The notes under the pieces are model-generated. The model ran no database searches and had not been told where the DNA came from. It saw nothing but the letters and a program-made list of their open reading frames with translations. This document shows, one piece after another, positions 1 to 37,002 of a stretch of DNA of 37,002 nt; within the stretch, counting starts at the first letter, position 1; every line of letters starts with the position of its first letter. Location: positions 1 to 37,002 of the IMG/VR virus record IMGVR_UViG_3300028589_000591. One strand, written 5' to 3'. The position numbers were made by a program, and so were the translations under genes. The stretch comes from a virus.

Positions 1-942
1 ATGGATAAATTACAGACACTTATAACAACTATAAAAGACCACACCTCACCTTTAATAGACAACCTATTCAATCTTTCAACCTGGGAAACAATAAAGTCTT
101 TTTCAAACTCTTCATTCACCACATCATTAGTTGGTGCGTTAGCTGGTGCATTTGCTGGTGCCATGGCTGCACAACGGATAGCTGAGCGTAGCAAACTACG
201 GGATGAGCTCACCAAAGAGATCCGCAACGTAAATGCCGGGATGACAATAGCACTATCGATTGCGAGCTCAGCCATTGGACTGAAGAAACAATACCTACAA
301 CCAATAAAAGAAAAATACGCCACTGACAAAAAAACAATTGAACAGATAATAAAAACCAGAAAAAGCCATCCTGAAAGTTCAGAAACTTATGCATTTTCAG
401 GTGACCTTCGCACGCTATCAACTTCAAAACCACCGATTGATCCGCTGAAAGAAATTGTGTTCACACGACTATCAATAAACAACCGATCGCTAAGTTTAAC
501 ATCTGCCATCGCCGAATCACTTGAACATTTGAACTACTCCATCGCTACCCGAAACGAATTGATCAAGTCATTCAAATCTGGAAATTTCTCTTTTGGCGCG
601 GATATCATCTCTATGTACTTTGGACTTCCTTTCGGTGACGGACACGTAAATCAAGAATTTGGAGACTGCATAGAAGGAATGGCCTCCCACAATGACGAAA
701 TTATTTTCTTTAGCGTTTTACTATGCAAAGACCTGCACCAACATGGATTATATACCGCCACACGATTCGAAAAAAAACTAACATCCACGGCGCCAAACAT
801 TAACGAAGTTTCTTTCGACGAAGCCCGTAGAGAGGGATTAATTCCAGAGAATGAAGAATACCCCACCTGGTTCTCTAGCTTTCAAGAAAAACCGAAAAAA
901 AACGAGAATTTCTGGCGCCGACTATGCAATAAAAATCCTTGA
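1..942 (+). CDS. Hypothetical protein with one membrane segment
   Basis: 313-residue protein of unknown function; I do not recognise the family. A small-residue-rich hydrophobic stretch at about residues 40-57 (LVGALAGAFAGAMAAQ) could be one membrane span. It is followed by a charged, probably helical region and a larger soluble C-terminal part. The ATG is base 1 of the window, so no upstream ribosome site can be seen and the true start may be earlier. The gene is AT-rich compared with the phage core and lies outside the dusA-bounded prophage. It faces the membrane-protein gene at 1077-2024 across a short AT-rich gap. Probably accessory DNA. Confidence 0.6.
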   Translation: MDKLQTLITTIKDHTSPLIDNLFNLSTWETIKSFSNSSFTTSLVGALAGAFAGAMAAQRIAERSKLRDELTKEIRNVNAGMTIALSIASSAIGLKKQYLQPIKEKYATDKKTIEQIIKTRKSHPESSETYAFSGDLRTLSTSKPPIDPLKEIVFTRLSINNRSLSLTSAIAESLEHLNYSIATRNELIKSFKSGNFSFGADIISMYFGLPFGDGHVNQEFGDCIEGMASHNDEIIFFSVLLCKDLHQHGLYTATRFEKKLTSTAPNINEVSFDEARREGLIPENEEYPTWFSSFQEKPKKNENFWRRLCNKNP

Positions 943-1076
943 TCAAAAAAACCAAAGGGGACGAAATTATTTTTCGCGAGAAGTTTCCTACTGAAACTAA
1001 CACTGTATAAAAACAAAGTTAACGAATTATCTAGCCCCCCCCTTTTCTCTTTATATAAATCCGCTAACTTATTTAT

Positions 1077-2024
1077 CTAAAACCTAAAAACCACTCCGAC
1101 AATGCTAACCAACAAGTAAATAACAACAATAACCAACCCAGACAAAACAGAAAGAACCAATAAAGGCTGCTCCTCTATTCTCACCCACTCCCACAACACC
1201 GGCTTGAATCGATCAATGCGCACGCACACATATGCAATGCTGTATGCCGCAATGTACCCCCACAACCATATCGAAGTAAGAAGACTTGTAAAAAAGAATA
1301 CACCTTCAGGAAATGCGTAAACCACCTCGGTAGATAAAGGTACGTCTGTTGTGAAACGCCCCTGCCCATCCGCTTTAAAGTTAGACATATCAAAGTCTTC
1401 TACAACCCTTAGTAACGTGGTCAGATTATTAGGATCTAACCACACACCCAGAGACGTCACTGGAGAAGCTGCGCCATGGTGCAATAAAATAAATTTAGCA
1501 ACCGTCAGCCCTACGTAATACAATACTACAGAACCAACAACATCAAAAATTAGCGCCCAACCAAATGTTTTCTTCCCATCAGACAAAGTGACTCGATATA
1601 TCTTCCGAGTAAGGCTTATCGATAAAAACTCAACGATCAAGATGGTGCAGTAGATAGCTAAAGCAGGCCACCTCAAACTGCTTAACTCAACAATATTCAG
1701 CATCCACTCTCGAAATAAAGAATATTTAAAACTGAACACCAAGATAAATATCCCAGCCCAAACATTTGTTAGTAAAAAACTAACCCAAAGCGCCCTCCAT
1801 GAAAAAATCCTGCTCCCAAAAACCGCATTATTCATATGCAACCATAATGCAATAATTTTTCTCGCCCCAACACGAAAACTTACCTCCATAACCCCAACCA
1901 CTACGCGCTGCAACTTCTCTTTTCTAATAATTTTTTCGAAGGTTTCACACAACTTACACCATGCTAAAAACGCACCGATTGCACACCCAATAGCCAAAAG
2001 AAAACTCTGAATAGCATCAACCAC
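1077..2024 (-). CDS. Multi-pass membrane protein of unknown function
   Basis: 315 residues with roughly six or seven hydrophobic segments: near the N-terminus, in the middle (WVSFLLTNVWAGIFILVFSF, then WPALAIYCTILIVEFL), around VVGSVVLYYVGLTVAKFILL, and two near the C-terminus ending in LVIVVIYLLVSIVGVVF. The start is GTG at 2024, supported by a GGAG about eight bases upstream on the minus strand. No catalytic motif is recognised. It is AT-rich, convergent with the gene at 1-942, and outside the prophage. It could be an island-encoded membrane protein; no function is assigned. Confidence 0.65.
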   Translation of the reverse strand: MVDAIQSFLLAIGCAIGAFLAWCKLCETFEKIIRKEKLQRVVVGVMEVSFRVGARKIIALWLHMNNAVFGSRIFSWRALWVSFLLTNVWAGIFILVFSFKYSLFREWMLNIVELSSLRWPALAIYCTILIVEFLSISLTRKIYRVTLSDGKKTFGWALIFDVVGSVVLYYVGLTVAKFILLHHGAASPVTSLGVWLDPNNLTTLLRVVEDFDMSNFKADGQGRFTTDVPLSTEVVYAFPEGVFFFTSLLTSIWLWGYIAAYSIAYVCVRIDRFKPVLWEWVRIEEQPLLVLSVLSGLVIVVIYLLVSIVGVVFRF

Positions 2025-2180
2025 TGATTACTCTCCGCTCACTCAAGAATATTTTTGAAAATCATGCCGCTATCATTTGGCCATACCCCAGTAAGCGTAG
2101 CAACTTTTCTCAAGGACCGTGGAAAGGGGACTGATTTATTCAAGACACCTATCTACACGCTTTCTCCTTCGCCCATAAAC

Positions 2181-2204
2181 CTCTGAAGATCTCCAACTTC
2201 AGAG
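2181..2204. repeat. Perfect 8-bp inverted repeat
   Basis: CTCTGAAG at 2181-2188 pairs perfectly with CTTCAGAG at 2197-2204 across an 8-base loop. It lies in the gap upstream of the dusA fragment. No T-run follows on either strand, so it is not a classical terminator. An operator or small RNA hairpin is possible. Confidence 0.4.
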
Positions 2205-2276
2205 CCTCGCCCATGCCCCTCCCCACCATTCCTGATAAACTCCCTCGCCTTCGCCCCTGTGATTCAGATCTTCCCA

Positions 2277-2366
2277 ATGTCTCTAAATCCCGCCCCACTC
2301 TCCCGCCGCTTCTCCGTCGCCCCGATGATGGATCGAACTGACCTTTCTTTTACCTCCCGCAAATAA
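2277..2366 (+). pseudogene. dusA: Displaced 5' fragment of dusA
   Basis: An ATG at 2277 opens a 29-codon frame reading [19 protein letters not shown] and then RTD before running into unrelated sequence and stopping at 2366. The [12 protein letters not shown] segment matches the DusA N-terminus carried by the intact gene at 36595 ([15 protein letters not shown]). This is the start of dusA cut from its body by integration. The tryptophan after MMD is replaced by arginine, which marks the change to phage DNA. Alternatively, this copy is a replacement 5' end supplied by a second dusA-targeting element to the left. Confidence 0.85.
2310..2342 (+). other. attL core region
   Basis: Aligned without gaps to 36652-36684, 26 of 33 bases match. 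The longest identical blocks are TTCTCCGT (2310-2317) and ATGATGGA (2325-2332). Strand exchange most likely occurred in one of these 8-bp blocks. Most mismatches are at third codon positions of dusA, so the phage att sequence itself encodes DusA residues. Confidence 0.75.
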
Positions 2367-2393
2367 AGGCCCAAACGCCTCGCCACCAACCCA

Positions 2394-2412
2394 CGTACCA
2401 GTTGCGTACCAG
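2394..2412. repeat. Putative integrase arm-type sites, left
   Basis: CGTACCAG occurs twice in direct orientation, at 2394-2401 and 2405-2412, 11 bp apart. The 10-mer GTACCAGTTG (2395-2404) recurs inverted at 36496-36505 on the other side of the prophage. Distance from the core (about 70-100 bp) and sharing by both ends fit arm-type binding sites of a tyrosine integrase. Assignment is by inference. Confidence 0.5.
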
Positions 2413-2602
2413 CTCTGTTCTTCCCCCTCCTTGTCCCATCCTCTCTGCCGACCGCGTTAGCAAATTTTAAGCAGCGGTTCTCGGCTCCAATCCTGGCACT
2501 ATCTACCGTCGGCTCAGGCGTGTTTCGTGAGAGTTAGAAATGCGCGCATGAAAGGCCAGCGAATCGCCCCGTCTGTGCCTCACTCCGTTTTCAGGTTGAC
2601 CC

Positions 2603-2896
2603 CTGGGAAAAAGGTAATTTTGGTAATTTTCTTTTTTAGATCCATAAAAACCCAATAAATTCAGTAGGTTAGATAGGTTTACCAAAGGTAATAATAGGGT
2701 AATAGGGAGGTTAGAAAATTACCCTTGGTCGTAGTAATTTCACCTACCTACGAACCCCTTTAAAATCAGGCACTTGGTGAAATATTACCTCCGGCCTTAC
2801 CAAATATTACCTTCAAAGGTAATACTTCAAAGCCACGGTCTATAAGGGCTGCAGCCAATTTTTTGCACCGGCTTACCAAAATTACCTTTTTCCCAG
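2603..2896. repeat. 24-bp inverted repeats enclosing GGTAAT array
   Basis: The 24 bases at 2603-2626 (starting CTGGGAAAAAGG) are the exact reverse complement of 2873-2896. Within the block GGTAAT occurs at 2613, 2622, 2687, 2698 and 2818, and its complement ATTACC at 2718, 2784, 2806 and 2881: nine hexamers in under 300 bp. Several are spaced 11 or 22 bp apart. Two form a tight dyad, ATTACCTT (2806-2813) and AAGGTAAT (2816-2823), with a CA spacer. The block is AT-rich and has no gene. Possible roles are a replication origin with iterons, a multi-site operator, or a small non-autonomous element with terminal repeats. I see no clear target duplication outside the repeats. Confidence 0.75.
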
Positions 2897-2964
2897 CCTC
2901 GAACTGAAATTGGCCAACACAGGTGTCCTGCTATGCTTCCTGCTTTCCAAATGGAGTCGAAAGC

Positions 2965-3180
2965 ATGGCCAGCGAATATTCCCTCACCGTCGTCCTCGAA
3001 AAAATGTACGAAAATCAGCTCGGCCTCGAAGCTGCGTTGATGGAGCTGGTGCTGTTAGTCGAGCAGCAGGGACACGAGAGCGTTGGGGAGAATGCCCGCG
3101 TAGCACTTGGTCGAATTGGGGAGAATGCGGGTTTTATCAACCAGGGCTTGGCACGGTTGAGAAATCTGGAAAAAGACTAG
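2965..3180 (+). CDS. Small conserved-type phage protein, unknown function
   Basis: 71 residues, beginning MASEYSLTVVLEKMYENQ, largely helical, with a repeated GENA motif (HESVGENARVALGRIGENAG). ATG 2965 is chosen over an in-frame ATG at 2923 because GGAG (2953-2956) sits eight bases upstream. I do not know a function; its look is that of small helical proteins carried by Pseudomonas mobile elements. It lies just inside the GGTAAT block and 190 bp before the restriction-modification gene. A long upstream extension of that gene's frame overlaps it but is unlikely to be translated. Confidence 0.65.
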   Translation: MASEYSLTVVLEKMYENQLGLEAALMELVLLVEQQGHESVGENARVALGRIGENAGFINQGLARLRNLEKD

Positions 3181-3198
3181 CTTGTGACAGGCGTCTCA

Positions 3199-3294
3199 AT
3201 GGCTACTCACGACCCGAAGCGGACATTCGACCCGAAGCCAGACACCGACATAAGCAGGTGCTCGGCCCTGCCATACGAGCAAATCAAGCTTTAG
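3199..3294 (+). CDS. Possible 31-aa ORF or truncated gene start
   Basis: ATG at 3199 opens MATHDPKRTFDPKPDTD and stops at 3294. It contains a short direct repeat CGACCCGAAGC. The composition looks coding-like, and it ends just before the AT-rich restriction-modification gene, so it may be the stump of a gene whose 3' part was replaced by the cargo. No family is recognised and there is no strong ribosome site. Confidence 0.25.
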   Translation: MATHDPKRTFDPKPDTDISRCSALPYEQIKL

Positions 3295-3337
3295 AAATGC
3301 CGTGGGCTCGGACGAACTCACACGCCCTAACCATGAT

Positions 3338-3355
3338 AAAATCATGCATGATTTT
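3338..3355. promoter_or_regulatory. 18-bp perfect palindrome at RM gene start
   Basis: AAAATCATG followed by its exact reverse complement CATGATTTT, centred between 3346 and 3347. It lies 13 bp upstream of the preferred start at 3369 and spans the alternative ATG at 3348. Restriction-modification genes are often autoregulated through such sites, so an operator is the natural guess. It could also act as an RNA hairpin over the start region. Confidence 0.5.
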
Positions 3356-3368
3356 TGAGCTGGCGAGC

Positions 3369-5855
3369 ATGCAATTGAGTATTTTGAACGAAGTTGAAAG
3401 TTATCGATCCGAAGCAAACTCTAAACTTAACCAAAAAACTAAACCTTCCTTAGGGCAGTTTTTTACGCCTAAACCTATTGCGCTTTACATGGCCAGTTTG
3501 TTTGAAAACATAAAAGACACTATTAAACTACTTGATCCCGGTGCAGGACCTGGCTCATTAACGGCCGCATTCACTGACGAAGTAGTTAGTAGGAACTGCG
3601 TTACTAGCTTGTCCATCGACGCCTTTGAAATAGACCCCATATTACACCCATTCTTAGATAGAACTCTACAAGCTTGCAAGAAAGTATTGGCTACTAGATC
3701 AGTACCCGCCAATACTTCACTGCAAGGTCTAGACTACATAAACAGCTCTCTACTAAATAGCTTCATGCAAGTAGAGCAAAAGTACACCCATGTATTAATG
3801 AATCCACCGTACAAAAAAATCTCTGCCACAAGCAATCATAGACAGCTGCTTCGCAGCGCAGGGATTGAGTCAGTGAACCTGTATTCGGGATTCGTTTCTC
3901 TGGCCTTGAAGCAACTTCTTCCAGGCGGAGAACTCATTGCTATTATTCCACGATCCTTTTGTAATGGCCCGTACTATCAAGCTTTTCGCGAACTAATAAT
4001 CGAAACCAGCGCCATTAACCATATTCATATTTTTGATAGCCGAAACATGGCTTTTTCTGATGATGAAGTACTTCAAGAAAACATCATCATTCACTTAACA
4101 AAAGGCAAAAGCCAAGGTACCGTAACTATTACCTCAAGCCCATCATCTGACTTCCATCTAGATGAAGAATCCGGCACTATTACAGCTTCCGACATGACAG
4201 TTCGACGTGTCGATTTCAGCAGCATAGTTTACCCTAACGATAAAGAAAAATTCTTCCATATTGCAGCGAACGACAGAGACCTAGCGGTCATCAAAAAACT
4301 GGAAGTTTTTTCTTCAAAACTACAGGATTTGAATGTCAGCGTTTCGACTGGTCCAGTGGTAAGTTTTCGCGCCAAAGAATTCCTGAAGGACAGCAAGGAT
4401 AATAATTCTGTACCATTACTTGGGCCAAGTCATCTGGGGTTACGCGTTAACTGGCCTAAGACAGGAAAAAAACCAAATGCGATAGATATAACGCCCGCTA
4501 CAAAAAAATCACTCTGGGCTAATAGTGGCTCATTTGTATTTGTGCGACGCTTCAGTTCGAAGGAAGAAAAGCGTCGAATTGTCGCGACCTTATATGAAGG
4601 AGAGCTACCGGGTGAACTCATTGGGTTAGATAATGGCCTAAATGTGTTCCACACCGGAAAAATAGGTTTTGACCCTATGATTGCTCGTGGGTTATTTATC
4701 TATTTGAATAGCACTTTACTCGACAAATATTACAGAAACTTCGGCGGCCACACGCAGGTTAATGCGACAGACCTAAAAAACCTGAATTATCCTTCAAAGG
4801 ATTCTCTGCTCCGGTTGGGCGCCTGCGTTGAAGATCGCATTCCGACGCAAATGGAAATAGATAATTTCATTGATGAAGAGATTTTTCGAATGACCGGAGA
4901 ACGAAACAGCCCCATGGACGCCCAACAAAAAATTGATGATGCGCTAAAAATATTGATTTTACTTGGGCTTCCGAAAGCTCAGCATAATGAAAGAACAGCC
5001 CTGACTTTATTAGCTCTTTTGAATTTAGCGCCAGATCAATCTTGGAGCGAATTACAGCGCCCACTCATTGGTGTCACACCAATAATGACTTGGGTTAGGG
5101 AAAAATACGGCAAAGAGTATGCACCGAATACAAGGGAGACATTCCGCCGGCAGACACTACACCAGTTTGTTGATGCCGGCTTATGTCTCTATAACCCAGA
5201 CAAGCCCGATCGGCCAGTTAACTCTCCGAGTGCCTGCTATCAAATTGCACTAGAACTATTTCATGTGCTACTGACTTATGGAACTCCTGATTGGGATTCT
5301 GCGTTAGCAAAATGGTTACAGGCATCTCCTACACTCATCTCTCAGTACGCTATGGGTAGAGAAATGGAGCTAATCCCTCTTATTCTAAATGGGAAAACAC
5401 AAATCAAACTAAGCCCCGGCGCACATAGCCAGCTTATCAGTGATATCGTAACCGAGTTTGGACCTAGATTTGCACCTGGTGCGGAGGTTATCTACTTAGG
5501 CGATACTGGCGCGAAAGAAGATTTTTTCGATAAAGAACGTCTAGCCGAACTAGGCGTTGTCGTTGATCGAAAAGGAAAACTTCCAGACGTCGTCTTATAT
5601 TGGCCTGAGCGTGATTGGCTACTACTTATTGAGTCCGTAACCTCCCACGGCCCAGTTGACGGGAAACGCCATAACGAGCTCGCTAAACTATTTTCTTCCG
5701 CTAAAGCTGGGCTTGTATATGTTAGTGCCTTCCCAGATCGAAAAACCATGGTTAAATATTTGTCAGTCCTGGCTTGGGAAACTGAGGTCTGGGTTGCGGA
5801 TGCACCTACCCATATGATCCACTTCAATGGCGACCGGTTCTTGGGGCCTCATTAA
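3369..5855 (+). CDS. Fused PstI/BsuBI-type methylase-endonuclease
   Basis: About 828 residues with both halves of a type II restriction-modification system. The N-terminal ~515 residues are a gamma-class N6-adenine DNA methyltransferase: LGQFFTP, SAM-binding LLDPGAGPGSLT and catalytic NPPY. The C-terminal ~313 residues match BsuBI/PstI endonucleases: helical start IDDALKILILLGLP, then catalytic-core signatures LPDVVLYW and LLLIESVTSHGPV. The two lengths match typical separate M.PstI- and R.PstI-type proteins (about 500 and 325 residues). An in-frame ATG at 4914 (MDAQQKIDD) lies exactly at the junction, with GGAGA at 4896-4900 upstream, so a free endonuclease could also be made. The start is uncertain: 3369 has GAG nine bases upstream; 3348, 3333 and 3297 are in frame. 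The family suggests CTGCAG-like specificity, but target recognition cannot be read from sequence alone. AT-rich cargo. Confidence 0.9.
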   Translation: MQLSILNEVESYRSEANSKLNQKTKPSLGQFFTPKPIALYMASLFENIKDTIKLLDPGAGPGSLTAAFTDEVVSRNCVTSLSIDAFEIDPILHPFLDRTLQACKKVLATRSVPANTSLQGLDYINSSLLNSFMQVEQKYTHVLMNPPYKKISATSNHRQLLRSAGIESVNLYSGFVSLALKQLLPGGELIAIIPRSFCNGPYYQAFRELIIETSAINHIHIFDSRNMAFSDDEVLQENIIIHLTKGKSQGTVTITSSPSSDFHLDEESGTITASDMTVRRVDFSSIVYPNDKEKFFHIAANDRDLAVIKKLEVFSSKLQDLNVSVSTGPVVSFRAKEFLKDSKDNNSVPLLGPSHLGLRVNWPKTGKKPNAIDITPATKKSLWANSGSFVFVRRFSSKEEKRRIVATLYEGELPGELIGLDNGLNVFHTGKIGFDPMIARGLFIYLNSTLLDKYYRNFGGHTQVNATDLKNLNYPSKDSLLRLGACVEDRIPTQMEIDNFIDEEIFRMTGERNSPMDAQQKIDDALKILILLGLPKAQHNERTALTLLALLNLAPDQSWSELQRPLIGVTPIMTWVREKYGKEYAPNTRETFRRQTLHQFVDAGLCLYNPDKPDRPVNSPSACYQIALELFHVLLTYGTPDWDSALAKWLQASPTLISQYAMGREMELIPLILNGKTQIKLSPGAHSQLISDIVTEFGPRFAPGAEVIYLGDTGAKEDFFDKERLAELGVVVDRKGKLPDVVLYWPERDWLLLIESVTSHGPVDGKRHNELAKLFSSAKAGLVYVSAFPDRKTMVKYLSVLAWETEVWVADAPTHMIHFNGDRFLGPH

Positions 5856-5872
5856 GTAGTAATCCTGCCGGT

Positions 5873-5902
5873 GATCCCAAAATACCATGCGTTTTTGGGA
5901 TC
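5873..5902. terminator. Inverted repeat after RM gene
   Basis: GATCCCAAAA (5873-5882) and TTTTGGGATC (5893-5902) form a perfect 10-bp stem, 17 bases after the RM stop codon. A/T tracts lie within the stem and CTTT follows. Plausible terminator, possibly working in both directions. Confidence 0.55.
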
Positions 5903-5939
5903 CTTTGAAATGCGCCGATGCCCTGAACGGGCGATACCT

Positions 5940-5968
5940 GGGGGCTTTCAGTCCAATTGCCCCCTTTT
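5940..5968 (+). terminator. Rho-independent terminator candidate
   Basis: GGGGGC (5940-5945) pairs with GCCCCC (5959-5964) across a 13-base loop, followed directly by TTTT. This is the second hairpin in a row behind the RM gene and would insulate it from the next cargo unit. Confidence 0.55.
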
Positions 5969-6931
5969 CCTGAATAGCCTCCAGGCCTTCCCCATTAAAG
6001 CTCTAAAGAACTGAAAACTCGGGAAATTTCCGATTTTTAAGGGCTCGCCCCCTGTAAACAGGCGACTTTAGCTATTCGTCAATTACCGTGGCTCGCGGCA
6101 GGTGGTTTGCGAAGCCTCTGCACAAGTTTGCAAAATCTTGCACTTCTTGAAATCGCCACATTTGGCACCGCCCCCGAAGCAGGCCTAGCCAGCCTTTTGA
6201 TTTTCACCCTATCTCCCTTTGCACAAAAGGCGGACGCAGAGTCCGTCGGCGGGAGGGGGATAAGTGCTTTTTTGACAATTTTTTCTTCTTCTGATGATAT
6301 CCGTTGATGAGCCAAATCGAGCTGGCAGCCGAACGCTTAAAACGTATGCCTCGCAAGCAGCTGCCCTCTAGCTCAGTGAACGATAGATTCAGCTATCACC
6401 CGAATAGTGGCAAGGGTTGAGGTCTACATGGTAATCCACTCTCGATCGACTCAAAATTTGAGTCAGTCGGCGGAGCCTCCTAATAGCTGAACGATCTACC
6501 TAGGGACGCGAAATGCGAATACAGCTGCTGTCAGTCCTTACTCAAGGTCATACAAGTGTTTTGGTAGGCAAGGAAAACGAGCCGCGTTGGCGGTGCGGGG
6601 ATAAGTGACTCCAGAAGGCTTTTTGCACTCCTAACCGCACCTTCTAGGTTCCCCATGAGTGAGTAAAGGCGCTTATTTTGAGCTAATCGATGTAAATGGA
6701 TAGAATTGCTGAACCGGTTTCAATAGGGTTGCACCTGACGGGAAAAATGCACTGAATGGCTGATGACTGAGTGGAAAGCGCCTCCAAAACGGCAGCGCGA
6801 AAATGGCACAGACCGAAGCTATCGCCGCACGGTTGCCTTCGTCGTCAGGCTGACCTTAGCTGCGAGAATTACTGCAGATTCTGAAAAAACGTGCTAGAAA
6901 CCATTGATGCAATGATTATGGATCGTCAAAA
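5969..6931. other. Gene-poor stretch between cargo units
   Basis: Nearly 1 kb without a convincing gene. Seen in it: an 11-mer GGGGATAAGTG at 6256-6266 and again at 6597-6607; an inverted repeat GACTCAAA/TTTGAGTC with one base between (6448-6464); and GGTGCGG (6592-6598) able to pair with CCGCACC (6635-6641), overlapping an alternative pairing of AGAAGG (6613-6618) with CCTTCT (6640-6645). A 37-codon plus-strand frame at 6307-6420 (MSQIELAAERLKRMPRK) has plausible composition but no recognised family. Overlapping short frames on both strands at about 6080-6315 look accidental. It may be the decayed remains of earlier cargo or hold regulatory RNA. Confidence 0.5.
6307..6420 (+). CDS. Possible 37-aa ORF in cargo gap
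   Basis: Opens MSQIELAAERLKRMPRK and ends YHPNSGKG before TGA. Amphipathic, basic N-terminal half. No clear ribosome site and no recognised family. Listed only because its composition is more protein-like than the other short frames around it. Confidence 0.2.
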   Translation: MSQIELAAERLKRMPRKQLPSSSVNDRFSYHPNSGKG

Positions 6932-8011
6932 ATGTTAAGTGACTTCAAGATAGAAAAATTTAGACACTTCGAAAGTATCGAAATAAATAAAATTCGAAGA
7001 GTCAACCTGTACGTTGGAAAGAACAGCGCAGGCAAGAGTGCCCTATTAGAGGCTCTGTTATTGTTCTTTACACAAATGTCCCTGAAATATCTGCCTAAGA
7101 TCCACTCAAACCGACAAGAGGATTGGGAACAAGCAGCAGACATTCCCGGCCACACCCCTTTGAGACATCTTTTTAAAAACCACCAACTTCCATTACCTGG
7201 TGAACAAGGTTTCACGCTGTCCTCAACTCACGATGACAGATCCTTCTCAGTTAGAATTGAATCAATTAGGGTATCAAGAGAGGGATTAACTACCGGCATG
7301 GAATCTCTCGTACTCCCTCAGACCAGAGAGTACACTCTTCCGTACGAACAGCTTATGCTAATAATGGAGAAGGGAGATCATAAAAAGTTACTATTTGAGC
7401 TTCAAGACTATCCACCAAGACGTCCGAGCTTGATGTATCGCTCGCAAAACTCTGCACCCTTAGTGAATTTCGTATCTACAAGTGGAATTTCCAACAGCGA
7501 ACTAGCAACACTTTGGGACTCAATAAGCCTCACTGAGGCCGAAGGCGAAATTATAAAAGGCCTTCAGCTGATTGAACCGAACGTTGAGGCCGTTGCGTTC
7601 GTTGGTAGATCGTCAAGCAGGACAGCACTTGTAAAACTATCCAACGAGATCGAGCCTGTGACTCTTAAAAGTCTTGGCGACGGGATGAGCAGAATACTGC
7701 AGATAATAGTCTCACTGGTTAACGCTAAAGGTGGCGTACTAATCATCGACGAGTTTGAAAACGGACTACACTGGAGTGTTCAAGCGGACGTCTGGAAGCT
7801 TGTTTTTAAATTATCAGCAATTTTGAATGTTCAGGTTTTCGCGACCACTCACAGTCGAGATTGTATTTACGGATTCGAAGAAGCTTGGGCTACAGAGCAA
7901 AACGCAGGCGGCTTCGCACGACTACAAAAGACAAGCAACTCAGTTAAAATTAGTGAGTATTCCTTCACTATGCTGAGAGACTCCCTAGAAACGGATGTCG
8001 AGGTTAGATGA
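6932..8011 (+). CDS. ABC/RecF-type ATPase of a two-gene defence-like module
   Basis: 359-residue ATPase of the AAA/OLD-like family (SMC/RecF/ABC fold). Residues 1-28 have the usual opening (LSDFKIEKFRHFESIEINKI). Walker A is GKNSAGKS at 29-36, the signature-like SLGDGM at 247-252, Walker B LIIDEFENG with D273/E274, and the H-loop ATTHSRD with H307. The central 90-240 segment is not recognised and could be a sensor. The gene overlaps the next frame and is followed at once by a TOPRIM-like protein, the arrangement of OLD- and PARIS-type anti-phage systems. It is shorter than typical PARIS AriA. AT-rich cargo with its own upstream region; the ribosome site is weak. An anti-phage role is inferred from architecture and location. 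Confidence 0.85.
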   Translation: MLSDFKIEKFRHFESIEINKIRRVNLYVGKNSAGKSALLEALLLFFTQMSLKYLPKIHSNRQEDWEQAADIPGHTPLRHLFKNHQLPLPGEQGFTLSSTHDDRSFSVRIESIRVSREGLTTGMESLVLPQTREYTLPYEQLMLIMEKGDHKKLLFELQDYPPRRPSLMYRSQNSAPLVNFVSTSGISNSELATLWDSISLTEAEGEIIKGLQLIEPNVEAVAFVGRSSSRTALVKLSNEIEPVTLKSLGDGMSRILQIIVSLVNAKGGVLIIDEFENGLHWSVQADVWKLVFKLSAILNVQVFATTHSRDCIYGFEEAWATEQNAGGFARLQKTSNSVKISEYSFTMLRDSLETDVEVR

Positions 8012-8012
8012 T

Positions 8013-8663
8013 ATGAAGGGCATTAGTTTAGATCATACGGGCCCCCGCGTAGTCCTGACCGAAGGGAAAAACGATGCACATTTGATTTTGCAGCTATGTG
8101 TACACTTTAACATACCTAGCACTTTCGGCTTTTATGATTGCAATGGAGACGACAGAGTTTTAAAACGCCTTAACGGCCTACTCATTAGTCCTGAACCTCC
8201 AGAAATAATTGGTGTAGTTATAGATGCTGATGCTCCTGACCTAGTGTCCCGATGGCAATCGGTATCCGACATATTATTGAATCACGGGTATGAGCCGCCA
8301 AATGCACCCGTTGAAACAGGTACAATTTTGCATAAAGAAAATGGTCCTTCGATAGGTGTTTGGCTCATGCCTGACAACTTAACCGACGGAATGCTCGAAG
8401 ATTTCTGCGCGAGACTCGCACCTGAACAGTTCATTCAATTTGCTACAACCTGCGTAAATCAAGCGCTAGACGCTGGAGTTACTACCTTTCGCACGCCCCA
8501 CTTATCAAAAGCAATAGTTCATACATATTTAGCGTGGCAAGATGAGCCTGGGCTACCTTTGGGGCTAGCAGTAAAAGCTAGAGCTCTAAACCCTGAAACT
8601 GAAATTGCCCACAGGTTTCAAAACTTTCTCTTAAACCTATTCCCCAATGTAGCCACAGCTTAA
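8013..8663 (+). CDS. TOPRIM-like (DUF3226-type) partner of ATPase
   Basis: 216 residues. Conserved acidic positions fit a TOPRIM-like fold: E17 in VVLTEGKND, then D71 and D73 in VVIDADAPD, and a later LMPDNLTDGMLEDF typical of DUF3226-type proteins. Such domains bind divalent metal and, in OLD and PARIS-type systems, act as the nuclease effector. ATG 8013 is preferred because GAGG (8000-8003) is nine bases upstream; an in-frame ATG at 7995 would overlap the ATPase by 17 bases. Either way translation is coupled to the ATPase. It ends ten bases before the convergent spike gene. Nuclease activity is inferred. Confidence 0.8.
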   Translation: MKGISLDHTGPRVVLTEGKNDAHLILQLCVHFNIPSTFGFYDCNGDDRVLKRLNGLLISPEPPEIIGVVIDADAPDLVSRWQSVSDILLNHGYEPPNAPVETGTILHKENGPSIGVWLMPDNLTDGMLEDFCARLAPEQFIQFATTCVNQALDAGVTTFRTPHLSKAIVHTYLAWQDEPGLPLGLAVKARALNPETEIAHRFQNFLLNLFPNVATA

Positions 8664-8672
8664 TACTTTTAC

Positions 8673-9659
8673 CTATAAATTTGGAGACTTAAGAGTTAAG
8701 GCATCCAGTTCAACTGATAGCAGTTTCGCTTTCACAGCTTCTAATGTGAAAAGTTTATTAGTTGCGGGAGGGGGACTGGATGCATGCACATGCGATGCGA
8801 TTTGTACGTTCATATTTTCCACCAAATTAATCAGATCTCCTAAAACGTTTAATACATTCACACGCTCTGATCCTAGCCAAGTTTTTGGTGCTTGTATGCG
8901 TTGACTAATATCTGCGGTGCATTCTCGCAATCCTTTAATACGCTCCCGCATATCCCCCCCCACCATGGCGTTATACTTCTGCCCCACGACCAAGTTCAAA
9001 TCTCTCCCCGTAGCTTGGTGCAAATCATCCACCGCCGCTAGGCTCGCAGATCCACCAGACAGTAGCTTGAGCGCTCCCAGCGCCTCGATCGTCTTCACTC
9101 CACCCACCAACTCGGTTGAGTGGTCATCAACCTCCCGCGTGTGGCTCTGGAACTGCTCGCGGTTCACCAGGGCTTCAACCTCACGCTCGATCGCCTGATC
9201 CCGGATCTTGCCATCGGTCTGGCGCAACCAGTTGCCGTCCGTGTCGACGCGCTGTTGGGCGGCGCCGCTGTGCTGCCACACCTGGTCGCCTTTCGGCACC
9301 TTCGGCATGCTCAGACCGTGGGGCAAGATCGATTGAATGTAGGGCTTGTTCGGCAGGCCGTAGGCAAAACACACCACAACGCGGGTGCCTTCCTCCGGAA
9401 AGGCGTAAATGCCCATGCCCTCGCCACCCGTGGGCAGTGGCAGCGGGACACCGGTCAGCGGCGGTATCGCCGGATCTGGCTCGTCATCTGCGCCCAGGAC
9501 TTCAATATCCACGGCATAGCGCGGACGGAAGTCGTCGCAGATCCCCGCGTCTGCCGGCGCATCGGCCACGGCGGTCACACGGGCAAAGCGTGGCAGGTGG
9601 TAACCACCGGTGAGTTCGGGGAATTGGCGCTCTACAGCGCGGCGGATTGCGTCTTCCAT
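8673..9659 (-). CDS. Baseplate spike protein, gpV-like
   Basis: 328 residues; last gene of the late operon. The N-terminal 150 residues carry the OB-fold layout of phage spike proteins (RFARVTAV, then EEGTRVVVCFAYGLPNKPYIQSIL). The rest is a repetitive, probably beta-helical or coiled tail region. It would form the tip that pierces the outer membrane. Its start lies within the hub gene (28-bp overlap). About 290 bases at the 3' end are clearly more AT-rich than the remainder, matching the adjoining cargo, so the C-terminus may come from recombination with incoming DNA. Confidence 0.8.
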   Translation of the reverse strand: MEDAIRRAVERQFPELTGGYHLPRFARVTAVADAPADAGICDDFRPRYAVDIEVLGADDEPDPAIPPLTGVPLPLPTGGEGMGIYAFPEEGTRVVVCFAYGLPNKPYIQSILPHGLSMPKVPKGDQVWQHSGAAQQRVDTDGNWLRQTDGKIRDQAIEREVEALVNREQFQSHTREVDDHSTELVGGVKTIEALGALKLLSGGSASLAAVDDLHQATGRDLNLVVGQKYNAMVGGDMRERIKGLRECTADISQRIQAPKTWLGSERVNVLNVLGDLINLVENMNVQIASHVHASSPPPATNKLFTLEAVKAKLLSVELDALTLKSPNL

Positions 9660-10336
9660 CGTATGGCCATCTGGTCATTGGCGAGCGCCACACTGGTGAC
9701 ACGCTCGCCGGTGTTGATCGTTGCACCTGGTCGTAACCCAGGAAGGGCCGCCACCATTGCGCTCTGGTTACCCTGGTAGCCGTCGAACAGCTCCGTGGGG
9801 ATCTGCAGCGCCGCCCGGGCGCCAAAAAAGCCGTCGGCCCAGCTGCCGGCGAACACTTCGCCGTTGCTCAGTTGGTGCCAGGTGAAATCCGGAATACTGA
9901 ACACCCGGGCCAGGCTGTCCATCGCCTGGTATCCGGCGGCAAGGCTGTAGAAGTACGGCGCCTTCACGCCGGCGTAAGGCCGATCAGGAACGCGAAAGCG
10001 CAGCCCCGTCTGCTCGCTGATGGCAGCCAGCACGGCGCGCAGATCAACGTGACGCAGGTTCAGCGGCAACGGGTTGGCCAGCACGGCAGCCAGCTCACGG
10101 CAGAACAGCACCTGCTCTTTGGAATTGGCGGCGGTGCAACGCTCGACGTAGCCGATGAAGTGGCGCTGCAGCGTGCGGTCGTTGTAGCCGATGTCCAGCG
10201 TTACCAACCCTTTCAGCGGCTCGGCAGACTGCACGGTGAAATTCGCCCGCCCTGGACTGGTGGCGTCCAGCCGAACGTCTTCCTTGACCAGGGGAACAGG
10301 CGCGCCATTGATGGCCAGAACCTTGTGCAGCTTCAC
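9632..10336 (-). CDS. Baseplate hub protein, gpD-like
   Basis: 234 residues beginning MKLHKVLAINGAPVPLVKED. It resembles the gpD/gp27-like hub family: beta-rich N-terminal domain, then a domain with LRAVLAAISEQTGLRFRVPD, where hub proteins fold around the spike. The start is a GTG overlapping the previous stop (GTGA at 10333-10336). Its place just before the spike gene supports the call. The family is also called late control protein D in P2-type phages, although its role is structural. Confidence 0.7.
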   Translation of the reverse strand: MKLHKVLAINGAPVPLVKEDVRLDATSPGRANFTVQSAEPLKGLVTLDIGYNDRTLQRHFIGYVERCTAANSKEQVLFCRELAAVLANPLPLNLRHVDLRAVLAAISEQTGLRFRVPDRPYAGVKAPYFYSLAAGYQAMDSLARVFSIPDFTWHQLSNGEVFAGSWADGFFGARAALQIPTELFDGYQGNQSAMVAALPGLRPGATINTGERVTSVALANDQMAIRWKTQSAAL

Positions 10337-10881
10337 TTCTGCTCACTCCCGCCCAGCCACTTATCCACACGTCCCAGCACCTTTTCAAAGCCGCTCAGTT
10401 CCGGGTTGTCGCCCGAACCGGAACTGCTACCACCTTCGCCGACCGTGCTGCCCGGGGCGCCCTGGGCGTCGACCTTGTTGCCGGCACGCCGCCCCTCGAC
10501 CTTTTCCGGGTTCGATTCGCGCTCACTCAGCGTGAACTGCACCAGCCAGGCTTTCAGGCTGTCGGCCTCGCGGGCACTGACGCCTTCGGAGAATTCGACC
10601 TGACGCACGCCGAACGCTTCGGCGGTGTCGTTCACGACGCGATACAGATGCAACTCCCCGCCGCTCGCCGTGGCTTCGGCCATGCGCATCAGGTCAGTCA
10701 ACTGCACCCGATCAACAAAGGGGATCATCAGCGACACGGCCAGCGTCTTGGGCTTGAACCCCTTGTGGGCTTTGTCGGTGTTGCTGGTCTGCCCCGACAT
10801 GTCGCCGCTTTCAATGCGCAGATTGCCGGTGACCTTGAGGTTCTTACCTTGGACTTTTTGCCCGTCGAGCAACAGTGTCAT
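10333..10881 (-). CDS. Baseplate complex protein
   Basis: 182 residues from ATG 10881 (MTLLLDGQKVQGKNLKVTGN), which overlaps the preceding gene's stop. A longer upstream frame is less likely. Beta-rich first 130 residues, then a low-complexity linker (GSTVGEGGSSSGSGDNPE) and a short C-terminal helix (FEKVLGRVDKWLGG). A position between tail-fibre genes and the hub suggests a baseplate component of HP1/K139-type phages. The exact counterpart in P2 is unclear. Confidence 0.6.
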   Translation of the reverse strand: MTLLLDGQKVQGKNLKVTGNLRIESGDMSGQTSNTDKAHKGFKPKTLAVSLMIPFVDRVQLTDLMRMAEATASGGELHLYRVVNDTAEAFGVRQVEFSEGVSAREADSLKAWLVQFTLSERESNPEKVEGRRAGNKVDAQGAPGSTVGEGGSSSGSGDNPELSGFEKVLGRVDKWLGGSEQK

Positions 10882-11816
10882 AGGCCCACCAGCTCCCGTA
10901 CAAAACTCAGCCCTTCCTTGGTGCCCACCAGCAGCAGGCCGGCACATTGCACCCACTCATGCCCGGGGGCATCGCCGCTCAGCAGCTCCTGACGTAGCTC
11001 GGTGGCATTACCTGGGCCGATCAGGCGCGCCCGTATGCTGACATCGGCGTTGCCCCCGCCCAGCAGGCCTTTCAGGTCTGCCAATTGTTGATCCCGCTCC
11101 TGTTGCTGGGCGGCTTTTCGAGCGGCCAGCGCAGCCAGATCGCCCAGCGGCGAACTGTCGGCGGCGTAGCCTTCCAGCACGGCCAATTGGCCGGCCATCG
11201 ATTGCTTGGCAGCCTTGACCACCGTGCATCGCTCCAGGGGCAGTCCTTGCCAGCGCGGCAACGGGCCGGCGCCGGGGATCTCCCACTTGTCGCTCTCAAG
11301 TTTCAGCAGGTACTGGGCGCGCCGTTCGGTTCGCACCAGGTCGCCGATCGGCAGCAACGCATTGAAGCGCGACAGACCGCTGGCCAACTGTTCCAGGCGT
11401 GTGCCCAGGAACAGAATCGACAGGGCATATTGCGGCCCAACCGGACGGCCCGCATCGGTGGCGTCCTCCAGTTTTTTGGCCAAGTGTTCCAGCACATTCG
11501 GCGCCGACAGGTAGCGCTGATAGCCTTTGCCCTGGCCGATGCCGCTTTGAAACGGCGTCACCACCAGGCACGACGGCACCTGGCCCAACTGCTGGGCCAA
11601 TGCGGTACGTCCGGCTTCAACGGCGTTTCTCGCCGCATCACCGACCGGCCCCGGATTGGTGCTGGCCAAACCTTCCAGACCAGCCAGCCGCTGGGCTGTG
11701 CTGGCCAGCTCACCGGTGGCCAGATCCTTGGCGGCAGACAGCCCCCCCATCCATTGCGTGGCCCGTTCTGGCCAGCGCATCGTCACCGGTGACCAGGTCA
11801 TGCTGGCGGCGTCCAT
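10878..11816 (-). CDS. Uncharacterised baseplate-region protein
   Basis: 312 residues, mostly helical, with a coiled stretch (LAALAARKAAQQQERDQQLA) in the last third. The start overlaps the fibre-accessory gene by 19 bases and the stop overlaps the next gene, so it belongs to the tail operon. I do not recognise a domain. By position it may contribute to baseplate or tail assembly. A structural role is inference only. Confidence 0.6.
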   Translation of the reverse strand: MDAASMTWSPVTMRWPERATQWMGGLSAAKDLATGELASTAQRLAGLEGLASTNPGPVGDAARNAVEAGRTALAQQLGQVPSCLVVTPFQSGIGQGKGYQRYLSAPNVLEHLAKKLEDATDAGRPVGPQYALSILFLGTRLEQLASGLSRFNALLPIGDLVRTERRAQYLLKLESDKWEIPGAGPLPRWQGLPLERCTVVKAAKQSMAGQLAVLEGYAADSSPLGDLAALAARKAAQQQERDQQLADLKGLLGGGNADVSIRARLIGPGNATELRQELLSGDAPGHEWVQCAGLLLVGTKEGLSFVRELVGL

Positions 11817-12505
11817 TTGATGGCGTCCATCGCTTTGCTGTCTTGTTCGTTGAACGCCTTGGCCAGCGCTTGGCGCAGGTTTTCGGCGTGCAATTGCGCC
11901 GCCTGCTTGAAACGGAAAAGATCTTGGCCAACATCGCGCAATTGTTCGGCAGTGTGGGTTCTGAAAGCCTTGTGCTGCTCCATGTCGGTACAGGCGATAT
12001 CGGCGGCCAGACCCGAGAGGATGGAACCGGTCAAATTGATTTGATCGACCAGTGCGCTGTCGTAATGGAAAGGCCAGCCCAACGCCTGAGAAATGAAGCC
12101 GGATTCAGTGTAAAGGGCGCACGCCTGGTTGATTTCCTGCTTCTTCTGCTCATGTAGCGAGGCCAGTATCGCGGCGGTGTCGTCTGCCCAGTGGTCGTTT
12201 TTCCAGACTTGAAGCGGCTTCGGCTGCTTGAGCGTGTAACCGCTGGGCATCGGCGCGAAGCCGTCCAGCGTCAGCGGCTCGCCGGTCTTTATGTTGTACG
12301 CGGTCACGCCCTGGAAAAAGTCCAGCAGTTGCCATTTTCCATCAATCCAGCACGCAGCCTTGTGTTCAGGTTCTTCCGGCGGCGGGATTTCCACGCAGCC
12401 TGCGGGGATCAGAAAAACGTCGGGTTCCAGTTGGCAGGCCTCGGCCTCGGTCGTGCCGACGTAGCGGCCGAAGGAGTTGGTTTGATAAACGATTTTTCGG
12501 TTCAT
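11798..12505 (-). CDS. Tail fibre accessory/assembly protein
   Basis: 235 residues beginning MNRKIVYQTNSFGRYVGTTE, placed directly after the fibre gene. The N-terminal half has the short beta-rich repeats with tryptophans seen in fibre-linked proteins (CWIDGKWQLLDFF, VWKNDHWAD). The C-terminal half is a long helical region with QALGWPFHYDSALVDQINL, the pattern of DUF4376-type proteins attached to phage fibres. Role: fibre folding or a fibre-tip component. Confidence 0.7.
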   Translation of the reverse strand: MNRKIVYQTNSFGRYVGTTEAEACQLEPDVFLIPAGCVEIPPPEEPEHKAACWIDGKWQLLDFFQGVTAYNIKTGEPLTLDGFAPMPSGYTLKQPKPLQVWKNDHWADDTAAILASLHEQKKQEINQACALYTESGFISQALGWPFHYDSALVDQINLTGSILSGLAADIACTDMEQHKAFRTHTAEQLRDVGQDLFRFKQAAQLHAENLRQALAKAFNEQDSKAMDAIKWTPPA

Positions 12506-12513
12506 ACAGGCGC

Positions 12514-14193
12514 TCAGTATTTGATGCAGACGAGAAATGCCACGTTGTCCGGACGGGACTCATGGATCCCGTCTGCGGCGACCGTGACGCCGTGGATGTG
12601 GTCACCGGCGGCATAGATGTTCAGGCCGTGGGAGTGAACACCGTCACCGTTGATGCCGACGGCGTGGGTGTGTGCAGCGTGGGCGCTGCCAAACTCTCGC
12701 CAGAAGGCTCCGCCGGAGCTGGAACCCATCACCGACCCGGCGAGGTTGCCGCCGACGTTGATGCCTTGGTTGCCCATCAGAATTTGGGTGTTTCCTTCAC
12801 CAGCGCCTGCTGTCCAGGCCGAGTGACCATGCCAGCCGGCGGCGTCGATATGTCCGCCGTGACCGTGCGCACCTGCTCCGGAGGTTGACGCCGCGTGAGT
12901 GTGCGAGCGGTTTTGGTTGGCCTGCTCACTGCCCAGCGCCCGGCCGGCATCTAGAGTGCCGCCGTCGCTCCAGGCCCGAATGAACTTGCCGCGCATGTCA
13001 CGTAAGTTGAAGGTATTCACGCCATCGCCGGCGCCGTACCGGGTGCCGATCACCGCGAACAGCTTGGCGTAGGTGGTTCGCGAAATGGCGGCACCGTTGC
13101 ACTTCAACCATCCAGGCGGCGCGCTGGTCATATCGAACGCGGCAACCATCCCGGTCATCGAGTCTCCGACCTGTTGCTGCAGCTTGTTAAGCGCGGCGGT
13201 CGAAGCAATGATCTGGCTGCTGTTGGTGCCCGGATCGTCGCTGATTGCGTTGGGAACATTGCTCAGCCCGACGTCTTCTTTCTTTGTCCCTCGAGCACGC
13301 AAGCGCGGGTAGTCACCGTTCCTGGCCGCAAGGTAGGTAATCAGCGAAGCGTCGATTGGCTCGACCACTCGCATATCCAGCGCAATGGAAGCGTTGGGAA
13401 TCTCGGCGAGGGGAACGCAGTAGTGGCCAACGCCAGCGCTGTCGGTGTAGTCGGTACGATCGGCTTCGAACACGATCGTGTAGCTGGCCACAACATCGTT
13501 GAGTTCACGCTTCAGGGCGACATCTAGCCAGGCCACTGTGGGGTAGCTCGGCGGCTCAATCTTCAACGGGGTCGATCGCACGACACGAATCCCCGCGATA
13601 TAGGCGCCGCCTGGGTTCATCTGGAACGAATCGTTAACCCAATCAATTTTGAAGCCGGCGCCAAAGAAGCACGCTCGGCCATAGACATCACCATTGATCT
13701 GCCGCTGACGTTCATCAATGCCCGCCAGGCGCACAGTGAAGTCATGCTGCCAGGTGCTGGCATCGATCTTTACGCCGGTCAGCGCCTGGGCACCGTCGAA
13801 CGCCACCAGAAAGTTACGGGTGACGTTGTTGCCGATCTGCAGTGGCGGGATGTTCCTGCGCTTCTGCTGCAGCGGCACGTAGGACACGGCGAACAGCAAA
13901 CCGTCCGCGTCCTCGAGGCCGACCCAGTTGAAGTCCCAATCGCCGATGTCCGACCCCAGCTGCGCGCTGTAGACGATCTGGTTGGGGTTCACAAAACCGC
14001 TGTTTCCCTCGGGAATCTCGTAGGTGTGCACGATCTGGCCCGCCGGCGGCTTGCCGGCAGCACGATCCACCGGCGCTTCGGTAACCAGCCCGGGCACGTT
14101 GGCGAAAATGAATTTCGTGATAATCAGGGACTTTTTCTGGCTTTGTTTCAGGGCGATTTGGCCTTCGCCGGCCAACGTAATACTGGCGCTCAC
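12514..14193 (-). CDS. Tail fibre protein with collar domain, gpH-like
   Basis: 559 residues; host-recognition fibre. The N-terminal part (to about residue 150) is the phage attachment region. A tail-collar domain lies at about 340-415 (GMVAAFDMTSAPPGWLKCNG, then NTFNLRDMRGKFIRAWSDGG). The C-terminal 140 residues are Gly/Ala/His-rich with many H-x-H pairs (HTHAAST, HGHGGH, HSHGLN, HIHGVT), typical of metal-coordinating trimeric fibre tips, and end RPDNVAFLVCIKY. Sits between gpI-like and accessory genes as in P2. Confidence 0.88.
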   Translation of the reverse strand: MSASITLAGEGQIALKQSQKKSLIITKFIFANVPGLVTEAPVDRAAGKPPAGQIVHTYEIPEGNSGFVNPNQIVYSAQLGSDIGDWDFNWVGLEDADGLLFAVSYVPLQQKRRNIPPLQIGNNVTRNFLVAFDGAQALTGVKIDASTWQHDFTVRLAGIDERQRQINGDVYGRACFFGAGFKIDWVNDSFQMNPGGAYIAGIRVVRSTPLKIEPPSYPTVAWLDVALKRELNDVVASYTIVFEADRTDYTDSAGVGHYCVPLAEIPNASIALDMRVVEPIDASLITYLAARNGDYPRLRARGTKKEDVGLSNVPNAISDDPGTNSSQIIASTAALNKLQQQVGDSMTGMVAAFDMTSAPPGWLKCNGAAISRTTYAKLFAVIGTRYGAGDGVNTFNLRDMRGKFIRAWSDGGTLDAGRALGSEQANQNRSHTHAASTSGAGAHGHGGHIDAAGWHGHSAWTAGAGEGNTQILMGNQGINVGGNLAGSVMGSSSGGAFWREFGSAHAAHTHAVGINGDGVHSHGLNIYAAGDHIHGVTVAADGIHESRPDNVAFLVCIKY

Positions 14194-14202
14194 TTTGCGC
14201 TC

Positions 14203-14727
14203 CTACAGGCTGGCGACCAGCGTCTGCTGGTCGTCGTTGAAGTCGATCAGGCCCACTTGCAGGCCCACGGGGGTGATGGTCACGAAGTCATAGCGCCGGC
14301 ACGTCCGACCGTATTGCTGGATCAGCACGCGCAGCAGCTCCGGGTTCAGCGACAGTTGCGCGTTGCTGAACTTCAACAGCACGACGTCCCAATCCCGGTC
14401 GGGCTGACGCTCCTCGATCTCCACGTAGCCGACGCCCAGGCGCTCAAAAATGCGTTTCATGCCGGCGGTGCTGCCGGCATCAACCGAGTTGACGAAGGCG
14501 TATTTCACGCGCAACCGGAACAGACTTTCCGGCTCCCCGGCGAAGCGTGTTACGTCACGCTGCCAGGCCCACAACTCAAGGATGCTCAGGTGGCAGGTGT
14601 CGGGATCGATCTGCGAATAGGGCCAGCGCAGCCACCCGGAGACGGTTTCCCACCAGGACTGTGCAGCGGCCAACAACTTTGCCAGCTCGGTGCCGCCCAG
14701 CCAGAAAGGCAATTTCAGCTTGGTCAT
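14203..14727 (-). CDS. Tail/baseplate protein I
   Basis: 174 residues. Matches the P2 gpI family by position (J-I-H order) and content: LAKLLAAAQSWWETVSGWL near the start and LRVKYAFVNSVDAGSTAGM in the middle. Starts by ATGA overlap with the J gene stop. It would join the fibre to the baseplate wedge. Confidence 0.82.
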   Translation of the reverse strand: MTKLKLPFWLGGTELAKLLAAAQSWWETVSGWLRWPYSQIDPDTCHLSILELWAWQRDVTRFAGEPESLFRLRVKYAFVNSVDAGSTAGMKRIFERLGVGYVEIEERQPDRDWDVVLLKFSNAQLSLNPELLRVLIQQYGRTCRRYDFVTITPVGLQVGLIDFNDDQQTLVASL

Positions 14728-15896
14728 TGCGCCGTCACCTTCAACTGGCCCAGGCGCGGAATGTTCAGCCCGCTGATGATGTCCTGACCCGGTAGAAAGC
14801 GAAGGGAAGCGATATCGGCGAACTGCTGGTGGAGTTCTTCACTCAGGCGGCTATAGCTGAATCGCGACTGTGGATAAGTCAGCGTCGGCTGGTAGTCGGT
14901 GGCCGTGCTTTCGCGAAACGCCGCCCGCACGAACAGCTCGACCTCTTTCACCAGGGCGTTGATTCGCTCGGCGCTCAAGTGGGGCTTGGGCCACAGCCAC
15001 AGCGTCACTGTCGCCGGGACTTCGGGCATGACCATGGCCAGCAGATCGTCGCCATGGCCGTGGTTGCCCTGGTCGCGGATATGCGCGTTGATTTGCTGCA
15101 GGTAGGTGTCCGCCGGCACACCGGCATCAAACAGAATGTAGGCATTTGCGCTGCCCGGGCCACGGGGCGCGCCGTGTTCGAAGTACACGCCATCCGGACG
15201 CACGCCGGGGAATGCGGAAATCATGGCGCGATACACCGCGTCGGTGTGCCACTGGTTGACCGCCGAGAACTGGTTACGCACGCGCAGACGCAACTGGTCG
15301 TTGGGTTCCGGATCTGCACCTGGCGAAGCCAGCCAACCGTCTTTGTTCACCACCTGGACAATGCCGGGGATCGGCACCGGCAGGATCGCGTAGTAACCCG
15401 GGGCCAGATTAAAACCGCTGCCCGCCTCGATCGCCTCGACCGGGACGTCCAGCTGGAGCTGGCCCTGCTGGAACGTCGCCGGCGCCGTGGTCACCAATTG
15501 ATAGACGTTGCCGTTGATCGCGGCAGACTGCACCACAATGCCCTTTTCCAGCTGCAGCACGCCGTCCGGAACGGCGCGGGTAAACAGCAGTTTCCCCTGG
15601 GCCTTGGTCGCGCCTTTACGCTCGACATTTACCGCCCATGCCAGTGTGTCCAGCCACGCGTCGACCGCTGTTTTCACAAAGAAGTTGGGCAGCACGGTCA
15701 TGCACAAAAAATCCAGCAGCCACAGCACCGGCTTGGTCACCAGCGCGGTCATCACCCGCCAGAACGGCGAATAGCTGCTGGTGTTGGCCACCTTCGAGCC
15801 TTGGGCTTCAACTTCTTTTTCCCACTCGGCCTTCAATGCCGCCTCAGTGGTCGGGATGCCGGCATCGGCGATCACCTTTTTAAAATCGATGCTCAC
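14724..15896 (-). CDS. Baseplate assembly protein J
   Basis: 390 residues with the baseplate J-like family layout: a helical N-terminus (FKKVIADAGIPTTEAALKAE), a hydrophobic segment near residue 55-75, then a beta-rich core with LFTRAVPDGVLQLEKGIVVQ and a segment ASPGADPEPNDQLRLRVRNQ characteristic of gpJ/Mu gp47 proteins. Forms the baseplate wedge with W and I. Start overlaps the stop of the upstream gene. Confidence 0.9.
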   Translation of the reverse strand: MSIDFKKVIADAGIPTTEAALKAEWEKEVEAQGSKVANTSSYSPFWRVMTALVTKPVLWLLDFLCMTVLPNFFVKTAVDAWLDTLAWAVNVERKGATKAQGKLLFTRAVPDGVLQLEKGIVVQSAAINGNVYQLVTTAPATFQQGQLQLDVPVEAIEAGSGFNLAPGYYAILPVPIPGIVQVVNKDGWLASPGADPEPNDQLRLRVRNQFSAVNQWHTDAVYRAMISAFPGVRPDGVYFEHGAPRGPGSANAYILFDAGVPADTYLQQINAHIRDQGNHGHGDDLLAMVMPEVPATVTLWLWPKPHLSAERINALVKEVELFVRAAFRESTATDYQPTLTYPQSRFSYSRLSEELHQQFADIASLRFLPGQDIISGLNIPRLGQLKVTAQ

Positions 15897-16210
15897 AGGC
15901 TGACCTCAATCGATCCGAATTTGATGGTTTTGGCGGTGACCAGGTACACGCCAGGCGCCTGCTCGGTGATGCGTGCCGTCCCGGGCACCAGGCGCACGTC
16001 GTCCTCCACCAGCAGTTCCATCTGCTGGACGCAATCGCGTTGACGCAGGCGGTCGCGCTCAGCCACCAGCGTCACCAGCAGCCCGCTGTCGCGGATCATG
16101 TGCGCGATGTCCTGGGCAATGCAGGCGCGGTCGTCGACCAGCAGCGGCTGGTGCGACGGATCAAGTGCCAGGTCGTTGCCGACGATCAGCAGATCCACGT
16201 ACTCACTCAT
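15893..16210 (-). CDS. DUF2590-type baseplate protein, gpW position
   Basis: 105 residues beginning MSEYVDLLIVGNDLALDPSH. Short, acidic, and directly upstream of gpJ, where P2 has gpW, the gp25-like wedge protein. The sequence fits the DUF2590 family of HP1/K139-type phages. Start and stop overlap both neighbours by four bases. Confidence 0.75.
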   Translation of the reverse strand: MSEYVDLLIVGNDLALDPSHQPLLVDDRACIAQDIAHMIRDSGLLVTLVAERDRLRQRDCVQQMELLVEDDVRLVPGTARITEQAPGVYLVTAKTIKFGSIEVSL

Positions 16211-18192
16211 CCACCCACCGCCATCGCGACCATGTTTTCCATTTCCAGCGGCGTCATCTGCTTGCCGGTGTGAATGTTCACGTTCTCCACATGCGTGCCC
16301 TTGTTCTGGCTGCTGTTGTTGTTCTGAATGCTGGTGAGCAGGCCACCCGGCGGTACTGCAGACGGACGTGCCGGCGACAGGCTTGGAATAGCCGCATTGA
16401 TGGTCTGTTGGGCTTTCTGCGCGGCGTTGGCGGTGTCGGAAGCGCTGGCAGCGGCGTCGACGCCGGGCACCTCGGGCATACCGCCGAAGCGCGCTTCGAT
16501 GTTCACGCCGGGGATGCTGTTCAGCAGCTCGACCACACCGTTAACGGCCTTGGTGAAAATGCCGACGATGCTGTCCCATGCGGCCTTGGCCATACCTGAC
16601 CAGCCGCCCATGGAATTGAACCAGTCGGACAGTTTCTGGAACGTCTCGGCCACCGCCTGGAACGCGGCGGTATTCATCAGGGCCGTCGTCCATTCATCCC
16701 AGTAGTAGACGGCTGCAGCGATCGCGGCGACCAGGGCAACGATCCCGACCACGATCCACACCACCGGGTTGGCCAACAGCGCCGCGTTGACCAGCCAGAT
16801 CGCGCCTTGCCACAACATCATGGCGCCGCGAATGACGGCCAGGCCGGCGCTCAGCGTGTAGATCACGGCCACGTAAGCCAGCATTACAACCTTCTGCAGA
16901 ATGAACACTGCGACGGTGCGCAGCCCCATCAGTTGGAAGACTTTCCACACGGTCAGCATGCCCAGCCAGGTCATGCGCATGATGCCCACCGCCATGGTCA
17001 GCGCTGACATGGCCGCAACAATGCCCATGATCGACAACGCGGTGATGCCGATAACCCGGGTGATGTTCGGGAACAGCTGCGACCAGCGCACCAGGGTTTT
17101 GCCGATGTCGACCATCTTGGTCATGAACGGCGACAGCACCGGGATCAGCACCTGGCCAAACACGGTTCGCATGACCTCGACCAGCGACGCCCATTGCTGC
17201 CAGGGATCGACCATCGCCCGCGCCATCTGCTCGGCGTTCTCCAACCCGCGCACTTTGCCCAGTTGCTCGATGCCGTTGCGCAGCCGATCGGTGTCCTTGG
17301 CCAGCGCGCCAATCACCTGGGCACCTTCGCCGCCAAAAGCCTCCAGCAGCTTGGCACCGGCGGAGGCGCTGGTCAGGTCGCCGAACTTGCCCTGGAGCTT
17401 GTCCAGGATGGTCATCATCGGCAGCATCTTTCCCTGCTGGTCGGTGAACTTCATCCCCAGCTTTTCCGAGGCGGCGCCGATGTTTTCGAAAAACGCCTTG
17501 TAGCGTCCGCCGGCGTCGCCGCCTTCCATGGTGCTGCTCAGTGTGCCGATCACCGCCATCTGTTCAGCCAGGTCGACGCCGGACGTCGTGGCGATCGCTC
17601 CGGCTTCCTTGAAGGCGTCTTTCATGGCCGCGCCGCTGGTGCGGAACAGCTGCACCGCCAGCGCCGTTTGACCGCCGAGTTTTTCCACCCACGCGCCCTT
17701 CCCCATCGCATCGGCTTGGGACTTCTGCAGGTTGTAGAGCGTGCCGACGTATTCGCCCATGGTTTCGGCGTCGGTTTTAGTGGCCTTGGCCAGCAGGTTG
17801 CTGGTGTTGGTGAAGGTGGCCAACTGGTTGCCGGCCAAGCCTTTGATGGCGCCCTCGATGAGGTACGCGGACGCTACAAAGTCCTTGGCGTTCTCGCCGT
17901 AGTTCACTGCGAACTCCAGCGACTTGGCATTGAGCGCCGACAGCGCATCCTCAGCCACGCCGAGCGATCGCACGTCGCCCAGGGCGCGGTTGACCTCCAG
18001 CGCCGGTTCCATGGATTCACGGATAGCGACCACGCCCGCCGTCAGCCCGCCCAACCCCAGGCCGATCGTCTTGATGTGCTTTTCGCTTTGATCGGAAAGC
18101 TCGGCAAAACCCATTTTCACCTTGCCCAGGGGCGCAGTGACCTTGTCCTGCAAGCTGAGAATAAAAGCCAGGCTGGCGCTACGGTCTGCCAA
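16207..18192 (-). CDS. Tail tape measure protein
   Basis: 661 residues, TP901-type core. N-terminal helical region (LAFILSLQDKVTAPLGKVKM), a long central part with SLEFAVNYGENAKDFVASAY and alanine/glycine-rich helices, then four hydrophobic segments at about 365-505 (ITALSIMGIVAAMSALTMAV; VVWIVVGIVALVAAIAAAVYYW) that may insert in the inner membrane during DNA entry. It sets tail length; 661 residues is in the P2-like range. Located downstream of the frameshifted chaperone as expected. Confidence 0.93.
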   Translation of the reverse strand: MADRSASLAFILSLQDKVTAPLGKVKMGFAELSDQSEKHIKTIGLGLGGLTAGVVAIRESMEPALEVNRALGDVRSLGVAEDALSALNAKSLEFAVNYGENAKDFVASAYLIEGAIKGLAGNQLATFTNTSNLLAKATKTDAETMGEYVGTLYNLQKSQADAMGKGAWVEKLGGQTALAVQLFRTSGAAMKDAFKEAGAIATTSGVDLAEQMAVIGTLSSTMEGGDAGGRYKAFFENIGAASEKLGMKFTDQQGKMLPMMTILDKLQGKFGDLTSASAGAKLLEAFGGEGAQVIGALAKDTDRLRNGIEQLGKVRGLENAEQMARAMVDPWQQWASLVEVMRTVFGQVLIPVLSPFMTKMVDIGKTLVRWSQLFPNITRVIGITALSIMGIVAAMSALTMAVGIMRMTWLGMLTVWKVFQLMGLRTVAVFILQKVVMLAYVAVIYTLSAGLAVIRGAMMLWQGAIWLVNAALLANPVVWIVVGIVALVAAIAAAVYYWDEWTTALMNTAAFQAVAETFQKLSDWFNSMGGWSGMAKAAWDSIVGIFTKAVNGVVELLNSIPGVNIEARFGGMPEVPGVDAAASASDTANAAQKAQQTINAAIPSLSPARPSAVPPGGLLTSIQNNNSSQNKGTHVENVNIHTGKQMTPLEMENMVAMAVGG

Positions 18193-18197
18193 TGTCG

Positions 18198-18338
18198 TTA
18201 CCCGTTCAGCGCAATGGCAATGCCGTTAGCTACGGCAAATTCCATGCGTCTCCAGTGTTCGTCCTCCAGCCACTTGGCCATCCCCATTGCCTCGGGCGTG
18301 GGTTCGGCACCAGGTAGCCAGCGGTGCGTCAGGGCCAT
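18198..18338 (-). CDS. Tail chaperone extension E' (frameshift-expressed)
   Basis: A 46-codon frame from ATG 18338 reading MALTHRWLPG and ending VANGIAIALNG. It resembles the short GpE'-type proteins between chaperone and tape measure in P2/HP1 phages. The same frame is open upstream without a stop to a slippery A AAA AAG (18386-18392) in the preceding chaperone gene. It is therefore probably made as a -1 frameshift fusion spanning 18652-18198, not as a separate protein. Ends five bases before the tape measure start. Confidence 0.75.
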   Translation of the reverse strand: MALTHRWLPGAEPTPEAMGMAKWLEDEHWRRMEFAVANGIAIALNG

Positions 18339-18361
18339 CAGCTGGCCCAGGCCGTTTTCGC

Positions 18362-18652
18362 TCAGGCGCTCAGCGTGCTCGAGCGCTTTTTTACGATCAC
18401 CTCAACATTGGGTGCGTATTCCTCCAGCAGCGCGCCGGCGATTTGCATCACCATCACCGGGTTGGCCAGGATCGATTTCAGCGTGGCTTTTTCTTCCTGC
18501 TTGACGGTGTTCATCAACAGGTTGTTGCCCGGGGCGACCTTGTTGGTTTGGGTCAGAGCGTTGAAATACTTGGTCACGTCCGCCGGCGTCAGATTGAAGG
18601 TGAATTCGTTTTCGCCGACTTCCAGGGTGATTTCTTTGTTCTGTTCGTTCAT
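18362..18652 (-). CDS. Tail assembly chaperone, gpE-like
   Basis: 96 residues from ATG 18652 (MNEQNKEITLEVGENEFTFN); the upstream part of the open frame overlaps the spanin gene and is unlikely to be used. Belongs by sequence and place to the tail-assembly chaperone group of HP1-like phages (DUF2765-type). It coats the tape measure during tail polymerisation. The 3' end carries the slippery site that yields the longer gpE-E' product. No stable downstream hairpin was checked. Confidence 0.8.
   Translation of the reverse strand: MNEQNKEITLEVGENEFTFNLTPADVTKYFNALTQTNKVAPGNNLLMNTVKQEEKATLKSILANPVMVMQIAGALLEEYAPNVEVIVKKRSSTLSA
18386..18392 (-). other. Slippery heptamer for -1 frameshift
   Basis: On the minus strand the chaperone codons GTA AAA AAG contain A AAA AAG in the exact X-XXY-YYZ phase, the strongest -1 slippery sequence known in bacteria. 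A shift here joins the chaperone to the E' frame, bypassing the stop at 18362-18364. Confidence 0.75.
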
Positions 18653-18660
18653 TGGATGAC

Positions 18661-19179
18661 TCACTTGTTGAGGTTGGGTAAAGGGTTGGTCGAGAGCGCC
18701 GGCGATCGCCGGCAAACGTCCAGGGCGTACTGCTGCAGTCCGACGATCATTTGCCGGCTTTGGGCGAGTTGATCTCGGAGGGTGAAATAATCCTGTCGAG
18801 CGTCTGCTGCGAGTTCGGCGCGTCCTGCATCAGCCACGCGGGCGGTGCCGGCGGTGGCGGACACAGATCCGGAAGCGGGACAGGTAGCGCTGACGTACAG
18901 CCGGCCAGTGCCATCGCCAACAGCGCGGCGCAGGCGTTCGTTTTCAGTGCGTGCATCGGTCAATTCCTTGGTGTTTCGTTGGTCGATCGCATCACGCTCG
19001 GCGAGCATTTCACCGCTGATGCGTGCCGCTTGGCGCAGACCAACCACCTCAGTGTTCAGGCCTCGCAGGTCTTCCAGCGCGTCGTCGCGTTGATCCACCA
19101 TCCGGATAAACCAGTACAAGGGCACCAGGGCGGCAATGAGCATCCCGAACAGTGCGGCCTTGAAAGGTGAAATGGTCAT
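18661..19179 (-). CDS. Inner-membrane spanin, Rz-like
   Basis: 172 residues. N-terminal membrane anchor (AALFGMLIAALVPLYWFI), then a long periplasmic coiled coil (VDQRDDALEDLRGLNTEVVG; TKELTDARTENERLRRAVGD). Together with Rz1 it fuses inner and outer membranes at lysis. It starts by ATGA overlap with the endolysin stop and wholly contains the Rz1 gene in another frame. Confidence 0.85.
   Translation of the reverse strand: MTISPFKAALFGMLIAALVPLYWFIRMVDQRDDALEDLRGLNTEVVGLRQAARISGEMLAERDAIDQRNTKELTDARTENERLRRAVGDGTGRLYVSATCPASGSVSATAGTARVADAGRAELAADARQDYFTLRDQLAQSRQMIVGLQQYALDVCRRSPALSTNPLPNLNK
18747..18956 (-). CDS. Outer-membrane spanin lipoprotein, Rz1-like
   Basis: 69 residues nested in the Rz gene in the +1 frame. 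Signal sequence with lipobox LAGC, so C20 becomes the lipidated first residue. The mature part is proline-rich (PVPLPDLCPPPPAPPAW). This is the classic embedded Rz1 arrangement and confirms the spanin pair. Confidence 0.85.
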   Translation of the reverse strand: MHALKTNACAALLAMALAGCTSALPVPLPDLCPPPPAPPAWLMQDAPNSQQTLDRIISPSEINSPKAGK

Positions 19180-19703
19180 TTCAGGCAGACTCCCATCTCG
19201 GCCAGCCGCCGGTTATGCAGCCCGGGAACAAAGCGTTTCTGGCCCTTGGCGTCCGTCACAAAGGCCCACACCGGCGTCTTGCCGTCCGGCGCCCAAGCCA
19301 GGGCTTTGCAGCCTTCGGCAATGTGACCGGCGTTAATCAGCGCGACCGCTCGACTGGCGCAAGTGCTGGCCGCGCCGAAGTTGTGGCCGTGACTGGTCAG
19401 GGCGTCGAACGTGTTCTGGTTCACGTTCGGGTTGGTGATGCACTCGGCCAGCTGCAGCTGCGTTTTGCGGATCACCAGTTGCTCCACCTCGGCGCACTTG
19501 GCAGGCGACCAGTAGTCGCCGACCACGACCGGGTACGGACTGGTGAACCGAGTGATGCCTTTGCACACCGTAGGCAGTCCGCCGGCGAGTTTGTCCGCGT
19601 AAACAGTGTTCTGACCGTTGCCTTCCCAGGTGCCCAGGAAGATCACCAACGGGGCGCTGACCAGCGCGATCAAACCAGCGGTGATACGTCCGCGCAGACT
19701 CAT
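19176..19703 (-). CDS. SAR endolysin, glycoside hydrolase 24 type
   Basis: 175 residues from ATG 19703, which overlaps the holin stop (ATGA); a GTG at 19712 is a less likely alternative. Residues 5-23 form a weakly hydrophobic signal-anchor-release segment (RITAGLIALVSAPLVIFLG). The lysozyme catalytic motif follows: E27 in TWEGN, D37 in YADKLAGG, T45 in PTVCKG, matching the E-D/C-T triad with small insertions. It cuts peptidoglycan after release from the membrane. Lysis order holin, endolysin, Rz/Rz1 is conserved here. Confidence 0.88.
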   Translation of the reverse strand: MSLRGRITAGLIALVSAPLVIFLGTWEGNGQNTVYADKLAGGLPTVCKGITRFTSPYPVVVGDYWSPAKCAEVEQLVIRKTQLQLAECITNPNVNQNTFDALTSHGHNFGAASTCASRAVALINAGHIAEGCKALAWAPDGKTPVWAFVTDAKGQKRFVPGLHNRRLAEMGVCLK

Positions 19704-19996
19704 GGGAACCACACTCGCAGCACTGCCGGCACGACCATCTGCAGCACGGCGCCAACCAGTGTCAGGATGGTGAGCAAGCGCCCAACCTTGGAGCCGATCA
19801 CGTTGACCGCCACGGTCAGCGCCTGCTGCCCTTTGTTGAGTTCCTTGAGCTGGCCAGTCATGTTTTCGAATTGCTGCTCAAGCTTGGTCACGCGAGTCGG
19901 CACGGTATCGTGACGATCTTCAAACTCGTTCATGCGGTGCTCGATCACAGCAATCTGCCGTTCCAGCGTTCCCAGACGTGCGGTTTCAGTGGTCAT
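19700..19996 (-). CDS. Holin-like protein with C-terminal membrane anchor
   Basis: 98 residues. The first 60 form a charged coiled coil (RLGTLERQIAVIEHRMNEFE; TKLEQQFENMTGQLKELNKG) and the last 28 one strongly hydrophobic segment (LLTILTLVGAVLQMVVPAVL). This tail-anchored layout matches XhlA/HP1-type holin-family proteins. Because the endolysin has its own SAR anchor, this would act as a pinholin or lysis timer (inference). Confidence 0.7.
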   Translation of the reverse strand: MTTETARLGTLERQIAVIEHRMNEFEDRHDTVPTRVTKLEQQFENMTGQLKELNKGQQALTVAVNVIGSKVGRLLTILTLVGAVLQMVVPAVLRVWFP

Positions 19997-20205
19997 CGGC
20001 GGTTGCTCTTCTCAACGTCCGTTTGGCACGGGACACACCGGGTGATACCGCCATACGCCTGGCGCGCCGGCGGAATAGGTTTGTCGCAATCCTGGCAATG
20101 GGTCAGGCTTGGCCCGACCGGCATAGGCGTCTGCAGCTGCGCCTTGATCGCCTGGTCACGTTGGCGTTGCTCCAGCTCCTGGGCACGGTCGAACCAGTCC
20201 ACCAT
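19993..20205 (-). CDS. TraR/DksA-type zinc-finger protein
   Basis: 70 residues with the C-x2-C...C-x2-C zinc finger (CQDCDKPIPPAR and CVPCQTD) and a helical N-terminus, as in short TraR/DksA proteins common in P2-like phages. Such proteins can bind RNA polymerase through the secondary channel. Lies between tube and holin, overlapping both by one to four bases, so it is made with late genes. Confidence 0.85.
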   Translation of the reverse strand: MVDWFDRAQELEQRQRDQAIKAQLQTPMPVGPSLTHCQDCDKPIPPARQAYGGITRCVPCQTDVEKSNRR

Positions 20206-20657
20206 TAGCGCAGCCCCTCGGTTTCAGCTGCGGCCAGGTAGGGAACGCCGTTGATACGGATAAAGTCCGGGCTGGTAACGTCAAACGGCACCTTGTATTT
20301 GCTCTTTTCGCCGCCCTTGGGATCGATCGACAACAGGCTGGACACCTTCAACCGGCAACCGAATGCCTCCACACGCATTTCCTCGTCCTCGCCGGCCTTC
20401 GCGAAGAACACCGAGTCAAAGGGTTTCAGCTCGCGAAAACTGCCTGCCGAGCGGGCGGCGTCCACCAGCAGGTTGAAATTGGTGCTGTCCAGTTCGAGTT
20501 CGCCGGCGGCGGCGACATCGCCGTCCACATAGCCGTCCGGAACGCCACGGGTTTGTGCCACTGCCGAGTTGTCGGTGATGTCCAAGGTGCAACTCTCAAC
20601 GTGCAGCGCGATGTCGCCCAGGTTCACGTCAAAATTCTTACCGCCAATCTTCGCCAT
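20205..20657 (-). CDS. Tail tube protein (DUF2597 type)
   Basis: 150 residues beginning MAKIGGKNFDVNLGDIALHV. Beta-rich, starts just after the sheath gene, and has GDVAAAGELELDSTNFNLL typical of the HP1/K139 tube family. Forms the inner tube through which DNA passes; counterpart of P2 gpFII. Confidence 0.82.
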   Translation of the reverse strand: MAKIGGKNFDVNLGDIALHVESCTLDITDNSAVAQTRGVPDGYVDGDVAAAGELELDSTNFNLLVDAARSAGSFRELKPFDSVFFAKAGEDEEMRVEAFGCRLKVSSLLSIDPKGGEKSKYKVPFDVTSPDFIRINGVPYLAAAETEGLR

Positions 20658-20663
20658 GGCGCG

Positions 20664-21779
20664 TTACTCCGTTTTGTCGGTGGAAAGATCCAGGGCGATA
20701 TTCGCGGCCAGGTCTTTTGGGCAGTTGAGGGGTTTGAGCTTGAAGTAGGCGACCACCTTGGTTTTGCTCAACCAGGTCAGCACCAGGTCGCCGTCTTTCG
20801 GCGGTTCAATATCGCCAGGGAACACCTGGCCAGCGAACGTGACGGACTTGGCCATGGCTCGCAGTGGAGCCATCAACTGGTTGGTGTTGACGGCCATGCT
20901 GTTGGGGGTGTTGTTCAAGCGGCGATCGGCCACGCGACGGATCAGCAGCGCCCGAATCAGGCGAGCGGCTTTGTCGGTGATGCGTAGGTATTCGACGACC
21001 TGGAAGTCGCTGCCCGGGGTATCCAGCATGTTGCCGTCCCCCCAATACACGCCCGGATAGTCCGGATAGGTTTGCGACACCGAGTACCGCGCCCGATCCA
21101 GTTCGGAACGCACAGCCGAGGGCAGGGAGATTTTTTCGCCATCAATCGGCACCGGGCCGAGGCCCAGCACAGCACCGGTGGCCACGCGCATCGGACTGTC
21201 GGCGATGCTCACGAAAGCGTTGGCCAAGCGGCCAGCCAGCACGCCCAAGTCATTGCCGTGCAACTGCGGGACAACCAGCACACGCGGCGCTGCAAGGTTG
21301 GCCAACAGCGTTTTTCGCTCGGCCACGTACTTCGCCCAGGTCTGGTCGGCAGTAATGCCGGCAGTGCACGCCATCACGAAGATTCGACGCCCATAGGTAT
21401 TGCTCAGCGAAATAGCAGCGTCATTCATGGCCGAAAGTTCTGCCGGTGCGGTCACCGGTTTGGTGATGACCACAGCCTCGACGGAGTAGCCCAGTTGCTG
21501 GGATTGCTCCAACGCATCAGTCCAATTGCCCTCGGCGCCGATCGGAGCGGCCACGCACGCCCAGCGCTGGCCACCGTTGAGACGAGCAGCGGTGATTTGG
21601 GTTTTCAGGTCGCTGGCCGCAACGCCCAGGGCGGCGTCCAGATCGCTGTCGTTGTTCAGGGGCAGAAACTGGCCGACGTTCTTGCCGGCAGGGCCGATGA
21701 ATAGAAAGTAACGCTCAATCTCGTTCACTGGCCCCTGGCCCAGATTGAGATTGTCGACGGTGACTTGACCGAGTGCCAT
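20664..21779 (-). CDS. Contractile tail sheath (DUF2586 type)
   Basis: 371 residues beginning MALGQVTVDNLNLGQGPVNE. Sheath protein of the HP1/K139 branch, counterpart of P2 gpFI, with a domain containing RRIFVMACTAGITADQTWA and a C-terminal domain (RAMAKSVTFAGQVFPGD). Contracts to drive the tube through the envelope. Directly upstream of the tube gene. Confidence 0.85.
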   Translation of the reverse strand: MALGQVTVDNLNLGQGPVNEIERYFLFIGPAGKNVGQFLPLNNDSDLDAALGVAASDLKTQITAARLNGGQRWACVAAPIGAEGNWTDALEQSQQLGYSVEAVVITKPVTAPAELSAMNDAAISLSNTYGRRIFVMACTAGITADQTWAKYVAERKTLLANLAAPRVLVVPQLHGNDLGVLAGRLANAFVSIADSPMRVATGAVLGLGPVPIDGEKISLPSAVRSELDRARYSVSQTYPDYPGVYWGDGNMLDTPGSDFQVVEYLRITDKAARLIRALLIRRVADRRLNNTPNSMAVNTNQLMAPLRAMAKSVTFAGQVFPGDIEPPKDGDLVLTWLSKTKVVAYFKLKPLNCPKDLAANIALDLSTDKTE

Positions 21780-21790
21780 GCAGTGCCTCG

Positions 21791-22474
21791 TTAGCGGGAT
21801 GAAGTTAGGATTTGTTGCAACACCTGGCTAATCAGCAGATCGGTGTCGCGTTCGGTTTCGGCGCCGATGAACTGGCGTTTGGGCAGCGTGATTTCCCAGC
21901 TCTGCGCGCCCGACGACTCGCTGCGCTGGTCGTCCAGGATGCGGATCAGCAAACCCGCCTTGGCGTAATTCACATGCTCTTGAATCCACGCCACTGACGG
22001 CCTGGTCAGGCTCGTTTTGCCAACCTGACGCACGCGCAAACCCAGCCGTCGCAAGCGCTTGGCCTGTTTCTCAGTGGCCGCCAGTCCCGGCGGGGTTTTG
22101 TTCCAGCGGCGCATCTGTGCGGCAGTGCGGCGTTCGCTGACGCCGTTGTGTTGCTGGGCGGCGACCCATCGGGTCAGGGCGTTTTTCCAGCCCAGCTCCG
22201 CTTCATCAGCGCTCACGCGGGTGACCACCATCAGCTTGGCCAGGCCGGCTTCCATCTTCTTTTTGCCTTTGCCGTCGCCCTGGCGCGGGGCGAACGCTGA
22301 ACCGTCCAGGTTCCGCTGTTCACGAACACGCTTGCGGCTCATCGTCCGCACGCGCTTGGTGACCTGGTTCAAGAGCCGGCGGCGCAGCTGCGGCGGCAGG
22401 CTCAACAACGCCAGTTGCTCACGCACGCCCAAACGCCCGCGCACGTCGAGTTCGAACGTGCTACGCCCCGCCAT
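21791..22474 (-). CDS. Virion morphogenesis/tail completion protein, gpS-like
   Basis: 227 residues from ATG 22474 (MAGRSTFELDVRGRLGVREQ); the 50-codon upstream extension lies in the neighbouring gene. Basic, helical, with RRRLLNQVTKRVRTMSRKRV and the KTPPGLAATEKQAKRL segment typical of phage virion morphogenesis (P2 gpS) proteins. Needed to finish the tail and join it to the head. Confidence 0.82.
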   Translation of the reverse strand: MAGRSTFELDVRGRLGVREQLALLSLPPQLRRRLLNQVTKRVRTMSRKRVREQRNLDGSAFAPRQGDGKGKKKMEAGLAKLMVVTRVSADEAELGWKNALTRWVAAQQHNGVSERRTAAQMRRWNKTPPGLAATEKQAKRLRRLGLRVRQVGKTSLTRPSVAWIQEHVNYAKAGLLIRILDDQRSESSGAQSWEITLPKRQFIGAETERDTDLLISQVLQQILTSSR

Positions 22475-22913
22475 TGGTGGCCACCTCGCCGCGCTCAGCG
22501 ACCCACAAGTCAAACGGGATGAAGGCCCAGGTTTTGCCGAAGGCCTGAATCTCGCCGTCCGGATCTTCGGAGAGGTACTGCGGCTCGACGAATTCCAGGG
22601 TGACTTCCACGTCGAACAGATCACTGTCCAGCGGCTCCACGGAGAATTCCGGCGCCGGCAGTTCGTGGCGGTCGCGGTCGGCGTCGTGGTTTTCCAGCCA
22701 GCTGCCGACCAGGGCCATCAGGCGTGCCGGATGATCGGCGAAGCGTTCCAGGATGATCGCTGCGCGATAGTGCATATCGCCCAGGTGCATGCCGTCCACG
22801 TCGGGCTTCCAAACGAGATGGAGCTTTACCTGTTCGGTGAAGCTGTCGAGCTGTTCAGGCTCGACCAGGCGGCGTTCGAGTAGGTAGGCAGTCAGTGCCT
22901 GAAGCTTGGTCAT
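22461..22913 (-). CDS. Tail completion protein, gpR-like
   Basis: 150 residues beginning MTKLQALTAYLLERRLVEPE. Matches the P2 gpR family in length, position between L and S, and the pattern MHYRAAIILERFADHPARLM. Start overlaps the L stop (ATGA-type); stop overlaps S by 14 bases. Confidence 0.82.
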   Translation of the reverse strand: MTKLQALTAYLLERRLVEPEQLDSFTEQVKLHLVWKPDVDGMHLGDMHYRAAIILERFADHPARLMALVGSWLENHDADRDRHELPAPEFSVEPLDSDLFDVEVTLEFVEPQYLSEDPDGEIQAFGKTWAFIPFDLWVAERGEVATNGGA

Positions 22914-23371
22914 AGCAACTTCGCCGTGATGCGGCCACGGCCCTGCAAGGCGCGCACAGCCTGCTGACTGAATGCCAGAAACGTGTCTTCACGCTCCGGC
23001 GCTTCCTTGCCGGTGTTCTCGGCGCTCTCACGGCGGGTCACGGTGGCGAACTGCTGCAGGGCGCTGGCCTTGGCGCGGCAATACACGGCGCGCTTGTACA
23101 GCCGGGCTTTGAAAGCACGCTCAGGCAGCAGCATCGGATCGGCTGTTTCCACGGCAACGATGCCCGCTGCAAGCCAGCTGGTTTTGAGCTTGGCCAGGTC
23201 GGTATTGACCTCGGCCATCGCGATAAACAAAGCGTCGATCAGCAGGTCGCCCAGGAACTCCGCCGGCAGGCGATAGCCCTTCTGAAACTCGGCCACGAAG
23301 AGGTTCGGCCAGAAGCCGTCGTTCTCGATCGCCTGTTCCACGATGGTGGTGGGTTTCCCGGAAAAGCTCAT
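22910..23371 (-). CDS. Head completion/stabilisation protein, gpL-like
   Basis: 153 residues. P2 gpL family: FWPNLFVAEFQKGYRLPAEF near the start and RAFKARLYKRAVYCRAKASA centrally. It plugs and stabilises the filled head. A 98-bp gap separates it from the small terminase gene. That gap contains TGTC-N11-GACA, which may be an activator dyad. Confidence 0.85.
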   Translation of the reverse strand: MSFSGKPTTIVEQAIENDGFWPNLFVAEFQKGYRLPAEFLGDLLIDALFIAMAEVNTDLAKLKTSWLAAGIVAVETADPMLLPERAFKARLYKRAVYCRAKASALQQFATVTRRESAENTGKEAPEREDTFLAFSQQAVRALQGRGRITAKLL

Positions 23372-23469
23372 TGCTAACCGCTCGAATTAGGGCGGGGAGA
23401 CTGTTTTTCGTGGGGCTGTCCATAAATGGCAGACACACGTCCACAGTTCCCCGCTGGGGGGGTAGTCGG

Positions 23470-24192
23470 TTATTGGGCGCCGTTGTTGGCGGGTGTTTGT
23501 TTGGCGATCGCCTTGCGGCATTTCGCAATGCGCGTTTCGTTGCCGGCTTTGGCGTACAGCTCAGTGGAGCGCTCCAGGTGCGTAAGCGCGGTTTCCCACT
23601 GCTCGGCCTCCATCGCGCGCATACCGATCAACTTGTGGTACTTGCTCGGGATCTGCTCGATCAGATCCCACTCACCGTCGACACGCGGCAGCAGGTTGGA
23701 CAGATACGGTTCCGGGCTACGCTGGGCGTTGTATTCGGCGTATGCCCAATCGATCACTGCATCCGCGACGAAGGTCTGCACGTCGCGCCGCTTGAAGCGC
23801 TCCGGCATTTCCTGACCCTGCTCAATCGCAAAGTCCGCCAGCACCAAGCCGTCTTCGAACTGCTCGGTGTCGAACAGCCAGACCATCACCTGCACCAGGA
23901 CGGGGTTCGGCATCACCAGGCCCGAATCCATGTAGCGCTGAATAAAGTCCTGGTACTTGGGCAGCAGTTCCTCCCGCTTGAGTGCCTGACGCCCGGCCAG
24001 CCCCTTGATCGCGCTCAGGCGCTCCAGGTCTTGCGCCATTGCCGCTTCCTGCAGGAGCAGGTGTTTTTTGGCATTGGCCGGACTGCTCAGGGCTTCCGCC
24101 GGCGAATACGCCAGCGGTGCCGCTGCAGCAGCGATCAATGCAGCGCTTCCCAGGGCCAACGTGCGGCGCTTGTGTGCGAGAGCCAGGCTCAC
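23470..24192 (-). CDS. Terminase small subunit/endonuclease, gpM-like
   Basis: 240 residues, P2 gpM family: conserved LGRQ-like segment around GLAGRQALKREELLPKYQDF and VMVWLFDTEQFEDGLVLADF. Works with gpP to cut cos ends. The alanine-rich N-terminus looks signal-like but is normal for this family. Overlaps capsid stop by four bases. Confidence 0.88.
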   Translation of the reverse strand: MSLALAHKRRTLALGSAALIAAAAAPLAYSPAEALSSPANAKKHLLLQEAAMAQDLERLSAIKGLAGRQALKREELLPKYQDFIQRYMDSGLVMPNPVLVQVMVWLFDTEQFEDGLVLADFAIEQGQEMPERFKRRDVQTFVADAVIDWAYAEYNAQRSPEPYLSNLLPRVDGEWDLIEQIPSKYHKLIGMRAMEAEQWETALTHLERSTELYAKAGNETRIAKCRKAIAKQTPANNGAQ

Positions 24193-25208
24193 TTCACCAG
24201 CTCCACGTTTTCGGTCAGCGCGATCTTTTCCAGCTGCTCGATCACGTAGCCCTCGTTACGGCTGTTGTAATCCTCGACGCGAGAACGTTTCGGGTTGTCC
24301 ACGGTTTGCTTGCGCCAGCTGGAGTCCTGGAAGTAAATCGACAGGTTGTCCCAACTGGTGACCAGCACGCCGTTGACCGGAAAGAACGGCACGCTGAAGC
24401 TTGGCAGACCACCGTAAGTAGCGATCACCTGAGCGTCCTCGATGCGCTCTTTCTCGGTTGGTGTATCACCCTGCTTGGCGTACAGCTTCGCTTTGTCAGC
24501 GGCCAGCAGGTCGGTGCCGATGATTGCCACCAGGTCGCCGCCGTCGCGCAGACGCTCGTCCACCATTTGCTTGGTGTCGTGCACCAGGGCATCCAGGTTC
24601 TCGTAATCACCGCCCTGACCCATGGTCACCTTGCCAGGTGTCTTACCTTCCTTGAGTACCTGCTGCGGCGCCTGCTCGCGCAGCTGCTGCAGCCAGCCTT
24701 TGTTCACGTCCTGCAGCATCGGATAGGCTTCGATGTCGGTCTGCGCAGCCGCTTTCACACCATGGAAACCGACCATGATGCGATCCAGGGCGATCTGTTT
24801 CTGCACGGCAGCCGAGTAGCGTTGATGGAAGTCCGGGAACTTGGCCCAGGCATCGATTTTCGCGTAGGGCAGCCCCACGTCCGATTCGGTCGACGACAGC
24901 TCATAGGTGCTGTTCTCCAGCGCCGAGGCGTCTTTCGCCACGCGATCGGTGGTCTTGGTGTTGGTGCGGCCAGTCACCGGGCCAGACACGCCAATAAACA
25001 CCTTCTCGCCCTTGATCTCGGTCACCGGAATGACGTTGATGCGCTGCAGGAAGTCCGCTTTGGCGGTAATGGCGTCGTTCAGCTCCTGGGCGATCGACGG
25101 CTCAACGGAAAACATCTTGCTGGCCAGCTCGACACCGTAGGTCTCGGCGATCGCCAGTTGCATTTCGGCGTACATCTTGGCGCCGTAAGCGCTCAGGGAA
25201 CGGGCCAT
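24189..25208 (-). CDS. Major capsid protein, gpN-like
   Basis: 339 residues, HK97-fold P2 gpN family, starting MARSLSAYGAKMYAEMQLAI with the conserved FLQRINVIPVTEIKGEKVFI block. P2 gpN is a similar size and is processed at its N-terminus by gpO. Two bases separate it from the scaffold gene. Confidence 0.92.
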   Translation of the reverse strand: MARSLSAYGAKMYAEMQLAIAETYGVELASKMFSVEPSIAQELNDAITAKADFLQRINVIPVTEIKGEKVFIGVSGPVTGRTNTKTTDRVAKDASALENSTYELSSTESDVGLPYAKIDAWAKFPDFHQRYSAAVQKQIALDRIMVGFHGVKAAAQTDIEAYPMLQDVNKGWLQQLREQAPQQVLKEGKTPGKVTMGQGGDYENLDALVHDTKQMVDERLRDGGDLVAIIGTDLLAADKAKLYAKQGDTPTEKERIEDAQVIATYGGLPSFSVPFFPVNGVLVTSWDNLSIYFQDSSWRKQTVDNPKRSRVEDYNSRNEGYVIEQLEKIALTENVELVK

Positions 25209-25210
25209 GG

Positions 25211-26152
25211 TCAGAGCACCCGCGCTTTGGATTTGTCAGCCGGGCCGGAATTGCGCGGCAACTGACGTCCTGTGGAGGTGTTCTGCAGCGCAGTGAACTG
25301 TTTTTGCAGGCTGGTCAGCGCTGCCAGCACAGCCTTGTTGCTGCCGCCGTTGCGCTTGAATTCGCGCTCTTCTTCGGCAGTCGTGACAATCTCGTCCACT
25401 GCCGCGCTGACGTCATCGATCGGGGCTTGATCGGGTTCCGGTGCGTCTTCGGCTGCAGGCTCGATCACGGCCTGAATGCCGGCAGCGACGACCAGCAGCT
25501 GGGCCAGCAGGGCTTTCAAAGCCGTTGCGGTAGCTTCATCCATTGGGGGTTTGCTCTCGGTTGGGGTTTTCGGGGTGGTTTCGGCGGACGTGTCTTCAAT
25601 GCCGAAACGCTTGAACAAGCGGGTGAACATGGCGGCGAGGCGCCCGATCTCGCCCTGCGGCTCGGTCTCAGATTTGGTCTTAGTCACGGGTAGCGGGCCC
25701 AACTCCAGCGATGCGGCGTAGTACGCGGCGCGGCTGGTTCGGTTGGAGAAATACAGCTCTTGCGTGCCGAGGCTGGCCGGCGAATCAGTCACCGCCAGCC
25801 CGGTCAGATAGGCCTTGCCGCTGCCGGCAAAATTCGGGGTGATTTCGATGCTGCTGAACAGCTTCTGGCCCTGATCGTTGAGGTACAGCAGGCGGTCATT
25901 CGGTTTCAGCTGCGCTTCCAGGGCAATTTGCCCCGGTTCCAGATCTTCACCCTCCTCCACCAGGCGCACGGCAAATACGGTGCCGTGCGAGCCTGTCCAG
26001 CGTTCGTGGTCACACCAGATCACAGCGGTATATTTGGCCGGGGTGTAGGTCTCAGCGATGTCGCGCAGTTCCTGGGGCAGAATCTCGCGGCCATCGACGG
26101 TCGGGCCGCTGGTGGCAACACGTTTCCAGTAGGAGATAAGGGAACGGGGCAT
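25211..26152 (-). CDS. Capsid scaffold/protease, gpO-like
   Basis: 313 residues from ATG 26152 (MPRSLISYWKRVATSGPTVD); an in-frame TTG at 26170 is an alternative. N-terminal serine-protease domain (DGREILPQELRDIAETY; IWCDHERW), then an acidic linker and C-terminal scaffold helices (AVLAALTSLQKQFTALQNTS). First gene of the long late operon, divergent from the terminase gene. Confidence 0.88.
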   Translation of the reverse strand: MPRSLISYWKRVATSGPTVDGREILPQELRDIAETYTPAKYTAVIWCDHERWTGSHGTVFAVRLVEEGEDLEPGQIALEAQLKPNDRLLYLNDQGQKLFSSIEITPNFAGSGKAYLTGLAVTDSPASLGTQELYFSNRTSRAAYYAASLELGPLPVTKTKSETEPQGEIGRLAAMFTRLFKRFGIEDTSAETTPKTPTESKPPMDEATATALKALLAQLLVVAAGIQAVIEPAAEDAPEPDQAPIDDVSAAVDEIVTTAEEEREFKRNGGSNKAVLAALTSLQKQFTALQNTSTGRQLPRNSGPADKSKARVL

Positions 26153-26313
26153 GGTGGTAACTGCGCTCAATCACTGAATGAGCCGCAACGATAGGGAGCC
26201 GATTTGCCCCAAACAAACGGTTGGTTTTCGGCGATCTCCTATTTTCTGGATATAGGCGAATGATGGGATTTAACCCCGCGTTTCCGGCGTTTTCGCCGCA
26301 TAGACTGCGGCCC
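26153..26313. promoter_or_regulatory. Divergent late promoter region O/P
   Basis: About 160 bases between the scaffold gene (minus) and large terminase (plus). In P2-type phages the activator-dependent late promoters of both operons lie here. I see no clear TGT-N12-ACA dyad of the P2 Ogr type, so this phage's activator may read another site. GATATA at about 26259 could be a -10 element for the plus strand. Confidence 0.4.
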
Positions 26314-28356
26314 ATGAACTACCCGACCGAAGTCAAAGAAGCCGCAAAACGTCTCTACCTGCGCCGCTGTTCGGTGAAGGAAATCCAGGCGCATTTGAAG
26401 CTGCCAAATATCCGTATCGTCTACTACTGGATCCGCCAAGGCGGCTGGGACGAGATGCTTACGGATGAAGAACCATTGAGCGCCGTCAACCGACGAATCA
26501 CCTTGATTCTGGAGAAGATCGAGCCGCTGACGAAAGCCGAACTGGACGAACTGGAGCGGCTGACAAGCCTGCTTGAGCGACTGAAAAAGCTCGTGGCCAA
26601 ACCTGCGCCGGCGGCGGCAACAGATCGTCCGGACGAGCCTCGCGAACGTCAGCCTGGTCAACGCCGTGAGCGTGGCGAAGGCGGCGGCAAGAAGCGCGAC
26701 AAGAAGGCAAAGAACGACATCAGCGGCCTGACCGAAGTGGACTTCCTGGATAAGTTCATCTCGAAAATGTACGGCTACCAGAGAGAACTGTTCGAGGCGA
26801 AACAGAACCCGCTGACCCGCCGTGTCCGAAACATCCTCAAAAGCCGTCAGGTCGGCCTGACCTACTACTTCGCCGGCGAAGCGTTCATGGACGCCGTGTT
26901 GAGCGGTGATAACCAGGTGTTCCTGTCGGCCAGCCGATCGCAATCCGAGATCTTCCGCAGCTACATCATCCAATTCGCCAAGCAATGGTTTGATATTGAG
27001 CTGACCGGTAACCCGATCACCCTGAGCAACGGCGCCGAGCTGCGCTTTCTCAGCACCAACAGCAGCACCGCCCAGGGCTACCACGGCCACGTCTACGTGG
27101 ACGAATATTTCTGGATTCGCGACTTCGAAAAACTCAGCACCGTGGCCAGCGCCATGGGCACCCACAAGAAATGGCGCAAAACCTATTTCTCGACGCCCAG
27201 CGCCGTGTCGCACCAGGCGTATCCGTTCTGGTCGGGCGAAGAGTTCCGCAACAGCAAGCGCGGCAAGAAGGCCGGCGGTGTGTGGCCGAGCGAAACGGCC
27301 TACACACAGGGCGCGCTGTGTCCGGACGGCCAGTGGCGCAAAACGATCACCCTGGACGATGCGATCGCCGGCGGCTGCGATTTGTTCGACCTGGAGCAGC
27401 TGCAGCTGGAGTACGACGAGGACAAGTTTCAGCAGCTGTTCTACTGCAAGTTCATCGACAGCACCCAAAGCGCGTTCAGTCTCAAGGATCTGGAGCGCTG
27501 CTACTCGGATCTGTCGTTGTGGGAGGACTACAACCCGGATCTGGATCGCCCGTTCGGCAACAGCCCGGTGTGGCTGGGGTACGACCCGAGTCGCACCCGC
27601 GACGACGCCACCTGTGTGGTCATCGCGCCGCCGCTCGAACCCGGGGCGAAGTTCCGGATCCTGGAGAAGCACAGCTGGCGGGGCCATTCGTTCACCTACC
27701 AGGCCGCGCAGGTCAAGAAGCTGACCGAGCGCTTCAACGTGCAGCACATCGGCATTGATGTCACCGGCGTGGGTTACGGCGTTTTCGACCTGGTGCGCGA
27801 CTTCTACGCCAAGGCGACACCGATTCACTACAGCCTGGAAGCGAAAAACGCCCTGGTGCTCAAAGCCCAGGACACGATTCAAGGCAGTCGCATCGAGTGG
27901 GACGCCGGATGGACGGATATCGCCCAGGCCTTCCTGACCATCAAGCGCGGCGCCACCAACAGCGGTCAGATCACCTACAGCGCATCCCGTACCGAAGCCA
28001 CCGGTCACGCCGACATTGCCTGGGCGGTGATGCACGCCCTGTCCAACGAACCTTTGAACACCAACAAGCGGCGTCGTAGCCGCTACGTCACGAGTAACCA
28101 GAGCAGCCATGGCCAACCGCAAACGCAGAAAGCACCACGTAGCCCAACCACAGCAGCAGCCGATGCGCTCATTTACGTTCGGGGAGCCGGAACAGGTGCT
28201 GTCGGGCAACATCGGCGAATACGTGGGCGTGTTTCCCAGCGACGATGGCAAGATCTACAAGCCGCCAGTGTCCCGGGCTGGTCTGGCCAAGCTATTGCGC
28301 GCCAACGCGCACCACGGCGCCATTCCGAAGTTCAAGCGCAACCTGCTGCTGCGTGA
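26314..28356 (+). CDS. Terminase large subunit, gpP-like
   Basis: 680-residue frame from ATG 26314 (MNYPTEVKEAAKRLYLRRCS), which begins with a helix-turn-helix-like region. ATPase with SRQVGLTYYFAGEAFM near residue 190 and Walker B-like HVYVDEYFWI. The nuclease part has VWLGYDPSRTRDDATCVVIA. P2 gpP is about 590 residues; this frame reaches that length at about 28108, just where the portal starts, and then runs another 248 bases inside the portal gene with an Arg/Gln-rich tail that looks like out-of-frame translation. Either the usual stop was lost or the tail is a real extension. Confidence 0.92.
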   Translation: MNYPTEVKEAAKRLYLRRCSVKEIQAHLKLPNIRIVYYWIRQGGWDEMLTDEEPLSAVNRRITLILEKIEPLTKAELDELERLTSLLERLKKLVAKPAPAAATDRPDEPRERQPGQRRERGEGGGKKRDKKAKNDISGLTEVDFLDKFISKMYGYQRELFEAKQNPLTRRVRNILKSRQVGLTYYFAGEAFMDAVLSGDNQVFLSASRSQSEIFRSYIIQFAKQWFDIELTGNPITLSNGAELRFLSTNSSTAQGYHGHVYVDEYFWIRDFEKLSTVASAMGTHKKWRKTYFSTPSAVSHQAYPFWSGEEFRNSKRGKKAGGVWPSETAYTQGALCPDGQWRKTITLDDAIAGGCDLFDLEQLQLEYDEDKFQQLFYCKFIDSTQSAFSLKDLERCYSDLSLWEDYNPDLDRPFGNSPVWLGYDPSRTRDDATCVVIAPPLEPGAKFRILEKHSWRGHSFTYQAAQVKKLTERFNVQHIGIDVTGVGYGVFDLVRDFYAKATPIHYSLEAKNALVLKAQDTIQGSRIEWDAGWTDIAQAFLTIKRGATNSGQITYSASRTEATGHADIAWAVMHALSNEPLNTNKRRRSRYVTSNQSSHGQPQTQKAPRSPTTAAADALIYVRGAGTGAVGQHRRIRGRVSQRRWQDLQAASVPGWSGQAIARQRAPRRHSEVQAQPAAA

Positions 28357-29137
28357 GTTCATCGCCTCGGCTGGCTGCCGCACAGAGACGATGGGGCGCG
28401 CCGGCCTGGACTACATGGTCTTCGGCGAAGCGTACTTCTACAACGACACCAACGCATTCGGCCAGGTGCTTGAGTTGCAGCACCTGCCAGCGATCAATAT
28501 GCGCGTGAAGGTCGACGGCGGCTTCGTGATGCTGCTCCCCGACAATAAGGAGATGGAGTTCGAGGCGCACGAAATCTCCCACGTTCTGGACTACGACGTG
28601 GAACAGAACATTTACGGGATTCCAGACTATCTGGGCGGCCTGCAGGCGCTGCTGCTGAATGAGGCCGCTACCCTCTTCCGCCGGCGCTATTACAGCAACG
28701 GTGCGCACGCTGGCTACATCTTCTACACCAATGACCCCGACCTGACCGAAGAGGACGAAGACGAGCTGCGCGCCCAAATCAGCGCGAGCAAGGGTGTGGG
28801 CAACTTCCGATCAATGTTCGTCAACATCCCCAACGGTAAGGAAAACGCCATCCAGATCATCCCGGTGGGCGACTTCCAGGCGAAAGACGAGCTGGAGAAA
28901 GTGAAGAACATCACTCGAAACGATGTCATCGCGGCCTGGCGGATGAACCCGGCGCTGGCAGGCATCATCCCGGAAAACACCGGTGGATTCGGCGACATCG
29001 AAAAGATTGATCGCGTGTACACCAGCAACGAAATCCGGCCGATCTGCCAGTTGTTCGACCAGCTTAATGACAAATTGCGAGAAGACAGGCGCTTTAGCTG
29101 GAAGCCCGCTCAGGAAGCAGTGGATACCACTATATGA
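28109..29137 (+). CDS. Portal protein, gpQ-like
   Basis: 342 residues, almost the same as P2 gpQ. Conserved features: FTFGEPEQVLSGNIGEYVGV, FGEAYFYNDTNAFGQVLELQ and YGIPDYLGGLQALLLNEAAT. Forms the 12-fold ring at the packaging vertex. Overlaps the 3' end of the terminase frame by 248 bases. Confidence 0.94.
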   Translation: MANRKRRKHHVAQPQQQPMRSFTFGEPEQVLSGNIGEYVGVFPSDDGKIYKPPVSRAGLAKLLRANAHHGAIPKFKRNLLLREFIASAGCRTETMGRAGLDYMVFGEAYFYNDTNAFGQVLELQHLPAINMRVKVDGGFVMLLPDNKEMEFEAHEISHVLDYDVEQNIYGIPDYLGGLQALLLNEAATLFRRRYYSNGAHAGYIFYTNDPDLTEEDEDELRAQISASKGVGNFRSMFVNIPNGKENAIQIIPVGDFQAKDELEKVKNITRNDVIAAWRMNPALAGIIPENTGGFGDIEKIDRVYTSNEIRPICQLFDQLNDKLREDRRFSWKPAQEAVDTTI

Positions 29138-29163
29138 ACAACCAAGCGGAGAGAAAGCCACTA

Positions 29164-29180
29164 CATATTGTGGCAATATG
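29164..29180. promoter_or_regulatory. Inverted repeat upstream of Ogr-like gene
   Basis: CATATTG (29164-29170) and CAATATG (29174-29180) around TGG, flanked by further CCAC/GTGG symmetry. It lies 33 bases before the zinc-finger gene start. Possible operator of that gene, or part of cos, which should lie near here by analogy with P2. Confidence 0.35.
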
Positions 29181-29212
29181 GTGGCGATCAGCTGCCCCTG
29201 GGGAGGGACACA

Positions 29213-29470
29213 ATGAGAGTTGTATGCAAGTGCGGCCACAAGGGTCGAATTGCTTCACGGGAAGAGGTAACAACGGAGTTCGTGAAGCTGTATTGCCAAT
29301 GCCTGGACGCAAAGTGCGGGCATACGTGGGTGTCAAACCTGACGTTCTCACACACGCTCAGCCCGTCTTCGCAGACCTTCGAACGCATGTTGATCGATCG
29401 GTTTCGCGAGTTGCCCAGGGCAAAGCAGCGGGAGCTGTTCGAGCAGTTGGGGTCGCAGGCGGTGGCGTAG
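29213..29470 (+). CDS. Ogr/Delta-type late transcription activator
   Basis: 85 residues with a cysteine pattern of zinc-binding Ogr/Delta proteins (CKCGHKGRI and CQCLDAKCGHTWV) and the following aromatic segment (NLTFSHTLSP). Such proteins bind dyads upstream of P2 late promoters and contact RNA polymerase. ATG 29213 has a strong GGGAGG six bases ahead. A longer overlapping frame starting at 29134 is a shadow. The gene follows the portal and would act on the divergent late operons. Confidence 0.85.
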   Translation: MRVVCKCGHKGRIASREEVTTEFVKLYCQCLDAKCGHTWVSNLTFSHTLSPSSQTFERMLIDRFRELPRAKQRELFEQLGSQAVA

Positions 29471-29525
29471 GTACAAACCGCCAACGCTGCAGCGTCGGCG
29501 ATCGGGATCATTCAAAGAATGACGT

Positions 29526-29711
29526 TCAGCCCCCTACTTTCTCCTTTGGGTTGATTGCCAGTATCTCAGCCACGCGACGAACCTGCTGCTGTTCAACGCG
29601 ACTCAGCCGACGATACAGATCGATCAGTCGACGCTCGATGTCCGTGAGTACGGTCGTTTCCGACCCGACGTGCTCGAGGTTGATTTGATCGTTCTTCTTG
29701 CGATCCAACAT
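29526..29711 (-). CDS. Small helical protein downstream of repressor
   Basis: 61 residues with a helical RRLIDLYRRLSRVEQQQVRR core and good ribosome site (GGAG eight bases upstream). Similar to the C-terminal part of XRE-type phage regulators, so it may modulate the switch. Transcribed with the repressor or from the IR-rich gap between them. Function unknown. Confidence 0.6.
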   Translation of the reverse strand: MLDRKKNDQINLEHVGSETTVLTDIERRLIDLYRRLSRVEQQQVRRVAEILAINPKEKVGG

Positions 29712-29721
29712 GCTAACTACT

Positions 29722-29794
29722 CCATAAAGTGCATTGCTGAACGGACTTTATGGGGCGTGGCAAAAATCATTGGAATGGTAGCTTTCCCAATGAT
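29722..29794. repeat. Two adjacent perfect inverted repeats
   Basis: CCATAAAGT (29722-29730) with ACTTTATGG (29745-29753), and ATCATTGG (29766-29773) with CCAATGAT (29787-29794). They lie in the 100-bp gap between the repressor 3' end and the 61-aa gene. Loops of 14 and 13 bases suit two-site operators or hairpins. Confidence 0.5.
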
Positions 29795-29811
29795 GTATGG
29801 CTTTTCGTGAA

Positions 29812-30159
29812 TTAAGCCCGACGCCTGGCGGCGTCGTCAGCCATGGCCTCAAGGAAACGACGGATCGCTTTTTGATCCTCATCCGAGATGGTTCTGAACT
29901 GGTTTATCAACTCTTCTTCTGCTGCGCTAAAAAGTTGACCCAGAGGAGTGGATCGCCGGCCGGTCAGCACATAGGCAGCATCAACGCCACGTTCTTCAAG
30001 AGCCGTGACGTATCGGAGATCGAGAGAGTTCGCTCCCAATTCGTAGTTCTTTTGTGTGCCCCGGCTGACGCCAAGCAGCACTCCAAAATCAGTTTGATTT
30101 AACCCCAAGCGCTCGCGCTCTTCCCTGAGGCGTTCACCAACTCGATCCGCTATGAGCAT
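29812..30159 (-). CDS. XRE-family prophage repressor
   Basis: 115 residues from ATG 30159 (MLIADRVGERLREERERLGL), preceded by GGTGGTGA. Helix-turn-helix at about residues 17-50 (LNQTDFGVLLGVSRGTQKNY), then a region with GVDAAYVLTG typical of short phage C repressors. In-frame upstream starts (ATG 30177, 30189, TTG 30201) would add up to 14 residues. Divergent from the Cro-like gene, so it is the likely lysogeny repressor. No LexA-type cleavage domain is visible. Confidence 0.85.
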   Translation of the reverse strand: MLIADRVGERLREERERLGLNQTDFGVLLGVSRGTQKNYELGANSLDLRYVTALEERGVDAAYVLTGRRSTPLGQLFSAAEEELINQFRTISDEDQKAIRRFLEAMADDAARRRA

Positions 30160-30180
30160 TTTTTTATTCACCACCATTGA

Positions 30181-30202
30181 CTTGATCATTTTTTTGACCA
30201 AG
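30181..30202. promoter_or_regulatory. Operator candidate in switch region
   Basis: CTTGATCA (30181-30188) and TGACCAAG (30195-30202) form a 7-of-8 dyad across six T's, between the divergent repressor and Cro-like genes. Just beyond lies an A/C-rich run of repeated AAACA units up to the Cro-like ribosome site. The likely binding site for repressor. Confidence 0.5.
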
Positions 30203-30251
30203 AATCACCACAGACAAACGCAAACAAACAAAAACAAACAAGGGGAGCACT

Positions 30252-30452
30252 ATGCCCGCCACCGTTACGCACGAGCAAGCCCGGGCGGCGCTTGATCGAA
30301 AAGGAGTCAGCATTGCGGAGTTCAGTCGCAAACACGGACTGAACAAAAATTTAGTCAGCGACCTATTGAACGGTCGGATCAAAGGTCGCCGGGGGGAGGC
30401 ACATCGCGCCGCTGTGTTACTAGGGATTAAAGACGGCGTGATCGAACAGTAA
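30252..30452 (+). CDS. Cro/Cox-like DNA-binding protein
   Basis: 66 residues with a helix-turn-helix (VSIAEFSRKHGLNKNLVSDL) and basic tail (NGRIKGRRGEAHRAAVLLG), the pattern of phage BcepMu gp16-like regulators. Strong AAGGGGAG before ATG. First gene of the early rightward operon, so a Cro/Cox-type role is inferred. Confidence 0.8.
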   Translation: MPATVTHEQARAALDRKGVSIAEFSRKHGLNKNLVSDLLNGRIKGRRGEAHRAAVLLGIKDGVIEQ

Positions 30453-30481
30453 TAGCGGCGCTCAACAGGGAAAAGTAGAAG

Positions 30482-30955
30482 ATGAAAAGCCCGATCCTAG
30501 ACACTCGCAAAGAAGTCATGAGCGAGATCATCCGCAGCTATACCGGAGGACGTGAGGCCGCTGCCGCACGCTTGGGGCTGAAGCTTAAAAAGTTCGACAA
30601 CCATGCCTACGAAAATGCCGGCTGTAGCCCCCTTAGTGACACGCAAGTTTTCATGCTGGAGCAAGATTGCGGCACACACCATTTCCCCAACTACGTCGCG
30701 TCGATGTATGGCGGGCTGTTTGTGCCGGTTGCTGATCCTGAGACCTTGGACAACGTCGAGCTTTACGCTCGATCGGTGCAGGTAGCAGCAAAGCGCGGTT
30801 GTGTTGACCTAGCGATCGCCAAGGCGCTTGAAGACGGTTCGATCAGCGAAGAAGAAGCCGAGCTGATCCTAGACGCCCACAACCTCCATGTTGCTGCACG
30901 ACACTCCGAAGTGCTTGCAGCCATCGCTCTATACCGTGCGGGGAAAGCCCAATGA
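30482..30955 (+). CDS. CII-family phage regulator
   Basis: 157 residues, YmfL/CP76-type regulatory CII family: N-terminal EIIRSYTGGREAAAARLGL helix-turn-helix region, CSPLSDTQVFMLEQDCGTHH in the middle and a helical C-terminus. Early regulator; overlaps the next start by four bases. Confidence 0.78.
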   Translation: MKSPILDTRKEVMSEIIRSYTGGREAAAARLGLKLKKFDNHAYENAGCSPLSDTQVFMLEQDCGTHHFPNYVASMYGGLFVPVADPETLDNVELYARSVQVAAKRGCVDLAIAKALEDGSISEEEAELILDAHNLHVAARHSEVLAAIALYRAGKAQ

Positions 30956-31317
30956 ACAATCTGTCTGCAGCACAGGAATATCAGGACATGCTCAAAGCCG
31001 CGGCATCGCTGTTCCTCGAACGGCACCGGTGCGAACACTTGAGCGACGATCTGCAATTGGTCAAACGCGCCGTTCAACATTTGGTGTCCGACTTCGACGT
31101 ACTGACTCCGACAGCCGAAAAAATGGTTCACCTGGCCTACAGCGATTTATCTGCCGCAAGCGATCGGCAGCGCCTCGATGTACTGACCAGCACGGCGACA
31201 CATACAGTTATCACTGACACAGGCACCGGTGAGGTTTGGGCCGTCCCCGTCAGCCTGATCTATGAACGCATTCTGAACGCGCCGGACAACGGGCGTTTCC
31301 GCGTTACCACTCCTTAG
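30952..31317 (+). CDS. Hypothetical early protein
   Basis: 121 residues, MNNLSAAQEYQDMLKAAASL start, helical first half with a few beta strands after. Coupled to the CII-like gene by ATGA. No family recognised. Confidence 0.65.
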   Translation: MNNLSAAQEYQDMLKAAASLFLERHRCEHLSDDLQLVKRAVQHLVSDFDVLTPTAEKMVHLAYSDLSAASDRQRLDVLTSTATHTVITDTGTGEVWAVPVSLIYERILNAPDNGRFRVTTP

Positions 31318-31391
31318 CACCCAACCAACAAATTCCCGAGCCCCCATGTCCGTGGGTTTGGGTGAGCTGCGCCCGAAATTGAGGTTTGACG

Positions 31392-31625
31392 ATGGAAAAC
31401 ACCCTGAACATCAACGCAAAACTGCCGCCAGCGCAGGCCGAAGCGCTCTTGGTAAACCTGCGTGAACAATACCGTCTCAGCCTCAATGACCATTGGTATG
31501 CAGATCAATACCGATTTATCCCCGAAGGCCTGCGTCACGGATCGATCCTCGCTAACTGTCCTGTGATGGCCGCTCAGAAACACCTGATCGGCGCCCTCTC
31601 CCTCTGCCTTAAGAAAGTGAAGTAA
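31392..31625 (+). CDS. Hypothetical early protein
   Basis: 77 residues from ATG 31392 (MENTLNINAKLPPAQAEALL) with GAGG seven bases upstream. Two bases separate it from the primase gene. Unknown function; could be a replication accessory by position. Confidence 0.65.
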   Translation: MENTLNINAKLPPAQAEALLVNLREQYRLSLNDHWYADQYRFIPEGLRHGSILANCPVMAAQKHLIGALSLCLKKVK

Positions 31626-31627
31626 CC

Positions 31628-34423
31628 ATGAAAGAGCAACTGCGTAGCGACGTGATCGAACGCTTGAAATTCGATTACGGCCTCAAGCACAGGACAAACA
31701 CCGACTACATGCGGGGGGGGACTTGCCCGAAGTGCAGGCAGAAGACGCTTTACACCCGTTTTGATGCTCCGTGGTTAGTGATCTGCGGCAGACCTGAAAA
31801 ATGCGCCCACACGATGCATGTGAAGGAGCTGTACGACGACCTGTTTGAAGACTGGAGCAAACGCGCGCCAGCGACCGATCAACACCCTAACGCGACCGCC
31901 CGCGCCTATCTGGAATTTGCCCGAGGTTTTCGCTTAGAGCTGATCCAGGGATGGTTCACCCAGGAAAGCTATTACTCGGCCGAACACAACGCCGGCAGCG
32001 CTACCGTTCGCTTTGCCCTGGAGAAAGGTGGCTGGTGGGAAAGGTTGATCGACCGCCCACACCGCTTTGGAAAGATGAAAGCGCGGTTCAAATCGAAGGA
32101 CAGCTACCGCGGCGTCTGGTGGTGCCCGCCTTGCGTGGATCTGCTGGAAGCCAAAGAAATCTGGATTGTGGAAGGAATCTTCGATGCGATCGCCTTGGTA
32201 CACAACGACATCGCAGCAGTGTCGGCTATGTCTTCGAACGCGTTCCCGGAGGAATCACTGCGGGCGCTTGCTGGAAACCGCGAAGGAAAGCTACCGAAGC
32301 TGGTGTGGGCCTTGGACAACGAACCAGGTGCACACACCTACACCAAACACTGGGCCAAGCAGGCGCGAGCGCTGGGGTTCGTTTGTGAGGCCGCGCAGAT
32401 CCCTCTCCGTGACGGACGGAAGACCGACTGGAACGACCTGCATCAGCGCTGGGGCTTTATCGACGACGAAAGCGAACGCGCTGACCAAATTGCCGCTGAC
32501 CTGAAACAGGCACGCCACCAGGGCGCGCTGCTGCTGGCAGAGAGCGCCGCCGAGAAAGCGTTGCTGATGTACGACTGGAACAAGCGCGGGGAATTCCACC
32601 TCAGCTTCGGTAGCCGCCTCTACTGGTTCAAATTGGACATGGAGAAATTCAACAGGGCGATGCAGGACATCGAGGACAGCGAAAACCACGACGACCAACT
32701 GCTCAACCAATCCCAACAGCGCGAGAAAGCTTTGCAGCAGTCTGGCAGCGTCGTCGAGATCGCCAACTGCTACCCACAGGCGCTGTACTTTCAACGCAAC
32801 GAAGTTACCGATGAATCCTGGTACTACGTGCGTGTGGACTTCCCTCACGACTCAGAAAGCGTGAAGAACACCTTCACCAGCGGTCAGCTATCAGCCGCCA
32901 GCGAATTCAAAAAACGCCTGCTCGGGATGGCTGCCGGTGCCATGTACACCGGTAGCGGCCAACAGCTCGACAAGTTGATGAAGGATCAACTGTTCGGCAT
33001 CAAAACCGTGTCCACGATTGACTACGTGGGCTACAGCAAGGAATACGGCTGCTACGTTTTTGGGGATCTCGCCATCAAGGATGGCACGATCTACAAAATC
33101 AACAGCGAGGACTATTTCGAGTTTGGAAAACTGCGGCTGAAATCGCTGCAGAAAGGCGTCCCGATCAAGCTGCAGCGTGACGGGAAGGACTTTGACGAGC
33201 AGTGGCTGCAGTTGCTGTGGACATGCTTCGGCGCCCAAGGCCTGGTCGCACTGGTGTTCTTCTTCGGTTCGCTGTTCTGCGAGCAGATCCGGGCGCGCTA
33301 TCAGTCCTTCCCTTTTCTGGAAGCCACCGGCGAGGCCGGGGCCGGCAAAACCACCCTGCTTAACCTGCTGTGGAAACTACTCGGCCGCGAGGGGTACGAA
33401 GGCTTCGACCCGATGAAGTCGACCAAAGCCGGTCGTTCGCGATTGATGGGGCAAGTCGCAGGTATGCCAGTCGTATTTCTCGAAGCCGATCGGCACAGCG
33501 AGGATCGCTCCCACGCCAAAACCTTCGAATGGGACGAGCTAAAGGATTATTACGGCGGCGGCACCTTGGCCACCAAAGGTGTGAAGACTGCCGGCAATGA
33601 AACCTACGAACCACCGTTTCGCGGCACGATCGCCATCAGCCAGAACGCGGCCGTGGTCGCCCATGAGGCGATCATGACCCGGATCGTGAAGCTGCACTTC
33701 ATCCGGCCGACAGTGACGCCGCAAAGCCGCGCTGCAGCGGACAAGCTGAACGCCTTGGACGGCGGCACGCTCAGCCACTTCTTGATTCGGGCCGTCGGTA
33801 AAGAATCGGCCGTCCTCGAGCTTTTCGCCCAGCGCATGCCTGAACACGAATCCAAGCTGCGCCGTCTTCACACCCACTGCTTCGACTGCGGAACCGAGTT
33901 CCCAAGCGAACAAGGTAATTGCCGCAGCTGCGGATCCGACCTGCGCGGATACATCCGTGTGGAGCGGATCAGCAAGAACCACGCGCAGCTGCTTTCGCTG
34001 CTCGATGCGCTGCGCCTGGTTCTGAAACTGGACGAGCCTCAGGTAGCAGCGACCCAGCGGCAGATCGTCCGTATGGCGATCGAGCGTCAAGCCTCAATCA
34101 GCTCCGACCACCCGGCCGTTGCCGAATTCTGGGAGGTCTACGACTACCTCGAATCGCTCAATGATGACCCCTTGGTCGATCACAGCAGCGACCCGAACGT
34201 GATTGCGATCAACCTCAATGAGTTCAGCGAACGAGCTGCCGAACACAAACAGAAGCTGGCCGACGTCGCCACCCTGCGCGACCTGTTGAAAGAGTCCCGC
34301 TCGCACAAGTTTCTGGAGGCAAATAAAGCCGTACACAGCGCAGTCCGCGCAGCGATGAACAGCAGAACATCCCTGGCGCCGGGCCGTCCCACAACGGTCA
34401 AGTGCTGGATCTTCAAAGCGTGA
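31628..34423 (+). CDS. Zinc-finger/TOPRIM primase-helicase
   Basis: 931 residues. N-terminal zinc finger with C33, C36, C53 and C59 (TCPKCRQK...CGRPEKC). TOPRIM primase core near residues 175-250 (IWIVEGIFDAIAL; LVWALDNEPG). Helicase with Walker A GEAGAGKTTLL at about 567-577. A second zinc ribbon at about 751-770 (CFDCGTEF, CRSCGSDL) is unusual. It would unwind and prime phage DNA, replacing the rolling-circle gpA of P2. A single fused protein of this kind is common in Pseudomonas phages. Confidence 0.88.
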   Translation: MKEQLRSDVIERLKFDYGLKHRTNTDYMRGGTCPKCRQKTLYTRFDAPWLVICGRPEKCAHTMHVKELYDDLFEDWSKRAPATDQHPNATARAYLEFARGFRLELIQGWFTQESYYSAEHNAGSATVRFALEKGGWWERLIDRPHRFGKMKARFKSKDSYRGVWWCPPCVDLLEAKEIWIVEGIFDAIALVHNDIAAVSAMSSNAFPEESLRALAGNREGKLPKLVWALDNEPGAHTYTKHWAKQARALGFVCEAAQIPLRDGRKTDWNDLHQRWGFIDDESERADQIAADLKQARHQGALLLAESAAEKALLMYDWNKRGEFHLSFGSRLYWFKLDMEKFNRAMQDIEDSENHDDQLLNQSQQREKALQQSGSVVEIANCYPQALYFQRNEVTDESWYYVRVDFPHDSESVKNTFTSGQLSAASEFKKRLLGMAAGAMYTGSGQQLDKLMKDQLFGIKTVSTIDYVGYSKEYGCYVFGDLAIKDGTIYKINSEDYFEFGKLRLKSLQKGVPIKLQRDGKDFDEQWLQLLWTCFGAQGLVALVFFFGSLFCEQIRARYQSFPFLEATGEAGAGKTTLLNLLWKLLGREGYEGFDPMKSTKAGRSRLMGQVAGMPVVFLEADRHSEDRSHAKTFEWDELKDYYGGGTLATKGVKTAGNETYEPPFRGTIAISQNAAVVAHEAIMTRIVKLHFIRPTVTPQSRAAADKLNALDGGTLSHFLIRAVGKESAVLELFAQRMPEHESKLRRLHTHCFDCGTEFPSEQGNCRSCGSDLRGYIRVERISKNHAQLLSLLDALRLVLKLDEPQVAATQRQIVRMAIERQASISSDHPAVAEFWEVYDYLESLNDDPLVDHSSDPNVIAINLNEFSERAAEHKQKLADVATLRDLLKESRSHKFLEANKAVHSAVRAAMNSRTSLAPGRPTTVKCWIFKA

Positions 34424-34439
34424 AAAGGAGGCTACACCG

Positions 34440-34733
34440 ATGCAAATCCAAGTCTTTATGGGTAATGCCGGCGACGGCAACACGAACAAGCTGCAGGAGA
34501 TCATCGATCGCCTGAATGCGCTGGGGAAGAGCCAGCCGGTGATTCAAGCCGGGGCTTACGGCGAGGACGGGCTGCTACAGATTCTTGAAGTTCGTGCTGC
34601 AGGTGGCCAGCGCGAAATCCTGGTGGAGTCGTGCAGCCCACAGCAGATCTTGAGCGTACTTGAATGGCAATCCTGCACCGAGGAAGACCCGAATTACGCT
34701 GACCTGGTTATTCACCTGGCCCGTCGAGACTGA
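34440..34733 (+). CDS. Hypothetical early protein
   Basis: 97 residues, MQIQVFMGNAGDGNTNKLQE, with AAAAGGAGG ribosome site. Helix and strand mixture; ends in LVIHLARRD. No recognised domain; next to the replication gene. Confidence 0.65.
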   Translation: MQIQVFMGNAGDGNTNKLQEIIDRLNALGKSQPVIQAGAYGEDGLLQILEVRAAGGQREILVESCSPQQILSVLEWQSCTEEDPNYADLVIHLARRD

Positions 34734-34797
34734 CGGATGAGAAGCGATGTCGAGGAGTTGCAGCTCCCCGACATCAACCACCACTGAGGGCAACACC

Positions 34798-35094
34798 ATG
34801 GAAGCAAGGCACCAAAGCAGCAGTGATCCAAAGGCTAACACACTCAACAACATTGACCCGCACGAACGGCATCTGATGGCTATCAGAATCGTAGGTACAG
34901 CGCTGTTTGAATATCGAGTACGGAAAACTGAAGCAGCGCGGATCCGGCTTGAATGCCTTACCACTTTCGCCAAAGAGTTGGGCGACATCGATGCGAGAGA
35001 GTTCGCTGTTGTAGCTCAACTACTGGCAGGCAAATCGACAGCAGAACGCCCCCCAATTGATCGAACTTACACACTCGAAGGTATCGCACTATGA
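34798..35094 (+). CDS. Hypothetical early protein
   Basis: 98 residues from ATG 34798 (MEARHQSSSDPKANTLNNID) with GAGGG upstream; an in-frame ATG at 34747 gives a low-complexity extension and is rejected. Helical centre (ALFEYRVRKTEAARIRLECL). Overlaps the PrtN-like start by four bases. Confidence 0.65.
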   Translation: MEARHQSSSDPKANTLNNIDPHERHLMAIRIVGTALFEYRVRKTEAARIRLECLTTFAKELGDIDAREFAVVAQLLAGKSTAERPPIDRTYTLEGIAL

Positions 35095-35366
35095 AAACGC
35101 TTTTTGTACTGATGGCTCAATACAATGGCCAAGTGGTAATTCCCCTGGATCGAGTGTGCCAGGATTATTTCACGCACCTGACAACGGATATGTTTCAACG
35201 CAAAGTTGGTGCCGGGCAGATAAAGCTCCCGATTACTCGCATGGAGCCGAGCCAGAAAAGTGCGAAAGGTGTTCATATTGCAGACCTGTCGGCCTATCTG
35301 GATGAACAGCGCGCTGCTGCAGTCAAAGAAAGTAATCAACTGAATAGCGCGCCGCGCAGCAGCTAA
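35091..35366 (+). CDS. prtN: PrtN-family pyocin activator, possible excisionase
   Basis: 91 residues matching the PrtN pyocin activator family: MKTLFVLMAQYNGQVVIPLD, then LPITRMEPSQKSAKGVHIAD and an ADLSAYLDEQRAAAV helix. PrtN itself switches on pyocin genes in P. aeruginosa; prophage copies next to an integrase, as here (one base from its stop, convergent), are thought to help excision. Which of the two it does here cannot be told from sequence. Confidence 0.88.
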   Translation: MKTLFVLMAQYNGQVVIPLDRVCQDYFTHLTTDMFQRKVGAGQIKLPITRMEPSQKSAKGVHIADLSAYLDEQRAAAVKESNQLNSAPRSS

Positions 35367-35367
35367 T

Positions 35368-36492
35368 TCACTTCAACGTTTTGGCGCCCAGTTTTACGGG
35401 CGCCTGCAGGATGCGCTCGAACCATTCCCAAGTTGCATAAGCATCCCCTCGCCCGCGCAAGTGGGTATAACGGCGCATTGAGTTCCAATCTCGATGGCCC
35501 GACACGCTCGCCACCCGCGGAATATCCCAATCCATTTCAAAAAGACGACTGACGCCTTCGTGTCGCAGATCGTGAAAGTGCAGATCTTCAATGCCCAGGA
35601 TTTTGCAGGCCCTTGTCCAGGACGTCGACACGGATTCAGCGCTGTAAGGAAAAATCTCAGGCAACACCTTAGGCATGGTCTGAAGGATCGCCCATGCTTC
35701 TGGCGGCAAATGACACCAGACGTCGTTACCGATTTTTTGCCCAGGGTTCTTCATGTCACGAACCAGAACCCGCTGGCCAGCCTCGTCCAAATCCTCCCAG
35801 CGGATCCGGGTAATCTCTTCTTGCCTACGCGTGGAGAACAACGCGAAGCCGGTCAGTTTAAGCATGTTGATAGAAGTTGGACGACGGGTTTGGATATCCA
35901 GGAAGTGTGTAAGCAGCTTGTCGAGTTCGTCTAGGGTGGGCCGGCGATCGCGTTCGCGGCTTTTCATGTTGTAACCGAGCTTTTTTAATACTCGGCGCGC
36001 ATCCGCCATTGCATGCGGATTCACCTCATAACCCCAAGCTGGCCGAGCGATTGAGAGAACCGCGCCAAGGTGTGCGAGATCGTTGCCAGCGGTCTGAGGC
36101 TGAACGCCCCCACCCTCCTTGCCCATGCGCCATAGCGCATACTCAACCAGGTGCTGGCTACTTATATCTCTGTCGTTCAGTTTCGCCAAGTACGACTCGC
36201 TGATCGCCTTCAACGTGCCGAGTTTCGTTTTCCCGAGAGGGCGCGCCTTGGTCATCTCGGCCAAGTAGCGATCGATCATTTCCTTGATCGTCGCACCAGG
36301 TCTGTTCGCCCGCTCGATCGCACCTGGTTCGTCCAGTTCGGTTTCTCTTTTACGCACCCAAGCCTGTGCGGCCTGTTTTCGGGCGAAGGTCTGACTCTCT
36401 TGGTAAACTTGCGCCCCATCGCGAAACAGGCGTATCTGTGCCGTGTAACTGGTGCTGCCGTCGGTGCGTTTCCGTGCTCTGATCGTGGCCAT
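35368..36492 (-). CDS. int: Tyrosine-family integrase
   Basis: 374 residues from ATG 36492 (MATIRARKRTDGSTSYTAQI); the open frame continues upstream to 36528, where the extra 12 codons overlap a palindrome. N-terminal arm-binding domain, central SAM-like domain, C-terminal catalytic domain with R222 (FSTRRQEE), H307-x-x-R310 (HDLRHEG), H333 (SGHRDW) and Y342 (RRYTHLR). It belongs by position to the dusA-targeting integrase group. Confidence 0.93.
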   Translation of the reverse strand: MATIRARKRTDGSTSYTAQIRLFRDGAQVYQESQTFARKQAAQAWVRKRETELDEPGAIERANRPGATIKEMIDRYLAEMTKARPLGKTKLGTLKAISESYLAKLNDRDISSQHLVEYALWRMGKEGGGVQPQTAGNDLAHLGAVLSIARPAWGYEVNPHAMADARRVLKKLGYNMKSRERDRRPTLDELDKLLTHFLDIQTRRPTSINMLKLTGFALFSTRRQEEITRIRWEDLDEAGQRVLVRDMKNPGQKIGNDVWCHLPPEAWAILQTMPKVLPEIFPYSAESVSTSWTRACKILGIEDLHFHDLRHEGVSRLFEMDWDIPRVASVSGHRDWNSMRRYTHLRGRGDAYATWEWFERILQAPVKLGAKTLK

Positions 36493-36495
36493 AGT

Positions 36496-36538
36496 CAACT
36501 GGTACAATTGGGAAAGTGGTTGGTACATTGTACCAACC
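36496..36538. repeat. Putative integrase arm sites, right, and int operator
   Basis: CAACTGGTAC at 36496-36505 is the inverse of GTACCAGTTG at 2395-2404. A 21-bp palindrome follows: GGTTGGTACA (36518-36527), one T, TGTACCAACC (36529-36538). Another TGGTACA lies at 36596-36602 over the dusA start. The sites could serve both integrase binding and autoregulation of int. Confidence 0.55.
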
Positions 36539-36594
36539 GACCCCAGAAAACGCCTATTTACCCCCTGAAATCGGCTTAGAACACGTAGAGCAAA

Positions 36595-37002
36595 ATGGTA
36601 CAGAAATCAGCTACATACCCAACAAACACCGGCTCTACGCTGTCTAGAAGGTTCTCCGTTGCGCCCATGATGGACTGGACCGACCGCCATTGCCGTTTCT
36701 TCCTACGCCTCCTGTCGAAGAACGCCCTGCTCTACACCGAAATGGTCACCACCGGCGCTCTCCTCAACGGCGACCACGAACGTTTCCTCCGTCACAACGA
36801 AGCCGAGCACCCGTTGGCGCTGCAGCTCGGCGGAAGCGTCCCGCTGGATCTGGCCGCTTGCGCGCGCATGGCCCAGGCGCATGGTTACGACGAGGTGAAT
36901 CTGAATGTTGGCTGCCCGAGTGATCGGGTGCAGAACAATATGATCGGTGCGTGCCTGATGGGGCATCCGCAGTTGGTGGCGGATTGTGTGAAGGCGATGC
37001 GC
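36595..37002 (+). CDS. dusA: tRNA-dihydrouridine synthase A, phage-supplied start, 3' cut by window
   Basis: First 136 codons of DusA, which reduces uridine to dihydrouridine in tRNA using FMN and NADPH. It opens [16 protein letters not shown], unlike the native start remaining at 2277, and continues into conserved [33 protein letters not shown] and [12 protein letters not shown], where the catalytic cysteine lies. The reading frame crosses attR with no break, so the enzyme is probably still made from phage DNA. A weak TAGAG lies before the ATG. Truncated only by the window edge. Confidence 0.93.
36652..36684 (+). other. attR core region
   Basis: Right copy of the att core, with TTCTCCGT at 36652-36659 and ATGATGGA at 36667-36674. 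Encodes Dus[12 protein letters not shown] in frame. See attL (2310-2342) for comparison. Confidence 0.75.

What the first reader, a model, noticed from the sequence alone, without database searches (positions are those of the whole stretch)
2603..2896. Perfect 24-bp inverted repeats enclosing nine GGTAAT/ATTACC boxes
Seen directly: exact 24-bp inverted repeats 246 bp apart, nine hexamers in both orientations, spacing of 11 or 22 bp in places, and a tight dyad at 2806-2823. No gene explains it. Options: iteron-type replication origin read by the primase-helicase (as P4 alpha protein reads its own repeats), a multi-site operator for cargo or integration, or a small MITE-like element.
Basis: partly seen in the sequence, partly recalled or inferred. 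Interest (0 to 1): 0.65.

Follow-up and report, generated by a model that had tools for sequence, protein, structure and literature searches.

The report
Phage replication origin with swappable boxes
The repeat cluster is very probably the DNA replication start site of a P2-like Pseudomonas prophage, read by the phage's own primase-helicase; relatives keep the same 12-box layout but spell the box differently, so it looks like a large, apparently undescribed set of matched origin-initiator pairs.

Summary
In detail: a perfect 24-bp inverted repeat (2603-2626/2873-2896) and nine GGTAAT/ATTACC hexamers (shuffle mean 0.42, max 4). With three degenerate boxes it is a 12-site array about a dyad at 2749.5.

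The array is shared with phiCTX-type phages and with many P2-like phages and proviruses that carry a relative of the 931-aa Toprim primase at 31628-34423 (PHROG 1139). Its layout is conserved (sites near 0,9,74,85,96,105 | 171,183,193,205,259,268; IHF-like sites in the spacers), but the box changes: GGTAAT, GGTAAC, TGTCAG, TGTGAT, GGAACA, CCTAAT and others.

The box follows the primase, not packaging or integration. UFJF_PfPro shares the window's terminase (83%) but has a 52% primase and TGTCAG boxes. Sirocco shares 43% terminase but a 63% primase and GGTAAT boxes. Most array phages have another integrase.

The primase is predicted to be a DnaG-like primase fused to a SaPI-Rep/Cch-type initiator helicase (Z 21-24).

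Verdict: iteron-type replication origin, a new variant of the P4/SaPI kind, confidence 0.87. attP arms, packaging site and MITE are disfavoured. Some distant contigs gave no clear array, and no binding or replication assay was possible.

The parts
2603..2896 (.). Whole array: 12-site iteron-type origin, dyad axis 2749.5
2603..2626 (+). Left arm of the 24-bp inverted repeat: flank GGGAAAAA plus twin sites 2613-2618 and 2622-2627 (GGTAAT)
   Evidence: twin and flank conserved in relatives
2687..2723 (.). Second cluster: 2687+ GGTAAT, 2698+ GGTAAT, 2709+ GGTTAG (degenerate), 2718- ATTACC
   Evidence: degenerate site by position against phiCTX/Sirocco
2724..2783 (.). Central spacer (mean 66% A+T over 24 arrays), supposed melting region (inferred)
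2764..2776 (+). IHF-like site AATCAGGCACTTG, one mismatch to WATCAANNNNTTR; perfect at the same offset in many relatives
2659..2671 (+). Weak IHF-like element (two mismatches) at the offset where relatives have one
2784..2823 (.). Third cluster: 2784- ATTACC, 2796- CTTACC (degenerate), 2806- ATTACC, 2818+ GGTAAT
2873..2896 (-). Right arm of the 24-bp inverted repeat: twin sites 2872- CTTACC (degenerate) and 2881- ATTACC plus flank TTTTTCCCAG
31628..34423 (+). 931-aa primase-helicase, PHROG 1139; proposed initiator that reads the boxes

Best explanation
The array is the replication origin of a P2-like temperate phage that replicates with its own primase-helicase instead of the P2 gpA nickase. 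SHOWN by computation: 12 sites lie in four clusters (2-4-4-2), nearly mirror-symmetric about 2749.5 (five site pairs mirror, one extra site per half), with IHF-like sites in the spacers; across relatives the layout is kept while the box sequence changes together with the PHROG 1139 protein. INFERRED: copies of that protein bind the boxes of each half (six per half, which would fit two facing hexamers), IHF bends the spacers, the A+T-rich centre melts, and the same protein unwinds and primes for the host replisome. The 24-bp inverted repeat is the outermost pair of twin sites, with their flanks, of this dyad.
For: Double dissociation: UFJF_PfPro (terminase 83%, portal 88%, primase 52%) has TGTCAG boxes and phi3 (terminase 70%, primase 30%) GGAACA, whereas Sirocco, pPHPALO552 and G044-G047 (terminase 42-43%, primase 63-73%) have GGTAAT. 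Layout kept across different boxes: 127 of 177 sites on reference offsets and strand against 61.8 +- 3.8 for random sites, maximum 73. Perfect IHF consensus 15 against 0.65 expected. A four-box spacing pattern found arrays in GTDB genomes; of 48 searched whole, 37 have a PHROG 1139 primase on the same contig within about 36 kb and 4 on another contig; the reversed pattern gave none. Two circular plasmid records carry primase plus array. The primase model matches initiators SCCmec Cch (Z 24.2) and SaPIbov1 Rep (Z 21.1) over 322-931 and DnaG over 87-304 (Z 14.5). gpA-type phages P2, 186 and HP1 show no such array.
Against: No binding or replication data. GC skew does not switch at the array. In phiCTX, Smp131 and Halomonas 4908 the array lies within a few hundred bp of cos. 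About half of the distant contigs gave no clear array, though only parts were read; the clusters of ESSI2 and 2F_1 are weak by count. The array is not beside the primase gene in the window as in SaPIs. Related sequences are not independent, so the probabilities are nominal. Seven genomes have the array without a full primase.
Confidence: 0.87

Rival explanations
1. Packaging site: the boxes are terminase binding sites beside the cohesive end.
For: In phiCTX, Sirocco, Smp131 and Halomonas 4908 the array lies about 100-200 bp from cos; all these phages have P2-type terminases; an IHF-like site also occurs in some cos regions (established knowledge, lambda).
Against: The box follows the primase, not the terminase. 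In phi3 the array is directly 3' of the primase gene, 3 kb from the portal gene; in ESSI2 it is 8 kb from the portal gene. The window has no cos-like sequence beyond chance. gpA-type P2 relatives with the same kind of terminase lack it.
Confidence: 0.05
2. Arm-type integrase sites of attP.
For: The array lies about 0.4 kb inside the prophage edge and about 150 bp from the attP core in phiCTX; phage 186 attP has five arm sites and IHF sites.
Against: The window-type integrase occurs in only 6 of 30 array-type contigs, others keep GGTAAT with another integrase. In phi3 the array is separated from the integrase gene by the primase gene. 12 sites over 280 bp on one side of the core is unlike known attP arms.
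Confidence: 0.03
3. Operator cluster for a phage regulator, or a MITE-like element.
For: Perfect terminal inverted repeats, no gene inside, cargo genes differ beside it.
Against: One array per genome in 47 of 48 genomes; the exception, G102, has two arrays and two primases. The outer repeat changes in step with the inner boxes in other phages. No target duplication is seen at the ends. The fixed 12-site layout is far larger than a usual operator.
Confidence: 0.03

Closest known systems
Phage P4 origin (ori/crr) and alpha protein
   Same: One protein binds origin repeats, unwinds and primes (PMC4234260); Toprim-type primase fused to helicase.
   Different: P4 is a satellite; here it is a full-size helper-type phage. 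The helicase part resembles SaPI Rep/Cch. The 12-site mirror layout with IHF-like spacers is not known to me for P4; P4 sequences were not compared here.
SaPI/PICI origins with Pri-Rep initiators
   Same: Two sets of iterons around an A+T-rich region, initiator of the same fold; origin words differ between elements (PMC6092414). [quoted passage not shown]
   Different: The SaPI origin lies directly downstream of rep; here only phi3 and a few others have that. SaPI primases are of the AEP type (PMC7581432), here DnaG-like and fused.
SCCmec Cch/Cch2 helicases
   Same: Best fold match of the helicase part is Cch, 5dgk, Z 24.2; Cch2 binds iterons downstream of its gene (PMC7581432).
   Different: No Toprim primase is fused there, only three iterons were found, and Cch2 reads them with its C-terminal domain (PMC7581432).
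P2/186 gpA rolling-circle origin
   Same: Same phage family and head genes.
   Different: P2 and 186 have a nick site inside gene A and no iteron array; the window's phage has the primase instead.

Membership tests
Iteron-type origin of the P4/SaPI kind | Several short directional repeats clustered in a non-coding segment | tested here: met
   12 sites, nine exact
Iteron-type origin of the P4/SaPI kind | Repeat word pairs with a cognate initiator encoded in the same element | tested here: met
   Box follows PHROG 1139 primase, not terminase or integrase; co-occurrence in 41 of 48 genomes
Iteron-type origin of the P4/SaPI kind | Initiator has helicase and origin-binding parts | tested here: met
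   Predicted fold only: residues 322-931 match SaPIbov1 Rep and Cch, Z 21-24
Iteron-type origin of the P4/SaPI kind | Two iteron sets flank an A+T-rich melting region | tested here: met
   Two six-site halves; central spacer 66% A+T, flanks 45-47%; melting itself not tested
Iteron-type origin of the P4/SaPI kind | Initiator binds the repeats and drives replication | not testable with these tools
   Needs EMSA and plasmid assay
SaPI/PICI origin | Origin directly 3' of rep | tested here: not met
   In the window array at 2603-2896, gene at 31628-34423; met in phi3
attP arm sites | Sites follow the integrase type | tested here: not met
   Same box with different integrases
cos/packaging site | Sites follow the terminase; cos nearby | tested here: not met
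MITE | Multiple dispersed copies with target duplications | tested here: not met
P2/186 gpA origin | gpA-type nickase with nick site inside its gene | not tested
   No gpA was seen among the families run, but not all window ORFs were scanned

The most novel reading that the evidence does not exclude
A widespread family of phage replicons keeps a fixed 12-site mirror architecture (two six-site halves with IHF bends) while the recognition word is swapped again and again together with the initiator, possibly through a reading domain in the middle of the protein (about residues 341-500) and not the C-terminal domain. Origin-only islands in several Pseudomonas genomes might then be amplified in trans by a helper phage's primase.
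Probability: 0.25. Interest if true: 0.8.

Novelty: new variant of a known kind. Interest (0 to 1): 0.62.

Why it matters
The geometry is held while the recognition word changes many times, so it offers a natural series of matched origin-initiator pairs for asking how a self-loading helicase reads DNA and how such pairs become incompatible. It could also supply mutually orthogonal replicons for Pseudomonas and its relatives.

Tried and rejected
GC skew switch at the array: none, so it neither supports nor excludes an origin. Conserved hairpin in the spacers as a priming site: mean z -0.3 to -0.4, not significant. Sequence match of the primase to solved structures: nothing credible. attL in the window: no tRNA and no direct repeat of 14 bp or more between the left part and the right end; the prophage edge was placed at about 2210-2227 by where homology with relatives starts. 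Arrays without primase as satellites: four Pseudomonas cases keep only array, cargo and a baseplate gene and look like prophage remnants. Literature: searches for a phiCTX or Peduoviridae origin or iterons found nothing pertinent, but only open papers are held. The Smp131 authors noted AATTTTACCGG repeats near attP, not this array.

Full report
OBSERVATION. The region holds an exact 24-nt inverted repeat (2603-2626, 2873-2896) and nine GGTAAT/ATTACC hexamers; 5000 dinucleotide shuffles gave a mean of 0.42 and a maximum of 4. By comparison with phiCTX and Sirocco, which have 12 full boxes, three more positions in the window carry degenerate boxes (GGTTAG 2709, CTTACC 2796, CTTACC 2872). Counted from 2613 the sites are + 0, 9, 74, 85, 96; - 105; - 171, 183, 193; + 205; - 259, 268. 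Five pairs mirror about 2749.5 within one base; 105 and 205 are the odd ones. The 24-bp repeat is the outer end of this dyad.

WHERE IT LIES. The window is a virus record of 37,002 bases with P2-type head genes and a contractile tail cluster, in an order inverted relative to phiCTX-type phages. Identity with a close relative (98.9%) starts at 2227, with others at 2210-2216, so the prophage edge is probably near 2210-2230. The array is the first conserved feature inside it. The primase gene (31628-34423) is near the other end of the record, which would make the two neighbours, at least 3 kb apart, on an excised circle.

LINK TO THE PRIMASE. blastn finds the array in phiCTX (between attP and cosR), Sirocco, Dobby and D14A. 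The Citexviruses with full records share the 931-aa primase at about 63%, and other P2-like phages have it at 30-55%; the phiCTX full genome is not held. A blind search for hexamer clusters found one in each full genome tested that has this primase, with a different hexamer in many. In 2F_1 and ESSI2 the cluster is weak by count and is accepted because its layout matches. KM389401, a 12-kb fragment, shows none.

DOUBLE DISSOCIATION. UFJF_PfPro and phi3 share terminase, portal and capsid with the window (64-88%) but have distant primases (52%, 30%) and other boxes (TGTCAG, GGAACA). Sirocco, pPHPALO552 and contigs G044-G047 have distant terminases (42-43%) and no detected sheath homologue, but nearer primases (63-73%) and the same GGTAAT box. 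The window-type integrase is found in only 6 of 30 contigs. 24 of the 30 whole contigs have the array. Most of the other six begin or end on start or stop codons; G007 ends exactly at, and G024 starts at, what appears to be the small gene that flanks the array, so trimming of the record explains those two and is only inferred for the rest.

GEOMETRY. Scans with four more distant primases and fetched contig ends gave further arrays, with boxes CCTAAT, CTGATA, CTAACA, AAAGGT(A), ACATAA, GTTACA/GTAACA and ATCACA. About half of the distant contigs gave no clear array; only part of each was read and degenerate arrays are easily missed. In 21 arrays other than the reference ones 127 of 177 sites fall within 2 bases of a reference offset on the right strand; random sites with the same freedom give 61.8 +- 3.8, maximum 73 in 200 trials. 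The arrays are related by descent, so this states conservation, not independent events. The phi3 type is stretched (315 bp) and fits worst. Flanks like TCGGGAAAA / TTTTCCCGA are also widely kept, and perfect IHF consensus sites occur 15 times in 24 arrays against 0.65 expected, mostly at offset 151 and also near 46 and 228. The window's copy at 151 has one mismatch.

GEOMETRY AS A SEARCH KEY. A pattern of four boxes with their spacing found 58 stretches in the collection of 84,980 genomes. Of 48 genomes searched whole, 37 have a PHROG 1139 primase on the same contig within about 36 kb, 4 have it on another contig and 7 have none of full length; the reversed pattern gave no match. Four of the seven keep only the array, cargo and a baseplate gene related to the window's.

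THE PROTEIN. It matches PHROG 1139 'DNA primase' from end to end and has a Toprim domain. An AlphaFold2 model (pLDDT 87.8, pTM 0.66) matches DnaG at residues 87-304 (Z 14.5), and SCCmec Cch (Z 24.2) and SaPIbov1 Rep (Z 21.1) at 322-931. [quoted passage not shown] PICI origins have two iteron sets around an A+T-rich region, and one drove plasmid replication (PMC6092414); P4 alpha binds its origin repeats, unwinds and primes (PMC4234260). Six sites on each side of a central spacer would fit two facing hexamers; that is inference. Across 27 proteins with known boxes, similarity of residues about 371-490 and 651-680 follows box similarity beyond overall identity (best r 0.41-0.42, reached by none of 500 label permutations; 95% limit over all windows 0.34), while the C-terminal domain does not. 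Permutation does not remove shared ancestry, and SaPI Rep and Cch2 read their origins with the C-terminal domain, so this is only a lead.

ALTERNATIVES. Packaging: closeness to cos in phiCTX, Sirocco, Smp131 and Halomonas 4908 is real, but the box does not follow the terminase, and in phi3 and ESSI2 the array is far from the portal end of the genome where P2 has cos. Integration: the box does not follow the integrase. MITE: single copy. GC skew gives no support. No hairpin is conserved in the spacers.

VERDICT. Replication origin read by the phage's own primase-helicase, confidence about 0.87. The kind (iteron origin with a primase-helicase initiator) is known from P4 and SaPIs. The fixed 12-site mirror layout with changing words in full-size P2-like phages is a new variant as far as the searched literature shows; subscription papers, including the original phiCTX reports, could not be read.

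Noticed in passing
window 2910-5855 (+), probable start about 3369: Fused restriction-modification gene next to the origin: N6 adenine methylase (Eco57I/N6_Mtase) plus BsuBI/PstI endonuclease domains (E 7e-59); cargo that differs between relatives.
   Followed up: partly
window 6932-8663 (+): AAA_15/AAA_21 ATPase followed by a DUF3226 protein: a likely two-gene defence pair carried as cargo; family not identified.
   Followed up: no
L098 (NZ_CP077991 plasmid p3) 31110-41194: A phiCTX-type phage and a second element with DUF927 and Toprim genes sit in one 47.5-kb circular record; the second element has a P2-type capsid gene 62% like the window's, perhaps a phage-satellite cointegrate.
   Followed up: no
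L463, L468, L483, L486 (Pseudomonas genomes G110, G115, G128, G130): Near-complete arrays with varied cargo and one baseplate gene but no primase: the same left-end remnant in four Pseudomonas genomes. Decay or helper-dependent islands.
   Followed up: partly
L472 (Endozoicomonas sp. YOMI1) 4456-4743: 12-box GGTAAT array directly 3' of a primase only 36% identical to the window's: same word with a very distant initiator, against a simple match of word and overall identity.
   Followed up: no
window 1-2210: Two ORFs (1-942 +, 1077-2024 -) without Pfam match lie outside the part shared with relatives; host flank or private insertion.
   Followed up: no
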